Of a stretch of DNA of 64,000 nucleotides, positions 1-64,000 are shown in pieces. Under the pieces are notes generated by a model, which saw nothing but the letters and a program-made list of their open reading frames with translations, was not told the origin of the DNA and did not search any database. A program made the position numbers and the translations under genes. Source of the stretch: Ruminococcus flavefaciens (GTDB taxonomy: Bacteria > Bacillota > Clostridia > Oscillospirales > Ruminococcaceae); contig JAMPAU010000004.1 of the NCBI GenBank assembly GCA_023667045.1, forward strand, positions 80,589-144,588, given 5' to 3'. Numbering within the stretch: position 1 is the stretch's first letter; every line of letters begins with the position of its first letter.

Positions 1-1842
1 ACACATAACAGGAAATTCACGCCCTGTGCGGTCTGTTATGTGTCCGGAGCATTTTTTACAGCCGATTTCGTTTTTTATGGGACAGTTTCTTGTCAGCATG
101 AGGGGGATTTTTCCGTATGCAAGTACACCCATAGGCAAATCAGTACGGATATTGTTTATCTGCTGTAATTTCAGTTCAGGCGAAAAAATAAAGTCCTCAA
201 GACCGAGAGTTTTCATATAGCCGGCACTGAAAGAGTTGAAGATATTCAGCGTGAAGTTTCCATGCAGTTTAAAGCCGAGTTTTTTTCCTATGGCTATTCC
301 GTCAAGGGTATGGCACATAATGCGGTTAATGCCGAATTTTTCCTTTATTGTTCTGAGTGCGGAAATAGTCTTTTCCTCGTCCGCTATGAAACGTGGGGTA
401 GAGAGTATTATTTTTTCGCTGTATTCTGAAAGTTCCGATATAATGGATTCGGATATACTCATAATAGGGGAAATTATGATATATTCAGACATATCAACCG
501 CTGTTTTTGCCTGTTCGGTATTCCGGCAGAAAGTCCGTATGCGTACTTTTTTAGGCGGAGCAGGTTTTTCCGGAAGTGACGGTTTATAGTCTGTTATGGT
601 CTTTCGGGGAGTGCTTGCAGAAATTATCGTTTCAGTAAGTTTTCCGGTGAGTTCACGGCGTATTTCGTTTAATTTTCCAGCCGGAACTATCAGACCGTCG
701 TCAATATCGGCGGTTATTTTTCCGACAGTATAGACAGTATCGCCAAGTTTTGAGAGCTGTTTTGTCAGCGTTTCAAAGTCAGTGGGACGGTTTAATGCGT
801 TTTCCGGAGTACTGCCGGTTGCTGTAACTGAAATGCCGTTGCACTCTGCCTTTACCTTTACCGGAAGACCCTGTTTTATTTCTGCATGGAAGTCCACAGT
901 AAATACTTTTCGCTCATGCCTGTAAATCTCATGTACTTTCGGTATAAGGGACTGTGCCGAGATTACATCTTCTTTTTCACGAGTTCCGAACATATTGTTA
1001 CGTTTTCCAGTGAAGTAGCCGTCTGTGAAACCGCTCCGTGAAAAAATCCCTTTTATGAAGTCCATATCGGGAGCTTGTCCGTCAAGAGCCTTGCGGAGTT
1101 CGTTCACGGCAGAGGCGACATATTCCGGACGTTTCATTCTGCCCTCTATTTTGAGCGAATCAATGCCGGAAAGTTCCTCTGCACACGGAATCAGCGAAAG
1201 GTCTTTCAGCGAAAGGGCAGAAAAATTCTTATTTCCGCAGGCAGAAAACGGCAGACGGCAGGCTTGTCCGCAACAGCCACGGTTTGCAGAGCGTGAGCCT
1301 ATCATAGCCGACATATAGCACTGTCCGGACACTGACATACACAAAGCACCATGCACAAATATTTCTGTTTCTATGCCTGTCTGAGTGATTTTTTCAATGG
1401 TTTTCCTGTCAAGTTCACGTGCCGGAACTACTCTCTCCCAGCCGAGACTTTTTAAGAGTTCAGCACCTACCGCCGTATGCACGGACATCTGTGTTGAACC
1501 ATGAAGTACAGCCTCCGGAACACATCTTCTGATAAGTTCCGCACAGCCCCAGTCCTGTACAATGTAAGCGTCAACTCCGGCTTTTGCGGAAGACTTTATA
1601 TACTCGCAGAAGTCAGCCGTCTCATCGTCGGAAATTACAGTATTTACAGCAAGATAAATCTTTGCACCATACCTATGGCACTCACGGACGGCGTTAACAA
1701 GTTCAATGTCATCAAAGTTTATCGCACTGTTGCGTGCAGAAAAACGTTTACCGCCTATGTATACCGCACCAGCACCGGAACGCAGAGCAGTACAGAGGGT
1801 TTCCATACTGCCGGCAGGTGCAAGAATTTCGATATTTTTCAT
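1..1842 (-). CDS. Peptidase U32 family protein (3' end beyond window)
   Basis: The reading frame is open from the ATG at 1842 to the left edge, giving at least 614 codons with no stop. The N-terminus (MKNIEILAPAGSMETL) and the stretch LKIEGRMKRPEYV are U32 hallmarks. The visible end reads CKKC...DRTGREFPVMC, the cysteine-rich segment of U32 proteins that holds an iron-sulfur cluster in the RNA hydroxylases of this family. Characterised relatives (TrhP, RlhA) hydroxylate tRNA or 23S rRNA from a prephenate-derived donor, and others are called collagenases. The length and the central segment fit the longer RlhA/DUF3656-like branch, but I cannot pick the substrate. The start codon overlaps the zapA stop as TGATG, so translation is probably coupled. 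Family assignment is firm; function is inferred. Confidence 0.9.
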   Translation of the reverse strand, partial: MKNIEILAPAGSMETLCTALRSGAGAVYIGGKRFSARNSAINFDDIELVNAVRECHRYGAKIYLAVNTVISDDETADFCEYIKSSAKAGVDAYIVQDWGCAELIRRCVPEAVLHGSTQMSVHTAVGAELLKSLGWERVVPARELDRKTIEKITQTGIETEIFVHGALCMSVSGQCYMSAMIGSRSANRGCCGQACRLPFSACGNKNFSALSLKDLSLIPCAEELSGIDSLKIEGRMKRPEYVASAVNELRKALDGQAPDMDFIKGIFSRSGFTDGYFTGKRNNMFGTREKEDVISAQSLIPKVHEIYRHERKVFTVDFHAEIKQGLPVKVKAECNGISVTATGSTPENALNRPTDFETLTKQLSKLGDTVYTVGKITADIDDGLIVPAGKLNEIRRELTGKLTETIISASTPRKTITDYKPSLPEKPAPPKKVRIRTFCRNTEQAKTAVDMSEYIIISPIMSISESIISELSEYSEKIILSTPRFIADEEKTISALRTIKEKFGINRIMCHTLDGIAIGKKLGFKLHGNFTLNIFNSFSAGYMKTLGLEDFIFSPELKLQQINNIRTDLPMGVLAYGKIPLMLTRNCPIKNEIGCKKCSGHITDRTGREFPVMC

Positions 1843-2207
1843 CAGATGCTGTCTCCGAGCTGTTTCAGCTTGACCATGCTTTCAAGCTGTGCGATTTTTG
1901 ATTTAAGCACTTCTATTTCCTTGAGTGCCGCATCACGTTCAATGCGTGACTTTCCTGCCTCATCAACGTATTCTTTGGTCTGGTTGCGTATGCTGTCGAG
2001 GTGCTGGTTTGCTTTGTTGAGGTCGTCAACAAGGCTGAGTGCAACCATTATTGCAGCGTCATACGGTGAAGAACCGCTTTTTGAGTTGAGAATTTCATTG
2101 ATTTTTGCCTCCAGTACTCTTGCGAGAGCAAAGACATAGTTAGGGGACTCGGAGGTTTTAAGCTTGTACTCCTTACCGCAGATAATTACTTTTACATCAT
2201 TAAGCAT
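1842..2207 (-). CDS. zapA: Cell division protein ZapA
   Basis: The 121-residue protein opens with the ZapA fold (MLNDVKVIICGKEYKLKTSE) followed by SPYDAAIMVALSLVDDL and a C-terminal coiled coil of about 55 residues. ZapA cross-links FtsZ protofilaments at midcell. I chose the ATG at 2207 because AAGGAAAGGA lies just upstream of it; an in-frame ATG eight codons earlier has no ribosome binding site. ZapA-U32 adjacency, here with overlapping stop and start, is common in Firmicutes. lexA and murC lie upstream on the same strand, so this may be one transcript from murC, with a possible extra promoter in the lexA-zapA gap. Confidence 0.88.
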   Translation of the reverse strand: MLNDVKVIICGKEYKLKTSESPNYVFALARVLEAKINEILNSKSGSSPYDAAIMVALSLVDDLNKANQHLDSIRNQTKEYVDEAGKSRIERDAALKEIEVLKSKIAQLESMVKLKQLGDSI

Positions 2208-2234
2208 TCTGATATTTTCCTTTCCTTGCATATT

Positions 2235-2279
2235 GGCTATTCTACATTATACAACATTTTCCGGCAATATGGAATAGCC
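2235..2279 (-). promoter_or_regulatory. Possible zapA promoter within an inverted repeat
   Basis: GGCTATTC (2235-2242) and GAATAGCC (2272-2279) form an 8-bp inverted repeat. Between them the minus strand has TATAAT (2251-2246) with a poor -35 (TTCCAT) at 17 bp. It could be a weak promoter, or a stem in the lexA-zapA transcript. There is no T-tract, so it is not a clear terminator. Confidence 0.3.
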
Positions 2280-2290
2280 TTAAAAAAATA

Positions 2291-2875
2291 TTATCTGTAA
2301 TAGCGTTTCAGACCTATTACACGTCCGAGTATTTCAACGTCGTCAAGAATAATCGGTTGCATTGAGTCGTTTTCCGGCTGAAGACGAAATTTCTTTTCTT
2401 CCTTGAAAAAACGCTTTACAGTGGCTTCCTCGTGGTTTATCAAGGCAACAACTATATCGCCGTTTTCAGCGTATGTGGTTTTCTGTACGATGACAATATC
2501 TCCGTCAAAGATTCCGGCATTTATCATGCTTTCACCTCTTATTTTCAGTGCGAAAAGCTCGCTGGGGTTTACGTCGGGTACTTCAAATCCTACATAGCCG
2601 GTAATATCCTCGATTGCTGTGATAGGCAGACCGGCAGTTACCGTGCCTATTACCGGAACAGAAGTTATAGTGCTGTTCGGAAGTTTAAGAGAGCGGTTTA
2701 TGCTTCCTGTTTTTTCAATCAGACCTGCATTGACGAGGTTATTTATATATCGGTGTGCAGTGGACGTGGACTTAAAACCCATAGCGTCCATTATCTCCCT
2801 TACAGACGGGGATATACCGTCACTGAGACGGCTTTTTATATAGTTAAAAACGGCTATTTCCTTATCCTTTGGCAT
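2291..2875 (-). CDS. lexA: SOS repressor LexA
   Basis: This is a 194-residue LexA of normal length. Residues 1-65 form the winged helix (SPSVREIMDAMGFKSTSTAH). The self-cleavage site is Ala81-Gly82 in TVTAGLP. The S24 peptidase dyad is Ser116 (in GESM) and Lys154 (in ATVKRF). LexA represses DNA-damage genes until RecA filaments trigger self-cleavage. Its ATG lies two bases after the murC stop, with GGAGAGG inside the murC end as ribosome binding site. lexA is therefore co-transcribed with murC, and I see no GAAC-N4-GTTC box in front of this operon. The one such box in the window sits at the metal ATPase promoter (43703-43722). Confidence 0.96.
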   Translation of the reverse strand: MPKDKEIAVFNYIKSRLSDGISPSVREIMDAMGFKSTSTAHRYINNLVNAGLIEKTGSINRSLKLPNSTITSVPVIGTVTAGLPITAIEDITGYVGFEVPDVNPSELFALKIRGESMINAGIFDGDIVIVQKTTYAENGDIVVALINHEEATVKRFFKEEKKFRLQPENDSMQPIILDDVEILGRVIGLKRYYR

Positions 2876-2876
2876 A

Positions 2877-4295
2877 TTAGTTCTCCTCTCCTGAAAGTTT
2901 TTTAAGAATCATCTTTGCGATTTTGTAAGCGTCTCCGCAACCGAGAGTTATAACAAGGTCGCCCTCTTTAGCGTTTTCACAGATGTAATCGCATATCTGT
3001 CCGAAGTTAAAATATTTTCTTTCGTCGGTCCATTCGGCTGTCTCGTCCTGTGGAAACCATATACAGTCCGGAATTTTTTCAGCGAGATGACGTGTGAATA
3101 TTCCGAAAGTATTTTTTTCACGGCTACCGAAAATGTCGGTCAGCACGGCATGGTCGGGGATTTGCAGAACCCTTGCGAAATCGTCAAGCAGAATCTGTGT
3201 GCGTGAGAATGTGAAAGGCTGAAATACTGCCCATACCTTATTGAAACCCATTCCCATAGCGGAAGTAAGTGTAGCTTCAAGTTCTGTGGGGTGGTGGGCG
3301 TAATCGTCAACAACAGTTATGCCCTTTTCATAGCCGAGTTTTTCAAAACGCCTTTTTGCTCCTCTGAAATCTCCCAGACCTTTACGGCAGTTTTCCGGAG
3401 ATATGCCGAGTTCGTTCACGACTGCTACAGAGGCAACGGCGTTGAGGATATTGTGATTTCCGGCAACGTGCAGATTTATGGTAACGACGTACTCACCGCT
3501 GTGGTAAACATCAAACTGTGTTTCAAGTCCGGAAATCTTTTTTATATTGTCGGCGTACCAGTCATTTTTGCTTGAAAGTCCGAAAGTGATTATTTTCTTG
3601 TCAAGACCGTCAACGGCTTTAAGGGTGTTTTCGTCGTCGCCGTTTACTATCAGTACTTTTGAAGTCATTCCGGCAAACTTTCTGAATGAAGCTATAACGT
3701 TTTCGAGAGTGCCGAAATAGTCAAGGTGGTCTGCATCAATATTAAGGATAACCGAAATATCCGGAGAGAGTTTTAGGAAATGGTCTTCAAACTCGCACGA
3801 CTCGCACACAAGTATATCGCTTTTTCCGGCAATGCCACTGCCGTTTATGCATGGTAGTTTACCGCCTATATATGCCGAGAGGTCAGTTCCGGCAGTATAA
3901 AGAATCTGAGTAATCATTGACGTGGCAGTAGTCTTGCCGTGAGTACCGGAAACGCATACGGCGTTATTGTACCAGCCGGTTATGATTCCGAGAAGTTCAG
4001 CCCTTTCCAGAACAGGCACACCGCTTTTTCTTGCCTCCATGAGTTCGGGGTTATCTTCCATGATAGCGGCAGTGTGTATGATAAGGTCAGCCCCTTTGAT
4101 ATTTTCGGCACGCTGTCCTATAAATACTTCAATGCCCATTTTCCTTACGGCTTCGAGGGTTTCCGTTTCATTGTTGTCTGAGCCTGTCAGAAAATACCCC
4201 TGTGAATGAAGTATCTGTGCGAGTGGGTACATTCCTGAACCGCCTATACCTATGAAGTGAATATGCTTTTTGTTTTTTAAAATATTTGTATCCAA
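2877..4295 (-). CDS. murC: UDP-N-acetylmuramate-L-alanine ligase MurC
   Basis: MurC adds L-alanine to UDP-MurNAc, the first peptide step of cytoplasmic peptidoglycan precursor synthesis. The 472 residues show the N-terminal nucleotide-sugar loop GIGGSG (16-21), the ATP loop GTHGKTT (117-123), DADHLDY (187-193) and DDYAHHPTE (330-338), all in Mur-ligase order. The start is the TTG at 4295, preceded by AAAGGTGA at good spacing. The gene sits apart from the main wall cluster at 15-25 kb and heads the leftward murC-lexA-zapA-U32 run, an unusual link of wall synthesis, SOS control and Z-ring assembly. Confidence 0.96.
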   Translation of the reverse strand: MDTNILKNKKHIHFIGIGGSGMYPLAQILHSQGYFLTGSDNNETETLEAVRKMGIEVFIGQRAENIKGADLIIHTAAIMEDNPELMEARKSGVPVLERAELLGIITGWYNNAVCVSGTHGKTTATSMITQILYTAGTDLSAYIGGKLPCINGSGIAGKSDILVCESCEFEDHFLKLSPDISVILNIDADHLDYFGTLENVIASFRKFAGMTSKVLIVNGDDENTLKAVDGLDKKIITFGLSSKNDWYADNIKKISGLETQFDVYHSGEYVVTINLHVAGNHNILNAVASVAVVNELGISPENCRKGLGDFRGAKRRFEKLGYEKGITVVDDYAHHPTELEATLTSAMGMGFNKVWAVFQPFTFSRTQILLDDFARVLQIPDHAVLTDIFGSREKNTFGIFTRHLAEKIPDCIWFPQDETAEWTDERKYFNFGQICDYICENAKEGDLVITLGCGDAYKIAKMILKKLSGEEN

Positions 4296-4339
4296 AATCT
4301 ATCACCTTTCATATTTTTTTGTTTAAATATAAAAATCTC

Positions 4340-4368
4340 TTGATTTTTGAGAGATTATACGTTATAAT
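4340..4368 (+). promoter_or_regulatory. spoVG promoter
   Basis: TTGATT (4340-4345) and TATAAT (4363-4368) are separated by 17 bp, a near-consensus housekeeping promoter about 55 bp before the spoVG start. It lies in the divergent murC-spoVG gap. Spo0A/SigH control, known for Bacillus spoVG, is not evident here. Confidence 0.75.
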
Positions 4369-4421
4369 AATTATAGAGAAGTTTTTTCTCTGTGACCTAT
4401 TAACATAAGGAGGTTAATCAA

Positions 4422-4727
4422 ATGGAAATTACAGATGTAAAAATAAGAAAAATTATGTCTGAAAGCAGACTCAAGGCAGTAGTTTCGATTACTATTGACG
4501 ATATGTTCGCCGTACACGACATAAAAGTGGTGCAGGGCGATGAACGTCTTTTCGTTGCTATGCCGAGCAGAAAGGACGAAAACGGTGTTTTCCGTGATAT
4601 AGTCCACCCGATTTCAGCTTCATCAAGAAAAGTCTTTGAGGACGTTATTCTTGAGGCTTACAGCAAACAGCTTGCTATGATTGAAGCAGAAAACGAATCC
4701 GCACCGGAAGAAACCACTGAGGAATAA
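4422..4727 (+). CDS. spoVG: SpoVG RNA/DNA-binding regulator
   Basis: SpoVG is a small nucleic-acid-binding protein that affects septation, sporulation and surface genes in Firmicutes. The sequence shows the typical opening (MEITDVKIRKI), the central SITIDDMFAVHDIKV and PSRKDENGVFRDIVHPI, then a variable acidic tail. Its 101 residues slightly exceed the usual 84-97. AAGGAGG (4407-4413) gives a strong ribosome binding site. The gene is monocistronic, bounded by its own promoter and a terminator. Confidence 0.95.
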   Translation: MEITDVKIRKIMSESRLKAVVSITIDDMFAVHDIKVVQGDERLFVAMPSRKDENGVFRDIVHPISASSRKVFEDVILEAYSKQLAMIEAENESAPEETTEE

Positions 4728-4736
4728 TCTCCTCAC

Positions 4737-4764
4737 AGCCTGCCATTATGGCAGGCTTTTTTTA
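4737..4764. terminator. Terminator between spoVG and the Nudix gene
   Basis: AGCCTGCCA-TTA-TGGCAGGCT is a perfect 9-bp stem followed by seven T on the plus strand. It ends spoVG and sits at the convergent junction with the leftward Nudix gene. Confidence 0.9.
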
Positions 4765-5298
4765 TATTCCGAGAATCCTTGCGGTTTTCAGTATGGCTAT
4801 CTGAGTTTTTGCGTCTTTTATTTTTCCGTCCATGACAAGCTGTACGGCATCGGCAAGCGGTATTTTTTCTACATCAAGAAATTCATCATCATCAAGGTGC
4901 TGTTTTTCATAGTGCAGACCCTTTGCAATATAAACGTGTATCACTTCGGTATTATATGCCGGAACGGGATAAATTTCCCCGATGTAGATATATTCAGTGC
5001 AGGTACAGCCTGTTTCTTCGAGAAGTTCACGCTTACCGCATTCATAGTGGCTTTCGCCCTTTTCGAGTTTGCCGGCAGGGATTTCGGTTGTTACCTCGCC
5101 GAAAGGATAGCGGAACTGTTTCACCATAAAGATTTCATTGTTTTCCGTAACCGGAATAACACATACTCCGCCATGATGAAGAAGTACGTCACGGATTGCG
5201 GTTTCGCCGTTTTCGAGTTCGGCGGTATCATGGATAATCGTAAAAATCTTTCCTTCATAGACGGTATCGCTTGTAAGTCTTTTTTCCTGTAAATGCAT
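4762..5298 (-). CDS. Nudix hydrolase, ADP-ribose pyrophosphatase type
   Basis: The 178-residue protein carries a perfect Nudix box (GX5EX7REUXEEXGU) at residues 76-98, from GKLEKGE to RELLEETGC. The upstream QFRYPFGEVTTEIPAG is typical of the ADP-ribose pyrophosphatase subfamily (NudF/YqkG), which splits ADP-ribose into AMP and ribose 5-phosphate. I start it at the ATG at 5298 because AAGGAGG lies eight bases upstream; longer forms would overlap the preceding gene. It follows the YfhO-like gene by two bases and is probably co-transcribed. Confidence 0.9.
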   Translation of the reverse strand: MHLQEKRLTSDTVYEGKIFTIIHDTAELENGETAIRDVLLHHGGVCVIPVTENNEIFMVKQFRYPFGEVTTEIPAGKLEKGESHYECGKRELLEETGCTCTEYIYIGEIYPVPAYNTEVIHVYIAKGLHYEKQHLDDDEFLDVEKIPLADAVQLVMDGKIKDAKTQIAILKTARILGI

Positions 5299-5300
5299 AC

Positions 5301-7742
5301 TTAAACCTCCTTGTTTTTTCTGATAAGTTCGTTGCAGTAATCGCTGTGGGCTTTTATTCTGTGACATGAATCATAGTCATAGCAATGAGTAATTTTATAA
5401 TTGTCAATCCGGCGTTTTCTTGTGCAGATAATCATATATACTGCAAGAATAACAATTCCGGAAATACTTATAATCATGCCTGCTGTAAGTGCCGGAGTTC
5501 TGTAGCGGAAAACTATTTTATTTTTTCCTGTCTCACCCTTTACAGCCATGAATCCGTATGAGACTTTTTCAACGTCAACTGGTTTGCCGTTTACCTCAGC
5601 AGACCAGCCCGAACTATACGGCACACTGAAAAATACCAGTCCGTCATTGTCAAGGGTTATTTCAGATTCAAAGCCCTTTGAATCATACCGGAATGTCTCA
5701 GACGCATTTTTCTGACGTTCAAGACATATTTCTTCATAGTCCTTTTTGCTCAGTGCAGATACTTCAGAAATTTCAGTTTCTTTCATAATATCAGAATACT
5801 TTTCAGCCTGTTCACTGTCAAGGACAAGCGAGTGTATAAGAGTTTTTTCACGGGTTTCGGCACTTTTGTTTTCAAAATTTTCTTCTGTCACGTAACTGTT
5901 AAAAGCCATGCCCATAGGTATATAGAGCTTGTTTTCGTAAATTTCAAAATAGTCATTTTCGTCAACAAGTTCAAATCCGGGCAATTCTTCGGGGATATTT
6001 ACGTTTTCACTGTTACTGTCTTTGTACTGATAGTAGTATTTTACAGAAAACAGCCCTCTGAGAGTATAGTGTGTCTTGTCGGGGCGTGAAGCAACGTCTC
6101 TCTGTACGTTTACTTCCGGATAGAAGTTCATTATTGAACTCTCTACAACGCTCTGAAATGCTCTCATTGACGGCAGACCCCATATCATAGGGTAGTTGTC
6201 ACGGTCTTCTGATATATCTATTCTGAAAAAATTATCCTCTGAGACGTTTTCATAAACGCTGTCACCGCCCTTTATGGCAGAGTTGATATAGTCTTTGGCA
6301 GAGTTAGGCGTAACAGCACCATATACTACAGCACATACCACGCATATCACAGAGGCTATAGACACAGACCACACAGAAAGTCTTTTATAGTGGAAATTTC
6401 TTCTCTTTCTGTAAAAGATATAGCCTGTCATTATAAGAAATCCTACAGCAATTAGGAGAGTGAGCCAAACGTACAATATATCTCTTGGCATAATAAAGAA
6501 TAAAACTTCTTCTTCTTTCTTTTCCGGAAGACATGATATTATCCCGAAAGCTATCAGCATACTGGCACATATCTTTATTGCAGGTGACGGGTCGGCGTTT
6601 TCGTCATCAAGGGTCTGTGCAGTCATCATGGCAAAAATCAGAATCGGCATATAATACCACCTTGCATAGTATGAGGCGTTAAACATATAGAATGCACTGT
6701 TAAGGATTGGTATAAATGCACAGACTATGCATACAAGCGAAAGTTTTACAGCCCAGTGTTTTTTGCGTGTACGCATGAATGTTATCACTCCGACCATTGA
6801 GAACAACGGCAGATAACCGCCTATTGAAGACCAGCGGGCATTGTCGGAATTGAAAAGATTAGGTCTTGCCGGAACGTCTACAGGCATGAAGAAAGTCTGT
6901 ATAATTCTTGCGATTCGTGTCTTGTCGTTGTAAAGCACCATAGACTGTCCGTAGAGGTGTTCACTTACACGGTAGTTTCCCATAATGGAGACGGCAGTAG
7001 GCAGAAGAACAACACAGGCTATCATAGTACCGGCTACAGCTTCGAGGAGTAACAGCCAGAATTTTTTCCATGAGGTGTGGAAGTCGGGGCATTTCATTCT
7101 GAAAAGATAATATATTATTAAGAATACAGCCTGTCCGGTGAAGAAGTAGTAGTTTACAAAAGCCATAAGAGAGACAGTCAGTGCAAAAATACCCTTGCGG
7201 TTGTTGTTGATGTTTTCTTCCATAGCTATGAGCATAAGCGGAAACAGTGCCGTAACGTCTTGAAAGTGATTGAAGAAGATATTATATACCTGAAATCCCG
7301 AAAAGGCATATAGCATAGCTCCCACAAGTGCCATATTCTTACTGCGTACAAACCGCCGTATGTATGCATAGGCAGTCAGAGTGGCAACGCCGTGCTTTAG
7401 GGCAAGCAGAAAAGGCAGTGACAGTGTGACAAGCGAGCGTGGAAGAATTGTAGACAGCCAGAAAAACGGACTTCCTATTAAGTAAAATGAATAAGAAGTC
7501 ATTAAGTCTGAGCCTAAGTCCGTGTACCAGTTCCAGCCGAACTGACCGTTACGTACAGCGTCGTTGGCAAGATTATAAAAAGGTATCTGCTGGGCGTTGA
7601 AATCTCCGTAATATATAAAGTAACCGCCGTCCGCAATCATTATCGGAATGACTGAAATAAGCAGACAGAAAAATCCCATAAGAAAAGCCGTAAGGTATTT
7701 TTCATTTGTATGCCGTGTGAAAGAGCGAGTTTTTTCTGACAT
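5301..7742 (-). CDS. YfhO-family multispanning membrane protein
   Basis: At 813 residues this has many hydrophobic segments over about residues 15-470 and a last one near 765-785. A large outward domain precedes the final segment (for example YPMIWGLPSMRAFQS and FFSVPYSSGWSAEVNGKPV). The FFSVPYSSGWSA...G motif and N-terminal YGDFNAQQIPFY are typical of YfhO-like (GT-C fold) proteins, which in Listeria and Bacillus are involved in glycosylating teichoic acids or other envelope polymers. The substrate here is unknown. GGAGG precedes the ATG at 7742. Confidence 0.85.
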   Translation of the reverse strand: MSEKTRSFTRHTNEKYLTAFLMGFFCLLISVIPIMIADGGYFIYYGDFNAQQIPFYNLANDAVRNGQFGWNWYTDLGSDLMTSYSFYLIGSPFFWLSTILPRSLVTLSLPFLLALKHGVATLTAYAYIRRFVRSKNMALVGAMLYAFSGFQVYNIFFNHFQDVTALFPLMLIAMEENINNNRKGIFALTVSLMAFVNYYFFTGQAVFLIIYYLFRMKCPDFHTSWKKFWLLLLEAVAGTMIACVVLLPTAVSIMGNYRVSEHLYGQSMVLYNDKTRIARIIQTFFMPVDVPARPNLFNSDNARWSSIGGYLPLFSMVGVITFMRTRKKHWAVKLSLVCIVCAFIPILNSAFYMFNASYYARWYYMPILIFAMMTAQTLDDENADPSPAIKICASMLIAFGIISCLPEKKEEEVLFFIMPRDILYVWLTLLIAVGFLIMTGYIFYRKRRNFHYKRLSVWSVSIASVICVVCAVVYGAVTPNSAKDYINSAIKGGDSVYENVSEDNFFRIDISEDRDNYPMIWGLPSMRAFQSVVESSIMNFYPEVNVQRDVASRPDKTHYTLRGLFSVKYYYQYKDSNSENVNIPEELPGFELVDENDYFEIYENKLYIPMGMAFNSYVTEENFENKSAETREKTLIHSLVLDSEQAEKYSDIMKETEISEVSALSKKDYEEICLERQKNASETFRYDSKGFESEITLDNDGLVFFSVPYSSGWSAEVNGKPVDVEKVSYGFMAVKGETGKNKIVFRYRTPALTAGMIISISGIVILAVYMIICTRKRRIDNYKITHCYDYDSCHRIKAHSDYCNELIRKNKEV

Positions 7743-7783
7743 TTTAAAATTGCCTCCGATACTGGAAAATATAACATAGACTA

Positions 7784-7792
7784 ATTATAACA
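7784..7792 (-). promoter_or_regulatory. Extended -10 for the yfhO-like gene
   Basis: On the minus strand TGTTATAAT provides an extended -10 about 40 bp before the start at 7742. No good -35 is visible at 17 bp, so the call rests on the extended -10 alone. Confidence 0.4.
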
Positions 7793-7871
7793 TATCCGCT
7801 GTAAAAATAAAAGTACTTTTTTCAAAAAAATAATGCACAATAAATAAATTTAAGAAAATATTAAAATAATG

Positions 7872-7900
7872 TGGCAATTGGTGGAAATCTGTGGTATAAT
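7872..7900 (+). promoter_or_regulatory. Promoter for cysteine desulfurase-thiI
   Basis: TGGTATAAT (7892-7900) is a consensus extended -10. The -35 region (TGGCAA, 7872-7877) is weak, at 17 bp. It lies about 40 bp before the chosen ATG at 7941, which argues against the longer upstream start at 7869. Confidence 0.6.
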
Positions 7901-7940
7901 TATTATTACGCTGAAAATATTATATGAAAGGTATGAGAGA

Positions 7941-9068
7941 ATGTCGGTTTATCTTGATAATGCCTCGACTACAAAGCCATGCAGAGAGGCAGTTGAGGCG
8001 GTTATGGAGACGGTTACGGAAAATTTCGGCAATCCGTCTTCACTGCACAGGGCAGGTCTTAATGCACAGCTTGCTGTAGACAGGGCAAGAAAAATAATAG
8101 CAGGTTCGGTAGGTGCTGACACAGGGGAGATATATTTTACGTCCGGAGCAACGGAGAGTAATAACCTTGCACTGAGGGGTGCTATGGGTGCTTACGGTAA
8201 AAGAAAAAACAAAGTAGTTGTTTCTTCGGTGGAACACGCTTCAGTGGACGAGACTGTTTCCGCACTGGAAAAACAGGGCTTTGAGACTGTCCGTATAAGT
8301 CCACGTGAAGACGGTCGCTTTTATCTGGAAGACTTTCTGAATGTATGTGACGAAAAAACCTGCATAATAAGCATGATGCTTGTAAACAACGAAACAGGGC
8401 ATATACTTCCGGTAGGCGAGACTTTCAAGGCAGTGAAAAAGCGTTTTCCGGAGATAATCACCCACTGCGACTGCGTACAGGGCTATATGAAAGTTCCGGT
8501 AAACGTGAAAAATCTCAGTGCGGATATGATTTCACTTAGTGGTCACAAGATACACGCCGTCAAGGGTGTCGGTGCTTTATACATTAAAAAAGGTATACGT
8601 GTAACGCCCGTTGTTACCGGCGGACATCAGGAAAAGGGAATACGTTCCGGTACTGAAAGTGTACCGCTTATATCGGCTTTTGGTTCGGCAGTGGAAAAGT
8701 ACGCTCCTACCATTGCAGAACGCTATGAAAAAGTCTCCGGACTGAAAAGACATCTCCTTGACGGATTGTTAGAAATAGACGGCGTGACGATAAATTCTCC
8801 GGAAAACGCTTCGCCTTACGTCGTGAATATATCAGCCGGAAAGCGTTCTGAAATAATGTTGCACTTCATGGAACAGAAAGAAATATACGTTTCAAGCGGT
8901 TCGGCGTGTTCAAAGGGACAGCAGAGCGGTGTGCTGGGACAGTTTGGCATAAAGGGAAAAAACGCTGACAGTGCCTTGCGTATCAGCATGACCGCCGATA
9001 CAACTACAGAAGAACTTGATGTATTTATAGACGCTCTCCGTGAGGGCATGGAAAAAATAAGAGGTTAA
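7941..9068 (+). CDS. Cysteine desulfurase, NifS/IscS family
   Basis: This class V aminotransferase takes sulfur from cysteine as a persulfide. In 375 residues it shows YLDNASTT at the start, the PLP-binding lysine K203 in SGHKIHAVKG, and the persulfide cysteine C323 in SSGSACSKG. thiI follows with a 21-bp gap, the same arrangement as nifZ-thiI in Bacillus, so its main job is probably to supply sulfur for tRNA thiolation. The ATG at 7941 starts the conserved N-terminus; a longer frame from 7869 would overlap the promoter. Confidence 0.93.
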   Translation: MSVYLDNASTTKPCREAVEAVMETVTENFGNPSSLHRAGLNAQLAVDRARKIIAGSVGADTGEIYFTSGATESNNLALRGAMGAYGKRKNKVVVSSVEHASVDETVSALEKQGFETVRISPREDGRFYLEDFLNVCDEKTCIISMMLVNNETGHILPVGETFKAVKKRFPEIITHCDCVQGYMKVPVNVKNLSADMISLSGHKIHAVKGVGALYIKKGIRVTPVVTGGHQEKGIRSGTESVPLISAFGSAVEKYAPTIAERYEKVSGLKRHLLDGLLEIDGVTINSPENASPYVVNISAGKRSEIMLHFMEQKEIYVSSGSACSKGQQSGVLGQFGIKGKNADSALRISMTADTTTEELDVFIDALREGMEKIRG

Positions 9069-9089
9069 TTAAAGAAAGGATTTTTGATT

Positions 9090-10268
9090 ATGAAAGAAAT
9101 TGTACTTGTAAAATATGGTGAAATGGTTCTCAAGGGACTGAATAAAAAGTCTTTCGAGGATATGCTTACAAAAAACATAAAACGCCGTCTGAAAAGTTTA
9201 GGACATTTTCAGCTTACGTCGGCACAGTCAACAACATATATCACACCGCTTGACGACAATGCGGATTTGGAGGAAGTAGTTGACCGTGTGGGTAAGATTT
9301 TCGGTATATCTGCACTGTGCCGTGCTTGCATATGCGAAAAGGATTTCGGCGATATAACAGAAAAAAGCCTTGAATACCTCAATGAAGTTCTCAGCGGAGC
9401 TAAGACTTTCAAGGTAAATGCAAAGCGTTCAGACAAGGCATTTCATATGAAGTCGCCGGAAATATGTGCTGAACTCGGCGGTATACTGCTTGAAAAGTTC
9501 CCGAACCTTACTGTTGACGTAAAAAATCCGGAAGTTACAGTTACCGTTGAAATCCGTGATACAAACGCTTACGTCCATGCCGAAAATATAAAGGGAGCAG
9601 GCGGTCTGCCGGTGGGAAGCAGTGGAAAGGCAATGCTGTTATTGTCGGGTGGTATAGACAGTCCGGTTGCCGGATATATGATGGCAAAAAGAGGCGTACA
9701 CATTTCGGCTATACATTATGTAAGTCCGCCGTATACTTCCGACAGGGCATTGATGAAAGTAGAGCAGTTATGCGAAAAACTCACCGACTATTGCGGTGGT
9801 GTAGCATTTTTCTGTGTGCCTTTCACTGAGATACAGGAGGCTATAAAAGACAACTGCCCCGAAGAATATTTCACTATTATAATGCGTCGTCTTATGATGG
9901 AGATAGCACAGAGAATATGCGAAAAGGACAACTGCCTTGCCTTGATTACCGGCGAGAGCGTGGGACAGGTTGCAAGCCAGACCATGTCGGCTATAGCCTG
10001 TACTGACGCAGTGTGCAGAATACCTGTATTCCGTCCGCTTGTGGGTATGGATAAGACAGAGATTATCGAGATTGCACGAAAGATAGATACTTTTGAAACT
10101 TCCGTGCTTCCGTATGAGGATTGCTGTACTGTATTCACGCCACGCCACCCGAAAGTAAGACCTTTACTTTCTGATGTTGAAAAGGCTCAGAATAATTTTG
10201 ACTTTGAACCGCTTATACAGAAAGCCGTTGAAAATACTGAAATGAAGACCTTTACTTATTCAAAGTAA
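9090..10268 (+). CDS. thiI: tRNA 4-thiouridine synthase ThiI
   Basis: ThiI adenylates and thiolates U8 of tRNA. The 392 residues have an N-terminal ferredoxin-like/THUMP region (1-165), then the PP-loop SGGIDSP at 186-192 and the conserved VGMDKTEIIEIARKI. No rhodanese domain follows, as is normal for Firmicute forms that receive sulfur directly from a partner desulfurase, which is the gene upstream. The ATG at 9090 follows AAAGGA at nine bases; a TTG two codons earlier is possible but less likely. Confidence 0.95.
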   Translation: MKEIVLVKYGEMVLKGLNKKSFEDMLTKNIKRRLKSLGHFQLTSAQSTTYITPLDDNADLEEVVDRVGKIFGISALCRACICEKDFGDITEKSLEYLNEVLSGAKTFKVNAKRSDKAFHMKSPEICAELGGILLEKFPNLTVDVKNPEVTVTVEIRDTNAYVHAENIKGAGGLPVGSSGKAMLLLSGGIDSPVAGYMMAKRGVHISAIHYVSPPYTSDRALMKVEQLCEKLTDYCGGVAFFCVPFTEIQEAIKDNCPEEYFTIIMRRLMMEIAQRICEKDNCLALITGESVGQVASQTMSAIACTDAVCRIPVFRPLVGMDKTEIIEIARKIDTFETSVLPYEDCCTVFTPRHPKVRPLLSDVEKAQNNFDFEPLIQKAVENTEMKTFTYSK

Positions 10269-10418
10269 GGTGTCGGAAATGTGAATATATATCAGCGAAA
10301 TGTGTGAAATATGTGATAATAAATCCTGCTGTGAATAATGCTTTTGTTTAAGATATACAAAAAACGGGTATTAAAAAATTACTGAATGGTTATTGTAATG
10401 AATGTTATTTCCATAACC

Positions 10419-10448
10419 TTGACAAGCAGGCGTGATTTGCTGTAAAAT
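10419..10448 (+). promoter_or_regulatory. Sortase operon promoter
   Basis: A perfect TTGACA (10419-10424) and TAAAAT (10443-10448) are separated by 18 bp, about 52 bp before the first sortase gene. Nothing else is recognisable in the 231-bp gap after thiI. Confidence 0.7.
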
Positions 10449-10499
10449 ATATATTACAATAAGAATAAAATTTCTTGCCGGTAGAGGAGATTTAATCTG

Positions 10500-12263
10500 A
10501 TGAAAGATAATTTGAATGATGTTATTCCTGAAAGCACTCAGGATAAAAATGATAAACTTAATGAAATTCTTAATTCGGTAGACAGCAAATTACAGCCGGA
10601 AAGTAATGTTTCCAGCTGGGAAGATGAGCTTACTTCAGTTATCGAAAAGCGTTCTCATAAATCGGATATTGAAGAAATCCTCAGTGAGATTTCCTCAGAG
10701 CCGGAAAAAGAAATATCTGCTCCGGAAGTGGCAGACGAGGAATTTCAGCAGAATGACGTGCAGGAACTTGTCTCTCAGATTACTGTAGGAAAAAAAGTCA
10801 GCGAACTTAGTGAACAGAAAAAAATGCTTGCCGAAGAAAATGAAAAGCCGTCTGAAACTTTGGAAGAAGTTACAGAGAATACGAAAACAGCAGAAGAATC
10901 TGATAATACTGTTGATACTGTACAAGAAGTTACAGAAGAACCGGCAGTACAGGAAAATCCGGAAGTTCACAGCGAAACACCAACAACTGAAGATGTTTCC
11001 GGTCAGGAAAAGGCACAGACACTTGTATATAATGTACCACGCAGAAAAGCACCGGAGAGTGTTGTTCGTGCTACTGTTGCAAGTACTCCTGTGGCACAGG
11101 TAAGAAAACCTGTAAAGAAAATAGTAAGGGTTGACAAAGCTAAATCTTCTGAACCCCATAAGCCCGAACAGCCTGTTAAAAGAAACATTCCGGAGCAGGC
11201 ACGTGTCAATATGAGGAATGAAAAGAATATCCCGAAACAGAAAAAGAAAAAGTCTGTTAAGGAAAAATTTATTGATTTATTCCCTCAGAAACAAGACCCC
11301 GCTCTTGAAAAAGTCCGCAAGGTTGTTTTTATGTGTTCGATATGTGCTATAGTAGTGTGCGGTTATATGGTCGGGGATTATTATATTGACCTCGGAAAGA
11401 GTAAAAGCCTTCACGACGAAATCGAAAGTATATATGAACCTTATAATCCTCCGGTACAGGCACAAAATGTAGCAACTATTTACGAGCCGGACTATGAACG
11501 TACTTACACTATGCTTGACGGTGCAAAGAAACTTCTTGACATGAACCCCGATGTAGTAGGTTATATAACTATCCCTAATACTCCGGTGGCAAATCCTGTT
11601 ATGCAGTCGGGTGATAATTCAAAGTACCTTGACCAGAATATAAACGGCGACAGTTCAAGGGCAGGTGAGCTTTTCCTTGACTACAGAAATAACTTTGACA
11701 GGGTAGTTGACGGTAAACTAAGCGTTGCCAATTCCGACAATCTTGTTATTTATGGTCACAATATGAAAAACGACGAGATGTTTGGCAGTCTTAAATATTA
11801 TCAGCGTAACTATAATTACTATAATGATAATCCTGTTATCTATTTGAACTCCAACTATGAATGCTATACATATAAAATATTCTCATACTTTATCCTTGAC
11901 GCTCTCGACGAATCGGAAACAGCTTACGACTGCTGGAATAAGTTTGATTTCGACGACGAGGAAGATTTCTATAATTTCGTGAATGAGGCAAAAAAGAGAA
12001 GTCTCGGTCTTAATGATGTTGACGTGAAGTATGGCGACAAGCTTTTGACACTCTCAACCTGCAATACTATTTTAGGTGACAGGGGTCGTCTTATCGTTAT
12101 GGGAAGACTTCTCAGAGATGGTGAGGACGCAAGACAGGGTACAGAAAAAAATGTGCAGAATGCTAATGTAAAATGGCCCTCTATATATTATCAGCAGAAA
12201 CCAAATGAAAAATATAATCCAGATGCAGAATTTATTCCGTATGGTCCTAACGAGGAGGAATAA
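10500..12263 (+). CDS. Class B sortase with a very long cytoplasmic N-terminus
   Basis: Sortases join proteins to the cell wall by transpeptidation. The catalytic domain (about residues 340-540) shows His420 in YGHNM, Cys521 in LSTC and Arg530 in RGRLIVMGR, with the class B spacing. A single membrane anchor lies near 275-295. Before it come about 270 residues of acidic, Glu/Thr/Val-rich low complexity ending in a basic stretch (KQKKKKSVKEKF), all predicted cytoplasmic. Ordinary SrtB proteins are about 240 residues with almost no N-terminal extension. The next gene is a second class B sortase. AGAGGAGA precedes the ATG. Confidence 0.9.
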   Translation: MKDNLNDVIPESTQDKNDKLNEILNSVDSKLQPESNVSSWEDELTSVIEKRSHKSDIEEILSEISSEPEKEISAPEVADEEFQQNDVQELVSQITVGKKVSELSEQKKMLAEENEKPSETLEEVTENTKTAEESDNTVDTVQEVTEEPAVQENPEVHSETPTTEDVSGQEKAQTLVYNVPRRKAPESVVRATVASTPVAQVRKPVKKIVRVDKAKSSEPHKPEQPVKRNIPEQARVNMRNEKNIPKQKKKKSVKEKFIDLFPQKQDPALEKVRKVVFMCSICAIVVCGYMVGDYYIDLGKSKSLHDEIESIYEPYNPPVQAQNVATIYEPDYERTYTMLDGAKKLLDMNPDVVGYITIPNTPVANPVMQSGDNSKYLDQNINGDSSRAGELFLDYRNNFDRVVDGKLSVANSDNLVIYGHNMKNDEMFGSLKYYQRNYNYYNDNPVIYLNSNYECYTYKIFSYFILDALDESETAYDCWNKFDFDDEEDFYNFVNEAKKRSLGLNDVDVKYGDKLLTLSTCNTILGDRGRLIVMGRLLRDGEDARQGTEKNVQNANVKWPSIYYQQKPNEKYNPDAEFIPYGPNEEE

Positions 12264-12268
12264 TTAAT

Positions 12269-13252
12269 ATGAAAATTGCAAAGATTATTTCTATATTTTC
12301 GGCGTGCGTGGCGGTAGTGTCCATATCTGCCTCTGTACTCATGATGAGACAGAAAGACGACGATTTTTATATTCCTACTGCTGTCGCCAATGATAACGTT
12401 GATGAATACAGTTATGAACCGCAGACAGAAGTATACATACCGGAAGAAACTACTACTGAACAGTCCGAGCCGGAAACGGAAGCAGAAACTGAATATGATT
12501 CAATGGACTTTCCGGTTTATGATTATGTGCCGTCCAATTCCGGAATGACAGAACAGGCAAAACTTCTGATGAAACAAAATGACGATGTTGTGGGCTGGCT
12601 TAAAATAAACAATACTCAGATTGATTATCCGCTTCTTAAAGACCCTGGAGATATTACCCCAAATACTGGCTATGGCAGTGAGTTTGTTGAATATAATGAA
12701 TTTTATCTGCACCATAATATGAACAGGCAGTATCTCTTTGAGGGCAATATATACATGGACTGCCGTGATAATTTCGGCAGTGATGAAGACCAGCAGTCCG
12801 AAAATATAGTTATTTACGGTCACAATATGCTCAACGGCTCACAGTTTGGTAATCTCCGACTATATAAAGACACAAGCTATTACTGGACAAATCCATTTGT
12901 ATATCTCAGTTCAAATTACAAAGACTATGAGTATGTTATAGTTTCTTTCTGCATAACAAGCGGAAACGCAGACACGGATTTCAGATACTGGGATATGGAA
13001 GAACTCGACACAAAGGCAGATTTCGACTATTACGTGAACAGAATAAAGCGTGACCAGTTGCTTGATACCGGAGTTGACATAAAATACGGCGACAAACTAC
13101 TTACTCTTTCCACTTGCCATGCCGATGCGGACAATACAAGGTTTATTGTTCTTGCAAGAAGACTGAGGGACGGCGAGATTGCCGGTGATATGTCAACCAT
13201 ACAGAAAACCGCTCCGTTAGTACAGAACCGCAGAAAGACGGTTAAAAAATAA
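12269..13252 (+). CDS. Class B sortase
   Basis: This 327-residue sortase has an N-terminal membrane anchor (about 5-25), an acidic Thr/Glu-rich spacer (40-80) and a catalytic domain with His185 in YGHNM, Cys283 in LSTC and Arg291 in NTRFIVLARR. It is separated from the preceding sortase by five bases, with AGGAGGAA as ribosome binding site. Two adjacent class B enzymes suggest different substrates or sequential steps. No obvious sorting-signal substrate is encoded in the window. Confidence 0.92.
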   Translation: MKIAKIISIFSACVAVVSISASVLMMRQKDDDFYIPTAVANDNVDEYSYEPQTEVYIPEETTTEQSEPETEAETEYDSMDFPVYDYVPSNSGMTEQAKLLMKQNDDVVGWLKINNTQIDYPLLKDPGDITPNTGYGSEFVEYNEFYLHHNMNRQYLFEGNIYMDCRDNFGSDEDQQSENIVIYGHNMLNGSQFGNLRLYKDTSYYWTNPFVYLSSNYKDYEYVIVSFCITSGNADTDFRYWDMEELDTKADFDYYVNRIKRDQLLDTGVDIKYGDKLLTLSTCHADADNTRFIVLARRLRDGEIAGDMSTIQKTAPLVQNRRKTVKK

Positions 13253-13265
13253 CAAGGAGAAAATT

Positions 13266-14588
13266 ATGAAGACAAAGATATTTAAACGCATTCCTGCATT
13301 TATGTCCGCAGTGCTGATGTGTTCGGTGGCTGTATGCGGACAGTATGCTTATGCGGTCAGCGAAGATGTGCCGGATATGCCATACAATTACGGCGACCCG
13401 TACAATACGGAAGACACTACTGAACCAAATATACAGGAGGATATTCTTACTCCTGTCACAACTGAAGTCTCCGACGGTACTGTAGTTGATATTACTATAC
13501 CACAGGACGATGAAACGGCTGTCCCTCTTGATACAGCACCGGTACAGTCAAACAGCAGAAAAAAAGCCTCTGTAAAAGACTATGATTCAAGTCTTTCTGC
13601 TGTAAGCTATGAATTTTCATATCCGGAATACACGTATGAAGAAGATTTTTCCAACTATACTACCGGTCAGCAGTATGAGCAGGCTAAAAAAGATATGATA
13701 GTTTCTTTCCGCACTGCAAACCCTGTTACATCGGTAAAGCGTGACGAAGGTGAAGACCCTGCTCAGTTCGGACACGTAGGGGAAATTCCGGTTCCTCACG
13801 AACAGGACGTATCTTCAGATATGTCCGGAGAATTTACCTTTGTGACATACGGCTGGGGTCACGGCGTGGGAATGAGCCAGAACGGTGCGGACTTCTATGC
13901 GACATATGCCGGTTGGTCGTATCAGGATATTTTAGCACATTACTACCCGAATACCTACCTTATGAATACAGGTCTCACAGACTATGAAGAACTCACTATT
14001 AACGGTGAACCTGCCGGAGATACCGTTTCTGTTGTAGCACAGATTGTAAACAGGGAAATCGGCGGTTCTATGAACTATGAGGCTATAAAGGCACAGGCTG
14101 TTGCAGTATATACGTACCTAAAATATCATGACGACGACTCAGCAGACCTTCTCGGCAAGCCCGACCCTCCGCAAGTTGTCATTGACGCTTGCACGGACGT
14201 TCTCGGTGAAGCCCTCTACTACAACGGCAGTTACGCCCTCACTATGTTCTCTGCCTCAACAGGCGGTTGCACTGCAAACTGCGGTGAGGTATTCTATGCT
14301 GATATTCCCTATCTGATAAGCGTGCCGAGCGATTACGACGAACTTTATGACCCGCACTACGGCACGGTTACATATTATCCTGCATCTGAGGTTAAAAGGC
14401 TTATCGAGGCTGAATATAAGATAACACTTTCCGACGACCCTGGAAACTGGATTCAGCCGACATACTCCACACAGACAGGATACGTTACAGATGTAAATAT
14501 AGACAATCAGATTTCCATAAGAGGATATGAACTGAAATTACTGCTTGACCTGAAGTCTTCAAAGTTCAATCTTACATATACCTATTAA
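13266..14588 (+). CDS. Secreted SpoIID-like protein with permuted domain halves
   Basis: SpoIID is a lytic transglycosylase acting on denuded glycan strands. This 440-residue protein has a signal peptide (1-30), a disordered acidic region (31-110) and then SpoIID motifs in swapped order. The block that normally ends the domain (YGWGHGVGMSQNGA, 195-208, to HYYPNT) comes first. The block that normally begins it (NREIGGSMNYEAIKAQAV, 262-279) and the SASTGGCT...PYLISV segment follow. Glu264 aligns with the catalytic glutamate of SpoIID. It is 13 bases downstream of the second sortase, in an operon unlike sporulation clusters, so a vegetative wall role is likely. Confidence 0.8.
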   Translation: MKTKIFKRIPAFMSAVLMCSVAVCGQYAYAVSEDVPDMPYNYGDPYNTEDTTEPNIQEDILTPVTTEVSDGTVVDITIPQDDETAVPLDTAPVQSNSRKKASVKDYDSSLSAVSYEFSYPEYTYEEDFSNYTTGQQYEQAKKDMIVSFRTANPVTSVKRDEGEDPAQFGHVGEIPVPHEQDVSSDMSGEFTFVTYGWGHGVGMSQNGADFYATYAGWSYQDILAHYYPNTYLMNTGLTDYEELTINGEPAGDTVSVVAQIVNREIGGSMNYEAIKAQAVAVYTYLKYHDDDSADLLGKPDPPQVVIDACTDVLGEALYYNGSYALTMFSASTGGCTANCGEVFYADIPYLISVPSDYDELYDPHYGTVTYYPASEVKRLIEAEYKITLSDDPGNWIQPTYSTQTGYVTDVNIDNQISIRGYELKLLLDLKSSKFNLTYTY

Positions 14589-14593
14589 AATAT

Positions 14594-14656
14594 AATAAGT
14601 CTTTGGACGTACGGCGTTTTTCTGTCTGTGCGTTCAGGGGCTTATTCGCTTTTTAT
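14594..14656 (+). terminator. Probable terminator of the sortase-SpoIID operon
   Basis: AATAAG (14594-14599) to CTTATT (14641-14646) bounds a 19-bp stem containing several G-U pairs and a 15-base loop. A T-rich run (CGCTTTTTATT) begins four bases later. The T-tract is offset, so efficiency is uncertain. The rest of the 361-bp gap up to rsmH holds only the promoter at 14809. Confidence 0.6.
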
Positions 14657-14808
14657 TCTGTGCGTACAGTTAAAATTTTTATATGGGTAAAATAAATTAA
14701 TAAATATCGGGAACGTGTGTTCTGTAATTATGCGGTCTTGAATGTTTTTTGGAAATATTACCGGAAAACGCTGTGAAATTTAGGTTGACAATTGTGCATT
14801 ATTACATC

Positions 14809-14837
14809 TTGATAATTTGTCTGTTAGGTTGTATAAT
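14809..14837 (+). promoter_or_regulatory. Promoter of the division/cell-wall cluster
   Basis: TTGATA (14809-14814), 17 bp, TATAAT (14832-14837). A second -35-like TTGACA lies at 14785. Transcription would start near 14844, giving a leader of about 105 nt before rsmH. No mraZ gene or MraZ-type repeat array is visible. Confidence 0.75.
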
Positions 14838-14949
14838 TAATGTAGGTGAAAAAATTTTTTCGCCTTTAAGTCAGGAGCGTAAAGAGGCAGGACTTTTCAT
14901 ATCGTTTCCGGCATTCTGCTCTTATTATGAAAGTCAGGAGATTTGTTTT

Positions 14950-15888
14950 ATGAAATTCAGTCATGTTCCCGTTATGCTCGAAAAATGTATTGACGGTCTT
15001 AATATACGCCCCGACGGTATCTATGTTGACGGTACAGCAGGAGGTGCAGGGCATTCATCTGCTATAGCCTCACATCTCAGTGAAAACGGCAGGCTGATTT
15101 CTATTGACCGTGACCCCGACGCTGTAGCCGTTGCTACTGAAAGGCTTTCGTGTTACAGTATGGCACAGGTTGTAAGAAATAATTACTCAAATATAAGGGA
15201 AGTTCTCGGCAGTCTCGGCATTGAAAAGGTTGACGGCGTGCTTCTTGATTTGGGAGTGTCTTCATATCAGCTTGACGAGGAGAGCAGGGGATTTTCATAT
15301 CATGCCGACGCTCCTCTTGATATGCGTATGGAAAAAGAGGGTATCAGTGCATATGATATTGTCAATACATACTCACAGCAGGAACTCGCCAAAATTATCT
15401 TTGAGTATGGGGAAGAAAAATTCTCACGTCGTATTGCCGATAATATCGTAAAGGCAAGGGAAACTGCTCCTGTGGAAACTACTCTACAGCTTGCCGACAT
15501 AATAAGGCAGAGCGTTCCGCAGAAAGCAAGGCGTGACAAGAACCCATGCAAAAAGACTTTTCAGGCTATAAGAATCGCTGTAAACGGCGAACTCGAACAC
15601 TTCTCGAAAGGTCTCGACGAGGCTTTCTATAGTCTCAAATCTGGTGGCAGACTTGCTGTAATAACTTTTCATTCGCTTGAGGACAGGCTTGTAAAGCAAA
15701 GATTTGCAGGCTGGTGCAGGGGCTGTATATGTCCGCCGGATTTTCCTCAGTGCGTATGCGGTCACAAGCCGGAGGGCGTACTTGTTAACAGAAAACCCCT
15801 TGAGGCAGACCAGAATGAAGTGGAAGAAAACAAAAGAAGCAGAAGTGCAAGGCTTAGAATTATCGAAAGGAGTGCGGATAATGGCTGA
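14950..15888 (+). CDS. rsmH: 16S rRNA m4C1402 methyltransferase RsmH
   Basis: RsmH (MraW) methylates N4 of C1402 in the ribosomal P site. The 312-residue protein begins with FSHVPVMLEKCIDGL and has the SAM motif VDGTAGGAGHS, GVLLDLGVSSYQLD and the C-terminal FHSLEDRLVK...KP pattern. AGGAG at 14936-14940 supports the ATG at 14950, so an open frame extending up to 14749 is not coding. It opens the division cluster and overlaps the next gene by eight bases. Confidence 0.96.
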   Translation: MKFSHVPVMLEKCIDGLNIRPDGIYVDGTAGGAGHSSAIASHLSENGRLISIDRDPDAVAVATERLSCYSMAQVVRNNYSNIREVLGSLGIEKVDGVLLDLGVSSYQLDEESRGFSYHADAPLDMRMEKEGISAYDIVNTYSQQELAKIIFEYGEEKFSRRIADNIVKARETAPVETTLQLADIIRQSVPQKARRDKNPCKKTFQAIRIAVNGELEHFSKGLDEAFYSLKSGGRLAVITFHSLEDRLVKQRFAGWCRGCICPPDFPQCVCGHKPEGVLVNRKPLEADQNEVEENKRSRSARLRIIERSADNG

Positions 15889-16384
15889 AAGTAATGCGGT
15901 ATATTATTATGAAGAACCCGAAGATAATGATTTTCATGAGGAAGAACAGGCTGAAACTGAAACGGCAAGGGCAAAAAAGGCAAGAAAAAATATAAAGGTA
16001 AAGCACAATACCGAAACTAAAACCGGTTCTGTACTGACTATAATGCTTGTTTCGGTTATATCTGCCATTCTGCTCGGCTCGGTAGTCTATACACTGGACA
16101 GACGTAATACTGCATATAATGATGTCTCGGCTCTCAACAAACAGCTTAATCTTGCTAAGGCTGAAAACGTAAGACTTCAGTCTGAGCTTGAAAGCAAGAT
16201 GTCCGCCAAGAATGTTGAAGAATATGCAGAAAATGTACTGGGCATGAAGAAAATGGATTCTTCACAGATTAAATACATAAAAATTCAGACAGATGACGTG
16301 GTGAATATTCCGGAGCAGGAAAAAGGCTTTGTCGCTAAGGTAAAAGGCTTTTTTGATGACTGTGTGGAATATTTCAGAGGGTAG
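15881..16384 (+). CDS. ftsL: FtsL-like septum protein
   Basis: This is a 167-residue bitopic protein: an acidic cytoplasmic N-terminus (1-48), one membrane helix (about 50-72), an extracellular leucine-zipper coiled coil (LNKQLNLAKAENVRLQSEL) and a tail. Position between rsmH and the division PBP, and this topology, identify FtsL, which recruits and activates FtsW-PBP with FtsB/DivIC and FtsQ. Sequence conservation of FtsL is low, so the call rests on context and topology. AAAGGAG lies within the end of rsmH. Confidence 0.8.
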   Translation: MAESNAVYYYEEPEDNDFHEEEQAETETARAKKARKNIKVKHNTETKTGSVLTIMLVSVISAILLGSVVYTLDRRNTAYNDVSALNKQLNLAKAENVRLQSELESKMSAKNVEEYAENVLGMKKMDSSQIKYIKIQTDDVVNIPEQEKGFVAKVKGFFDDCVEYFRG

Positions 16385-16408
16385 TGCCAATATAAATATA
16401 ATAAAAGG

Positions 16409-16456
16409 ACTGCCTGTATAGCTCCGGCGAAATAAATATATGCCGGCAGTATTTTT
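16409..16456 (+). promoter_or_regulatory. Hairpin between ftsL and the PBP gene
   Basis: ACTGCC (16409-16414) pairs with GGCAGT (16445-16450), which is followed by ATTTTTG. An alternative CCGGC/GCCGG pairing uses overlapping bases. It could be a weak terminator or attenuator inside the cluster, reducing read-through to the PBP gene. Confidence 0.35.
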
Positions 16457-16479
16457 GTAGAACAAAGGAGATACAGCGA

Positions 16480-16683
16480 GTGATTCGGAATATCAGAGAT
16501 TATCTGTTCCGGAGCTTTCTGCAAAACTCCGGAACGGCGTTTCCACGCTTGAAAAGCGAAAAATCCTTCGTCGTATCAAAAGAAACGGACATCGCTATAA
16601 AAAAAGAAAAGATGTTCACGGGCGGGGCTTTTATTTACCCTGCCTTATTCTGTTTTATATCAGATTACAACAGAAAGGACTGA
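16480..16683 (+). CDS. Possible small protein between ftsL and the PBP gene
   Basis: A GTG at 16480 has AAAGGAG nine bases upstream and opens a 67-residue frame ending five bases before the PBP gene. The product is basic in the middle with a short hydrophobic stretch (GGAFIYPALFCFI). I recognise no family. The good ribosome binding site is the only positive sign; it may instead be a leader for translation into the PBP gene. Confidence 0.3.
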   Translation: MIRNIRDYLFRSFLQNSGTAFPRLKSEKSFVVSKETDIAIKKEKMFTGGAFIYPALFCFISDYNRKD

Positions 16684-16688
16684 CAGAT

Positions 16689-19019
16689 ATGGCAGTAAAG
16701 CATATTCCAATTGCAACAATGAAATTCAGAGTAAGAGTCGTAATGACACTGGTCTTTTTTTTGCTGTTTCTTGTGGTGGCGGTAAACTTCTTTCATATTT
16801 CCGTGACCGAAAATGAAAAGTATCAGGCAATGGCAAATGACCAGCATTTCGGCTCTATACTTATCTCAGCACACAGAGGTTCAATATACGATTCAAAAGG
16901 TTCAACCCTTGCAAAAAGTGCCTCTGTATACAAGGTCTTCCTTGACCCAAGACAGTTTCAGAAAGAACTCAAGTCCCTACAGGAGTCCATTGACTCACGC
17001 ACAAAGAAAAAACTTGACGGCGACTACAAGGCGGAATACGACGAGGACGGCAACGAACTTAATCCTCTGCCCGAATCCGCCGAGGCTTTCAAGAATGACG
17101 CTATAAATTTTCTTTCTGAAAAACTCGGCATAACTACCGAAGAAGTTTCTGAGGCAATGGAAGCTAACAACCAGTACAGCAGATTAAAGGAACAAGTTGA
17201 AAAGCCGATAGCCGATGAGGTACTGGCGTTTTTTGACCAGTATGAACTTATTTCGCTTAACGTCGAGGAAGATACAAAAAGATACTATCCGCACAATGAA
17301 CTCGCCGCCTCTGTGATAGGCTTCACGTCTGCCGGCGGTGAGGGTATGTATGGCGTTGAGGCTTATTATGACGACTATCTCGCCGGAGTTAACGGCAAAA
17401 CTATTTCGGCGAAAGACTCTAACGGCAATGAACTGCCTTACAGATATTCAAAGACCTATTCCGCTAAAAACGGCGATGACGTATATCTTACCATTGATTC
17501 AGAAATTCAGTATACTCTTGAAAAACACCTTGAGGAAATGGTGACGGAATTTGAAGTGAAAAATCGTGCTTGTGCCATTCTCATGAACGCCAAGACAGGT
17601 GCTATTTACGGCATGGCTACAAATCCGAGTTTCGACCTCAACCACCCGTATGAAGTCGCCGACCCTCTGGCTATCGAGAGAATCTCAAAGCTTACCGGAG
17701 ACGCTAAAAAGCAGGCAGTCGGAAATGCCCTTGAGGCTCAGTGGAAAAACAAGTGCATTACTGAAATCTATGAACCGGGTTCGGTTTTCAAGGTAATCAC
17801 AAGTTCGGCGGCGATTGAAGAAAACCTCATAGACCTTGCCAATGATAATTTTTACTGTTCCGGTTCTGTAACAATTCCAGGTGCAGCACCTATCCACTGC
17901 CACGACTGGAACGGTCACGGAGCTCAGACTTTTCAGGAAGCTCTCACTCATTCGTGCAACCCCGCATTTATGGAAATAGGCTCACGGCTCGGCATTGATA
18001 AATTCTGTTATTACTATGAAGCTTTCGGTCTTAAAGAACAGACTGGCATAGATTTGCCGGCAGAGGGCGTGGGAATCGGTTTTGAGGCAGAAAATATGTC
18101 TGAAGTTGACCTTGCTGTAAGTGCTTTCGGACAGGGCGATACTCTCACCCCTATAGAAATGATTACTTCTTACTGTGCGGCTATAAACGGCGGTTATCTG
18201 CTACAGCCGTATGTAGTTGACAAGATTGTTGACGAAGACGGAAATGTAGTTCTCAAAAATGAAAGAACGGTACGCAGACAGGTTGTTTCAGAGGAGACAT
18301 CTGAAAAAGTCAGAACAGCTCTCGGAAACGTAGTAACGGGAAGCAGTGGCGGTAATGTAAGCATAAAAGGATATTCAATAGGCGGAAAATCGGGAACGTC
18401 TGAACGTCTCAGTCTTGACAAGGATAAATACGGTGCTTCTTATGTATGCTTCACTCCTGTTGAAGACCCTGAAATAATTCTGCTTGTTCTTGCCGATATG
18501 CCCAATGAAGACATCGGCTATTACGGAAGTACCGTTGCAGTTCCGACAGCAAGACACATCTTTGAAGATGTTCTGCCTTACCTTGGCTATTACCCCGAAT
18601 ATACGGACGAGGAAGTTGAAGAACTTGACGTTAAGATACCGCTCCTTGAGGGTTCTATAAGCGACGCAAAGGCAACTCTCGAAGGTCTCGGTATTACATA
18701 CGAAATAATCGGAAACGGCATTGAGGTTGTGGCACAGTCACCGCAGACTGGTTCTTCTGTAGCAAAGGGCGGTTGTGTATATCTCTATACCGAAAAGGGC
18801 AATAACATTGAATATACAACAGTTCCGGATTTGCAGTATGCTACACCGGAAGTAGCCAACGAGACTATAACATACTGTCAGCTTAATTACGTTGCAAAGG
18901 GTGCGTCGGTAAAGAGGAATAACGCCGTTGTAAACAGCCAGTCAATTCCGGCAGGAACAAGAGTTCCTATCGGTACTACAATTGAACTGGAATTTATTGT
19001 AAACGAAAATCAAGATTAG
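16689..19019 (+). CDS. Division penicillin-binding protein with PASTA domains (FtsI/SpoVD type)
   Basis: This class B transpeptidase cross-links septal peptidoglycan with FtsW. In 776 residues it shows an N-terminal membrane anchor (about 16-38), the PBP dimerisation region, and a transpeptidase domain with the nucleophile Ser365 and Lys368 (SVFK), Ser422-Cys-Asn424 (SCN) and KSGT at 567-570. Two PASTA-like domains close the protein (about 650-710 and 712-776). The PASTA tail matches SpoVD/PBP2x rather than Gram-negative FtsI. It is the only such PBP in the cluster, so it probably serves vegetative division. Confidence 0.93.
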   Translation: MAVKHIPIATMKFRVRVVMTLVFFLLFLVVAVNFFHISVTENEKYQAMANDQHFGSILISAHRGSIYDSKGSTLAKSASVYKVFLDPRQFQKELKSLQESIDSRTKKKLDGDYKAEYDEDGNELNPLPESAEAFKNDAINFLSEKLGITTEEVSEAMEANNQYSRLKEQVEKPIADEVLAFFDQYELISLNVEEDTKRYYPHNELAASVIGFTSAGGEGMYGVEAYYDDYLAGVNGKTISAKDSNGNELPYRYSKTYSAKNGDDVYLTIDSEIQYTLEKHLEEMVTEFEVKNRACAILMNAKTGAIYGMATNPSFDLNHPYEVADPLAIERISKLTGDAKKQAVGNALEAQWKNKCITEIYEPGSVFKVITSSAAIEENLIDLANDNFYCSGSVTIPGAAPIHCHDWNGHGAQTFQEALTHSCNPAFMEIGSRLGIDKFCYYYEAFGLKEQTGIDLPAEGVGIGFEAENMSEVDLAVSAFGQGDTLTPIEMITSYCAAINGGYLLQPYVVDKIVDEDGNVVLKNERTVRRQVVSEETSEKVRTALGNVVTGSSGGNVSIKGYSIGGKSGTSERLSLDKDKYGASYVCFTPVEDPEIILLVLADMPNEDIGYYGSTVAVPTARHIFEDVLPYLGYYPEYTDEEVEELDVKIPLLEGSISDAKATLEGLGITYEIIGNGIEVVAQSPQTGSSVAKGGCVYLYTEKGNNIEYTTVPDLQYATPEVANETITYCQLNYVAKGASVKRNNAVVNSQSIPAGTRVPIGTTIELEFIVNENQD

Positions 19020-19038
19020 TACGGAGGCGGTTTTATTA

Positions 19039-20469
19039 ATGAAACTTAATGAATTGATTGAAGATTATTCGGGCAGTCTTGCGGAATGTGACATAACTTC
19101 CGTAACAGACGATACACGGAAAGTCGAAAAAGGAAGTCTGTTTTTCTGCGTAAAGGGTGCAAAATTTGATGGTCATACGTCAGCCTCTGAAATGCTTGAA
19201 AAGGGTGCTGTGGCGGTAGTGTGCGAACATGATTTAGGTTTGGGCGAACGTCAGATTATTACGGAAAATTCACGCCGTCTTTATGGTAAAGCCTGCTCGG
19301 CGTGGTTCGGACACCCCGAAAGAAAACTGAAAATGATAGGCGTTACCGGCACTAACGGCAAGACTACCACAACAAACATTATAAAGCACATTCTTATGCA
19401 GAACGGTCACAAGACTGGTCTTGTCGGCACTATTCAGAACGAAATAGGCGACGAAATTTTACACACCGACAATACAACGCCCTTTGCTTTTGACTTCATG
19501 GCTCTGCTTGACAGAATGGTTAAATCCGGCTGTGAGTACGTCGTTATGGAAGTTTCCTCTTTTGGACTGGTTCAGAACCGTATCGGCTCGTCGCATTTTG
19601 ACGTTGCACTCTTTACCAACCTGACACAAGACCACCTTGACTATCACAAGGACATGGAAGACTACTATCAAGCTAAAAAACTTCTTTTCAGTATGTGTGA
19701 TACGGCTTTATGCAATATTGACGACAGTTACGGAAAACGCCTTTACAGTGAAATATCCTGCAATGAACGCTCTTTCAGTGTTGAGGATAAGGCGGATTTC
19801 CGTGCAGAAAATATTTCAATAAAGGCTTCCGGCTCGTATTTCGACTTATGCTATAATGGTAAGTCCTATCCGGTAAAGACCAACATGACCGGAATGTTTA
19901 ATATCTCTAACGTTCTTGGTGCTGTGGCTGTATGTATTGAGGAGGGAATACCTGTTGATGATATTATATCAGCGGTCGGAAACTACAAAGGCGTTAAAGG
20001 TCGCTGTGAGATAATCCCGACCGGCAAGGACTTTACAGTGATATGCGACTATGCACACACTCCCGACGCTCTGGAGAACGTTCTGAGAAGTCTCAAACCC
20101 TATGCAGAAAACCGCCTTGTGTGTCTTTTCGGGTGCGGTGGCAACAGGGACTCGGCAAAACGTCCTAAAATGGCACGTTCAGCATCAGAGTATGCCGACA
20201 AGCTCATAGTTACGTCGGATAACCCACGTGACGAAAACCCAAAATCAATCATAAATGAGGTTCTCACGGGGCTTGCTGAAAGCAGTGTGCCGTATGATGT
20301 GGTAACAGACAGGCGTGAAGCTATTTATCATGCCTTGAAAACTGCTGAAAAAGGTGATATAATAGTACTTGCCGGAAAAGGTCATGAGGATTATCAAATT
20401 CTTGAAAATAACAGGCACATTCACTTTGACGAGCGTGAAGTTGTGGCAGACGGTCTGAAACTTCTTTAA
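19039..20469 (+). CDS. murE: UDP-MurNAc-tripeptide ligase MurE, diaminopimelate type
   Basis: MurE adds the third residue of the stem peptide. The 476 residues show the ATP loop GTNGKTT (104-110), the KGHE-type segment GKGHEDYQ near the C-terminus, and DNPR at 394-397. DNPR marks enzymes that add meso-diaminopimelate, whereas lysine-adding enzymes differ there. This predicts an A1gamma-type wall. It starts 19 bases after the PBP gene with GGAGG upstream. Confidence 0.95.
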   Translation: MKLNELIEDYSGSLAECDITSVTDDTRKVEKGSLFFCVKGAKFDGHTSASEMLEKGAVAVVCEHDLGLGERQIITENSRRLYGKACSAWFGHPERKLKMIGVTGTNGKTTTTNIIKHILMQNGHKTGLVGTIQNEIGDEILHTDNTTPFAFDFMALLDRMVKSGCEYVVMEVSSFGLVQNRIGSSHFDVALFTNLTQDHLDYHKDMEDYYQAKKLLFSMCDTALCNIDDSYGKRLYSEISCNERSFSVEDKADFRAENISIKASGSYFDLCYNGKSYPVKTNMTGMFNISNVLGAVAVCIEEGIPVDDIISAVGNYKGVKGRCEIIPTGKDFTVICDYAHTPDALENVLRSLKPYAENRLVCLFGCGGNRDSAKRPKMARSASEYADKLIVTSDNPRDENPKSIINEVLTGLAESSVPYDVVTDRREAIYHALKTAEKGDIIVLAGKGHEDYQILENNRHIHFDEREVVADGLKLL

Positions 20470-20513
20470 AGCTCTCTGTCACCGGAAATAATCAACATTG
20501 GAGTTGTTATAAA

Positions 20514-21557
20514 ATGTCATTTTGGATAATAAATTTACTTACAGCACTGCTGTCATTTATCATTGCGGGATTTTCGGGCTTTAAGATAGTTCCTTTCCTG
20601 CACAGGCTGAAATTCGGTCAGCCTATCAAAACAGAAGACGGTCCTCAGTGGCACGCCAAAAAACAAGGCACTCCCACAATGGGCGGATTCATGTTTATCC
20701 TTTCAACTATAATCACATCAATAGCAGGCTACTGGATTTACCGCTGGAAAGTCGGCATTGATATGACCAATCCCGAAAACCACTATTCATTTTACCGTCT
20801 GCTGACGTGTATAGTCTTTTCCGCACTTTTCGGACTTATAGGCTTTATTGACGACTTTATAAAGGTAAAGCGTAAAAACAACGACGGTCTCACGCCTATT
20901 CAGAAAATAATATTACAGGTTATATTTGCGGTAGGATTTCTTTTTGCCATGAATAGATTCGGCGATACTTCTACAGTCATCAATCTTGGATTCTGGCAAA
21001 GTCCGCCCCTTAAAATTTTCTACTATATTTTAATGATACCTGTTATCATTTATCTGACAAATGCCGTAAACCTCACTGACGGCGTTGACGGTCTGTGCGG
21101 TTCGGTTACATTTGTTTCAATGCTTGTCTTTACTGTAGCGTGTTCAATTCTCAAACAGAGTGAAATATCATATTTTACAATGGCACTTGCCGGAGGCTGT
21201 CTCGGATTTCTTCTGTGGAATCTCAACCCTGCCAAATGCTTTATGGGCGATACCGGCTCAATGTTTCTTGGTGCGTCAGTAACAGCGGTAGGACTTGTGC
21301 TTCACAATCATCTGCTTCTGCTTCTCGTTGCTATGGTTTACATACTGGAAGCACTTTCAGTTGTCATTCAGGTAAGCTATTTCAAGTATACCAAAAAAAC
21401 AAGCCCCGACCATCAAGGAAAAAGAATATTCAAGATGACCCCTATTCACCACCACTTTGAGATGAGCGGTTTCGGAGAATACGATATAGTCATTACTTTT
21501 TCACTCGCCGGCATTATTTTCGGAATACTGGGTATAATTTCATTGCTTGTATTCTGA
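20514..21557 (+). CDS. mraY: Phospho-MurNAc-pentapeptide transferase MraY
   Basis: MraY moves phospho-MurNAc-pentapeptide to undecaprenyl phosphate, making lipid I at the inner membrane face. The 347-residue multispanning protein has the family landmarks GTPTMGG, the aspartate pair IDDFIKV, NAVNLTDGVDGL, FMGDTGS and the C-terminal MTPIHHHFE. The usual next gene, murD, is missing; ftsW follows directly. Confidence 0.96.
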   Translation: MSFWIINLLTALLSFIIAGFSGFKIVPFLHRLKFGQPIKTEDGPQWHAKKQGTPTMGGFMFILSTIITSIAGYWIYRWKVGIDMTNPENHYSFYRLLTCIVFSALFGLIGFIDDFIKVKRKNNDGLTPIQKIILQVIFAVGFLFAMNRFGDTSTVINLGFWQSPPLKIFYYILMIPVIIYLTNAVNLTDGVDGLCGSVTFVSMLVFTVACSILKQSEISYFTMALAGGCLGFLLWNLNPAKCFMGDTGSMFLGASVTAVGLVLHNHLLLLLVAMVYILEALSVVIQVSYFKYTKKTSPDHQGKRIFKMTPIHHHFEMSGFGEYDIVITFSLAGIIFGILGIISLLVF

Positions 21558-21599
21558 AAGCTCTAAACTTTCTACACGGAACAAATAAGGGAGGATTTA

Positions 21600-22841
21600 A
21601 TGACAGCACGCAAAAAAAAGAACAAATCAGCCGGAATCTTCCGGACTTTTATAGGCGATGGAAAACAGAGCGATATAAGCCTTTCATTTTTTGCTTATGT
21701 GATGATACTGCTTGTCGTAGGGCTTGTCATGATGTCGTCCGCAAGTTATGCGTGGGCTTACAGCGAACACGACGGAGACGGTTTGTTTTATGCCAAGAAT
21801 CAGCTGAAAAACGCTATTATAGGTTTTGTGGCGATGATTTTCTTCATGAAAATGGACTATCATAATTTCAAGAAAATCAAGCTGCCGCTTTTGAAAAAAC
21901 TTAATATTGCCGGTCTGCTTTATTTTGTCGGATTTGTATTGCTTGTGCTTGTTCTTGCAATCGGTAATGATGAGGGCGGTTCTATGGGTGCTAAACGCTG
22001 GCTTGATATAGGACCTATAAACCTACAGCCGTCAGAGGTCGCCAAGCTTGCTATTATAATATTCTTTGCCTACAGCATGGAAAAAGACGGCAAGAAAATG
22101 GATACATTCAAGACAGGCATTATTAAATACGGTCTTCTCATGGGAGTATATGCAGGGCTTCTTTACTTTGAGCCACACCTTTCCGGTATCATACTTATCG
22201 GCTGTATATCAATTGCTATGATTCTATGCGGAGGTGCAAACAGAAAACAGTTTCTTGCACTCGGCATAAGTGCAATTATCGCCGGAGTATCAGTAATTGC
22301 ATACCAAGCGTCTCAGCCGGGCAGTTATGTTGCAACACGTATAAAATCATGGAAAGACCCTTTCGCAGATGTTCTTAATGATACATGGCAGACAGCTAAT
22401 TCACTCATTGCTATAGGTTCGGGCGGACTTTTCGGTTTAGGTCTCGGAAACTCACGGCAGAAATATTTATATCTTCCGGAAACAAAAAACGACTTTGTTT
22501 TTCCTATAGTCTGTGAGGAACTCGGATTCGTGGGGGCATTGGCTATAATAATAGTATTCTTTCTGCTTGTCGTTGAGGGATTTTCAATAGCCGTACGCTG
22601 TAAAGACCGTTTCGGAATGCTTATAGCCGTCGGAATAACCACACAGATAGGTATTCAGACAGTAGTAAACTTAGGCGTTGTGAGCAATCTCTTTCCAAAT
22701 ACGGGAATAAGTTTACCGTTTTTCAGCTATGGCGGTACGGCACTGATTATGCAGTTGGCGGAAATGGGCATAATGCTGAATATATCTCAGCAGAGGTATT
22801 CCCCGAAAGAAAAAACTGAATCACCGCCAGAAAAGGAGTAG
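21600..22841 (+). CDS. ftsW: Septal glycan polymerase FtsW
   Basis: FtsW is the SEDS-family glycosyltransferase that polymerises lipid II at the septum with its cognate PBP. The 413 residues contain about ten membrane segments, the WLDIGPINLQPSEVAKL signature, the catalytic-region aspartate in KSWKDPF, and the C-terminal GISLPFFSYGGTALI. Gene order next to mraY and murG, with the division PBP upstream, favours FtsW over RodA or SpoVE. Confidence 0.93.
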   Translation: MTARKKKNKSAGIFRTFIGDGKQSDISLSFFAYVMILLVVGLVMMSSASYAWAYSEHDGDGLFYAKNQLKNAIIGFVAMIFFMKMDYHNFKKIKLPLLKKLNIAGLLYFVGFVLLVLVLAIGNDEGGSMGAKRWLDIGPINLQPSEVAKLAIIIFFAYSMEKDGKKMDTFKTGIIKYGLLMGVYAGLLYFEPHLSGIILIGCISIAMILCGGANRKQFLALGISAIIAGVSVIAYQASQPGSYVATRIKSWKDPFADVLNDTWQTANSLIAIGSGGLFGLGLGNSRQKYLYLPETKNDFVFPIVCEELGFVGALAIIIVFFLLVVEGFSIAVRCKDRFGMLIAVGITTQIGIQTVVNLGVVSNLFPNTGISLPFFSYGGTALIMQLAEMGIMLNISQQRYSPKEKTESPPEKE

Positions 22842-22845
22842 ACAC

Positions 22846-23985
22846 ATGAAAGTTTTAATATCATGCGGAGGTACGGGAGGTCATATAAATCCTGCACTTG
22901 CCATTGCAGATATAATAAAATCAAAATATCCCGATGCGGAGTTTCTCTTTGCAGGAACTCCCAACGGCATGGAAGCCAAGCTTGTGCCAAAAGCCGGATA
23001 TAAGCTTGAAACGATAAAGGCGGCAGGTTTTCAGCGGAAGATTTCCCTTGAAAATGTAAAACGCAATATCAAGGCGGTTACATATCTTGCCATGTCGGGA
23101 AAGCGTTCAAAGGAGATTATATCTAATTTCAATCCGGATATAGCAATAGGAACAGGCGGTTATGCTTCCGGTGCTGTAATCCGGAAAGCCGCCAGAATGG
23201 GCATACCTTCGGCTATACATGAGCAGAACGCCTATCCCGGAGTAACAAATAAACTTCTTGCCAAAGAGGTTGACTATGTAATGCTTACTGTTATAGAGGC
23301 TCTCGACTTCATGGACAAGGACAAATTCGAGTACAGCGTGACAGGTCTGCCAGTGCGTAGCAACATAAACACAATGAGCAAGTCGGAGGCAAGAAAAAAG
23401 CTGGGCTTAAATGGTGATTTCACTATTCTTTCATTCGGCGGAAGTCTCGGTGCAGGCTGTATAAATGAAACTATGGCTGAAACTATCAAGTGGCACACTA
23501 AAAATAATCTCCGGATAAACCACATTCACGGTTACGGCGGTATGGGTAAAGATACTTTTCCGCAGGAGATGAAAAAATCCGGAATCCCTCTCAAATCAAA
23601 TCGTCTGAGAATCACAGAATACATAAACGACATGGACGTATGCCTTTCGGCTTGTGATTTGGTGGTGTGCCGTTCTGGTGCTTCAACACTTGCAGAACTT
23701 GAAACAGCCGGAAAAGCTTCTATACTTATACCGTCGCCGATAGTTGCCGGAAATCACCAGTATCACAACGCTATGGTTCTCGGAAAAGCCGGAGCTTCCG
23801 TTGTAATCGAGCAGAAAGACGTGACGAATGAAAGGATAATTTCCGAGATAGAAAAGCTTTACAAAGACCCCGATAAAGTTACGGCTATGTCGCACAGTGC
23901 CAGAGAGCTTTATCTGAAAGACACTAACAAGCGTATTCTTGATGTTATTGACAAGCTGTACGCAAAGTCTCAGAGCAAAAAGTAA
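22846..23985 (+). CDS. murG: Lipid II synthase MurG
   Basis: MurG adds GlcNAc to lipid I on the cytoplasmic membrane face. The 379 residues show the first glycine loop CGGTGGHINPALAIA, IHEQNAYPGVTNKLL, the second glycine-rich loop SFGGSLGAGCIN, and the donor-site CRSGASTLAELETAGK. AAGGAG inside the end of ftsW gives the ribosome binding site, with a four-base gap. Confidence 0.96.
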   Translation: MKVLISCGGTGGHINPALAIADIIKSKYPDAEFLFAGTPNGMEAKLVPKAGYKLETIKAAGFQRKISLENVKRNIKAVTYLAMSGKRSKEIISNFNPDIAIGTGGYASGAVIRKAARMGIPSAIHEQNAYPGVTNKLLAKEVDYVMLTVIEALDFMDKDKFEYSVTGLPVRSNINTMSKSEARKKLGLNGDFTILSFGGSLGAGCINETMAETIKWHTKNNLRINHIHGYGGMGKDTFPQEMKKSGIPLKSNRLRITEYINDMDVCLSACDLVVCRSGASTLAELETAGKASILIPSPIVAGNHQYHNAMVLGKAGASVVIEQKDVTNERIISEIEKLYKDPDKVTAMSHSARELYLKDTNKRILDVIDKLYAKSQSKK

Positions 23986-24037
23986 CACAAAACCGTTTCA
24001 CAGCATAATATACAAAAAAGTGCTGTGAGGTGGTATA

Positions 24038-25297
24038 ATGCAGAAACTTATAGTAAACGGTGGCAGACGGCTCAGAGGTGAAATAAAGTTGCAGGGCAGT
24101 AAAAACAGCAGTCTGCCGATTATGGCGGGGGCTGTCCTCTGCGGTGAAGAATGCGTACTTAATAACTGCCCTGAGCTTACTGACATATATTCGGCATCAA
24201 GAATAATAAATAATCTTGGTTGTCGGTGCAGGTTTTCGGACAATACGGCGGTGATAAATTCCGCTGATATAAGCGTGACTGAAATTCCGGAAAAACTTAT
24301 GCGTGAAATGCGTTCTTCAATAATCTTCATGGGTGCGGTTCTCGGCAGGACGGGCGAATGTACAGTAAGTATGCCGGGTGGCTGTGAACTCGGTTCACGA
24401 CCTATTGATATGCACCTTTCAGCTATGCGGAAAATGGGCGTTGATATAAAGGAAAGTTATGGCAAGATTATATGCCATGCTGTTTCCGGAAAGGCTCACG
24501 GTGCTAAAATTTCACTGCCTTTTCCTTCGGTGGGGGCAACTGAGAATATTATTCTCTGTGCTGTGACCGCCGACGGCGAGACTGTAATAAATAATTCAGC
24601 ACGTGAACCCGAAATATGCGACCTGTGCGGTTTTCTGAGGGCGTGCGGTGCGGAGATTTCCGGAGACGGCGAAAGCAGAATAGTAATAAAGGGCAAGGAA
24701 AAACTTCACGGCTGTACCTACAGCATAATGCCCGACAGAATAGCCGGAGCTACTTATCTTGCAATGACTGCCAGTACAGGCGGTGAAATTGTACTTACTA
24801 ACGCTTGTGTCGCCGAAACTGAGCCGTTTATTTCTGTACTGGAGCAGACAGGGTGCAGTATAAACACTTATGATGATAAGATTTATCTGCGGAGCGGTTC
24901 ACGGCTTAAAGCTGTAAAAGACAGAATACGCACTATGCCACACCCTGGTTTTCCGACTGACGCACAGGCGGTGCTTATGTCGGCGATTGTCACGGCAGAC
25001 GGTACGAGTGTTTTTGAGGAAAATATTTTTGACTGCCGGTACAGGCATACTGACGCTCTCGTGAAAATGGGTGCGGATATACAGGTACTTGGCAAAATAG
25101 CAGTGGTAAAGGGTGTTTCCGGTCTTCACGGTGCAAATATTGAAGCTACTGATTTGCGTGGAGGTGCTGGAATGGTTGTCGCCTCGCTGACAGCAGAGGG
25201 GACTTCTGAAATATCAGGAATATACCACATTGACAGAGGATATGAAAAAATAGAAAATGCGGTCAGACTTCTCGGCGGAGATATTCGGAGAGTCTGA
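24038..25297 (+). CDS. murA: UDP-GlcNAc 1-carboxyvinyltransferase MurA
   Basis: MurA transfers enolpyruvate from PEP to UDP-GlcNAc, the committed step of peptidoglycan synthesis. In 419 residues it has LQGSKNSSLPIMAG at the start, the catalytic cysteine at position 116 in PGGCELGSRPIDMH, and the C-terminal DLRGGAGMVVA. Cys116 is the residue alkylated by fosfomycin, so normal sensitivity is expected from this copy. Unusually for a MurA it lies inside the division cluster, where MurB is often found. CACAGCA (23999-24005) and TGCTGTG (24021-24027) form a small hairpin next to its ribosome binding site. Confidence 0.94.
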   Translation: MQKLIVNGGRRLRGEIKLQGSKNSSLPIMAGAVLCGEECVLNNCPELTDIYSASRIINNLGCRCRFSDNTAVINSADISVTEIPEKLMREMRSSIIFMGAVLGRTGECTVSMPGGCELGSRPIDMHLSAMRKMGVDIKESYGKIICHAVSGKAHGAKISLPFPSVGATENIILCAVTADGETVINNSAREPEICDLCGFLRACGAEISGDGESRIVIKGKEKLHGCTYSIMPDRIAGATYLAMTASTGGEIVLTNACVAETEPFISVLEQTGCSINTYDDKIYLRSGSRLKAVKDRIRTMPHPGFPTDAQAVLMSAIVTADGTSVFEENIFDCRYRHTDALVKMGADIQVLGKIAVVKGVSGLHGANIEATDLRGGAGMVVASLTAEGTSEISGIYHIDRGYEKIENAVRLLGGDIRRV

Positions 25298-25312
25298 ATT
25301 TATGGAGAAAAT

Positions 25313-26452
25313 ATGAAAGATGTTGAGAAAACTAACATTGAAAGAGCAAACAGCGGAAAACGTATGAGGAGAAGACGACGCAATATGAACCTTTATATTG
25401 CTGTCGTTCTTGTCCTTGTGCTTGTGGCTTTTGTGGCTATGAGCTATACGTTTTTGTTTAATATAGAAAACAGGGTTGTTATAGTTGTTGCCGGAGACCC
25501 CGGTGATACGGAAGAAGAAGCACAGCGTAAAGGCGACGAGGTAGCTGAAAAGTCCGGCGTGAAGAAAGGCGATAATCTTCTGCGTGTCAATACGGAAAAA
25601 AGTGCCGAAAGAATATTCAAAAATGTATCTTTTGTCGAGACTGCCGAAGTACACAGAAATTTTCCGTCAACCCTTGAAATAAAAGTAACATATTGTGTTC
25701 CGTCATTCAATGTGGAATACAAGGGCGGTGTGCTTATAGTAAGCAAACTGGGAAAAATTCTCGAAAACAACAGTTTCCGTACTGACGGTCTGCCAACCAT
25801 ATCCGGTATTAAGCCGGCTACCACTGAGCAGGGAAAAATGCTGTATTCAGAAGACGAACACGAAAACGAGGCTCTTACTGCTATTATGGCAAGCATTCCG
25901 GAAGAAAATGATATTTCGGGCATAGATATGAGCGATGAGTTCGGAATAGTAATTACCTATACAAACGGCACTGTCTTCAAAATGGGAAACTGGAATGACG
26001 CTGAATACAAGCTTAATCTTGCATCAACCGTCATGAATGATGATTCGATAAAAGGAAAAAAAGGCTATCTGACTATGATTGGCTCAAACCAGTGTACCTT
26101 TAGGACAAGCAACGAGCCAATCGGCGTGATTGGCACTGAACCGCCGATACAGACAGATACGGACGGCAACCCCGTAACGCAGAATGTAAGGGAAGAAGTT
26201 AATCCCGAACAGGAAGCTATCTTCAGCGAGTTTAATTCAAGGGCAGACGAAGATAATACAGACGACCAAAATACATACAATAACGATTATGGATATACTT
26301 ATGGCGACCAGTACAGTTATGACCAGTATAACGGCGATGACTATAATTACGGCTACAGTGATTATGATTATAATGGCTATGATTACAGCTATGATTACAA
26401 CAGCTATAATTATGATTATGATAGTTATAACTGGGGCAATGATGCATGGTGA
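25313..26452 (+). CDS. ftsQ: FtsQ/DivIB division protein with Tyr/Asn/Asp-rich tail
   Basis: The 379-residue protein has a basic cytoplasmic start (KRMRRRRRN), one membrane helix (about 26-48) and POTRA-like and beta domains (AEKSGVKKGDNLLRVN, VHRNFPSTLEIKV). This is the FtsQ/DivIB plan, bridging FtsL-DivIC to the septal synthase. From about residue 320 the chain becomes an extracellular tail of roughly 60 residues made almost only of Tyr, Asp, Asn, Gly and Ser. FtsQ proteins do not normally carry such a tail. The gene follows murA by 15 bases. Confidence 0.85.
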   Translation: MKDVEKTNIERANSGKRMRRRRRNMNLYIAVVLVLVLVAFVAMSYTFLFNIENRVVIVVAGDPGDTEEEAQRKGDEVAEKSGVKKGDNLLRVNTEKSAERIFKNVSFVETAEVHRNFPSTLEIKVTYCVPSFNVEYKGGVLIVSKLGKILENNSFRTDGLPTISGIKPATTEQGKMLYSEDEHENEALTAIMASIPEENDISGIDMSDEFGIVITYTNGTVFKMGNWNDAEYKLNLASTVMNDDSIKGKKGYLTMIGSNQCTFRTSNEPIGVIGTEPPIQTDTDGNPVTQNVREEVNPEQEAIFSEFNSRADEDNTDDQNTYNNDYGYTYGDQYSYDQYNGDDYNYGYSDYDYNGYDYSYDYNSYNYDYDSYNWGNDAW

Positions 26453-26532
26453 TGTCAATTTGTACAAAATGCCGTAAAAATCATCTGTTATATTGTCGGA
26501 TTTGCAGAAAATAAAAAATCTTTTTCGGGGAC

Positions 26533-26561
26533 TTGCAAAAAAGATAATATTATGGTAAAAT
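26533..26561 (+). promoter_or_regulatory. ftsZ promoter
   Basis: TTGCAA (26533-26538), 17 bp, TAAAAT (26556-26561) with an extended TGG. It gives ftsZ its own transcription start near 26568, separate from the wall genes upstream. Confidence 0.7.
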
Positions 26562-26629
26562 AATAATTGTATTAGTGTGTAATCAATCTTTGATATAAAA
26601 TTTAGGATAATGCAATAGGAGGAGTTTAA

Positions 26630-27835
26630 ATGTCAGATTTCAATTACGAGGAAACACTTGAACCCGATGTTAACATCAAGGTAATAGGCGTAGGCGGTGG
26701 CGGTGGAAATGCTGTCAACTGTATGGTGGATTCTGGTGTAAACAATATAGAATATATCGCAATCAATACCGACGCAAAAGCTCTTAACAAGTCAAAGGCT
26801 ACTACAAGAATACCTATCGGTGCTAAACTGACAAAGGGCAGAGGTGCAGGAAACAAGCCGGAAATAGGTCAGCGTAGTGCTGAAGAAAACCGTGACGAAA
26901 TAGAAACTCATCTCAAGGGTGCTGATATGATTTTCATTACTGCTGGCATGGGCGGTGGTACTGGCACAGGTGCTGCTCCTGTTGTCGCAAAAATCGCAAA
27001 GGAAATGGATATACTTACTGTTGCAGTAGTTACAAAGCCTTTCCTCTTTGAGAGAGAGCAGAAAATGGCTCAGGCTGAGAGAGGTATTGCCGAGCTGAAA
27101 AAATATGTTGACTCCCTTATCGTTATCCCTAATGAAAAGCTTCTTGTAGGTCTCGATAAGCCTCTTACTATGATGCAGTCTTTCGCTCTTTCAGATGATG
27201 TGCTTAAAACAGGTGTAAAAAGTATTTCAGACCTTATTGTTGAGGAAGGTTACATAAACCTCGACTTCGCAGATGTTTCCACTATCATGAAAGGTGCAGG
27301 ATATGCACACATGGCTATCGGTCACGGCTCTGGCAAGGATAAGGCAAGAGACGCTGCAAATGCAGTTATTTCCAGCCCACTGCTTGAAACTTCCATTTCC
27401 GGTGCAAAGAGACTTCTTATAAATATTGCTATGTCTGAGGATATTCTTTCATCTGACGTTGACGCAGCAACAAAGATGATTACAGATACTGCCGCTGAGG
27501 GCGTTGAATTTATCTTTGGTACTGCTTTCAAGGAAGATATGCAGGACGAAATGTCAATCACTGTTATTGCGGCAGGCTTTGACGGCATTGACGGCTATGC
27601 TATTCTGGAAGAAGAACCGGTAGAAGAAAAAGTTGTTGCACAGCCCGTGCAGTCTGCCCCTGCTCCCGCTCCCGCTCCTGTTCCTCCACCACAGGTAACT
27701 CCAGAGCCGAAAGAAAACGTAACTCAGTACAATAATCCGCTTATTGAAGGTCTGGGCATGAACGGAAATTCTTCAAAGACCGCTCCAAATGATGAGTTTG
27801 ATATTGGCGAAATACTCAAAATGCTCGATAACTAA
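26630..27835 (+). CDS. ftsZ: Tubulin-like division GTPase FtsZ
   Basis: FtsZ forms the cytokinetic ring. The 401 residues show the nucleotide-binding start [17 protein letters not shown], the tubulin signature GGGTGTG at 108-114, and [18 protein letters not shown] with NLDFADV. A Pro/Ala-rich linker (about 335-365) leads to the C-terminal peptide [14 protein letters not shown] that should dock membrane tethers. No ftsA or sepF is visible nearby. AGGAGG precedes the ATG, and a terminator follows. Confidence 0.97.
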
Positions 27836-27845
27836 AAGCATTCAG

Positions 27846-27878
27846 ACAGCTTCTCTTTTCGGGGGAGCTGTTCTTTTT
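27846..27878 (+). terminator. ftsZ terminator
   Basis: ACAGCTTC (27846-27853) pairs with GGAGCTGT (27864-27871), including one G-U pair, and TTCTTTTTT follows. It separates ftsZ from the DivIVA-like gene. Confidence 0.85.
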
Positions 27879-27936
27879 TGAAATTTTATAGTGAAAAATG
27901 CACTAAAATCAACGTGAATTTTCTACATTTAAATAA

Positions 27937-27965
27937 TTGAATTATGATTAAATATGTGTTATAAT
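27937..27965 (+). promoter_or_regulatory. Promoter of the DivIVA-like gene, with a long leader
   Basis: TTGAAT (27937-27942), 17 bp, TATAAT (27960-27965) with extended TGT. The start near 27972 leaves about 215 nt of leader. It contains a hairpin at its 5' end (GCAGAT/ATCTGC, 27986-28003) and a CCGCC/GGCGG stem just before the ribosome binding site (28156-28170). The other bases of this gap show nothing I recognise. Confidence 0.7.
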
Positions 27966-28188
27966 TTATATGATGGTATTATATCGCAGATACGTGAATC
28001 TGCTGTATGATGTTTCGGGATAATGCAAAGGGATTTTTTGATATTATATACTATAGATGAATCAATGGATTTATAAAATATTCAGAAAGAGATACATATA
28101 AATATCCGGTAACTTTTGTTAAAAATATTCTGTTTAAGCAGAAAATATTATTTACCGCCCGATACGGCGGAGAATGGAGTTAATGATT

Positions 28189-29631
28189 ATGGACGAACCA
28201 ACCGTGTTACGAACCACCAAAATAGGCGGTGGTTTTGTAAAAGAAGACGTTATGCAGTATCTTGACGAACTGAATACTAAAATCGACGACCTTGTTAAAG
28301 AAAATGAAGCACTGAAAAAGGCAGGTCCTTCAAGTTCAAGCGAGGACGAAATAAGAAAGTATAAGAATCAAGTTGAGAATTTACAGGAAAAACTCAACAA
28401 TTCAAATAACCTTTTAAGAGCAAAAAACAAGGAACTTGAGACAGCTAAGGAAACTATCGCAAAACTGCAAGCCGGAAAGCCTCTCCCTGCCGGTTCTGCT
28501 CCTGCACTAGCCGTTAACAGTGCAGAACTCGAAAACGCAAAGAAAGAAATCGAGAATCTTAAAAATCAGCTTAAAATTGCCCAGACAGCTTCTGCCGCTC
28601 AGCCAGCAAATAATAATGATTCTGCTGAACTCGCTAAGGTTAAGCAGGATTTGGCGAGAATGTCAAATGAGCTTGCTGTAAAGGCAAAGGCAGTTGACGA
28701 AAAAACTCGTGAGTCAGCAAGTAAGGACGCTAAGATTGCTCAGCTTATCAAGGAAAATGCAGGTGCAATCGCTAAGAAAGACGCTGAAATTTCAAGAATC
28801 AACGAGGAACTCGCTAAGAAAGACAAGGAAATTTCAGAACTCAACAATAAGGCTATGGCAAGCACTCCGTCGGGTATTCTTGCACAGGCTCAGATGCTCG
28901 CCGATACTATAAAGAACTCCGCACAGGAAGAAGTAGACAAGATTAAGGATTCTGCTAAGGCTGAGGCTGACAAACTCGTTAGCGACGCTAAGGCTGAAGC
29001 TGAAAAGACTATTTCCTCTGCTAATGCTACAGCCGAATCCTGCATTAATGACGCAAACTCAAAGGCTAAGGTTACTATTGACGAGGCTAACAAACACGCT
29101 GATACAGTCAATAAGATGTCTGCTGATATACGCAAGTCTCTTATTAACGAAATCGAAAGCCTAAGTGCTAAATTCGGCGAAATAAGCAAGCGTTTTGATG
29201 AAGCTAAGGAAACTGTAGGCGACGCACGCAAGTTTATTGATACAAACGCCTCGCAGGATATAAAGAAAATGGAAGCTCCTAAGGTGAATATGTCTGATGT
29301 AAAGGCAAATGCAGAAAAGGTAAAAACTCCTGCTCCGGAAGCTCCTAAAAAAACAACCGCTATTAATGCAGTAAAACCGGATAATTCCGCAAAAACTGCA
29401 AATAATATAAAACCGACAGCACCACAGCCCAAAAAGTCGGTTGTGAATATGGACGGCATGGACGATATTCTGAAGTCTTTTGACGTAAAGCCACAGGCAG
29501 AAGCTCCTGCACCCGCTCCAAAGCCGGCACAGCCTAAGCCACAAGCTAAAAAGCCTGTTATGAATTTCGGAAACGATATGGCAGATATTCTTGCCGCTAT
29601 CGAGGCAGACCCTAATAACATAGGCGAATGA
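28189..29631 (+). CDS. DivIVA-like coiled-coil protein
   Basis: The 480-residue protein begins with a short DivIVA-like segment (KIGGGFVKEDVMQYLDEL) followed by coiled coil (about 24-75 and 105-220). A long Ala/Lys/Glu helix (235-330) recalls the stalk of DivIVA/GpsB or ATP-synthase b-like sequences. The last 120 residues are Pro/Ala/Lys-rich and contain two short amphipathic segments (DDILKSFDV and MADILAAIEAD). Such proteins mark septa or poles, and the place next to ftsZ supports a division role. GGAG at 28176-28179 suits the ATG at 28189; two in-frame ATGs lie just upstream. Confidence 0.7.
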   Translation: MDEPTVLRTTKIGGGFVKEDVMQYLDELNTKIDDLVKENEALKKAGPSSSSEDEIRKYKNQVENLQEKLNNSNNLLRAKNKELETAKETIAKLQAGKPLPAGSAPALAVNSAELENAKKEIENLKNQLKIAQTASAAQPANNNDSAELAKVKQDLARMSNELAVKAKAVDEKTRESASKDAKIAQLIKENAGAIAKKDAEISRINEELAKKDKEISELNNKAMASTPSGILAQAQMLADTIKNSAQEEVDKIKDSAKAEADKLVSDAKAEAEKTISSANATAESCINDANSKAKVTIDEANKHADTVNKMSADIRKSLINEIESLSAKFGEISKRFDEAKETVGDARKFIDTNASQDIKKMEAPKVNMSDVKANAEKVKTPAPEAPKKTTAINAVKPDNSAKTANNIKPTAPQPKKSVVNMDGMDDILKSFDVKPQAEAPAPAPKPAQPKPQAKKPVMNFGNDMADILAAIEADPNNIGE

Positions 29632-29848
29632 TATATTATTCCGTTGCTGTATGGCAAAGGTATATTATATGAGACACGGCATTTATTTGTCGTGCAAGGG
29701 ATTTAAGTCAGGTTATCCTCATTTGATACCGTTTGTAATTCTCGGACGTTCAGCATGAAATTAAACCTGCAACACCGCCGGACAACCGGAGTTTAGCCCA
29801 TATAAAAATGGGAAGTGTGTCAAATTTTTTGAAGTGAGGTACTGAACA
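29632..29848. other. 217-bp gap with two small hairpins
   Basis: CCCAT/ATGGG (near 29798-29813) and a CACG...CGTG pair (near 29674-29693) can fold. Neither is followed by a T-run. No clear TTGACA/TATAAT pair is present, and I recognise no riboswitch. Confidence 0.3.
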
Positions 29849-30124
29849 ATGTACGAAGACAAGACATTAGTCTGCAAAGAATGTGGAAACGAATTCGTTT
29901 TCTCAGCAGGCGAACAGGAATTTTTTGCTGAAAAAGGTTTCGTAAATGAACCCCAGAGATGCAAGCCCTGCCGTGACGCAAGAAAGAATGCCGGAAGAAC
30001 AGAGAGAGTTATGTATACCTCTGTATGTGCTTCATGCGGTAAAGAGGCAAGAGTGCCTTTTGAGCCCAAGGAGGGCAGAGCCGTTTACTGTAGCGAGTGT
30101 TTCGCTAAGATGAACGAGGCTTGA
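29849..30124 (+). CDS. Small double zinc-ribbon protein
   Basis: The 91-residue protein holds four Cys-x2-Cys knuckles in two pairs: CKEC with CKPC (9-42), and CASC with CSEC (60-83). The C-terminal half (VPFEPKEGRAVYCSECF) is a CxxC zinc-ribbon segment widespread in Firmicute proteins of unknown role. Probable nucleic-acid or protein binding; no specific function can be given. GAGGT precedes the ATG. Confidence 0.8.
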   Translation: MYEDKTLVCKECGNEFVFSAGEQEFFAEKGFVNEPQRCKPCRDARKNAGRTERVMYTSVCASCGKEARVPFEPKEGRAVYCSECFAKMNEA

Positions 30125-30132
30125 TTGCTTAC

Positions 30133-30170
30133 AAATCCGTGGTGCAGTGGTATAGCTGTACTGCGGATTT
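30133..30170 (+). other. Stem-loop after the zinc-ribbon gene
   Basis: AAATCCG (30133-30139) pairs with CGGATTT (30164-30170), enclosing GCAGT/ACTGC. It begins eight bases after the stop codon. No T-run follows directly, so it may be a weak terminator or an mRNA 3' stabiliser. Confidence 0.4.
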
Positions 30171-30178
30171 AACATGAA

Positions 30179-30505
30179 ATGCTTTTTATGACAATCATAA
30201 AATCAATAGCTGATGTCACAAGTATAAGCGGAACGGATATTATGATTTCCGGAGGTATTGATATATCTTTTAAAGAATGTGCAGAAAACTTTCACGCTGA
30301 ATACAAAAGCACCAGTATGAATTGTGTCGGTGAGCGTGATATATCCGCAAATCCGCCATACTTTGAATTTTATACCGGCAGTAATCATATAAAGGTGATT
30401 TTTGACTGTAAGGGATTTTTTGGAAAATCAAAAAGTATAAAGTTATTTCACGATATGCAGAGACAAATTTATGTTTTTGGATATACAACATATGATTTAA
30501 GCTGA
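30179..30505 (+). CDS. Hypothetical protein, 108 residues
   Basis: The frame encodes a soluble protein (MLFMTIIKSIADVTSISGTD...) with alternating beta-like and charged segments ending in MQRQIYVFGYTTYDLS. I recognise no family. No convincing ribosome binding site precedes the first ATG or the second at 30188. It lies between two small genes in the same direction. Coding is plausible from length but not proven. Confidence 0.5.
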   Translation: MLFMTIIKSIADVTSISGTDIMISGGIDISFKECAENFHAEYKSTSMNCVGERDISANPPYFEFYTGSNHIKVIFDCKGFFGKSKSIKLFHDMQRQIYVFGYTTYDLS

Positions 30506-30548
30506 TTTGTTATAAAATTAAACTATAAATGAAAGGACGTTATCTTTT

Positions 30549-30752
30549 ATGCAGATTACTAAGGATACCATTATAGGCGATATTCTCGACGCAGATTTTG
30601 AAGTTGCTCCTTATTTCCTTGAAATCGGTATGCACTGTCTCGGCTGTCCTGCCTCAAGGGGCGAGTCAATCGAAGAAGCCTGTGCCGTTCATGGAACAGA
30701 TGCGGACGCTCTCGTTGAAAAGCTTAATGCTCATTTCGCTGCAAAAAAGTAA
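30549..30752 (+). CDS. DUF1858 domain protein
   Basis: The 67-residue protein is a single DUF1858 domain: TIIGDILDADFEVAPYFLEI, then GMHCLGCPAS and SIEEACAVHG. The conserved Cys-x2-Cys suggests a redox or metal-related role. Such domains occur alone or on hybrid-cluster and disulfide proteins in anaerobes. Function is unknown. GAAAGGA lies 11 bases upstream and a strong terminator follows, so it is probably transcribed alone. Confidence 0.85.
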   Translation: MQITKDTIIGDILDADFEVAPYFLEIGMHCLGCPASRGESIEEACAVHGTDADALVEKLNAHFAAKK

Positions 30753-30762
30753 TGGAATATTA

Positions 30763-30791
30763 GGGCGTGTCACTGACACGCCCGAATTTTT
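30763..30791 (+). terminator. Terminator after the DUF1858 gene
   Basis: GGGCGTGTCA and TGACACGCCC are perfectly complementary around one central base, and GAATTTTTG follows. The realistic fold is an 8-bp stem with a 5-base loop. Confidence 0.85.
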
Positions 30792-30820
30792 GTAATAAAA
30801 TAATGGCAAGAGGTGGAAAA

Positions 30821-32272
30821 ATGCTTGATAACAGATTAAAAATGTGTGCTGAAATGGTAAGCGGTAAGGGAATTGTATGCGATGTGGGTACAGACCACGC
30901 TTATCTCGCAACCGAACTTATATTATCTGGAAAATGCGAAAAGGTGATAGCCTCAGATATAAATATAGGTCCGCTTGGCTCGGCACAGCGTACAGTTGAA
31001 AAAAATAACATTACAGATAAAGTGGAGCTGATACGGTCGGACGGTCTCGAAAATATCTCTCTTGAAGAAGTATCTGATATAGTGATTGCCGGTATGGGCG
31101 GTGAGACTATCGTTGATATTCTACATAAATGCCCTGCCTTGAATGAAAGTAAAATCCGTCTTATTCTCCAGCCCATGACAAAGCCGGAAGTCCTCAGAAA
31201 ATGGCTGTATGACAGCAACTTTGCGATAACTTCCGAAAAAATAGCTGAGGACGGCGACAAGCTCTATGTGATTATGTGTGCAGAATGGAGCGGACAGTTT
31301 CAGAGACTGACAGAAACAGAGGCTCTTTCGGGATTCTTTGCAGAAGATGACCCTCTCGCTCAGAAATACCGCAGTAATGAGGCTTCACGTCTCCGCAAGG
31401 TCGGCTCTGCTCTCGAAAAAGGCGGTATGCGGTCGGAATCTGTGCATTTTTCGTCGCTTGCCTATAAACTCGAAAACGGCATAGACAAAGTTAAAATAAA
31501 TGACGTTTACAGCTATCTGAATGAAGTTTACCCTGTTGATACTCAGGAAAGCTGGGATAACTCTGGTCTTCTCGTGGAAAACTATGACATGGAATGCAGT
31601 AAGGTTATGCTCACTCTTGATATAACTATACCGTCAATATATGAGTCGGAGTGCAAGGGTGCTGAATTGATGATTTCGCACCACCCCGTAATCTTTAAAC
31701 CGCTGAAGAAAATTAACCGCAAAAGCCCTGTTTTCCGGCTTATTTACAGTGATATTTCCGCTATATGTATGCACACTAACCTTGATATTGCAAAGGGTGG
31801 TACTAACGGCGTTATTCTGAAAAAACTTTCTGAACACTTTGAGTTTGAGAGAGAACCGGAGTTCTTTGAAGATTGCGGAAACGGCAACAACTTAGGCTGG
31901 ATTTGTGAACTCAAAGAACGTACTCCGGTTGACAAATTCGGACAGGTCTTAAAGGATATATTCGGCTGTCCGTATGTCCGCATGAACCGCTATGGCTCTC
32001 ACAAGGTAAGGCGTTTTGCTTTCTGTTCGGGTTCGGGAGGTTCTATGCTCGACCTCGCAATTGAAAAGGACTGCGACGCTTTTATTACCGGAGATGTAAA
32101 GCACGATGTGTGGATTGACGCTAACAACCGTCATGTTACGCTTTTCGACTGCGGACACTTCCATACTGAAAATATCGTCCTCGAAGAACTTAGATGTACT
32201 ATTGAGGAAAAATTTCCGCAACTGGAAGTCATACTGGGCGAAACTTCTCTTGACCCTGCCGTTTATCTGTGA
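30821..32272 (+). CDS. TrmK tRNA(m1A22) methyltransferase fused to a Nif3-like protein
   Basis: Residues 1-215 are a complete TrmK: VCDVGTDHAYLA (SAM motif I), IASDINIGPL, IVIAGMGGETI and LQPMTKPEVLRKWL. TrmK methylates N1 of A22 in tRNA. Residues 218-483 are a Nif3/YbgI-like metal protein (ESWDNSGLLV, ISHHPVIFKPLK, HTNLDIAKGG, DCGHFHTENIV) with its metal ligands intact. In Bacillus trmK and the nif3 homologue yqfO are separate neighbours; here one frame joins them through a short linker with no stop. The ATG at 30821 follows GAGGTGG, so the longer frame starting inside the terminator is not used. Confidence 0.9.
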   Translation: MLDNRLKMCAEMVSGKGIVCDVGTDHAYLATELILSGKCEKVIASDINIGPLGSAQRTVEKNNITDKVELIRSDGLENISLEEVSDIVIAGMGGETIVDILHKCPALNESKIRLILQPMTKPEVLRKWLYDSNFAITSEKIAEDGDKLYVIMCAEWSGQFQRLTETEALSGFFAEDDPLAQKYRSNEASRLRKVGSALEKGGMRSESVHFSSLAYKLENGIDKVKINDVYSYLNEVYPVDTQESWDNSGLLVENYDMECSKVMLTLDITIPSIYESECKGAELMISHHPVIFKPLKKINRKSPVFRLIYSDISAICMHTNLDIAKGGTNGVILKKLSEHFEFEREPEFFEDCGNGNNLGWICELKERTPVDKFGQVLKDIFGCPYVRMNRYGSHKVRRFAFCSGSGGSMLDLAIEKDCDAFITGDVKHDVWIDANNRHVTLFDCGHFHTENIVLEELRCTIEEKFPQLEVILGETSLDPAVYL

Positions 32273-32282
32273 GGTGCGGAAA

Positions 32283-33080
32283 ATGGGTATTCTTATTTGT
32301 CCGGTATGCCGTGAAAAACTCTCAATATCGGGAAAAAGCTATATCTGTCCGAACCGCCACAGCTTTGATATAGCAAAAAGCGGTTATGTAAATCTTTTAC
32401 TTTCAAAACACGCCGGAAAGACAGTTCACGGAGACAATAAGCTCATGGTACAGGCAAGGCGTGATTTTCTGGAAAAGGGTTTTTATTCGCCGTTGCGAGA
32501 GGCTCTCTGTGAAAAAATCCGGAGCGGAGTTATTCTGGACGCTGGGTGCGGAGAGGGTTATTATACGTCGGGTATCAGCGAAAAGTTTCCGGATTCCGAG
32601 ATATACGGCATTGATATTTCAAAGACAGCCGTTGAAATGGCTTCAAAACGCCACAAAAATATTACCTTTGCAACCGCAAGCGTTTTTCATATTCCGGTAG
32701 CTGACAGTTCGTGTGACAGTCTTGTAACGGTTTTTTCGCCGTATTGCAGTGAGGAGTTTAAAAGGGTGCTGAAACAAAACGGTACTATGTTCATGGCTAT
32801 ACCAGCGGAAAATCACCTGTGGGAACTAAAAAAAGCGGTTTATGACACACCGTACAAAAACGAGGTAAAGCCCTATGAACTCGACGGTTTTAGTTTTGCC
32901 GGAAAAAAACGCATAACTTATAAATTTACTCTTGAAAGTCAGCAGGATATACAGTCGCTTTTTTCAATGACACCGTACTATTACCGCACAGGAAAACAAC
33001 AGCAGGAAAGGCTGTCTGCTCTTGACAGTCTCGAAATAACAGCAGACTTTGAATTACTTACATACAGGAGAACTTTATGA
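32283..33080 (+). CDS. 23S rRNA guanine-N1 methyltransferase, RlmA type
   Basis: The 265-residue protein starts with a zinc finger (CPVCREKLSISGKSYICPNRHSF), followed by the RlmA hallmark FDIAKSGYVNLL and a Rossmann SAM domain (ILDAGCGEGYYTSGI). RlmA enzymes methylate G745 or G748 in helix 35 of 23S rRNA; the latter affects tylosin binding. I cannot decide between the two targets. Its GAGG ribosome binding site overlaps the stop of the preceding gene. Confidence 0.88.
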   Translation: MGILICPVCREKLSISGKSYICPNRHSFDIAKSGYVNLLLSKHAGKTVHGDNKLMVQARRDFLEKGFYSPLREALCEKIRSGVILDAGCGEGYYTSGISEKFPDSEIYGIDISKTAVEMASKRHKNITFATASVFHIPVADSSCDSLVTVFSPYCSEEFKRVLKQNGTMFMAIPAENHLWELKKAVYDTPYKNEVKPYELDGFSFAGKKRITYKFTLESQQDIQSLFSMTPYYYRTGKQQQERLSALDSLEITADFELLTYRRTL

Positions 33081-33811
33081 AAAGCTATCTGAAACAACTC
33101 AGCCGTGCTTTTGTTATGCTGATTGCCGGATTGTGTCCTATGGGACTGGGTATGGTTTTTATCGGGATATTTGGCGAAAAATACGCTACTTTAATCATGG
33201 ATTTGTCGCTGTTTGTCGGAGCAGTGCTGTGTGCTTTGGTGATGAAAAAAGAGTTTGATACAAGAGTAAAAGAGTTTTTTAAAATGCCAAAGCCGGACGA
33301 ACTATTATTAGTTGTTGCTATGTCACTGGTGTATACCGTCATAACCGCACTCACTGAGTACAGGGAAGTACTGTCAGAGCCGTCGGACGAAATATACAGC
33401 ATTGCGGACTGGGCAGGCACGGCGGTTTTAGCACCAGTATCGGAGGAGATTATTTTCAGATTTTCTATGCTTACGCTGTTGCTTGTGTCTGCCGGACGTG
33501 GCAAGAAAATTTTTTCATTCGGGATTGTTTCGGCAGTATGGGCGGTTGTGCATTTCGGCGGAACTTTGCCGAGATTTATAGATATATTTATTGTCGGAAT
33601 TATTCTCAGTATTATATTTACTGAATCCGGAAATATTATATACTGTATGGTATTCCATAGCATTGCAAATATATCTATATATATTGTCAGCCGTAACTCT
33701 TTATTCCTTGTGAATAAAATATGGCTCTTGTATGTAAGTATACCGCTTTTTGTGGCACTTATGGGTATGCTTGTTTATATATTTAATAAAAGAAAAATAG
33801 TAAAGGAATGA
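33077..33811 (+). CDS. CPBP-family intramembrane protease
   Basis: The 244-residue protein has about seven hydrophobic segments and the CPBP (Abi) motifs EEIIFRF (motif 1, EExxxR), VWAVVHFG (motif 2) and VFHSIANIS (motif 3). Family members process prenylated proteins or bacteriocin-related peptides; the substrate here is unknown. The start overlaps the preceding stop (ATGA), so translation is coupled. Confidence 0.88.
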   Translation: MKSYLKQLSRAFVMLIAGLCPMGLGMVFIGIFGEKYATLIMDLSLFVGAVLCALVMKKEFDTRVKEFFKMPKPDELLLVVAMSLVYTVITALTEYREVLSEPSDEIYSIADWAGTAVLAPVSEEIIFRFSMLTLLLVSAGRGKKIFSFGIVSAVWAVVHFGGTLPRFIDIFIVGIILSIIFTESGNIIYCMVFHSIANISIYIVSRNSLFLVNKIWLLYVSIPLFVALMGMLVYIFNKRKIVKE

Positions 33812-33815
33812 TTTT

Positions 33816-35561
33816 ATGGCTCTTGACGGAGCGTTTCTGTTTGCAGTAAAAAAAGAACTCACTCAGCTTATCGGCGGAAGAATTGAAAAAATCCACCAGC
33901 CTTCACGTGAGGAAGTTATCATATCAATACGCACACGGCAGGGGTCTAAAAAGCTCTATATCTCCGCAAACGCTGGCAGTGCGAGGGTTCATATAACCGA
34001 AAAAAGCGTTGATAATCCGCAGACTCCGCCGATGTTCTGTATGCTTTTAAGAAAAAGGCTCGGCAACGGAAAACTTCTTGACATAAGGCAGGACGGTCTT
34101 GAAAGAATACTCTTTTTTGACTTTGAGTGCGTGAACGAACTCGGCGACGTGGTGGTTATTACTTTAGCTTGCGAGATTATGGGGCGTTGTTCAAACCTTA
34201 TTATAATCAGCGACGGAAAAATTATCGACAGTATAAAGAGAGTTGACAGCGAGATGTCCCGTGAAAGAATGGTGCTTCCGGCTATGACATATACTTTACC
34301 GCCGAAAAGCGACCGTCTGAACTTCTTAACCGCTGAACCGGAGCAGATTATTGAAAAACTCCGTGAAAACTCTCAGGCAGAACTTTCAAAGGCACTTATC
34401 CGGATTTTTGAGGGCATATCGCCTGTACTTGCACGTGAATGGGTTTTCTTTGCAGGATGTGGTGTACATCTTGACGGTAACGTTGACGGCGACCCCCTCG
34501 ACCGTCTGCTTTTCATTATAAAGCGTACCCGTAAGCAGTTAATTGACGGCGAATGCTGTTTTAATGTGGCAAAAACTAAGGAGGGTATGCTGAAAGATTT
34601 TTCGTTTATAAGGCTCTCGCAGTTCGGCAACCTCATGTATACAAAGGAAATTCCCACTGCCTGTGAACTGCTTGACTATTTCTATTCTGAGCGTGACAAT
34701 GCTGTCCGCACTAAACAGCGTGCAAATGACCTTTTCAGACTTCTGGTAAATCTTACAGAACGAACTTCTCGCCGTATAGCCGTACAGCGTGAGGAACTTT
34801 CAGCCTGTGCAGACAGAGACTACTATAAGCTGTGCGGAGACCTTATTTCAGCCAATATGTACCGCATGAAAAAAGGCGACAGTACGGCGGTTTTAGAGAA
34901 TTTCTATGATGAAAACTATGCTCCGGTTGAGATTAAGCTTGATGTGCGAAAAACTCCCTCACAGAACGCACAGCATTATTACAGCGAATATAAAAAAGCC
35001 GTCACCGCCGAACAGAAACTTACTGAACAGATTGGCAGGGGAGAAGAAGAATTACAGTACCTTGATAGTGTTTTTGATTCGCTTACACGTGCTACTTCCG
35101 AGAACGATATAATACAGCTCCGTCTTGAACTTAGGGAGCAGGGGTATATAAAGTCCGCTAACGGCAGAGCAAAACCGCCGAAAGCCTTACCGCCCATTGA
35201 ATATAAGTCAAGCGACGGCTACACTATACTTGTCGGAAGAAATAACTATCAGAATGACAAATTATCGCTTAAATTCGCCGAAAAGAATGATATATGGCTA
35301 CACACACAGACTATAACAGGTTCGCACGTTATTATTGTTACAGAGGGAACAACTCCACCCGACAGAACTCTTGAAGAATCGGCTGTTATTGCTTCGGTAA
35401 ACAGTAAGGGGCGTGATTCTAATCTTGTGCCGGTAGACTACTGTCTTGCAAGGTATGTGAAAAAGCCGTCCGGTGCTAAACCCGGAAAAGTTATATTCAC
35501 TAACTACAAGACGGTTTTTGTAAAGCCGGACGCTGAACTTGAAAAAAGTCTGAGGGTATAA
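33816..35561 (+). CDS. rqcH: Ribosome quality-control factor RqcH (NFACT/Rqc2 family)
   Basis: RqcH binds the 50S subunit with stalled peptidyl-tRNA and adds C-terminal alanine tails. The 581 residues show NFACT-N (ALDGAFLFAVKKEL...GGRIEKIHQP), a central coiled-coil region (about 370-430) and the NFACT-R domain (GRNNYQNDKLSLKFAEKND, then WLHTQTITGSHVII). Length is normal. SmpB, of the parallel trans-translation pathway, is also in this window (61457). Confidence 0.93.
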   Translation: MALDGAFLFAVKKELTQLIGGRIEKIHQPSREEVIISIRTRQGSKKLYISANAGSARVHITEKSVDNPQTPPMFCMLLRKRLGNGKLLDIRQDGLERILFFDFECVNELGDVVVITLACEIMGRCSNLIIISDGKIIDSIKRVDSEMSRERMVLPAMTYTLPPKSDRLNFLTAEPEQIIEKLRENSQAELSKALIRIFEGISPVLAREWVFFAGCGVHLDGNVDGDPLDRLLFIIKRTRKQLIDGECCFNVAKTKEGMLKDFSFIRLSQFGNLMYTKEIPTACELLDYFYSERDNAVRTKQRANDLFRLLVNLTERTSRRIAVQREELSACADRDYYKLCGDLISANMYRMKKGDSTAVLENFYDENYAPVEIKLDVRKTPSQNAQHYYSEYKKAVTAEQKLTEQIGRGEEELQYLDSVFDSLTRATSENDIIQLRLELREQGYIKSANGRAKPPKALPPIEYKSSDGYTILVGRNNYQNDKLSLKFAEKNDIWLHTQTITGSHVIIVTEGTTPPDRTLEESAVIASVNSKGRDSNLVPVDYCLARYVKKPSGAKPGKVIFTNYKTVFVKPDAELEKSLRV

Positions 35562-35563
35562 AA

Positions 35564-36079
35564 ATGATAAAAAAACTTACAGAAGATTTTTTTCGGCGAG
35601 ACTGTCTGGAAGTCGCACCGGAACTGGTCGGAAAAATACTTGTCCGCAGACTGCCCGACGGTACGGTTTTAAAGGAGAGAATCGCCGAGATAGAGGTTTA
35701 CAGGGGGGAGGAAGACAAAGCCTGTCATGCCTCAAAGGGTAAAACCAAGCGTACTGAGGTTCTTTATGGGGAGAGCGGTAAAATTTATGTTTATCTGTGC
35801 TATGGTATGCACTGGCTCATGAATATAACTACCGGACAGTCCGGAGAACCTCAGTGCGTGCTTATACGTGCCGGAGAGATTCATAATGGTCCAGCAAAGC
35901 TGACAAAGTATCTGCACATTGACGGAAACTTCAATAAGCAGACAATATGCAGTAATCCGGATATATGGATTGAGGACGACGGATTTCGTCCCGAAATAAA
36001 AACCGCCAAAAGAGTAGGCATTGACTATGCCGGAGACTACTGGAAAAACATAGAATGGCGTTTTATTGTAAAGGGGTGA
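35564..36079 (+). CDS. Alkyladenine DNA glycosylase (MPG/AAG family)
   Basis: This removes 3-methyladenine and related damaged bases. The 171 residues contain RIAEIEVYRGEEDKACHA, with the catalytic glutamate and tyrosine region, then YVYLCYGMHWLMNITT and VLIRAGE. The protein is slightly shorter than typical (about 190-200). It starts three bases after the rqcH stop, so the two are co-transcribed. Confidence 0.92.
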   Translation: MIKKLTEDFFRRDCLEVAPELVGKILVRRLPDGTVLKERIAEIEVYRGEEDKACHASKGKTKRTEVLYGESGKIYVYLCYGMHWLMNITTGQSGEPQCVLIRAGEIHNGPAKLTKYLHIDGNFNKQTICSNPDIWIEDDGFRPEIKTAKRVGIDYAGDYWKNIEWRFIVKG

Positions 36080-36083
36080 CGGT

Positions 36084-36863
36084 ATGAATATAATATCTGT
36101 CGGTTATAATTCGGTTTACGGCAGAGAATACAATTTCAGACGTGAACCGGAAAAAAATATATTTATGCTTATCCTTGCAAAAAGCCGTGCCGTTTTCCAT
36201 ATTGATGATAAGGAAATACACACTCCTGCCGATACCTTTATTTTATATGACGATACTGTTATCTGTGAATATTCTGCGGACAACGGTTTTTTTATATGCG
36301 ACTGGATATGCTTTGACAAGGACAATGACAATGAATTTTTTGATTCTCTTGAACTCCCTTTCAACCGCCCTGTGCAGTTTGCAGATACGGATTTTATCAG
36401 CAATATCATGCGGAATATTGCCACCGAGTATTATTCACTAAGTCCAAGACGGATAAAAATGACAGATGCTCTCATGAAAACTCTGCTTCTGAAGATAAGC
36501 GATTTTTCCGGCAGACGTGACGAACAGCAACAGACGGTTGACCCACATTACAATGCACTGGTGGAACTCCGTGAAAAAGTCTACCGCAATCCGCAGATGA
36601 AATGGAATGTTGATTCAATGGCGAGCGATGTTAATATGTCACGGTCGTATTTTCAGCATATTTACCGTGAGATGTTCGGCGTATCGTGTATTTCTGATGT
36701 TATCAGCGGAAAAATAGAAAAGGCTAAGGAGATTCTCAGTGAGACTTCATGTACTGTATCGCAGGTTTCAGCCATGTGCGGTTATGACAACGAGGAGCAT
36801 TTTATGAGACAGTTTAAGAAAATAGTTGGTGTAACTCCCACAAAATACCGCCGTAAAATATAG
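36084..36863 (+). CDS. AraC-family transcriptional regulator
   Basis: The 259-residue protein has an N-terminal cupin-like sensing region (1-150) and a C-terminal AraC double helix-turn-helix (about 165-259: WNVDSMASDVNMSRSYFQHI and CTVSQVSAMCGYDNEEHF), closing with KIVGVTPTKYRRK. The target and ligand are not evident. AAGGGGTGA precedes the ATG; it follows the glycosylase by four bases, so it may simply end that operon. Confidence 0.9.
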   Translation: MNIISVGYNSVYGREYNFRREPEKNIFMLILAKSRAVFHIDDKEIHTPADTFILYDDTVICEYSADNGFFICDWICFDKDNDNEFFDSLELPFNRPVQFADTDFISNIMRNIATEYYSLSPRRIKMTDALMKTLLLKISDFSGRRDEQQQTVDPHYNALVELREKVYRNPQMKWNVDSMASDVNMSRSYFQHIYREMFGVSCISDVISGKIEKAKEILSETSCTVSQVSAMCGYDNEEHFMRQFKKIVGVTPTKYRRKI

Positions 36864-36895
36864 CATATTTTGTAATAAAAAAAGCTGTATATAAA

Positions 36896-36924
36896 TTGAC
36901 TTTAAATAATAAATTTGTTATAAT
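36896..36924 (+). promoter_or_regulatory. Promoter of the BY-kinase operon
   Basis: TTGACT (36896-36901), 17 bp, TATAAT (36919-36924) with extended TGT, about 60 bp before the start at 36984. Confidence 0.8.
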
Positions 36925-36983
36925 TATATTTGGACTGAAAAAATAGCTTTTTTTAGACATATCTTATTATATGGAGGAATTAT

Positions 36984-38429
36984 ATGGAACAAGGATACAG
37001 TATAAAGGATTTACTTTTTTTATTTCTGCATAAAATATGGTGGCTTATTCTGGGTGCGGTTTTGGGGGCAACGGCACTTTTCTGCTACTCAAATTTTTAT
37101 CTCCCTCTTGAATATTCATCTCATATCTCAATGTATATTCAGAGTTACAAGACAATAAATACCAACAACAGCAGTAATCTGAATGATATAAGCAACTCCA
37201 AACAGCTTATAAACACATACATGGAAGTGCTTAAAGACGACGCTGTGATGAGGGCAGTCGGCGAAAAGCTAATTGAGCAGTATGGTTACGGCGTTATTAC
37301 TGGTAACTTTAAAATGGAAGACGGAAATATTGCACCGGAATCACTCAGAAATACTATATCAATAACAAGCGTGGAAGATACAAGTGCCTTGAAAGTGGTA
37401 GTGACTACAAAAAATGCAGATATTTCTGCCTCAATATGCAATATAATATCAGAAGTTTCACCGGATTTTATAAAGGACGCTGTAGGCGTGGGTGCAATAC
37501 GTACTATTGATACCGCTAAGGCTTATTATACGCCTGTAGCACCGAATGTCACCAAAAATACTTTAATCGGTTTTTTAGGCGGATTTATGTTGGTTGCAGT
37601 GATTATACTGCTGATTGATTTTCTTGATAATACAGTTAAAAGCACTGAAATTATCAGCGAAAAATATAAAAAGCCCATTATCGGCGAAATCCAGCAGTTT
37701 GGAAAAGCAAAGAAAAAAAGAAGCTCAACTACTATTCTTGACAGCAGTATACCTTTCAACGTAATCGAAAATTACAAGCTCGTCCGTACAAATATAATGT
37801 TTTCACTTTCAACAGGTAAAAAGAAAATTTTTGCTGTATCAAGTGCCAATCCCTCTGAGGGCAAGTCAACTACTTCTGTAAATATCGCTATTGCATTCGC
37901 ACAAATGGAAAACAAGGTACTGCTTATTGACGCTGATATGAGAAAATCAGTTGTCCATAAGACTTTTTCTATTACAAATGAATCCGGACTTTCTACTGTT
38001 ATCAGCAAAATGAATACTTTTGAAGAATCCGTGCATAAGAACGTTATTGAAAACCTCGATATACTTACTGCCGGACCTTCTGTACCAAACCCCTCTGAGC
38101 TTCTCGCCTCTGAAAATTTTGAAAACCTAATATCTTCTCTTTCCCAAAGCTATGACTATATCATTATTGATACTCCTCCGGTTAATATTGTAAGTGATGT
38201 CCTTACTATAAAGGATTCAATTTCTGGTATGTTGCTTGTCCTCAAATACGGTGATACAACATACAATGATGTGGATAACTGCATGAAGAAGATTGAACTT
38301 GCTGACATGAATATTCTCGGATTTATTCTGAACGATATAAGCCACAAGAAAAGCGGAGCATATTACAGCAATTATAAATATGATTACAGTTACAGCTACA
38401 GCGCCAAAGAAGACAAGAAGAAAAAATGA
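36984..38429 (+). CDS. Polysaccharide co-polymerase fused to a bacterial tyrosine kinase
   Basis: The 481-residue protein joins a Wzz-like membrane domain (helices about 18-38 and 193-213, flanking an extracellular segment) to a BY-kinase domain. The kinase has Walker A with Lys294 (PSEGKST), Walker A' D316-A-D318 (LIDADMRKS) and Walker B Asp396 (IIIDTPP), then a tyrosine cluster (YYSNYKYDYSYSYS) that is the usual autophosphorylation tail. Firmicutes usually split these functions into CpsC and CpsD; here they are fused as in Wzc. It controls chain length in capsule or exopolysaccharide export. No glycosyltransferase cluster follows. Confidence 0.9.
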   Translation: MEQGYSIKDLLFLFLHKIWWLILGAVLGATALFCYSNFYLPLEYSSHISMYIQSYKTINTNNSSNLNDISNSKQLINTYMEVLKDDAVMRAVGEKLIEQYGYGVITGNFKMEDGNIAPESLRNTISITSVEDTSALKVVVTTKNADISASICNIISEVSPDFIKDAVGVGAIRTIDTAKAYYTPVAPNVTKNTLIGFLGGFMLVAVIILLIDFLDNTVKSTEIISEKYKKPIIGEIQQFGKAKKKRSSTTILDSSIPFNVIENYKLVRTNIMFSLSTGKKKIFAVSSANPSEGKSTTSVNIAIAFAQMENKVLLIDADMRKSVVHKTFSITNESGLSTVISKMNTFEESVHKNVIENLDILTAGPSVPNPSELLASENFENLISSLSQSYDYIIIDTPPVNIVSDVLTIKDSISGMLLVLKYGDTTYNDVDNCMKKIELADMNILGFILNDISHKKSGAYYSNYKYDYSYSYSAKEDKKKK

Positions 38430-39094
38430 TGATTACAGATTACCATTGTCATATACTGCCGGATTTTGACGACGGCTCAGACAGCGTTGAAACTTCTCTC
38501 CGCATGATTGAAAAAATGAAAAGTCAAGGTGTGGGAAGAATTATTGCTACACCGCACTTTTACGCACACAGGGAAGAATCCGTTGACAGCTACCTTGAAA
38601 GACGTAAAAAAGCCTTTGATATTCTCAAAGAATCAAATCCGGCTGTTGAAAATATAATGCTCGGTGTTGAGGTTGCCATAGAAAACGGTATCAGCAGTCT
38701 TGACGGTCTCGAAAAACTCGCCTTTCAGAATACAGAATATATTCTGCTCGAACTGCCCTTCACGAACTACTCAAAGTGGATAGCTGAGGAGATATATAAC
38801 GTATCGTGCCGTTATAAGCTGAAAATAATCCTTGCACATATACACAGATACAGAAATCTGTACAGCAAGTCTCAGCTTGCGGAGATTCTTGAAGTGGGTG
38901 CTGTATTGCAGGTGAACAACGAGGCATTCCGGACTTTCGGGAGCAGGCACTTTGTTAAAAAACTCATAAAGGACGGTCATGAAATTGTTTTCGGTAGCGA
39001 CAGTCACAATATGACTTCACGTCCGCCAAACTGGGACGTTCTGAAAAAATATGTAAAAGGCGATATTATCGAAAAGTCCAACAGCTTGATTTAA
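38426..39094 (+). CDS. CpsB/YwqE-type PHP phosphotyrosine phosphatase
   Basis: The 222 residues carry the PHP metal-site motifs DYHCHILPDFDDGS, IATPHFYAHRE, LAHIHRY and GSDSHNM in order. CpsB enzymes dephosphorylate the tyrosine tail of the cognate BY-kinase, which is the gene just upstream; the genes overlap by four bases. Together they form a phosphorylation switch for polysaccharide export. Confidence 0.93.
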   Translation: MMITDYHCHILPDFDDGSDSVETSLRMIEKMKSQGVGRIIATPHFYAHREESVDSYLERRKKAFDILKESNPAVENIMLGVEVAIENGISSLDGLEKLAFQNTEYILLELPFTNYSKWIAEEIYNVSCRYKLKIILAHIHRYRNLYSKSQLAEILEVGAVLQVNNEAFRTFGSRHFVKKLIKDGHEIVFGSDSHNMTSRPPNWDVLKKYVKGDIIEKSNSLI

Positions 39095-39095
39095 C

Positions 39096-39300
39096 AGCAT
39101 GACGGATATGACGGATATGACCCTTTTTTATAAACCTTTTCTTTTTTATTATATTATATATATATTATATATTCTTTTATTAAGGAGTTATAAAAATAGT
39201 AAAAATCCGTCATATAAATATTGAAAAAGTCTGATTTTTACCGAAATATAGCCTAAAAACAGATATGACGGATTTGTTTCAATCCGTCATATTTTTTATT
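39096..39300. repeat. Direct repeat copy 1 with internal ATGACGGAT motifs
   Basis: This AT-rich element begins GCATGACGGATATGACGGA and ends in a hairpin (ATATGACGGATT/AATCCGTCATAT) followed by a T-run. ATGACGGAT or its complement occurs five times inside. A second copy lies at 39666-39848; the left 30 and right about 90 bp are conserved while the centre differs. The terminal hairpin would act as a terminator on either strand. Each copy sits just beyond the stop codon of a leftward gene. Confidence 0.75.
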
Positions 39301-39302
39301 TC

Positions 39303-39605
39303 TTATTTTATTTTGCTGATTTCTGTTTCAATCTTTTCAAGCAGAGATATATCAACGCTACCAAAATCATATTCCATACGCTCAATGAGTTTGAAATGAA
39401 ACTGCTCACAGCCGGAGTTTCTGTGGTATTTTCGGCGGTATTCATTTATAAACACCGTTCCCCAGTAGTATTCGCTGTAAAGAATAATCTCCGGACTTAT
39501 TTTTTCGGGCATGGTATAATATAATTCGTCCAGAAACACAAGGTTGCTGTAAATGCTGTTTATATGTTTGTCGTCATACTCCAGAACTTCCTTGAATCCA
39601 GACAT
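39303..39605 (-). CDS. Hypothetical protein between two direct repeats
   Basis: The frame gives 100 residues (MSGFKEVLEYDDKHINSIYS...), acidic and probably helical; no family recognised. The ATG at 39605 has no ribosome binding site. The frame stays open upstream (IKILTDSEIKS before the ATG), and a GGAG at 39650-39647 sits eight bases before an ATC codon (39638). An ATG there is out of frame next to a T4 run. The gene may start at a non-AUG codon or be a frameshifted remnant. Repeat copies flank it on both sides. Confidence 0.5.
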   Translation of the reverse strand: MSGFKEVLEYDDKHINSIYSNLVFLDELYYTMPEKISPEIILYSEYYWGTVFINEYRRKYHRNSGCEQFHFKLIERMEYDFGSVDISLLEKIETEISKIK

Positions 39606-39665
39606 TGATTTTATTTCGCTGTCAGTAAGTATCTTGATAAAATCATCTCCAAAGTTTTATTGAAT

Positions 39666-39848
39666 AGCATGACGGATATGACGGATTTGACCCTATTTTA
39701 TAAAACTATATCAATTTATTTTTTTCTACACGAAAGGGTTATAAATTTGAAAATATCTGTCATATAAATATTGAAAAAGTCTGATTTTTTCCTAAATATA
39801 GCCTAAAAGCAGATATGACGGATATTTTTCAATCCGTCATATTTTTTT
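39666..39848. repeat. Direct repeat copy 2 with internal ATGACGGAT motifs
   Basis: Same architecture as the copy at 39096: GCATGACGGATATGACGGA at the left, a conserved stretch including ATATTGAAAAAGTCTGATTT, then the AATCCGTCATAT terminal hairpin and T-run. The homology extends a little past the hairpin toward the stop codon of the lysozyme gene. One internal motif is altered (ATCTGTCAT). It lies 12 bases past the lysozyme stop and just upstream of the hypothetical gene at 39303. Confidence 0.75.
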
Positions 39849-39860
39849 AATTTCTTAATT

Positions 39861-41141
39861 TTATTTGTCGGTGTAGAGGACGTTCATATCAACGTAGCCG
39901 TCTATGCCATCAATAACGCCGGTAGAACTTGCCTGCCACATGAAATAGTCGCCGATGTAGTCTGTTTCGTCAACGTAGTGTGCAAGCCATACGGGTTCTT
40001 GATACTCGTTAATCCAGAAGTTATTAAGAAAGTTCTTACTGCTGTATAGCATAGCCGGATAGCCGTGCTTTTCCATTTCGGCACAGAAAAGGTTAAAGAG
40101 TTCGTTGAGGTCGTGAATGCTTATTCCGTACTGCTGAAAGGTTGAAAATTCTTCCCAGTCGAATGCAACCGGAAAATCAAGCTCCATGCCGTCAAGCTGT
40201 TCGTCTATATATGAAACAAGTTCTTTTACGCTGTCGGCTGAATTTAGGGTGGTATAGAAGTAAACGCCCACCTCTAAACCTGCCTTTTTTGCCTTGCGGA
40301 TATTTTCGGCGTACCAGTCGTCAAGCTTTATCTCGTCGTAAAAGTACCCCATGCGGATTATGACGAAATCACAGCCGGAGTTTTTTACAGCATTAAAGTC
40401 AATATCGCCCTGCCATGCAGAAACGTCTATACCGAATTTTCTGTTGTCGCCCTTGTAAGTCTCTGTAAATTCCGTGAAAGGCGTGCCGTTGCTGTAGTCC
40501 GCATTACCTCCGGCAGAATCGGACGAGGGCATTTCGCTGAGAACTACAACAGTCATATCCCATGAAGTTTTATTGCCGGAGCTGTCAGTGACATGAACGG
40601 TTATCGGGTAGTTTCCTATTGTGCTTGTGTCAACCGTGCCTTCGTATGTCAGAACTGGTGCAGGGTCGTAATTATCCGCATAGCCGACTATTTTCTTGAG
40701 GTCTAAAGCCTCGTCTTTCTTTACATACGGCGACGTTCCCATATTAAGCAGAACAGGAGCGGTAGTGTCAGCGATAGTATAGCTTACTTTTTTCTTGAAT
40801 TTCCCCTCATTGCACAGGCATTCTATGTATACTTCTGACTTGCCGAGTGCTGAGGTGTCAATGATTTCTTCGCCGTTAAGGACTTCAACGTTTGTATCAA
40901 CCACCAAGTCCGAGACCGTCATTTTTTCATAGATTTCGACGTTTTCAAGCGTTTCAAGTATAAGGTCGTCGGGAGGTTTGATGTTGGTTTTCACTTCTGG
41001 TGAGATTACCGGTATGCTGTCGGGAATGGTAGTACCTGTGGTAGCCGGAGGAATAATTACATCTTCCGGAAGTTTCTGTACTTCCTTTGAACAGCCGGCG
41101 GTAAGGCATAGTGCAAGGATTGCAGTTAAAATTTTTTTCAT
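39861..41141 (-). CDS. GH25 lysozyme lipoprotein with an Ig-like domain
   Basis: The 426 residues start with a lipoprotein signal (ILALCLTAGC, lipidated Cys17). A linker and Ig/cadherin-like region follow (about 50-215, including DTTAPVLLNMG and GNYPITVHVTDSSGNKTSWD). A GH25 muramidase domain (about 235-426) has FGIDVSAWQGDIDF and the catalytic DWE in FPVAFDWEEF. It should cleave peptidoglycan from the outer membrane face. GGAG lies five bases before the ATG and only two bases from a CRISPR-like repeat that forms the 5' leader, so translation could depend on that hairpin. Confidence 0.92.
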   Translation of the reverse strand: MKKILTAILALCLTAGCSKEVQKLPEDVIIPPATTGTTIPDSIPVISPEVKTNIKPPDDLILETLENVEIYEKMTVSDLVVDTNVEVLNGEEIIDTSALGKSEVYIECLCNEGKFKKKVSYTIADTTAPVLLNMGTSPYVKKDEALDLKKIVGYADNYDPAPVLTYEGTVDTSTIGNYPITVHVTDSSGNKTSWDMTVVVLSEMPSSDSAGGNADYSNGTPFTEFTETYKGDNRKFGIDVSAWQGDIDFNAVKNSGCDFVIIRMGYFYDEIKLDDWYAENIRKAKKAGLEVGVYFYTTLNSADSVKELVSYIDEQLDGMELDFPVAFDWEEFSTFQQYGISIHDLNELFNLFCAEMEKHGYPAMLYSSKNFLNNFWINEYQEPVWLAHYVDETDYIGDYFMWQASSTGVIDGIDGYVDMNVLYTDK

Positions 41142-41152
41142 GTTATCTCCAG

Positions 41153-41241
41153 TTCACCCCCGCATGTGCGGGGAAAATAATTATTTATTTTATAAAGCAC
41201 ATTTCATTATAGGGTCACCCCCGCGTGTGCGGGGAAAATAC
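41153..41241 (-). CRISPR. Two-repeat type I-E-like mini-array in the lysozyme 5' leader
   Basis: Two 28-bp repeats (41153-41180 and 41214-41241) each contain the palindrome CCCCGC-N4-GCGGGG with flanking TCAC and AAAATA, closely matching known type I-E repeats. The period is 61 bp, with a 33-bp AT-rich spacer (41181-41213), exactly the I-E geometry. Read on the minus strand, the unit lies between a promoter (41262-41290) and the lysozyme ribosome binding site. No cas gene is in the window, so activity is unproven. Confidence 0.6.
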
Positions 41242-41261
41242 TTTGCGTTACCGCCATATAT

Positions 41262-41290
41262 AGTATAACACAACATTTTTTCGATGTCAA
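41262..41290 (-). promoter_or_regulatory. Promoter of the repeat-lysozyme module
   Basis: Minus-strand TTGACA (41290-41285), 17 bp, TATACT (41267-41262). The same boxes and spacing recur at 47588-47560 and 49730-49702, each followed by a CRISPR-like repeat. The distance from the -10 to the repeat is 21 bp here. Confidence 0.8.
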
Positions 41291-41333
41291 GCTTTTTTAC
41301 ATATTGAATTTTTTCTTATTTTAATATATTTAA

Positions 41334-41362
41334 AAAGGGAAGCCGTTATGACTTCCCCCTTT
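41334..41362. terminator. Terminator of the metal ATPase gene
   Basis: GGGAAG (near 41337) and CTTCCC (near 41352) form the core of a stem. On the minus strand it is followed by CCCTTTTT. It ends the leftward ATPase gene just before the lysozyme promoter. Confidence 0.75.
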
Positions 41363-41366
41363 TATT

Positions 41367-43685
41367 TTACTGATATTTTTTGCTATTTAAGATTTTCACG
41401 GAATTAAGTATCAGAAGCATAGCTGTGCCGGAGTCTGCAAAGACCGCAAGCCACATATTAGGGTGTCCGAAAAGTCCGAGAATCAGAACTACTGCTTTTA
41501 TTGCGAGTGCAAATATTATATTCTGATAAGCTACTTTGAGGGTTCTGTCAGCTATTCTTTTAGCCCTTACAACTGTTTCGGGTTCTGAGTTCATGAATAC
41601 AGCGTCTGAGGCTTCGAGTGCGAGGTCTGAACCGTTCTGCATAGCACCGCCCACGTCTGCACCGGCAAGTACAGGAGCGTCGTTTATGCCGTCGCCTATG
41701 AACATCACAGAGCCGTTTTCCTTGCGTATTCTTTCAATTTCGTGAAGTTTTCCGTCCGGCATCAAATCGCCCTTAACGTAATCTATGCCGAGTTTCTGAC
41801 TTACAGAGAGTGCGTTATCAGCTTTGTCGCCTGTCAGCATAGCGGTTTTTATGCCCATTGATTTAAGAGCAGATACGGCACTGGCAGAAGTCTTTTTCAC
41901 TGTATCGGAGACGGTTATTATGCCCTTTACAGTTCCGCCGACTGCAACATATACCGTACTGCCTATGCTGTCGTATTCGGGGACGGCTATATTGTTTTCG
42001 TCCATAAGGCGTTTGTTTCCGCAAAGAATATTTTCGCCGTTTATAACTGCCGAAATGCCACGTCCGGCGAGTTCTGTTACTTTTTCCGGCATAACTGCCT
42101 TTACGGAATTTTTTTCGCCGTATTCTACTATGCTTTCGGCTACTGGGTGTGTAGATGATTTTTCACATGAAACGCATATTTCAAGGAGCTTTTCGCTTGT
42201 CATTCCGTCAAAGGTTCTTACGTCCGTGACTGAAAAACTGCCGTTTGTGAGAGTGCCTGTTTTATCAAAGGCTATTGTTTTCACTCCTGCGAGAGCCTCT
42301 ATAGCTGACCCGCCTTTAAAGAGTATACCGAGTTTTGAGGCAACACCTATTCCGGAGAAGTATGCAAGCGGTACACTGAGTACCAACGCACACGGACAGC
42401 TTATTACAAGAAATGTCAGTGCAGAATAAACCCACTTGTGCCACTCGCCTGTTATTAACGACGGAACAATTGCAGTAAGTACAGCCACAGCAAGCACTAT
42501 CGGCGTATAGACCTTTGAGAACTTTGTTATAAAGCGGTCTATTTTAGGCTTTGAGGCAGATGCGTCTTCCACAGCTTCAGCAATCTTTGAAATCATTGAT
42601 TCACTGGCAACTGCTGTTGCACGGAGCGTGAAACTTTCTGAAAGGTTTATACAGCCGGAAAGTATTTCGTCGCCGATGCGGACTGTAAGCGGTACTGGTT
42701 CGCCGTTTACAGCAGAGGTGTCTATTCTTGATTCGCCCGATTCTACAATGCCGTCAACCGCTATTCTTTCTCCGGCTTTTATCCGAAGAACGTCCCCGAC
42801 CTTTATGTTTTCGGCAGGAGTACGCACAAATTCTCCGTTTTTCATAACGTCCGCAAAATCTGCCTTAAGACCAGCAATATCCGTGATTGCCTTACGGCTC
42901 TGTGAAACGGCATGATTTTCAAAGAGTTCGCCTATACGGAAAAACAACACAACCCCGACAGCTTCTGAGTACTCGCCAAGTGCAAACGCTCCGATTGTTG
43001 CAACAGTCATCAGAAAGTTTTCATCAAAGAAATTTCCCGAACCAATATTCTTGACGGCTGATTTTATGACATTGAATCCAAGTGAAAGATATGCTCCGAT
43101 AAAAAGCAACAGAGGAAGTACTTTTATTGAGGTTAAGTTTTCTGTTATCAGTGCCATGACAAACAGAATAATTCCGATAACCAGCGGTACAAATTCTGGG
43201 ATTTTTTTCTTTTCCTCTGCCGTCTTAGTGGTGGCGACTTCCTCAAAAGGTACGATTTCCACACCTGCTTCTACTGCTTGTGCGAGGTCGTTCATGAGTT
43301 CAAGGGTGTCCTCGTCTATGTTTCCGGTGACTGTCAGCTTTTTGAGTGGGAAGTTAAGCACAGCCGATTCAATGCCAGTCATACCGGCAATGAGTTCTTC
43401 GATTTTTCCGCCACAATGAGCGCAGTCGAGATTATTAACGGTGTAGGTCTTCATGACAGCCGGATTTTTTTCATTCGGGACAATCTCAACGTCCGCTTCA
43501 ACAGTCCGAGCAAGCTTGTTCATCTGTTCAGTGAAGTCAGCGGTGATGTTTCCGGTGACTGTCAGCTTTTTCAGAGGAAAGTTAAGCACAGCCGATTCAA
43601 CACCAGTCATACCGGCAATGAGTTCTTCGATTTTTCCGCCACAGTGAGCGCAGTCAAGGTTATTTATAGTGTATGTTTTTTTCAT
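41367..43685 (-). CDS. Heavy-metal P1B-type ATPase, Cd/Zn/Pb class, two HMA domains
   Basis: This exports soft metal ions using ATP. The 772-residue protein has two N-terminal metal-binding domains with CAHC (12-15 and 88-91), the transmembrane CPC (430-432), the phosphorylated Asp474 in DKTGT, and GDGINDAP. CPC with this tail fits CadA/ZntA-like Zn/Cd/Pb pumps rather than CopA. The two HMA domains are almost identical in protein and DNA, so one is a recent tandem copy. The start at 43685 has AAAGGAG upstream. A perfect palindrome in the promoter suggests metal-responsive repression, but no ArsR/CadC gene is visible. Confidence 0.93.
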   Translation of the reverse strand: MKKTYTINNLDCAHCGGKIEELIAGMTGVESAVLNFPLKKLTVTGNITADFTEQMNKLARTVEADVEIVPNEKNPAVMKTYTVNNLDCAHCGGKIEELIAGMTGIESAVLNFPLKKLTVTGNIDEDTLELMNDLAQAVEAGVEIVPFEEVATTKTAEEKKKIPEFVPLVIGIILFVMALITENLTSIKVLPLLLFIGAYLSLGFNVIKSAVKNIGSGNFFDENFLMTVATIGAFALGEYSEAVGVVLFFRIGELFENHAVSQSRKAITDIAGLKADFADVMKNGEFVRTPAENIKVGDVLRIKAGERIAVDGIVESGESRIDTSAVNGEPVPLTVRIGDEILSGCINLSESFTLRATAVASESMISKIAEAVEDASASKPKIDRFITKFSKVYTPIVLAVAVLTAIVPSLITGEWHKWVYSALTFLVISCPCALVLSVPLAYFSGIGVASKLGILFKGGSAIEALAGVKTIAFDKTGTLTNGSFSVTDVRTFDGMTSEKLLEICVSCEKSSTHPVAESIVEYGEKNSVKAVMPEKVTELAGRGISAVINGENILCGNKRLMDENNIAVPEYDSIGSTVYVAVGGTVKGIITVSDTVKKTSASAVSALKSMGIKTAMLTGDKADNALSVSQKLGIDYVKGDLMPDGKLHEIERIRKENGSVMFIGDGINDAPVLAGADVGGAMQNGSDLALEASDAVFMNSEPETVVRAKRIADRTLKVAYQNIIFALAIKAVVLILGLFGHPNMWLAVFADSGTAMLLILNSVKILNSKKYQ

Positions 43686-43702
43686 GTAAATCACTCCTTT
43701 TA

Positions 43703-43722
43703 ATATGAACGATTGTTCATAT
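43703..43722 (-). promoter_or_regulatory. Operator at the metal ATPase start site
   Basis: ATATGAAC-GATT-GTTCATAT is a perfect 8-4-8 inverted repeat covering the predicted transcription start. It resembles ArsR/SmtB-family operators. It also contains GAAC-N4-GTTC, the core of the Gram-positive LexA box, though without the outer C and G. The metal pump context favours ArsR/CadC control. Confidence 0.75.
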
Positions 43723-43726
43723 GTTT

Positions 43727-43755
43727 AATATATCATATTTTATAGCGTTTGTCAA
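43727..43755 (-). promoter_or_regulatory. Metal ATPase promoter
   Basis: Minus-strand TTGACA (43755-43750), 17 bp, TATATT (43732-43727), immediately upstream of the operator palindrome. Confidence 0.75.
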
Positions 43756-43795
43756 TAGTTTTCTGAAAATTTTTCTTTATTTTCCGAAAAAAGTA

Positions 43796-43840
43796 TGATA
43801 TAATATTAATATGCAGTATTTTGTTAACCAAGGTTAACAA
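43796..43840 (+). promoter_or_regulatory. Sigma-gene promoter with a 9-2-9 palindrome
   Basis: TGATATAAT (43796-43804) is an extended -10 on the plus strand with a weak -35. Downstream, TTGTTAACC-AA-GGTTAACAA (43821-43840) is a perfect inverted repeat at about +10 to +30, placed like a repressor site. The half-site recalls BirA boxes, but those are spaced by about 14-16 bp, not two. Confidence 0.45.
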
Positions 43841-43950
43841 GTTTCGGAATATATTTATTCCGCATAAACGGCGTAAAATAGCCTTAAAACCGGATTCTGA
43901 AAAATTTTTTGAAAAAATTTCGTCTTTTTCGGCTTTTAAAGTCACTTATA

Positions 43951-43968
43951 TATGAAAAGCTTTTCATA
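43951..43968. promoter_or_regulatory. 18-bp perfect palindrome before the sigma gene
   Basis: TATGAAAAGCTTTTCATA is fully self-complementary and ends about 32 bp before the TTG start at 44001. A second A/T inverted repeat lies at 43902-43920. It is probably a regulator-binding site or an mRNA hairpin in the leader. Confidence 0.4.
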
Positions 43969-44000
43969 ACATAAACCCTTACCGAAAGGAGTGACGGACT

Positions 44001-44609
44001 TTGACTGTCGATTCTAAACTTTATGCCGGAGGTGACGGTAAAATTTCAGCGTTATTAAATCCATACGAACAGAACATGACATTTGATATATCGGGCGAAA
44101 ATGTCAATGAACTTATTGCAGGCTGTTCGGAGTCCAAAGAAAAACTGGAAAAACTTTATAATATGTTTAAAGACAGCGTGTTTGCGGTAGCTTTTGGTAT
44201 CACATCAGACTATCATCTTGCTGAAGACTGCGTTACCGAAACTTTCGTGAGGCTTACACAGGTAAAGCGTTTTTCCGCAAAAAAAGGAGACGGCAAAGGG
44301 TTTATTCTTACTATTGCACGCAACGTTGCACTGGAGCTTCGCCGGAGATACAAGAGAGAAAAAGAAAGCAATGATATTTATATCCAGAGCTACGGCGAGG
44401 CGGACAAGACTGTTGAAAACAGTATTTATATAAATCAGCTCCTTGAGCATCTCAATGATAAACAACGTCAAGTTGTTGTGCTGAAATGCTGTTCGGAGCT
44501 TACATTCAAGGAAATAGCAAAAATCATGAAATGTCCCGAAACTACGGTTAAATCAAGGTACAAAAAAGCTATTGCTATCTTACAGGAAAAGGCAGGTGCT
44601 GACAAGTGA
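44001..44609 (+). CDS. ECF-type RNA polymerase sigma factor
   Basis: The 202-residue protein has a sigma2 region (about 45-112: DYHLAEDCVTETFVRLTQV and FILTIARNVALELRRRY) and a sigma4 helix-turn-helix (about 145-198: LNDKQRQVVVLKCC, TFKEIAKIMKCPETTVKSRY). An N-terminal extension of about 40 residues is unusual. The start is a TTG with AAAGGAGTGA eight bases upstream. The next gene overlaps it by four bases and encodes a membrane protein placed like an anti-sigma factor. Confidence 0.9.
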   Translation: MTVDSKLYAGGDGKISALLNPYEQNMTFDISGENVNELIAGCSESKEKLEKLYNMFKDSVFAVAFGITSDYHLAEDCVTETFVRLTQVKRFSAKKGDGKGFILTIARNVALELRRRYKREKESNDIYIQSYGEADKTVENSIYINQLLEHLNDKQRQVVVLKCCSELTFKEIAKIMKCPETTVKSRYKKAIAILQEKAGADK

Positions 44610-46030
44610 AGAATAATAATCTTGACGGAAATCAGGAATTTGAAAAGTTACTGAAAGACAAAATGAATGAACTTTCTTCGTCTGTGGATTGCTTTGACAG
44701 GATTTCCGCAAAGGCTTTTCCTGAAAAAAATCCGGATTTTTCCGAAAGCGGATTCACCGTATGCGACCTTGAAAATGTAACCGGAAAATCTAAAAAGCCT
44801 ATGTTTCTGAAATGGACAGCGGTTGCGGTAGCCTGTGCGGTCTGTGCCGTAATCATACCGAAAACATCACTTCTGGAAAATCTGACTGCCAGTTTCGGAA
44901 AAAGTTCAAAGAAAATATATTCAAAGGTAATAGCCGAAATAAACTCTGAAACCTCACAGCACAGCTATAAAGTATATGATATGCCGGTTGACGACTATAT
45001 TAAATATGATAAGCTTGTAACTCCGCTGTACCCATGCCCTTTCAGCGACTGCGGAAAAGACAATATAAACGTTCGCATTTTCGTGAGGACATATGACGGT
45101 ATTCCTACCAATCAGATTTATGCCGTTGAGTATGCCGGAGATTACACGGAATCCAACTTCATAGCGGTTGCCGACACAAAGGCGAAATTTACCGATGAGG
45201 AACTGGAAAACCTTGACGAAATATATTATACCCCCGACGATACAGAGGTAAGCCTTGCCGTTATGACAAACTTCACTCCGGCGTTTACTGCTGAATCTTT
45301 CATGACAGACAGAAATGAAAATAATGTCTCTCTTGCTTCTTTTGAGTATGAAAGTATTTTCAAGTCAGATGACGAAAAAATATATTATTACCCGTCACAG
45401 ATTATTTATTACGGCAACAGTACTGACGAACCCCCCGAAACTTACTATTATGATATAAATAACGTTCCCGATACGGACGGCACATGGAAAAATACAGTCT
45501 GTTTCGACGGATTTTCGTCTATGCCAGAAGAAAGCAAGTCGCTTTTTGTCAGAACTCCTTTATTTGAAAGAGAAACTTCTCTGTCAGATACTACTGCATA
45601 CGGCTATGTGACTGCTGAATCGTACACGGACTATGAAAAGAAAGAAGACGAAGGCAATCAGATAAATTTCTATTCGCTTGCACTTCAGAGTTACGGCGAG
45701 GAGACTATCAGCACAATGGCAGTCCCTTATGATAATCAGATACGCAGAACTATAAAAATGTATTTTTCAAAGTCCGGACTGATGTTTTCAAGCGATTCAG
45801 ATTCAGCTATAGTTTTATCAGAAGAAAACTCAGATACAAAAGTTGTTGTAAGTTTTTATAATGAAGGCTGTCATGACTTGCTGTCAGAAGAAGAACAGGC
45901 GGAACTTTTTGAAATGCTGGAAGAAAGAGAACATAAAAAGATACAGACAGAACATGAAGAAGCAACAGTCCCCGAAATTGACCCGGAAGATGCGACCAAT
46001 ATTGTGAAACATTATGACTACAGGTTTTAG
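44606..46030 (+). CDS. Membrane protein, probable anti-sigma partner
   Basis: The 474-residue protein has a cytoplasmic segment (1-72) that should bind the sigma factor, one membrane helix (about 73-92) and a large extracellular region of nearly 380 residues rich in Asp, Glu, Tyr and Thr. No enzymatic or zinc anti-sigma motif is visible, so the role comes from topology and translational coupling: its GTG start overlaps the sigma stop as GTGA. The outer domain may sense an envelope signal. A strong terminator ends this two-gene operon. Confidence 0.7.
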   Translation: MKNNNLDGNQEFEKLLKDKMNELSSSVDCFDRISAKAFPEKNPDFSESGFTVCDLENVTGKSKKPMFLKWTAVAVACAVCAVIIPKTSLLENLTASFGKSSKKIYSKVIAEINSETSQHSYKVYDMPVDDYIKYDKLVTPLYPCPFSDCGKDNINVRIFVRTYDGIPTNQIYAVEYAGDYTESNFIAVADTKAKFTDEELENLDEIYYTPDDTEVSLAVMTNFTPAFTAESFMTDRNENNVSLASFEYESIFKSDDEKIYYYPSQIIYYGNSTDEPPETYYYDINNVPDTDGTWKNTVCFDGFSSMPEESKSLFVRTPLFERETSLSDTTAYGYVTAESYTDYEKKEDEGNQINFYSLALQSYGEETISTMAVPYDNQIRRTIKMYFSKSGLMFSSDSDSAIVLSEENSDTKVVVSFYNEGCHDLLSEEEQAELFEMLEEREHKKIQTEHEEATVPEIDPEDATNIVKHYDYRF

Positions 46031-46080
46031 GTGAATCCGCATTTACAGATAAACAAAAGAAAGTATAAATAAAATAAATT

Positions 46081-46112
46081 CCCCGAACTGTAATAAGTTC
46101 GGGGGATTTTTA
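46081..46112. terminator. Terminator between convergent anti-sigma-like and thrE-like genes
   Basis: CCCCGAACT (46081-46089) and AGTTCGGGG (46096-46104) form a 9-bp stem followed by GATTTTT on the plus strand. It also lies three bases beyond the stop of the leftward gene. Confidence 0.88.
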
Positions 46113-46114
46113 TA

Positions 46115-47410
46115 TCAACTGCTTTTTCTGAAATTTTTGTCTGTGAGTATTCTTGCAAAGATAAGTCCCAGCGGAAGCGATACTACTATGAATAGGGCTT
46201 TTGTCAGCCATAAAGCACCGGTCTGTATTTCGTTGAGGGCTATGTAATATACTCCCTTATACATAAACATTCCGGGAATCATTATTACTATTGACGGCAC
46301 GGTGAGGGTTATTCTCGGATAGCCTACTTTCTTTTTCAAGGCAGATGCAAGCAGTCCGGCACACAAAGCCCCGATAAATGCCGATAAGCTGACAGGTATT
46401 GAGGTAAAGTCTATGAGTTCAAGACGGAGAGTATTTACAATCATGCCTATTATTCCGGCTGTGAGTGCCATTTTGCGTGGACTGTTGAACATAAGTGAAA
46501 AGCCGTATACTCCGCAGAAACTTGTTACAAGCCTTAATGCGAGCTTTAACAGTGGGCTGAGTTCCATTTCAACAAACTCCGACGGGTGAAAACTGAATAT
46601 AGTTGCTGTCACCCAGCCTGTTAGGGTAGCCATACCGATTATCAGAATAGCATATGTTATACGCTCCAGTCCGGAACGCAAATCAAGTTTAGCGAGGTCT
46701 ATTCCACCGGTGATGAGAGGAAATCCCGGTATCACGAAAAGCATAGAGCATATATATCCTGCCTGATGTACGCTTGAAACTCCCATGACTAATTCAGCAA
46801 GTCCGAGACATATCATATACACAGAACAGGCAACAGCTACTCCGGCAGTGACGTTTGCGAGGAGAGTTATGTGTTTTTCGAGTAGTTTTTTACGGACAAA
46901 GTTTCCCACACCTGCTCCGAAAAATGCACATATCATCTCAACCGCTCCTCCGCCTAAAAGAAACGTAAAAGCACAACAGGCAAATGCAGAGGCAAGCCCT
47001 AAAGTAACTGCATTATAGTTGGGGGGCATTTCTTGAAACTTATCAAGTATGCGGTGAAACTGCTCAACGGAATATCTTCCAGCTCTGTCATTGAATCCGT
47101 CGGTAAATTCTTCAAGATAGTTGAGACGGTCGGTGTTTACTCCGGTAGTATTTATAGAAATAGCGTTGGTGTATGTCTCGCCGTTTTCGATACAGGTATA
47201 TGCTATTGCGAGAAGACCTATATCTGCGGTACAGGTTATTCCTAAAGCACGGGCTATTTTATTCATGGAAGCCCTTACTCTCCACGCTCCTGTGCCTACT
47301 GACAACATCATCAGACCTACACGCCCGACAAGCGTTGCTTTTTCTTTCAGTGATGCGTTTATTGCAGGGGTATCTTCGTTTTCGACAATTTCGTGCCAAG
47401 CTATCGGCAT
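46115..47410 (-). CDS. ThrE-type threonine/serine exporter
   Basis: The 431 residues combine the DUF1212 half (VGLMMLSVGTGAWRVRASMN, then GITCTADIGLLAI) with the multispanning DUF3815 half (about 300-425), as in Corynebacterium ThrE. About ten membrane segments are present. ThrE exports threonine and serine; the substrate here is inferred. The ATG at 47410 has no ribosome binding site. AGGAG (47448-47444) lies directly after a CRISPR-like repeat, nine bases before an in-frame CTG at 47434, so the true start may be that CTG. Confidence 0.85.
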   Translation of the reverse strand: MPIAWHEIVENEDTPAINASLKEKATLVGRVGLMMLSVGTGAWRVRASMNKIARALGITCTADIGLLAIAYTCIENGETYTNAISINTTGVNTDRLNYLEEFTDGFNDRAGRYSVEQFHRILDKFQEMPPNYNAVTLGLASAFACCAFTFLLGGGAVEMICAFFGAGVGNFVRKKLLEKHITLLANVTAGVAVACSVYMICLGLAELVMGVSSVHQAGYICSMLFVIPGFPLITGGIDLAKLDLRSGLERITYAILIIGMATLTGWVTATIFSFHPSEFVEMELSPLLKLALRLVTSFCGVYGFSLMFNSPRKMALTAGIIGMIVNTLRLELIDFTSIPVSLSAFIGALCAGLLASALKKKVGYPRITLTVPSIVIMIPGMFMYKGVYYIALNEIQTGALWLTKALFIVVSLPLGLIFARILTDKNFRKSS

Positions 47411-47451
47411 ATGCTGTTTTCTAAACTGGCTCAGGGTTATCGTCTCCTCAT

Positions 47452-47522
47452 GTCACCCCCGCTTATGCAGGGAAAATTCTTTTGTGGAGGGAGGGTCACC
47501 CCCGCTTATGCGGGGAAAATAC
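47452..47522 (-). CRISPR. Two type I-E-like repeats in the thrE-like 5' leader
   Basis: Repeats at 47452-47479 (one stem base changed) and 47495-47522 match those at 41153. They are spaced by only 15 bp, so this is not a regular array. The 15-bp inter-repeat segment (47480-47494) is complementary, with a two-base bulge, to 47541-47557 in the leader, so the RNA should form a long helix enclosing the first hairpin. Confidence 0.5.
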
Positions 47523-47559
47523 TAAAAAGACCCTTTAAAACCTCCCTTGCCACAAAATC

Positions 47560-47588
47560 AGTATAGCATAAATACTCAGCTTTGTCAA
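47560..47588 (-). promoter_or_regulatory. Promoter of the repeat-thrE module
   Basis: Minus-strand TTGACA (47588-47583), 17 bp, TATACT (47565-47560), identical in boxes and spacing to the modules at 41262 and 49702. The -10 to repeat distance is 38 bp. Confidence 0.8.
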
Positions 47589-47613
47589 GACTTTTTAGGG
47601 ACATTATTGTATA

Positions 47614-48378
47614 TTATGACAAATCAGCTTTCATTTTTGCCTTGAAAACCAATGAGGAAAGCATTATAACAACCACTGAGCAGGCTGTTGCCGTAATCAT
47701 AGGCACGGCGAAATTATCAAAGTTCATTGCAATGGCAAGGCGTGCTGTTTTTGTGCAGTAGTAAAAGGGCAGACATTTGGAGATTTTAAGCATTGCACCT
47801 CCGGCGTTTTCTGCGTCAAACCATATTCCCCCTAAAAACGACGCAAGCGATATTATTATTGAACTCATAGCCGGTGCGGACTTGTCACTGAAAAGCGAAC
47901 CAAAAAGCAGTCCGAAACCTATAAACATCAGTGCCGACGGTATAAGGATTATCACTGACAGCAGTATTCCGGCTATGCTTATTTCCACTCCTGCAATAAC
48001 CGATATTATCAGCGAAACAACAGCCGTTATTATATTCTGTACAACTGAAAGTGCTGTCATCGGGAGAATATACCCCAGTACGAAATCAGCGGTTGTCATT
48101 GGTGTGGCGTACATTCTTACAAGAAAAGCTCCTGCACGGTCTTTAGATACGGTGATAGCTGTGAAAAGCATTATAAACATCTGCCCGAAAACTGCTATAC
48201 CGCCGTACAGATTGTCTATTCTGAAAATGGTCATTCCCGATTCAGCCGGAATACTTTCATTCACGAAAGTCATTATCACAAGCATGACAAGAGGAAATCC
48301 CAGACAGAATATATAGCTGAGGGGTTCTCTTAAAATCTCTTTTATGTTTCGTGCCGAAAAGGCTTTTATTCTGTTCAT
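47614..48378 (-). CDS. ABC-2 type transporter permease
   Basis: The 254-residue integral membrane protein has about six helices (for example FCLGFPLVMLVIMTF, MFIMLFTAITVS and IIISLASFLGGIWF) in ABC-2 order. It overlaps the ATPase gene by four bases. Such permeases export antibiotics, lipids or peptides; the substrate is not evident. Confidence 0.88.
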   Translation of the reverse strand: MNRIKAFSARNIKEILREPLSYIFCLGFPLVMLVIMTFVNESIPAESGMTIFRIDNLYGGIAVFGQMFIMLFTAITVSKDRAGAFLVRMYATPMTTADFVLGYILPMTALSVVQNIITAVVSLIISVIAGVEISIAGILLSVIILIPSALMFIGFGLLFGSLFSDKSAPAMSSIIISLASFLGGIWFDAENAGGAMLKISKCLPFYYCTKTARLAIAMNFDNFAVPMITATACSVVVIMLSSLVFKAKMKADLS

Positions 48379-49085
48379 GCTCTGCTCCTTTCGGCTATTG
48401 CGACAAAGGCGTTTTCAAGACCTTTCTGACCGGATATTTTTTCAAGTTCGGCAAGAGTACCGCACGCTGTTATTTTTCCGTCAATCATAATCGCTATGCG
48501 GTCGGAAAGTGTCTCTGCTTCTTCCATGTAGTGAGTAGTGAGGACTATAGTTATTTTGCCTTTTAGCGATTCAATGGCTTTCCAGAGTTCACGGCGTGCG
48601 AGAACGTCTAAAGCAACCGTCGGCTCATCAAGAAAAAGCACTTCCGGCTGTGAGATGAGAGCCATAGCAATGGAAAGCTTGCGTTGCCAGCCCCCCGAAA
48701 GTGTCTTTGCACGGGAGTTTTCTGTTTCCTGCATATTGAAAAGTTTAATCATATCGTCTGCACGTGACTTGTCTGTGCCGTAAACCTGTGCCATAAATTC
48801 AAGGTTTTCACGGACTGTGAGGTTTTCGGCTACAGAGGTTTCCTGCGGAGATATTCCTATTATGGACTTTACCTTGTTTTTTTCAGTGATACAGCTGTAA
48901 CCGCCTATAAAAGCCTCTCCAGAAGTCGCCTCAGAAAGACATGAAAGCATACGTATAGCAGTGGTTTTTCCTGCACCGTTTACGCCGAGCAGTGCGAAAA
49001 GTTCACCTTTTTTCACAGAGAGGTCGAGACAGTCAACCGCCGTTTTACTGCCGTATTTTTTAGTAAGTTTTTTTGTTTCAATCAT
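48375..49085 (-). CDS. ABC transporter ATP-binding protein
   Basis: The 236 residues show Walker A (GVNGAGKTT), the Q-loop (ISPQETSVAENLT), the signature (LSGGWQRKLSIAMAL), Walker B (VLFLDEPTVALD) and the switch histidine (TTHYMEEA). It powers the permease encoded directly downstream. It belongs to the DrrA/CcmA-like exporter group. Confidence 0.94.
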   Translation of the reverse strand: MIETKKLTKKYGSKTAVDCLDLSVKKGELFALLGVNGAGKTTAIRMLSCLSEATSGEAFIGGYSCITEKNKVKSIIGISPQETSVAENLTVRENLEFMAQVYGTDKSRADDMIKLFNMQETENSRAKTLSGGWQRKLSIAMALISQPEVLFLDEPTVALDVLARRELWKAIESLKGKITIVLTTHYMEEAETLSDRIAIMIDGKITACGTLAELEKISGQKGLENAFVAIAERSRA

Positions 49086-49100
49086 ATTTTACTCCTGTCT

Positions 49101-49484
49101 TTATTTAAGCTGACCTGCATTGAAAAGAGCTATTCCTTTTTCCTCGTCGCCGAGTACCACAAGAGCGTCGCCCTGCTTTATATTGAAAACCCTGCGACAT
49201 TCAGCCGGAAGTGTAATCTGCCCTTTGTCATTGACTGTAGCCACCCCGAAAACGTGCTTGCCGTCTCCGGTATGACTTTCATTATCCATATCACGCACAA
49301 GCATATCTACTGTTGTGCCGTACAGGTCGGCGAGCTTTATACAGCTTTCAATATCGGGGAGAGTTTCGCCACGTTCCCATTTGGCTACCGCCTGTCGTGA
49401 AACGCCTAACTTTCCGGCTATTTCCTCCTGCGTGAAATTTCCTTGCTTGCGGTATATTTTGAGCTTGTTAAATTGTATTCCCAT
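49101..49484 (-). CDS. XRE-type regulator with C-terminal AbrB-like domain
   Basis: The 127-residue protein joins an XRE helix-turn-helix (1-65: FTQEEIAGKLGVSRQAVAKW) to a SpoVT/AbrB-like swapped-hairpin domain (about 78-125: VNDKGQITLPAECRRVFNI). The two domains could bind DNA together or one may only dimerise. It is first in the operon with the ABC exporter, 15 bases upstream of the ATPase gene, so it probably regulates that exporter. GGTGA precedes the ATG. Confidence 0.88.
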   Translation of the reverse strand: MGIQFNKLKIYRKQGNFTQEEIAGKLGVSRQAVAKWERGETLPDIESCIKLADLYGTTVDMLVRDMDNESHTGDGKHVFGVATVNDKGQITLPAECRRVFNIKQGDALVVLGDEEKGIALFNAGQLK

Positions 49485-49501
49485 ATTTTCACCTCATATC
49501 A

Positions 49502-49530
49502 ATTATACTGTCTCCGGAATGTTATGTCAA
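49502..49530 (-). promoter_or_regulatory. Promoter of the XRE-ABC operon
   Basis: Minus-strand TTGACA (49530-49525), 17 bp, TATAAT (49507-49502), only about 18 bp before the coding start, giving a very short leader. Confidence 0.8.
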
Positions 49531-49609
49531 CCAACCAAATGCAACATTTATGTTAATTTAGGTAGCATTTTCTGAAAATGTAAAATTACCGTTTTCTAAT
49601 TGTGCATTG

Positions 49610-49695
49610 AAAAATCCCCCTAAAACTTTCATTTTAGGAGGACAGCCCCGCTTATGCGGGGAAATACTAAAAAGACCTTTTCAATAGCTTTTGAC
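49610..49695 (-). ncRNA. Candidate ~86-nt RNA carrying one CRISPR-like repeat
   Basis: From the promoter at 49730-49702, transcription should start near 49695. The RNA holds the repeat hairpin CCCCGC-N4-GCGGGG (49661-49646) and, directly after it, an 11-bp stem (49642-49632 with 49625-49615) followed by five U: a strong terminator. No open frame lies in between. The segment before the repeat matches the thrE-like leader (AAAGG...TCTTTTTAGTATTT). This looks like a free-standing small RNA, not an mRNA leader. Confidence 0.55.
49641..49667 (-). repeat. Single type I-E-like CRISPR repeat
   Basis: One 27-bp copy of the repeat found at 41153 and 47452, with the stem intact, one A missing from the AAAATAC flank and GACAG in place of GTCAC on the other side. 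It lies in the candidate small RNA. Confidence 0.65.
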
Positions 49696-49701
49696 AAAAA
49701 C

Positions 49702-49730
49702 AGTATATCATAAAAATTTTCTTTTGTCAA
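49702..49730 (-). promoter_or_regulatory. Promoter of the candidate repeat RNA
   Basis: Minus-strand TTGACA (49730-49725), 17 bp, TATACT (49707-49702). It is the third member of the promoter family. The -10 to repeat distance is 35 bp. Confidence 0.8.
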
Positions 49731-49782
49731 TTGGCTTATTCAACTTCTTTGGTGAATATGGAATGGCTGAAAAATAAACTTG

Positions 49783-51033
49783 TCAGAAATATTCCGCTGT
49801 CTTTATATACAGAGCCTTAGCTGAATCTTCCGGAGTGGATTTTTCATAGAGAACGTCGTTGCAGGCTGAAAAGAAATCGTCTATAAGGTCGTTGTTTTCG
49901 AGTACCGGAGAGAGTTCACCAAGCTGGCAGTCGTCCATTTTCTGAGACGCCTCATACTGTATGCCGTAAAGCTGATAGTTCTTTTCAAGGGTCTTTTTTG
50001 CAGTACGGCTCAGAGGTATGCCTTTTTCCACGCCTTGAAGTTCAGCCACTTCCGAACTGTTCATTAAGAAGTCAAGCAGTAATCCGGCTTCTTCTGGGTG
50101 TACGGTATTTTTGCTGACGGCGTACATGGTAGCAGGTTTTGCATACCAGCCCTCGCCGATATTGTTTCCGTCAAGGGTTGTGTAGTCGGCTGTTATTATG
50201 TTGATACCGTCTTCAATCATACTGCCGAAATAGTTTGTTGCGTCGCTCACCCACGCTATAGAACCGGCATAGGTTTCTTTGGCTATTTCCTTGCTGTCGT
50301 AGTATTCAAGCTGAGGGATTACGCATTTATCGACGAGTTCGTTGTAAAATTCTATCATATTCTGAAAGTCTTCCGCTTTAAAGTTCAGCTTGTTGTTTTC
50401 GATAATCTTCTTGCCGGTAACTTGTTCAGTGTGGGCGATAAGATAAAGCCATATTGACTTAGAAGCACCGCTCATGGGGTATATGCCGTCTTTTTTCATC
50501 ACTTCAGCGGACTTGAAAAGGTCGTCCCATGTCTGCGGAGTATCAAGACCGTATCTGTCATAAACGTCTTGGTTTATATAAACCGTTTCGGCATTCATGG
50601 CAATTGGTATGGCATTTAGGCGGTCGTTTTTTATGCCGTATTCAAGAAAGTCCTCTGAAAAATTAGAGAGGTTAAAATTATCCAGTTCATTTATATCATA
50701 GTAGCCTTCGCCGTCCTCTGAGTACTGGGAGAGCCAGCTGAAATTTATCTGCATAACGTCTGCTTCAGTATTTGAACGCATCTGTATTTTACTGCGTTCT
50801 TCATATCCCGACCACTCGGAATAGCTACAGTTTACTTTTATATTCGGATATTTTTCTTCAAAAAGCTCAACCGCCTGTATCGTGTACTTGTTTCTTGCGT
50901 CAGTACCCCACCATGAGAGGTTTATCTGTACCTGTTTATTCTGCTGAGTAACAACAGGCTCACTGCTGCATGAGGACGAGACAAGCAGTGCGATACTTCC
51001 GGTCAATGCAAGTATTCTGCTGAAAGTTTTCAT
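49783..51033 (-). CDS. Family 1 extracellular solute-binding lipoprotein
   Basis: The 416 residues begin with a lipoprotein signal (LLVSSSC, lipidated Cys22) and show the family 1 binding-protein fold (AVELFEEKYPNIKVN, AIPIAMNAETVYINQDVY and TWDDLFKSAEVM), as for sugar-binding proteins. No permease or ATPase gene accompanies it. The gene starts 14 bases after a membrane GGDEF-like receptor, so it may deliver a ligand signal to that receptor rather than feed a transporter. Confidence 0.9.
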   Translation of the reverse strand: MKTFSRILALTGSIALLVSSSCSSEPVVTQQNKQVQINLSWWGTDARNKYTIQAVELFEEKYPNIKVNCSYSEWSGYEERSKIQMRSNTEADVMQINFSWLSQYSEDGEGYYDINELDNFNLSNFSEDFLEYGIKNDRLNAIPIAMNAETVYINQDVYDRYGLDTPQTWDDLFKSAEVMKKDGIYPMSGASKSIWLYLIAHTEQVTGKKIIENNKLNFKAEDFQNMIEFYNELVDKCVIPQLEYYDSKEIAKETYAGSIAWVSDATNYFGSMIEDGINIITADYTTLDGNNIGEGWYAKPATMYAVSKNTVHPEEAGLLLDFLMNSSEVAELQGVEKGIPLSRTAKKTLEKNYQLYGIQYEASQKMDDCQLGELSPVLENNDLIDDFFSACNDVLYEKSTPEDSAKALYIKTAEYF

Positions 51034-51047
51034 TCCGCATACCTCCT

Positions 51048-52523
51048 TTAATCATAAATAACAAAACTGTCCTTGCCGTTTTTCTTGGCAGTAAAGAGAG
51101 CGATACTTGCACAGTCAAATATCTTGTCTGCCGTAAGACCATTATCGGGAGATACAGCAGTACCTATACTTACAGTTATCGGGAAAATTCCCCTGTCGGT
51201 CTGTGCAGAACTTCTGAAATCCGTACAGACTTCGGCACATTTTCTTGAAAGTTCCTTGCGTGTCATCATCTTGTCTTTTTCGCTTATGTTTATGAGTACT
51301 GCGAAAAGGTCTGTATCAATTCTTCCCATACATTCTGCCTTAGGGAAAAGCCTCTGTATTTCATTGACAAGACGACCTATATTTCCCTCTGCATAACTTC
51401 TGCCGAAAGTATATGACATTTCCCTGTAGTTATCCATATCAATGAGAAGAATTGCATGAGAGCCTTTCTGTTCTGAAAGAATATTGTCGGTTTTTTCCAT
51501 AAAAGCACCTTTTGTGAATATTGTGCTGAACTCCTCATCACGTGAACCCTCTCCGAGATTGGCGGCAACTACTCTTGCAGGGTCTGTAAGGCGTGATGTA
51601 AAGAAGATTCCGACAAGAACAGCAAGTATCGCTGAAACGCCTGCCATTATGTAAATGTATATCTGCATCTGGTCTTTTTCTTTCATGATTACGTCCGTCG
51701 GGACAGAGCATATAACATACCAGCCAATGTCACAGGAATTTACAGTAGTGAGATAAGTGTCGCCGAGAACTGTGGAAGCGTCTTTGCCCTCAACCTGCTG
51801 GCTTATTTCAAGCGGTAGGTTATTTCCTGTTTCGTCCTTTTCGGTTGAGTTCATTATTATGTATTTGTTGTCAGTAAGGCGTATGGTCATACCGCTTTCC
51901 GTTTCGGGATTTTCAAGAACTCCCGAAAGTTCAGATGTATATATAGATATTACAAGCAGTGCATTATCATGGATACGCTTTACATAGTAGATTCTCTCAT
52001 AGTCGTCCTGATAGCCGGTATACCATCCGTCAAGGGTGCGGTTTCGGGAAATCATATTTTCAAAGTCCTCAAACATTGTATCTCCGAAAAGACCTTTAGT
52101 ACCCTTTGAGATATTGCCGATTGTGTCGCCGTTGCGGTAAACTATGCCATAGTCTACAAAGTTTTCCATGAGACATATTCTTGAAAGTTCGTCGGAAATG
52201 ATTTTCTCGGTATTGATAGCCTCGTATTCGTCTTTTTCCTTGTCGGCTGTGTCGTATGTGTAAGCCTCGTCAATTGAAAAGGCAAGTGTTGCGGCGTTTT
52301 CCATGCGTGAAAGGTAGTTGTTTAGATTGATATTAAGCTGTGCATTGAGCGAAGATGTCATTGAGCTTACTTTATTTTTAAGAACATTTTCACTTGTATT
52401 TACGGCAAATAGCGTAACGCATATTATTGCCGTAACAACAATCATGGCATAGCCGATAATCATTGAAAATCTCATGCTTCTTATTTTCATAAGACCATAA
52501 GCTCTTTTTTCATTTCGTGTCAT
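51048..52523 (-). CDS. Membrane receptor with degenerate GGDEF domain
   Basis: The 491-residue protein has helices at about 20-42 and 288-308 flanking an extracellular Cache-like sensor of about 240 residues. The C-terminal GGDEF-fold domain (about 350-491) reads RIDTDLF where active diguanylate cyclases have R-x-GGDEF (DTDLF, 403-407). The metal and substrate contacts are therefore lost and cyclase activity is unlikely; it may bind nucleotide or act as a scaffold. AGGGGG precedes the ATG. The solute-binding lipoprotein gene follows in the same operon. Confidence 0.85.
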   Translation of the reverse strand: MTRNEKRAYGLMKIRSMRFSMIIGYAMIVVTAIICVTLFAVNTSENVLKNKVSSMTSSLNAQLNINLNNYLSRMENAATLAFSIDEAYTYDTADKEKDEYEAINTEKIISDELSRICLMENFVDYGIVYRNGDTIGNISKGTKGLFGDTMFEDFENMISRNRTLDGWYTGYQDDYERIYYVKRIHDNALLVISIYTSELSGVLENPETESGMTIRLTDNKYIIMNSTEKDETGNNLPLEISQQVEGKDASTVLGDTYLTTVNSCDIGWYVICSVPTDVIMKEKDQMQIYIYIMAGVSAILAVLVGIFFTSRLTDPARVVAANLGEGSRDEEFSTIFTKGAFMEKTDNILSEQKGSHAILLIDMDNYREMSYTFGRSYAEGNIGRLVNEIQRLFPKAECMGRIDTDLFAVLINISEKDKMMTRKELSRKCAEVCTDFRSSAQTDRGIFPITVSIGTAVSPDNGLTADKIFDCASIALFTAKKNGKDSFVIYD

Positions 52524-52603
52524 AATATTCCCCCTAATAATATTTTTTATTATAATATTATATCATATAATCAACGTTAATCTGTGAATTTTCTGTAAAC
52601 ATG

Positions 52604-52635
52604 AAAACTGCCGGAAAATATTTATCCGGCAGTTT
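52604..52635 (-). terminator. Terminator of the EAL gene
   Basis: AAAACTGCCGGA (52604-52615) and TCCGGCAGTTT (52625-52635) form an 11-bp stem, ending in TTTT on the minus strand, directly after the EAL stop codon. Confidence 0.75.
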
Positions 52636-52637
52636 CT

Positions 52638-54287
52638 TCAGAAATTTTTCTTTATAAATTCTTCAGCTGGAATAGGCTTGGAATAATAATATCCCTGAAA
52701 GCTCTTTATGCCGTAATTTCGCAGGAAGTCACGCATATCGGCTGTTTCAACTCCCTCAACGCATACTTCTGCTTTAAAAGCGTCGGCAAGCGAGGAGATG
52801 AATTTTACTGTGTTCTGGTCTGACTGGCTTTTTTCTATATCCTTGACAAACTCACGGTCTATTTTCACAGTATCAATCGGCAGGGTACGCAGAATGCCGA
52901 GTGAAGAAAAGCCTGTGCCGAAATCGTCGAGAGCAATTTTAATGCCGTGTTCTCTGAAATTTCTGAACATATTGTTTAGTATGTCAATATCAAGCAGACG
53001 GCATCTTTCTGTGATTTCAAGACAGAGATTTTCCGGCGGAAAACCTGTTTCCTCAAGTATATTGAAAACGTCGGAAACAAAGTCGCTTTTTTCGAGCTGT
53101 GCATATGATATATTTACATTCATGATAAAGTCGGGGTATTTTTCAAGGAAGATTTTTCCGTCGCTCATAGCCTGTCGGAGAATCCATTTTCCAAGCTCCG
53201 GAAAGAGTACATCCTGTTCAAGCACCGGAACAAACTGCACGGGCGGGACTGTACCGTATTTGTCGTTTTTCCAACGTATGAGAGCTTCCATGCCTTTGAG
53301 TTTTTCGGTATCGGCGTACATTATCGGCTGATAGCAGAGATAAAATCCTTTGCAGTTTTCAAGGACGCTATTTCTGATAACGTTTATAGTTTCAATTGAA
53401 TTTCTGTCTCTGCCGTTTTCGATATTATCAAAAACAACAATATCGCCGAGCCGTCTGTTTTTGGATTCATAGTATATATATTTAAGACATGAATATATTG
53501 TTTCGCTTTCAGTATTGAAATCCTTAAGCATCATAAGACCGGCATTAAGTGAGATACTGAGCCTTTCGTCTTCAACAAAGAAATTATGCGATACTTCTTC
53601 CTGAAGTTTTTTATATAGGTCGCCTGCCTTTTTTTCATCAAGAGTTTGGCTGATTATTGCAAACTTAGTACCGTCCATGCGGTAAACGTCGCCACAGCCG
53701 GAAAAGATATTCTGAATGCAAGAGGCAAACCGGCGGAGAACTTTATTTCCGAATTTATAGCCGTACATATCGTTTATAACGGAAAATCCTGTAATGCCGG
53801 TAATAATGATTGAACTTTTTTTCTTTTTCCATATCATAGCCTTTATGTCATCAAAGAATCCGTAAAGACTGCGGAGACCTGTTATAGTATCAATATAGCT
53901 GAGAGAACCATGATTTTTTATAGCTCCGGCGAAATACTCCGGCTCGCCGTTTTCGTCACGTATCACAGCACCCCTGCACGTACAGACCACATAGTTTCCG
54001 TCACCTGCTTTGGCACGGTACTGCATATTATGTCCTTTGTCCACACCTGCAAATATATTGCTTATGCTTTTCCGATAGCTTTCACGGTCGTCGGGGTGAA
54101 TATAGCTCTCCCATATCGTGCCAGCGTCTTTCATATAGCGGTCAGGCAGATTGAAATAATCAACCGCACTTTTTGACCACCGTGAATAATCGCTTTTCAT
54201 ATCACAGAGATATATATAACTTCCTTCTGCTATAATGGAAAAGGTTTCAAACATATTATCCAGTCTTTTAAGTCGATTTTTATCCAT
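52638..54287 (-). CDS. PAS-GGDEF-EAL c-di-GMP phosphodiesterase
   Basis: The 549-residue cytoplasmic protein has a PAS domain (about 15-125), a GGDEF-fold domain (135-290) and an EAL domain (305-549). The GGDEF motif is replaced by DGTKF (205-209), so cyclase activity is unlikely. The EAL site is intact: EAL 334-336, N392, E424, D454-D455, K475, E511 and Q531. It should hydrolyse c-di-GMP, perhaps under PAS control. The start at 54287 has GGAGGG upstream; a longer frame would begin inside the promoter. Confidence 0.93.
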   Translation of the reverse strand: MDKNRLKRLDNMFETFSIIAEGSYIYLCDMKSDYSRWSKSAVDYFNLPDRYMKDAGTIWESYIHPDDRESYRKSISNIFAGVDKGHNMQYRAKAGDGNYVVCTCRGAVIRDENGEPEYFAGAIKNHGSLSYIDTITGLRSLYGFFDDIKAMIWKKKKSSIIITGITGFSVINDMYGYKFGNKVLRRFASCIQNIFSGCGDVYRMDGTKFAIISQTLDEKKAGDLYKKLQEEVSHNFFVEDERLSISLNAGLMMLKDFNTESETIYSCLKYIYYESKNRRLGDIVVFDNIENGRDRNSIETINVIRNSVLENCKGFYLCYQPIMYADTEKLKGMEALIRWKNDKYGTVPPVQFVPVLEQDVLFPELGKWILRQAMSDGKIFLEKYPDFIMNVNISYAQLEKSDFVSDVFNILEETGFPPENLCLEITERCRLLDIDILNNMFRNFREHGIKIALDDFGTGFSSLGILRTLPIDTVKIDREFVKDIEKSQSDQNTVKFISSLADAFKAEVCVEGVETADMRDFLRNYGIKSFQGYYYSKPIPAEEFIKKNF

Positions 54288-54336
54288 TTTCAGCCCTCCC
54301 TGTATTTTTATAAAATGAATTTTATAATTCCATAAC

Positions 54337-54365
54337 ATTATATCACACTTTGAACATAATTTCAA
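54337..54365 (-). promoter_or_regulatory. Promoter of the EAL gene
   Basis: Minus-strand TTGAAA (54365-54360), 17 bp, TATAAT (54342-54337) with extended TGA, about 50 bp before the ATG. Confidence 0.8.
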
Positions 54366-54460
54366 GCTGTTTCACCAAAAAGACTGTATTTTTATGGAAA
54401 ATGACTAAAAATTACGGTATTTTTTTGACATTCGTATAAAAAGAAGTGTGGTTCTTGTGT

Positions 54461-54490
54461 GGGTATATGGTTTAGTTAAACTATATCCCC
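54461..54490. repeat. Imperfect 30-bp inverted repeat in the EAL-CotH gap
   Basis: GGGTATATGGTTTAG faces TTAAACTATATCCCC, with 12 of 15 positions complementary, centred on GTTTAGTTAAAC. It sits in the 405-bp divergent gap between the EAL and CotH promoters and may be an operator. The AT-rich bases from 54491 to 54640 show nothing else clear. Confidence 0.4.
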
Positions 54491-54640
54491 GAAAATAGTG
54501 TCAGCAATTCATAATTATTTTAATTATTAATTCAGCATTATAAATTATGCATTGCAAGAGTTATTCAGCATGAAATGGCAAAACGCTGTAATGAAAAATA
54601 CGACAATGTTATCAGTTACTTTCAAAAAGAATGCAGTTCT

Positions 54641-54668
54641 TTACAAAAACACTTAATTATGTTATAAT
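54641..54668 (+). promoter_or_regulatory. Promoter of the CotH-kinase gene
   Basis: TTACAA (54641-54646), 16 bp, TATAAT (54663-54668) with extended TGT. Transcription should start near 54675, which makes the TTG at 54675 an unlikely initiation codon. Confidence 0.7.
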
Positions 54669-54692
54669 ATACTATTGCCTTTTATAAAGGAA

Positions 54693-57086
54693 GTGATTCA
54701 TATAATTAGAGATTTTATACGGCTGATTTTTGCCGGAATAATTACCGCTGTGATTCTTGGTGCTGAATTTCCGCTGGAGACATATGCGGAATCGGGCGGT
54801 ATCAGCATAAATGAAGTATGTCCGGTTAATACATATTATGAAGCTCCAAACGGTGAGCTGTACGGCTGGATTGAACTGTACAATAATTCTTCAAAGGCTG
54901 TGGATATAAGCGGTTGGGGATTTTCCGACGACACGGCAGACAATATAAAATATACTCTGCCTGCCAGAACAGTTATTCAGTCCGGCGGAAGACTTGTCGT
55001 TTTCTGTTCTCCGGAAAATATACCTCTCGACATAACAGAAGAAAACAATACAGTGATACTTATAGACAGAAAGGGCAGGGAAGTGAGCCGTGTGGAGTTT
55101 GATAAACTGCCGGAGAATATTTCATACGGACAGTACCCAGACGGTAGCGGAAAATATTCCTCTATGGAATGCACTCCGCACAAGACAAATATCTCCCCTA
55201 ATGAGAATATTACAGTGCCAGTGCCGGAACTTTCACACGAGAGCGGTTTTTATGACAAGGACTTTATGCTGTCGGTGAAAGTCCCAGAGGGGACGACTGT
55301 ATATTATACTCTTGACGGCAGTGAACCCACAACCGATTCAAAGAAGTACAACGCCAATATAAGAGTATATGATAAATCTGATTCGCCTAACGTATGGAGT
55401 GCAAGGACTGATATAAGTTCATATGGAGCAGTCGCTCCGAAAGAAAAAGTAGACAAGGCTTTTGTGATGCGTGCGGTTGCTGTTGACGAAAAGGGCAGGA
55501 AAAGCGATACTGTCACGGCGGTTTATTTTCTCGGAAAGACAAACTCTTCTTATTATAAAGAGATGAAAGTTATTTCGATTGTCACCAACCCCGAAAATCT
55601 CTTTGATTACAACACCGGAATATATGTCAAGGGCAGAATATTTGATACGCAAAACTATAAAGGTGTTGAGGCTTGGAACATGGTAGCCAACTACACTCAA
55701 AAAGGCAGAGACTGGGAACGTCCGGCGGTCTTTGAGGTATTCGACAAGGGTGAAAAAGTATTGTCGGAAAACGTCGGAATACGCATAAAAGGTGCTACCT
55801 CACGCTCCACACCACAGAAAAGTTTCAATATATACGCCCGTGAGGAATACGGCAACAAAAAACTGGAGTATGATTTCTTTGACGGAAAAGCTGTAAACGC
55901 AGTCACCGGTAAAAAGGCTGAAAGTTATGATACTCTCACAATACGCAATGCCGGAAACGATACGGCTTATTCGTATCTCAGAGACAACATAAATCAGAAA
56001 CTTATAAGCGACCGTGACCTTACTATGCAGACTATGGAAGAATGCATGGTTTTTATTGACGGAGAGTTTTGGGGGTTCTATACCCTCACCGAAAAGACCG
56101 ACGACGGTTTTATTAAAAATCATTACGGCATAAAGAAGAAAAACGTTGCTATTATCAAAAACAGCGAACTGGAAGAGGGGACTGAAGAAGACCTACAGGA
56201 CTGGAACAGCCTTATATTAAAGTCCGCACGCACCGATATGACGGTTGATGAGAACTATGCGGAATTTTGCAGTAATGTTGATATTGACAGTCTGATAGAG
56301 TACTTTGCCGTGCAGATTTACTGGTGCAACGGCGACTGGCCTTGGAATAACCTTGCTGTATGGCGTTCTGACAAGATTGACAAGTCAAATACATATTCCG
56401 ACGGTAAATGGCGTATGCTTTTGTTTGATACGGACTTCACGACGGGTCTATACAAAAATACCGATACTGTTTATACGTCTGACACTTTTGCACGGTTAAA
56501 CGGCTATACCGACAGCATAAGCAGGACTTTTATGAATCTCCTCAGAAATCCGGATTTCAAGGAAAAATTCTGTACTGTCTTCATGGATTTGGCAAATTAT
56601 AATTTCAGTCCGGAAAGAACAGATAAAATCATTGAGGAGTACAGGGAAAAATACCGCCAGCAGATTCTTGATACGTGCGAGAGATTCTATGCAAGTACTT
56701 TCATCGGTGCTGACGGCGTGAGCAGGTTTGACAGCGAAATGGACGTTATAGCAGACTTCTACCGGAATCGTTTCACATATGCAACAGACAGTCTGAAAAG
56801 GTCTTTATGGCTCGGCGGTTCGCTGAACAACGTGACAGTTCGGAAAAGCACACAGGGTAACGTAACTGTAAATACCGTCACTCCGGACATATCCGGCAAG
56901 GACTGGTGCGGTCAGTATTTTTCAGACTATAAGATAACTCTTAAAGCTGTTGCAAAGTCGGGGTATGAGTTCGAGAAGTGGGAGATAACCGGAACAAAGC
57001 TATCGGCGAAAGAAATAAAGTCTCCAGAAATAAATATACTTCCCGACAGCGACATAACTGTTAAAGCCGTATTCAAGAAATCATAA
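54693..57086 (+). CDS. Secreted CotH-kinase protein with lamin-tail domain
   Basis: The protein (about 797 residues) has a signal peptide, a lamin-tail-like domain (ISINEVCPVNTYYEAPNGEL, WIELYNNSSKAVDISGWGF), a chitobiase-type segment (TTVYYTLDGSEPTT), and a CotH kinase domain (VGIRIKGATSRSTPQKSFN, FWGFYTLTEKTDDGFI, WRMLLFDTDFTTG). It ends in a beta repeat (YEFEKWEITGTKL). CotH-type kinases phosphorylate secreted proteins; in ruminococci they occur among cellulosomal proteins, but no dockerin is seen. The start is unclear: the GTG at 54693 is too close to AAAGGAAG, while an ATA at 54702 is ideally spaced. The end overlaps the convergent gene by six bases. Confidence 0.87.
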   Translation: MIHIIRDFIRLIFAGIITAVILGAEFPLETYAESGGISINEVCPVNTYYEAPNGELYGWIELYNNSSKAVDISGWGFSDDTADNIKYTLPARTVIQSGGRLVVFCSPENIPLDITEENNTVILIDRKGREVSRVEFDKLPENISYGQYPDGSGKYSSMECTPHKTNISPNENITVPVPELSHESGFYDKDFMLSVKVPEGTTVYYTLDGSEPTTDSKKYNANIRVYDKSDSPNVWSARTDISSYGAVAPKEKVDKAFVMRAVAVDEKGRKSDTVTAVYFLGKTNSSYYKEMKVISIVTNPENLFDYNTGIYVKGRIFDTQNYKGVEAWNMVANYTQKGRDWERPAVFEVFDKGEKVLSENVGIRIKGATSRSTPQKSFNIYAREEYGNKKLEYDFFDGKAVNAVTGKKAESYDTLTIRNAGNDTAYSYLRDNINQKLISDRDLTMQTMEECMVFIDGEFWGFYTLTEKTDDGFIKNHYGIKKKNVAIIKNSELEEGTEEDLQDWNSLILKSARTDMTVDENYAEFCSNVDIDSLIEYFAVQIYWCNGDWPWNNLAVWRSDKIDKSNTYSDGKWRMLLFDTDFTTGLYKNTDTVYTSDTFARLNGYTDSISRTFMNLLRNPDFKEKFCTVFMDLANYNFSPERTDKIIEEYREKYRQQILDTCERFYASTFIGADGVSRFDSEMDVIADFYRNRFTYATDSLKRSLWLGGSLNNVTVRKSTQGNVTVNTVTPDISGKDWCGQYFSDYKITLKAVAKSGYEFEKWEITGTKLSAKEIKSPEINILPDSDITVKAVFKKS

Positions 57087-58673
57087 CTTCCATTTGTCAC
57101 AGAGTTTGTTTATAGCTTCAGTAAGTTTACGCATATCTGCATTAGTTCTGCCGTCGGAATTCTGTATAAGACGGTACAATCTGTCAGAGGCTGTGAGCAG
57201 ATTGGTGTAGTAGATATTTTCATTGGCGTGCGATTTCTTGGTAACCGGACGTGGTTCAGCATCGTAAGTTACTATGCCGTTTGTGATGTCAAATTCCGCA
57301 CTGCTGTAAGGCACGTATACGTCCGCACCAAGTTCATCACGGAGCTTCTGGGCGAAAGTTTCAGATGATACAGAATCGCCGTGATTGATAAAGAACTTTC
57401 TTACTCCGGAAATCGACTCAGCCCATTTCATCAGACCGGCAGAATCTGCGTGACCGCTTACACCGGGTAACTGTAGTATCTTTGCAGAGACGGTTACAGT
57501 TTCGCCGAAAAGCTTGACCTTTTTTGCACCGTCAACAAGACTTCTGCCGAGAGTGTTTATAGCCTGATAGCCCACAAAAAGTATAGTATTTTCGGATTTC
57601 CATAGATTGTGCTTCAGATGATGCTTGATACGTCCGGCTTCACACATACCGCTTGCGGAGATAATAACTTTAGGTCGGGTATCGTCGTTTATGGCACGTG
57701 AATCGTCACTTGTTATGGTTCTTATAAGACCGTCAAAAGATATGGGGTTTATGCCCTGTCTCACGAAAGAAAGAGCCTCATCGTCGTAACAGCTTTCACG
57801 GTTGTTAATGAAAATGTCGGTAGCCTCGTTTGCAAGCGGACTGTCCACGTATACCGGAAAATCTTCATGACCGCTGATTAATTTGTCGGCTTTTATCTGA
57901 CGTATAAAATAAAGCATTTCTTGAGTTCTGCCGACTGCAAACGACGGTATAATGACGCTACCGCCCCTGTCGAAAGTCTTCTGAAGAACGTCGGCAAGAG
58001 CAGTGACGTAATCTGTCGGGCGGTTGTGTATTCTGTTTCCGTATGTTGATTCCATTATAACATAGTCGGCGGTCTCAATGTATTGTGGGTCACGGATAAG
58101 AGGCTGATTTATGTTTCCTATGTCGCCGGAGAATACTATACGGCGTGATGTACCGTCTTCTGTGAGGTCGATTATTACGCTTGCCGAGCCGAGAAGATGT
58201 CCTGCGTCACGGAATGATACTGTTATTCCGTCGCATATGTCAACCGGCGTATCATAGGGGTGAGGCACGAATAATTCCGACGCACCTATAGCCTCGTTCA
58301 TGGTGTAGAGAGGTTCATATTCTTCATCTCCACGACGGCGTGCCTTGCGGTTTTTCCATTCCGCCTCAAACTCCTGTATATGTGCAGAATCACGGAGCAT
58401 GACAGAGCAGAGATTAGCGGTAGCCTTTGTGGAATGTATTTCACCGCTGAATCCTCCGGCATAGAGCAGTGGGAGCATTCCGGAGTGGTCTATGTGGGCG
58501 TGAGTAAGAAGTACAAAATCTATATCAGACGGAGCAACGGGTATCTGAGCATTTTCAAAAGAATCCTCGCCCTGTTCCATTCCGAAATCCACAAGAAATT
58601 TTTTACCGCAGGCTTCAATATATGTACAGCTTCCGGTAACTTCATGATTAGCACCTATAAACGTCATTTTCAT
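57081..58673 (-). CDS. Metallo-beta-lactamase/beta-CASP RNA-nuclease-like protein
   Basis: The 530 residues hold the metal-binding HAHIDHSG, the GSASVII and FSGDIG motifs, the beta-CASP segment (STYGNR...GGSVIIPSFAVGRTQEM) and the closing PGVSGHADSAGL. This is the CPSF-like/YsgI group, a metal-dependent RNA endo- or exonuclease distinct from RNase J. CAAAGGAGGT precedes the ATG at 58673. Confidence 0.9.
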   Translation of the reverse strand: MKMTFIGANHEVTGSCTYIEACGKKFLVDFGMEQGEDSFENAQIPVAPSDIDFVLLTHAHIDHSGMLPLLYAGGFSGEIHSTKATANLCSVMLRDSAHIQEFEAEWKNRKARRRGDEEYEPLYTMNEAIGASELFVPHPYDTPVDICDGITVSFRDAGHLLGSASVIIDLTEDGTSRRIVFSGDIGNINQPLIRDPQYIETADYVIMESTYGNRIHNRPTDYVTALADVLQKTFDRGGSVIIPSFAVGRTQEMLYFIRQIKADKLISGHEDFPVYVDSPLANEATDIFINNRESCYDDEALSFVRQGINPISFDGLIRTITSDDSRAINDDTRPKVIISASGMCEAGRIKHHLKHNLWKSENTILFVGYQAINTLGRSLVDGAKKVKLFGETVTVSAKILQLPGVSGHADSAGLMKWAESISGVRKFFINHGDSVSSETFAQKLRDELGADVYVPYSSAEFDITNGIVTYDAEPRPVTKKSHANENIYYTNLLTASDRLYRLIQNSDGRTNADMRKLTEAINKLCDKWKL

Positions 58674-58704
58674 AAAAAATACCTCCTTTGATTAAGTTAC
58701 AACA

Positions 58705-58733
58705 ATTATAACATATTATCAGCTGAATTTCAA
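58705..58733 (-). promoter_or_regulatory. Promoter of the beta-CASP nuclease gene
   Basis: Minus-strand TTGAAA (58733-58728), 17 bp, TATAAT (58710-58705) with extended TGT, about 32 bp before the ATG. Confidence 0.8.
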
Positions 58734-58797
58734 TAGTTTTTGTGCGATTTATTTAAAATCAGTGATATTGTTTAATAATTTATTTTTTATAAACCAC

Positions 58798-58826
58798 TTG
58801 ATTTTTACTGAATTTTATGATATAAT
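58798..58826 (+). promoter_or_regulatory. tRNA-Ser promoter
   Basis: TTGATT (58798-58803), 17 bp, TATAAT (58821-58826) with extended TGA, 15 bp before the mature tRNA. Confidence 0.85.
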
Positions 58827-58841
58827 GGTATAGTAATTTGC

Positions 58842-58932
58842 GGAGACGTATCGAAGTGGTCATAACGAGAACGACTCGAAATCGTTTGAGCGGTAACACG
58901 CTCCGTGGGTTCGAATCCCACCGTCTCCGCCA
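58842..58932 (+). tRNA. tRNA-Ser (anticodon CGA)
   Basis: The 91-nt gene has the acceptor stem GGAGACG/CGTCTCC, serine discriminator G and encoded CCA. The anticodon arm AACGA-CTCGAAA-TCGTT gives anticodon CGA (reads UCG). A long variable arm (GAGCGGTAACACGCTC) and T arm GTGGG-TTCGAAT-CCCAC complete a class II tRNA-Ser. It has its own promoter and terminator. Confidence 0.96.
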
Positions 58933-58945
58933 GAATATTTTAAGG

Positions 58946-58972
58946 AAAGTCCGGACAGCCGGACTTTTTTTA
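58946..58972 (+). terminator. tRNA-Ser terminator
   Basis: AAAGTCCGG-ACAG-CCGGACTTT is followed by T5, 14 bases after the CCA end. Confidence 0.9.
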
Positions 58973-59001
58973 TAAAATTTTCCGGTACTTTATTGATGTT
59001 A

Positions 59002-59030
59002 TTGACAAAAGTTGTAATATATGTTATAAT
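59002..59030 (+). promoter_or_regulatory. Strong promoter with a 240-nt leader before the yqeG-like gene
   Basis: A perfect TTGACA (59002-59007), 17 bp, perfect TATAAT (59025-59030) with extended TGT. The start near 59037 is far from the next intact gene (59274); the leader contains a broken reading frame. Confidence 0.85.
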
Positions 59031-59074
59031 TTTTTAGGAGATTAATGTCGTTTTTTGAAAATCTGAATTATTAA

Positions 59075-59252
59075 GGCAGAATCATTTCCGCCGGAGGTAT
59101 TAAAAAACTATACTCATATATGAAAGACTGTTGGTACACTTTATGGAAGTATTGAAAGTAACATAGCTGGAATTATAAACAGCTTTCAGAGGATTGACGA
59201 AATAAAAAAGCGTTTCGGCGATGACTTCTGCGGACAGATAATATATGCTTAA
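59075..59252 (+). pseudogene. Possible frameshifted gene remnant
   Basis: Two overlapping frames read as one protein if joined near 59130: GRIISAGGIKKLYSYMKD, then TVGTLYGSIESNIAGII and SFQRIDEIKKRFGDDFCGQ to a stop at 59252. Neither half has a usable start and the join needs a one-base shift. It lies in the leader behind a very strong promoter. I do not recognise the family. Confidence 0.3.
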
Positions 59253-59273
59253 AAACAATCAAGGAGTATAAGA

Positions 59274-59786
59274 ATGCTGAAAAAATTTTATCCGTCAGTA
59301 TATGCCGACAGTGTTTTTTCCATTGACTATGAAAAACTATACAGAAAAGGCTGTCGGGGCATTATATTTGATATTGACAATACATTGGTACATCACGGTG
59401 ATAACTCAAATGAAAAAGTAGATGAACTTTTCCGCCGTCTTCATGAAATAGGATTCAAAACTGTCCTTCTTACTGACAACGACGAAGAACGTGTACAAAG
59501 ACTTATCCGGAATATTGACACTCCTTACGTATGCGATGCAGGAAAACCCGACCCGAAAGGCTTTTTGCAGGCGGTCGGAATAATGAAACTCCGGAAAAAG
59601 CAGACTGTTGTTGTAGGCGACCAGATTTTTACGGATATTCTTGGTGCAAACAGAGCAGGAATAAAAAGCATAATGGTTAAGTTTATAAGACTTCCGGAAG
59701 AAAAATATATAGGAAAAAGACGTTATCTTGAAAAGCTGATACTGCTTTTTGACAGGCGTAAGAAGTGGAGCAGGAAAAGTTGCTGA
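59274..59786 (+). CDS. YqeG-family HAD phosphatase
   Basis: The 170-residue HAD protein shows motif I GIIFDIDNTLVHHGD, motif II VLLTDNDEERV, the lysine in GKPDPKG and motif III VVGDQIFTDILGANRAG. YqeG proteins are related to phosphatidylglycerophosphate phosphatase Gep4, and this role is plausible but unproven. AAGGAG lies upstream of the ATG. Bacterial yqeG usually neighbours ribosome-assembly or aroE genes; here it stands alone between a remnant and a flippase. Confidence 0.88.
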   Translation: MLKKFYPSVYADSVFSIDYEKLYRKGCRGIIFDIDNTLVHHGDNSNEKVDELFRRLHEIGFKTVLLTDNDEERVQRLIRNIDTPYVCDAGKPDPKGFLQAVGIMKLRKKQTVVVGDQIFTDILGANRAGIKSIMVKFIRLPEEKYIGKRRYLEKLILLFDRRKKWSRKSC

Positions 59787-59847
59787 CAAAAAATTTATTG
59801 CTGACAATCATTACAGAATAACAGATAATAGTCTGAAAATATATAAT

Positions 59848-59883
59848 ACAGCGGATAGTAATATATGACTGTCCGCTGTTTTG
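59848..59883 (+). terminator. Terminator after the yqeG-like gene
   Basis: ACAGCGGATAGT (59848-59859) pairs with ACTGTCCGCTGT (59868-59879) with one G-U, followed by TTT. Confidence 0.7.
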
Positions 59884-59914
59884 GTACAATCTAATATATC
59901 AGAGGTGAAAAAAT

Positions 59915-61318
59915 ATGAATAAATACAGACAGCTTGCATTTAATACAATTATATTTGCAATAGGTAGTTTCGGCTCAAAGATATTCTCACTTCTGCTGAA
60001 CAACCTCTACACACGGCACATAAGCCCAGCCGGTTTTTACAGCAAAACACTTATCGAAACAGCCGCCCTGTTTTTGCTTCCGGTTTTTACATTCTCGCTC
60101 ACAGAAGCGGTAGTACGGTACGGTCTTGACAGAAAGTACCGCAAAAAGCAGATATTTACCACAGCCGGAGTACTTATATTTGCAGGTCTTATGCTTATGA
60201 TTCTTGCTATGCCGTTTATTGAACTGATACCTTTTTTAAGTCCGATAAGAGAATATACTGTAATGCTTACGGTATATGTGTGTATATCGTCTGTGCGGTC
60301 GCTGTGTTCACAGTTTGTGAGGGCGAGGGGAATGGTAAGACTTTTTGCTTTTGACGGCATTTTTACTACCATGACATTATTTATCTTCAATATACTTTTT
60401 ATTTCACATATGAAAATGGGCGTGCTTGGCTTTATGCTGTCGGTGATACTTTCTGATGCCTGTTCATCGGTGTTTCTGTTTATATCGGCAGGACTGAATC
60501 ATTATCTTGACATACATAGTTTCAATAAAAAACTTGCCGTAAGCATGATGAAGTTTTCACTTCCGCTTATCCCGACAACTGTTATGTGGACTTTTACCGG
60601 ATTTTCCGACCAGATTTTTATAGGTAATCTTTGCAGTGAAGAATCTGCCGGAATTTATTCAGCCTCCACAAAACTACCTAATCTGCTTTCAATGGTTTCG
60701 ACTATTTTCTTTCAGGCATGGAACATATCCGCAATCACTGAAAACGATTCAGCCGGACGAAATGAATTTTATGAAAAAGTCTACTCGGCATACGAGTCTG
60801 TGCTTTTTATAGGGTCTGCCGGACTTATTCTTCTGATAAAACCCATATCTGCTATATTGATAAATTACGACACGTACCCCGAATACAGCACGGCTTATCT
60901 GTATGCACCTGTACTGATTACGGCGGCGGTGTTTACGTGCTTAGACCAGTTTCTGTCCGGAATATATACCGCCACCAAACACACAATAAACTCTCTTGTG
61001 ACAGTAACCATAGCCTGTACCGCTAATATTATTCTGAATACTCATCTTATTCCGATATGGAGTATTCAAGGTGCTTCAATAGCTACATTTATGAGTTACT
61101 TTATATGCTTCTGGATAAGAATGGCAGACGCACGGCGTTATGTACCTTTTAGGTTTTCCGCACTGAAAAATATTATTAATACCTGTATAATTCTAGCTAT
61201 GTGCTGGCTGACGGTCAGACAGGGAAGTTTTGTGCCGGTTATAGTGTCGGCGGTAGCGGTATTGCTTATGAACGCAAAAGCACTGCTTGTGACGGTTAAA
61301 ATGCTGATAAAGCGTTAA
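59915..61318 (+). CDS. Wzx-like polysaccharide flippase (MOP superfamily)
   Basis: The 467 residues form about 12-14 membrane helices with the MOP/Wzx opening (FNTIIFAIGSFGSKIFSLLL, then YTRHISPAGFYSK) and the later SLPLIPTTVMWTFTGFSDQIFI. Such proteins flip lipid-linked glycans across the membrane. It is not next to glycosyltransferases, but a BY-kinase/CpsB pair for polysaccharide export is encoded at 37-39 kb. GAGGTG precedes the ATG. Confidence 0.88.
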   Translation: MNKYRQLAFNTIIFAIGSFGSKIFSLLLNNLYTRHISPAGFYSKTLIETAALFLLPVFTFSLTEAVVRYGLDRKYRKKQIFTTAGVLIFAGLMLMILAMPFIELIPFLSPIREYTVMLTVYVCISSVRSLCSQFVRARGMVRLFAFDGIFTTMTLFIFNILFISHMKMGVLGFMLSVILSDACSSVFLFISAGLNHYLDIHSFNKKLAVSMMKFSLPLIPTTVMWTFTGFSDQIFIGNLCSEESAGIYSASTKLPNLLSMVSTIFFQAWNISAITENDSAGRNEFYEKVYSAYESVLFIGSAGLILLIKPISAILINYDTYPEYSTAYLYAPVLITAAVFTCLDQFLSGIYTATKHTINSLVTVTIACTANIILNTHLIPIWSIQGASIATFMSYFICFWIRMADARRYVPFRFSALKNIINTCIILAMCWLTVRQGSFVPVIVSAVAVLLMNAKALLVTVKMLIKR

Positions 61319-61340
61319 GAAAAATAAACACTGATAAAGT

Positions 61341-61369
61341 CCCCCGAAAAAAGCCGTCGGGGGATTTTT
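61341..61369 (+). terminator. Terminator after the flippase gene
   Basis: CCCCCGA (61341-61347) and TCGGGGG (61357-61363) form a stem followed by ATTTTT. Confidence 0.88.
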
Positions 61370-61380
61370 CTGTAAAATAC

Positions 61381-61409
61381 TTGAAATATTGTCGGGTATA
61401 TGATATAAT
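61381..61409 (+). promoter_or_regulatory. smpB promoter
   Basis: TTGAAA (61381-61386), 17 bp, TATAAT (61404-61409) with extended TGA, about 48 bp before the smpB start. Confidence 0.82.
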
Positions 61410-61456
61410 GGGATTCAAAGAAATTAACCGTTTATTCAATGAAGGGAGCAGTAAAA

Positions 61457-61921
61457 ATGCGTTCAAAAGGTACTAAAACAATATCAGAAAACAGAAAGGC
61501 ACGTCATGAATATTTTGTGCTTGAAACTTATGAGGCAGGCATAGAGCTTGTCGGCACGGAAGTAAAGTCTATCCGCAACGGCAGTGTGAACCTGAAAGAT
61601 AGCTGGTGTTCAGTAGACAGGGGAGAGCTTTTTATAAGAGGTATGCATATTTCACCGTATGAAAAGGGAAATATCTTCAATAAAGACCCACTCCGTGTAC
61701 GCCGTCTTCTCATGCACAAAAAGGAAATAAATAAATTATACGGCACTCTCAAACAGGACGGTCTTTCACTCATTCCGCTGAGTATCTATTTCAAGGACTC
61801 AAAAGTCAAGGTACAGCTTGGACTTTGCAAGGGTAAAAAACTTTATGACAAGCGTGCTGATTCAGCTAAGCGTGACGCTAAACGTGAAATAGACAGAAAT
61901 CTTAAAATCCGCAATCAGTAA
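61457..61921 (+). CDS. smpB: tmRNA-binding protein SmpB
   Basis: SmpB delivers tmRNA to stalled ribosomes. The 154 residues have the conserved start ([20 protein letters not shown]), [15 protein letters not shown], the central HISPYEKGN and the basic C-terminal [18 protein letters not shown] that reaches the decoding centre. AAGGGAG supports the ATG at 61457 rather than one six codons earlier. I do not see ssrA next to it. Confidence 0.96.
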
Positions 61922-61930
61922 ATATATTTT

Positions 61931-61981
61931 AAGTCCGCCGATACAGAAAAGAATACAGGATTATTTCTTGTCGGCGGACTT
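61931..61981. other. Long-loop inverted repeat after smpB
   Basis: AAGTCCGCCGA (61931-61941) and TCGGCGGACTT (61971-61981) are perfect 11-bp arms around a 29-base loop. No T-run follows on the plus strand, so the role (mRNA end or regulatory stem) is unclear. Confidence 0.5.
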
Positions 61982-62015
61982 GAGATGACATTTATATGAA
62001 TCCGGAGGTGATTTT

Positions 62016-62507
62016 ATGGTAGAATGTCAAGTTTATCTATACGACGAACAGAAAAATTATCTCATTAAATATATGCGTGACAAACGTGATGTTCATATTA
62101 TACCTATGGGGATTGCATTTGCGTTCATAGCTGTATGCACGTTAGTTTTTTTAGTGCTGACTTATAATACAGGCATAAAAGATGCAGTGGATATTTTAGA
62201 CGAAGTATTATTATATTATTTTGTTGCCTTAGTAAGTTTTCTGAGCGAGTTTGTCAGTGGGTACGGGAAATTTTTCGGTCGCAGATGTGATATTCAGTGC
62301 ATTGAAAAAGACCTGTACACGCTTGACTATGGTGATTTCGGCTACCGTGAAAAAGACACCGGAAAACACCCTTATTATATTTGCGATAACAGGGGCGGAA
62401 TTTATATCTGTCCACGTTATATCGACTACCGCAATGCCGATACCGGAAGTAAGTTTCTGTATATAAAACTCGAAAATGGTCGCAACTATGCCATAGCTGA
62501 AAAATAA
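62016..62507 (+). CDS. Membrane protein of a local paralogous family, copy 1
   Basis: The 163-residue protein starts MVECQVYLYDEQKNYLIKYM, has two hydrophobic helices (about 28-50 and 63-80) and a C-terminal domain with HPYYICDN...ICPRYIDYRNA and YIKLENGRNYAIAEK. It is closely related to the protein at 62686 along its whole length. No known family recognised. The conserved upstream GGAGGTGATTTT shared by all copies shows the duplicated unit includes the ribosome binding site. Confidence 0.8.
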   Translation: MVECQVYLYDEQKNYLIKYMRDKRDVHIIPMGIAFAFIAVCTLVFLVLTYNTGIKDAVDILDEVLLYYFVALVSFLSEFVSGYGKFFGRRCDIQCIEKDLYTLDYGDFGYREKDTGKHPYYICDNRGGIYICPRYIDYRNADTGSKFLYIKLENGRNYAIAEK

Positions 62508-62523
62508 TTCCGGAGGTGATTTT

Positions 62524-62675
62524 ATACCGAAATATGAGAAGCGGAAAGAATAATTTTTTGTAAGAAAATTACTATATCAGTTGTAATTTTAAATATGTCT
62601 GCCAACTTTTTGTCAAGTGGAATAATTTTATTTATATAAAACTCAAAAATTGTTGGAGTTTATGTTATAGCAGAG
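62524..62675 (+). pseudogene. Decayed third copy of the paralogous membrane protein
   Basis: After the same GGAGGTGATTTT, the ATG has become ATA (62524), followed by CCGAAATATGAG, as in copy 2, and an early stop. The last part (FIYIKLKN, then a one-base insertion in what was N-G-R-S-Y-A-I-A-E) matches the family C-terminus. Most of the middle is deleted. It lies exactly between the two intact copies. Confidence 0.65.
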
Positions 62676-62685
62676 AGGTGATTTT

Positions 62686-63198
62686 ATGCCGAAATATCAA
62701 GTTTATCTATATGAGGAGCAGAAACAGTTTTTACTGAAATATATCCGTGAGAGACGTTCCGGTGATATTATGCTTATGTGGTTTATGGCTGTAATTTTTA
62801 TAGTTATGTTTATGCTAATCAGAGCAGACATATTAATGTTAGGCAAATTTATAATGACTGAATTAAATGCAACCTGTATTTTATATATGATTGTCAGCGG
62901 TGTGGCTTTTGTCAGAACTTTTATAAAAGGATTCGGCAAGACTTTCGGTTACGGCTGTGACAAAAAGTGCATTGAAAACGACTGGTACACAATTACTTAC
63001 GGAAATTTTGTTTACCGTGACAAGAACCCTCACAACAAACACCCCTACTACATCAGTGACAGGTCGTATGACAAGTATATATGCCCACGTTTCCTTGACT
63101 GGCGTAATGCCACAGAAGATACTTCTTTTATCTATATAAAACTTGACAACGGCAGGGGTTACGCTATCGTTGACGATATATACACTTTGACAAAATAG
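62686..63198 (+). CDS. Membrane protein of a local paralogous family, copy 2
   Basis: The 170-residue protein (MPKYQVYLYEEQKQFLLKYI) mirrors copy 1: two membrane helices (about 28-48 and 62-80), then FGYGCDKKCIENDWYTITYG, HPYYISDRS, ICPRFLDWRNA and FIYIKLDNGRGYAIVDD. The soluble C-terminal domain is the best conserved part. Function unknown. GAGGTGATTTT precedes the ATG and the next gene follows nine bases later. Confidence 0.82.
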   Translation: MPKYQVYLYEEQKQFLLKYIRERRSGDIMLMWFMAVIFIVMFMLIRADILMLGKFIMTELNATCILYMIVSGVAFVRTFIKGFGKTFGYGCDKKCIENDWYTITYGNFVYRDKNPHNKHPYYISDRSYDKYICPRFLDWRNATEDTSFIYIKLDNGRGYAIVDDIYTLTK

Positions 63199-63207
63199 GA
63201 GCATTAT

Positions 63208-63873
63208 ATGAGATTCTTTTCAAGATTTTTCAAAAAGAAAATTGGTGCGGAAACTAAAAAAACTATCAAGGTTTTAAAAGAATGGGAAAAAAGGCATTTT
63301 CCAAATGTAAATGACAGCAACAAAAACGTCCGCTACAATATATACATAACGGACAGCGGTGAAAAAATTCAGATTGCAAATATACGTATTCCCGAACCGA
63401 AACGCACAGAAGAAAAAACTATTATTGATATATGTATGAATGTTGCAGACTTTTTAGGTTTTTCCGACAAAAAACGCCTTACCGGATTCATTGCAGGCTA
63501 CCGTGAAAAATTCCGTCGGGAAATAGTAACCTTTATGGACAATCTCTCAAAAATACAGCATTTAAGCAAAGATTGTCGTAAAGACCCCATATTCAGCAAA
63601 ATAGACTATATATTTAATCTCAAACTTAAAATTCTCCACAATGAACTTGTTTTCTGTAAGTTTCAGCAGATGAGCAACATCGGGTACTTTAATGAAATAA
63701 ATGCACGTCTTGACGCTATCTACAGGGATATGCAGAGCCTTAACAATGATTTTTCAGAGTGTATGTATGCAATGTCAAGCCTTGAATACGCCGACATTAA
63801 CTATCATATTGAGAGCATAAATATGCGTGTCGATATGCTTCTTGAAACGGCAAATGAAATACTTAATAAATAA
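63208..63873 (+). CDS. Hypothetical helical protein
   Basis: The 221-residue protein has a basic N-terminus (FFSRFFKKKIGAETKK) and is predicted mainly helical, with SGEKIQIANIRIPEPKR near residue 50 and a long C-terminal helical half (YFNEINARLDAIYRDMQSL...). No family recognised. AGGAG precedes the ATG. It is probably co-transcribed with the paralogous membrane protein upstream. Confidence 0.75.
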   Translation: MRFFSRFFKKKIGAETKKTIKVLKEWEKRHFPNVNDSNKNVRYNIYITDSGEKIQIANIRIPEPKRTEEKTIIDICMNVADFLGFSDKKRLTGFIAGYREKFRREIVTFMDNLSKIQHLSKDCRKDPIFSKIDYIFNLKLKILHNELVFCKFQQMSNIGYFNEINARLDAIYRDMQSLNNDFSECMYAMSSLEYADINYHIESINMRVDMLLETANEILNK

Positions 63874-63879
63874 TTTATG

Positions 63880-63922
63880 AGTCTTTTTTATGTCATAACT
63901 GACAAGAAAAAGACTTATTTTT
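63880..63922 (+). terminator. Terminator after the last gene
   Basis: AGTCTTTTT (63880-63888) pairs with AAAAAGACT (63907-63915), followed by TATTTTTTG. Confidence 0.75.
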
Positions 63923-63973
63923 TGACGTTTTCTACAAAGTTTCTGTATTTTTCGATTTTTTTTACAAAACCTA

Positions 63974-64000
63974 TTGACAATATATATATATATATATATA
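63974..64000 (+). repeat. TTGACA box followed by a (TA)n tract at the window edge
   Basis: A perfect TTGACA (63974-63979) is followed by at least ten TA units reaching the end of the window. If a -10 lies within or after the tract, its length would set promoter spacing. The downstream gene is not visible. Confidence 0.7.

Follow-up and report, generated by a model that had tools for sequence, protein, structure and literature searches.

Ectopic type I-E mini-arrays in Ruminococcus flavefaciens carry spacers that look like other alleles of their own neighbourhood

Why would a bacterial chromosome carry small sets of type I-E CRISPR-like repeats, each behind a promoter of its own, scattered among its genes? 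The window, a stretch of 64,000 nucleotides from Ruminococcus flavefaciens, contains three such promoter-leader-repeat modules on the minus strand, at 41.2, 47.5, and 49.7 kb. A preliminary description had pointed them out, and all three were found, with the following parts:

39861..41141, minus strand: gene for a GH25 lysozyme-like lipoprotein, directly behind unit 1 (Pfam PF01183, E 3.6e-25)
41151..41178, minus strand: unit 1 repeat 2 (stem match, 61-bp spacing); its handle extends into the lysozyme ribosome-binding site
41179..41211, minus strand: unit 1 spacer, 33 nt, similar to native promoter sequence of the lysozyme ortholog from sister species G041
41212..41239, minus strand: unit 1 repeat 1, 28 nt, handle GTGACCC, sharing its repeat class with the arrays at C45 and C24
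41240..41261, minus strand: unit 1 leader, 22 nt, the sequence from promoter to repeat 1
41262..41290, minus strand: unit 1 promoter, TTGACA, 17 bp, TATACT (exact match)
46115..47410, minus strand: ThrE-family threonine/serine exporter gene behind unit 2 (Pfam PF06738, E 4.2e-58; start codon uncertain)
47450..47477, minus strand: unit 2 repeat 2, shortly before the exporter gene, with a single mismatch in the stem
47478..47492, minus strand: unit 2 inter-repeat stretch, 15 nt and thus short of a full spacer, which forms the closing hairpin's 3' arm
47493..47520, minus strand: unit 2 repeat 1 (stem match)
47541..47557, minus strand: arm contributed by the unit 2 leader to the hairpin enclosing repeat 1 (MFE -44 kcal/mol, z -2.4)
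47560..47588, minus strand: unit 2 promoter, TTGACA, 17 bp, TATACT (exact match)
49610..49641, minus strand: end of unit 3, a terminator-like hairpin and T run (folding z -4.26)
49639..49666, minus strand: unit 3 solo repeat, without spacer (stem match)
49702..49730, minus strand: unit 3 promoter, TTGACA, 17 bp, TATACT (exact match)

The stem CCCCGC-N4-GCGGGG occurs five times in the window at no more than 2 mismatches (41158-41173, 41219-41234, 47457-47472 with one mismatch, 47500-47515, and 49646-49661), against 0.39 occurrences expected, and none of 100 shuffles yielded five. The promoter pattern, exact in all three units, was found seven times at no more than one mismatch, where 0.49 were expected and no shuffle out of 100 reached seven. 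At 41.2 kb, the two repeat copies that had been described are present, but they are more than a bare pair: spaced 61 bp apart, they enclose a 33-nt spacer and form a complete type I-E repeat-spacer-repeat. The two copies at 47.5 kb are also there, 43 bp apart; the interval between them is a hairpin arm that closes on the leader, rather than a full spacer. The GTCAC flank that had been given for the repeats does not extend to the 49.7-kb unit, which ends in CTGTCC instead and immediately continues into the terminator-like hairpin (49641-49610). As the downstream HTH gene has a promoter-like site of its own (49530-49502, one mismatch), unit 3 seems to be a small RNA in its own right and not the leader of a gene. 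In line with the proposed 5' leaders, units 1 and 2 lie directly upstream of the lysozyme and exporter genes; unit 3 has no directly following gene. Units 2 and 3 carry no usable spacer, and an Rfam search of the window returned tRNA alone.

Processing by a Cas6e encoded elsewhere had been suggested, along with a search of the complete genome for cas genes, a full array, and further units. The host genome (G000) encodes a complete type I-E operon (cas3, cas8e, cse2, cas7e, cas5e, cas6e, cas1e, and cas2e), which includes the postulated cas6e, and two long arrays of the same repeat class. The repeat motif matched 125 times across the genome at no more than 3 mismatches (both strands, palindromic repeats counted twice), versus 12 times for a reversed-pattern control. 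Thirteen dispersed units were detected, six of which, unit 1 included, show the 61-bp array period; units 2 and 3 of the window do not. Units are made up of a strong promoter, a short leader, 1 to 4 repeats of the host type I-E class, and 0 to 3 full spacers. Their repeats mostly have no stem mismatch, with a minority having 1 or 2; a closing hairpin encloses the unit in 5 of 8 folded cases, and at least 4 other units of this genome lie directly upstream of a gene start. The shared repeat class and the cas operon bear out the earlier identification as type I-E CRISPR units that are dispersed along the chromosome. The arrays of the genome exclude the alternative that the preliminary description had set against its own reading, a terminator or transposon family with no relation to the CRISPR repeats of the genus; a terminator family is ruled out as the repeats have the stem and flanks of the arrays.

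The genomes used for comparison were mostly metagenome-assembled. In the four other genomes with mini-arrays studied here, cas6e was the one cas gene sought; it was found in G094, G141, and G143, and not in G142, an assembly of 1.5 Mb. From the collection of 48 stretches, single hairpins in many other genomes were left out as not being mini-arrays, and viral matches L150-L153 as unrelated; L131 is an ordinary long array, and L154 a mini-array without a local match. The view of the units mainly as repeat-bearing 5' leaders is partly supported by these data and appears incomplete, since it is the spacers that stand out in the wider family.

Of 24 mini-array spacers in the five genomes, 13 find a match at 23 to 31 of 32 positions within their own flank (5 kb on either side), or 12 of 23 without V3b, which may be a duplicated leader. 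None of 108 long-array spacers matches its own flank at 23 of 32 or better. These array spacers serve as the control; a comparison of mini-array spacers with other loci includes orthologous loci and is not clean. Most targets lie inside genes, on either strand, about 0.2 to 1.4 kb from the unit. The gene names used here (thiC, rpmB, glgA, metK, queD, asd, tgt, rpsT, ECF, GH94, and DUF378) are presumptive, being taken from translations without a Pfam or NCBIfam match. Spacers U5a and U11 stand outside the 24, as one repeat of each fails the finder; the repeats of U5a are 60 bp apart, and its spacer, which aligns to thiC with a 1-nt gap, may have lost a nucleotide. V1 and L197b, which were used in the allele and PAM sets, match at just 22 of 32 positions, a level reached by 3 of 108 array spacers, and are included on the basis of peptide and PAM. 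No convincing local match was seen for 8 of 26 full or near-full mini-array spacers (U5b, U10, U11, L187, two in L188, L189, and L193), and U1 and U9 match orthologs only.

Where spacers differ from the own gene, the differences look like those between alleles. Over 12 coding-target spacers (U6 and U5a left out), they fall at the three codon positions as 18, 9, and 47, mostly at the third, and affect 19 codons nonsynonymously, where random change would be expected to give 46.6 (lowest of 500: 38). The U6 spacer, for example, encodes DYYIAENPIA, and the own gene DYCIAENPIA. Other spacers correspond to promoters: for U1, U9, and V3a, the match is to the native promoter region of the adjacent gene's orthologs, and TATAAT is found within four spacers (U1, U9, U11, and V3a). 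The U1 spacer aligns with the G041 lysozyme promoter region with a local score of 43 and a 7-nt gap, a score reached by none of 2000 shuffles and by 1 of 314 AT-rich 33-mers of the window. The promoter matched by the U9 spacer was not found at its own locus (best local match 20 of 32). The spacer search matched 116 of 125 genomes, G000 and G094 included, a number that owes much to V3a, with its conserved promoter, and to the AT-rich U9. By sequence comparison, mini-array spacers resemble alleles that orthologs of the genes or promoters next to them would have. So little random change is seen that vertical divergence of the own target genes beside a neutrally drifting spacer is unlikely.

Could such spacers act on their own neighbours? 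One long-array spacer has a 32/32 match behind AAT in C20, a mobile-element-like contig of the same assembly, and we infer AAT as the PAM from this match, phage protospacers yielding none; a second array spacer match is preceded by AAC. The first base of long-array spacers is T in 79 of 110 cases. AAT precedes 5 of 14 own coding targets (P 6e-5), and in none of the 14 does it stand together with an intact seed: each has a PAM other than AAT or is mismatched in the seed. For this reason, it is less likely that the guides repress their own neighbours. A seed mismatch in all 5 AAT targets is unsurprising at about 25% mismatch, and the own target of L190, with its seed intact, would be competent if AAA served as PAM. 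Near-perfect own matches of L194 and L198 are preceded by ACT and GCG. A 32/32 donor was found for the L194 spacer only (in G143). Own thiC has CGA at a site where three relatives carry the PAM AAG; these relatives were fetched by spacer match, which biases the comparison.

The same bias affects any statement that relatives are closer to the spacer than the own gene, as L206, L215, L217, L219, L263-L283, and the like were fetched in this way. By spacer similarity, the own allele comes last of 17 for GH94 and last of 10 for DUF378, comparisons biased by spacer-based fetching, and ranks 4, 1, and 1 of 9 for three rpsT spacers. In three species found via the unit instead of the spacer, the other allele was closer in 9 of 16 comparisons and the own in 4, with 3 tied, which is not significant. 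Orthologous mini-arrays keep promoter and repeats and have different or inverted spacers; one orthologous site has 2, 3, and 0 spacers in three species. At one orthologous mini-array, the flanking similarity flips (Fisher 2e-15), and locus B shows a similarity switch 700-1000 bp from its unit. Among the matches listed, a cassette of an XRE gene, mini-array, and small gene recurs at several sites in three Ruminococcus species. A single recombination breakpoint falls short of proving drive.

The explanation that we favour, while holding it at slightly under even confidence, is that the units are ectopic type I-E mini-arrays whose guides would act against non-self alleles of their own locus and might bias recombination; this estimate includes the ascertainment bias of spacer-fetched relatives. 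The intact repeats and the cas operon suggest that the units yield Cas6e-processed crRNAs for the host Cascade-Cas3. A large share of the spacers would be protospacers of correct length, enriched for the AAT PAM, from orthologous DNA of the same locus, drawn from neighbouring coding sequence or the adjacent gene's native promoter in an allele absent from the present host. The own copy has no AAT PAM, has seed mismatches, or has had its promoter replaced, and the guide should therefore spare self and attack other alleles, arriving on incoming or partner DNA. Through damage by Cas3, the foreign allele would be kept out, or recombination would be tilted in favour of the chromosome that bears the mini-array; the mini-array could thus be a locus guard or a homing, drive-like guide. 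Anatomy, cas genes, the locality of the spacers and their allelic character, and the condition of own targets are direct observations here; transcription, processing, targeting, and guarding or drive are predicted from them.

The main rival holds that the mini-arrays are functionless scars of local autoimmunity, a record of capture and escape, and we consider it rather unlikely. An ectopic repeat would let Cas1-Cas2 integrate fragments of adjacent DNA, and such self spacers would be toxic unless the target has no PAM, loses it, or is swapped for a diverged allele by recombination. This accounts for the same locality, PAM enrichment, and own-target state as locus-directed guides do, and is in line with the varying spacer numbers at one orthologous site; in Haloferax, strong self-targeting centres acquisition on the target site (PMC7521656). 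It leaves unexplained, however, the dedicated near-consensus promoters, the closing hairpins, and the recurrence of the XRE cassette among the matches listed. Plain vertical decay is also unlikely given spacers almost without random change, and therefore diverged cases would additionally need allele replacement or foreign capture.

Regulation offers two further accounts. In one, which we regard as improbable, crRNAs would guide Cascade to the adjacent gene or promoter through incomplete pairing and repress without cleavage, as do CreR and CreA. One or two ectopic repeats with a partly matching spacer beside the target are indeed the CreA arrangement (PMC9458426, PMC12737573); where a ribosomal-protein gene starts, U8 retains AAT and positions 1-7 of the seed, and the four TATAAT-containing spacers point the same way. 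However, the own coding targets that lack AAT with an intact seed, the mostly intragenic targets on either strand, and the missing promoter at the U9 locus argue against it, as do the mostly intact repeats, those of published CreA being degenerate. The other account, of even lower probability in our estimate, is that of the preliminary description: leader hairpins cleavable by Cas6e would place the lysozyme and exporter genes under CRISPR-linked post-transcriptional control. Such control is possible, with Cas6e encoded in the genome, repeat 2 of unit 1 abutting the lysozyme ribosome-binding site, repeat 2 of unit 2 just before thrE, and other units directly upstream of gene starts. Yet terminator-like or closing hairpins stand at the end of unit 3 and of others, and the locality of the spacers finds no explanation; simple leaders under CRISPR control account for less of the data.

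If guides against non-self alleles are indeed what these units encode, mini-arrays would be a naturally evolved, locus-linked form of CRISPR-shaped recombination with testable parts, would record the alleles that met at a locus, and would give ectopic CRISPR repeats a further use besides toxin control and the autoregulation of cas. CRISPR-Cas may shape chromosomal recombination and allele exchange among related bacteria, for which haloarchaeal mating is an experimental case (PMC12814878). Our literature search, from which most subscription papers fell outside, found no description of mini-array spacers matching alleles of their own neighbourhood, and novelty is unproven.

Several known systems resemble these units in part. 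CreA of CreTA is directed at adjacent DNA and depends on host Cas effectors, and the CreA/CreR elements similarly combine 1 or 2 ectopic repeats with a spacer-like element (PMC9458426, PMC12737573). In contrast, the units described here have mostly intact repeats without stem mismatches, instead of degenerate ones, and full-length spacers, are present many times per genome, and are directed mostly at coding DNA in alleles absent from the host. No adjacent toxin gene was recognised; many neighbours read as housekeeping genes, and three small proteins of the cassette type had no Pfam or NCBIfam match. CreR would have a seed with PAM in the own cas promoter. When 9 own mini-array and 2 short-array spacers were compared with a 1.06-kb stretch that covers the cas3 start and sequence before it, no AT-flanked seed of more than 7 nt was seen, and CreR-like control of cas was rejected.

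Virus-borne mini-CRISPR arrays are likewise short, lack cas genes, and would borrow host Cas against competing DNA (PMC6858448). The present units sit beside genes of the chromosome, and it is chromosomal alleles that they match; no phage match was obtained for 10 joined mini-array spacers (7 own, 3 of G094) at E 0.01 or for 28 joined own array spacers; they do not belong to that class. Small RNAs with a solo repeat, such as unit 3, look like Racr solitary repeat units, which are viral-encoded and Cas-inhibiting (PMC10651486), unlike units at host genes with 24 full spacers. In Haloferax mating, a spacer against the partner chromosome biases recombination towards the targeting strain; the target there was inserted by the authors (PMC12814878), while here guide and target locus are linked in nature.

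A natural, guide-only form of CRISPR homing is conceivable, if doubtful: chromosomal units would make crRNAs against the other alleles of their locus, borrowed Cascade-Cas3 would cut these when homologous DNA meets, and the units would spread or defend themselves by biased recombination with the resident allele spared. Homing endonuclease elements and synthetic CRISPR gene drives carry a guide or nuclease gene beside the site that is attacked in other alleles, their own being spared. The allele pattern of the mini-arrays fits this trait in part, with putative homing directed at targets about 0.2 to 1.4 kb away rather than at the insertion point.

Each of the three minus-strand units in the window proved to be preceded by the exact promoter pattern, as first described, and the repeat stem occurs 5 times in the window against 0.39 expected. 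The units are arranged as follows:

41.2 kb, minus strand: unit 1, a pair of repeats at 61-bp spacing enclosing a 33-nt spacer, and running to the ribosome-binding site of the gene for a GH25 lysozyme-like lipoprotein (PF01183)
47.5 kb, minus strand: unit 2, a pair of repeats at 43-bp spacing; the stretch between them forms the 3′ arm of a hairpin whose other arm lies in the leader, and a ThrE exporter gene (PF06738) is downstream
49.7 kb, minus strand: unit 3, a solo repeat with a terminator-like hairpin behind it

At 41.2 kb, the repeats seen earlier could be refined to this spacing, and the unit is a genuine minimal array. The preliminary description had also read the units as gene leaders. 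That reading may hold for units 1 and 2, which precede the lysozyme and exporter genes and through which Cas6e may exert leader control on top of a guide role. Unit 3 departs from it, as it is probably a stand-alone RNA because its solo repeat runs into the terminator-like hairpin; the HTH gene behind it has a promoter-like site of its own. Two of the three units lack a usable spacer.

The Cas6e that had been supposed to be encoded elsewhere was found in the host genome (3.64 Mb in 112 contigs; completeness 99.99, contamination 4.84) by PF08798, inside a full type I-E operon of cas3, cas8e, cse2, cas7e, cas5e, cas6e, cas1e, and cas2e. The Cas2e of this operon carries a fused DnaQ-like exonuclease domain (L039:1163-2032). 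A pattern search also recovered the anticipated full arrays, on contigs C45 and C24, and, among the best places listed, a three-repeat array on C40 and many dispersed repeats. Further promoter-repeat units were present as well: 13 units were read in context, in each of which a strong promoter and a short leader precede one or two repeats, and 6 of them had the 61-bp spacing. Two more single repeats (L040, L041) differed in appearance and were kept outside the 13. The units occupy sites such as the following, where gene names that lack a family match here are presumptive and were read from translations:

L032: unit upstream of a glgA-like gene
L037: unit upstream of an HD-domain-like gene
L036: unit upstream of the gene adjoining metK
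L043: unit upstream of a queD-like gene
L033: unit beside thiC
L036: unit beside rpmB

Beside thiC, the whole unit occurs as a tandem duplication that takes in part of the thiC tail as well as a terminator, and the copies hold different spacers (L033:5040-5450). Immediately 5′ of the queD-like gene lies a decayed unit ending in a terminator-like hairpin (L043:5783-5834), which could act as an attenuator of that gene.

Of 125 genus genomes, two carry the exact promoter-plus-repeat pattern of these dispersed short units, or mini-arrays: the host and G094, both of which are among the 5 of 100 sampled genus genomes with cas6e. A scan of a species-genome collection matched 48 stretches, in which true mini-arrays besides the G094 contig came from three Ruminococcus MAGs, CAMWHN01, CAMWUF01, and JAAVHJ01 (G141, G142, and G143); cas6e was found in two of these three. 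A public record labeled Alistipes senegalensis (JAMPEF010000011.1, L142) shares units with the G094 contig (L081) of the window's genus and is probably a mislabeled MAG. A virus-collection contig (IMGVR_UViG_3300012089_000044, L154) carries a two-repeat type I-E-like mini-array with a promoter and a flanking inverted repeat; its spacer has no local match (19/32).

Across five genomes, 13 of 24 full mini-array spacers had a best ungapped match of at least 23/32 (23 to 31) within 5 kb on either side of their own unit. The same measure never exceeded 22/32 for 108 long-array spacers, and for the short array L038, which has two spacers, it stood at 18/32. The local targets were mostly coding DNA, on both strands, at about 0.2-0.4 kb from the unit in the host and G094 and about 0.3-1.4 kb in the other three genomes. 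With U5a and U11 added to the 24, 8 of the 26 spacers had no convincing match, either local or at an orthologous locus.

For 12 coding targets, the spacer encodes the same peptide as the own copy of its genome (QSQGWLILAE, AVATNAPDKE) or a mostly conservative variant (AKGEICGKGM versus own AKCDICGKGI; NLSDGFYKEL versus own NFSEGYYKEL). Third codon positions hold 47 of the 74 mismatches, and the amino acid changes at 19 codons, where random change would be expected to alter 46.6 (minimum 38 in 500 simulations). The spacer side has therefore hardly drifted, and the difference between spacer and own copy resembles divergence between orthologs. A query of 12 mini-array spacers joined together matched 116 of 125 genus genomes, counting self, and its best foreign match had E 6e-7; V3a and U9 contribute much to this count. 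With 12 of the 28 joined host long-array spacers, 25 of 125 genomes were matched, self again counted, and the best foreign E was 0.002. Sixteen comparisons were made among G141, G142, and G143, which were found via the unit and not via the spacer: the other species' allele was the closer one to the spacer in 9, the own allele was closer in 4, and the two tied in 3. The own allele is not favored, though this result falls short of significance. An exact donor was found for one spacer only.

Some spacers match promoters. The gene downstream of U9 has an ortholog in G067, and 31 bases of the U9 spacer can be aligned to that ortholog's promoter region with a gap of 1 nt, a score reached by 0 of 314 AT-rich control 33-mers; the own locus of U9 has no such promoter match. 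V3a of G094, whose unit lies upstream of asd, matches an intergenic promoter between asd and tgt that many relatives share. The spacer of unit 1 resembles the promoter region of the lysozyme ortholog in G041, in an alignment that opens a single gap of 7 nt. Its score of 43 was reached by none of 2000 shuffles and by 1 among 314 AT-rich 33-mers taken from the window. At three more sister loci, weaker ungapped matches (21-23/32) lie immediately 5′ of the gene, and a fifth locus has none there.

In type I-E systems, the first spacer base records the last base of the PAM. This base was T in 79 of 110 array spacers and 16 of 24 mini-array spacers. One array spacer matches contig C20 of the same assembly 32/32 with AAT before the protospacer (L302:2393-2425), and another matches C24 at 29/32 behind AAC. 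We took AAT as the main PAM. C20 is mobile-element-like, with replication- and phage-like genes; the match may mean that the host targets itself, that C20 is an element under attack, or that it is contamination.

The seed comprises positions 1-5, 7, and 8. AAT preceded 5 of 14 own coding targets (P 6e-5 versus AAT frequency), and none of the 14 combined AAT with an intact seed. Own targets with AAT carried more mismatches than the rest (Mann-Whitney P 0.023, U5a left out). Comparisons with relatives suggest, rather than show, that own alleles escaped targeting, because most of these relatives entered the set through their similarity to the spacers, which biases both the rankings and the thiC comparison. 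Own thiC has CGA versus AAG in three relatives, and 2 of its 5 own-unique residues (278 columns invariant in the three relatives) fall in the protospacer or PAM. For the G143 spacer, the own GH94 gene comes last among 17 orthologs, and for the G142 spacer, the own DUF378 gene comes last among 10; own rpsT ranks 4, 1, and 1 of 9 for three spacers. For each of these rpsT spacers, the own PAM base differs from the recorded base, which four, four, and two relatives have.

An orthologous ECF-transporter-like/GH94-like site holds a mini-array in G141, G142, and G143, with conserved promoter, leader, and repeats. G141 and G142 carry the same 33-mer with one difference, in opposite orientation as if the mini-array had inverted (L194:3559-3590, L198:3802-3833), and G143 holds a different, also local, spacer. 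At the rpsT site, the three species have 2, 3, and 0 spacers. Flanking similarity flips at the ECF/GH94 mini-array: on the left 1.2 kb, 90 sites group G143 with G141 and 74 with G142, against 21 and 136 on the right (Fisher 2e-15). The G141-like stretch extends only about 500 bp leftward (49:14), with mixed signal further out, and at rpsT the switch lies 700-1000 bp off the mini-array. In these species, the mini-array sits in a cassette, flanked on one side by a divergent XRE-type gene (both of the proteins scanned have HTH_26) and on the other by a small gene ending FQAGFQTAxQLLL (L188, L190, L194, L195, L197, L198); three of the small proteins had no Pfam or NCBIfam match. Among the parts listed, the full cassette occurs at at least three non-orthologous G143 sites, with variants at others. 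In G170, the ECF/GH94 genes lie about 0.3 kb apart without it, an empty site.

We propose that mini-arrays would make ordinary type I-E crRNAs against other alleles of their own locus. Upon entry of homologous DNA or strain exchange, Cascade-Cas3 would attack the foreign allele, which would be excluded or repaired by copying the mini-array chromosome. This proposal draws on sequence, mostly of metagenome-assembled genomes, and on few independent loci, with relatives partly chosen by spacers, and roughly one third of the mini-array spacers match nothing at their locus. Repression of the CreR/CreA type is less likely, because a competent PAM with seed is missing from the own coding targets and the search for a target in the cas promoter came up empty. 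The strongest rival is that the units are scars of local autoimmunity, which leaves traces similar to those of the proposed guard or drive. As for the capture of local DNA, acquisition centered on a targeted site has been reported (PMC7521656).
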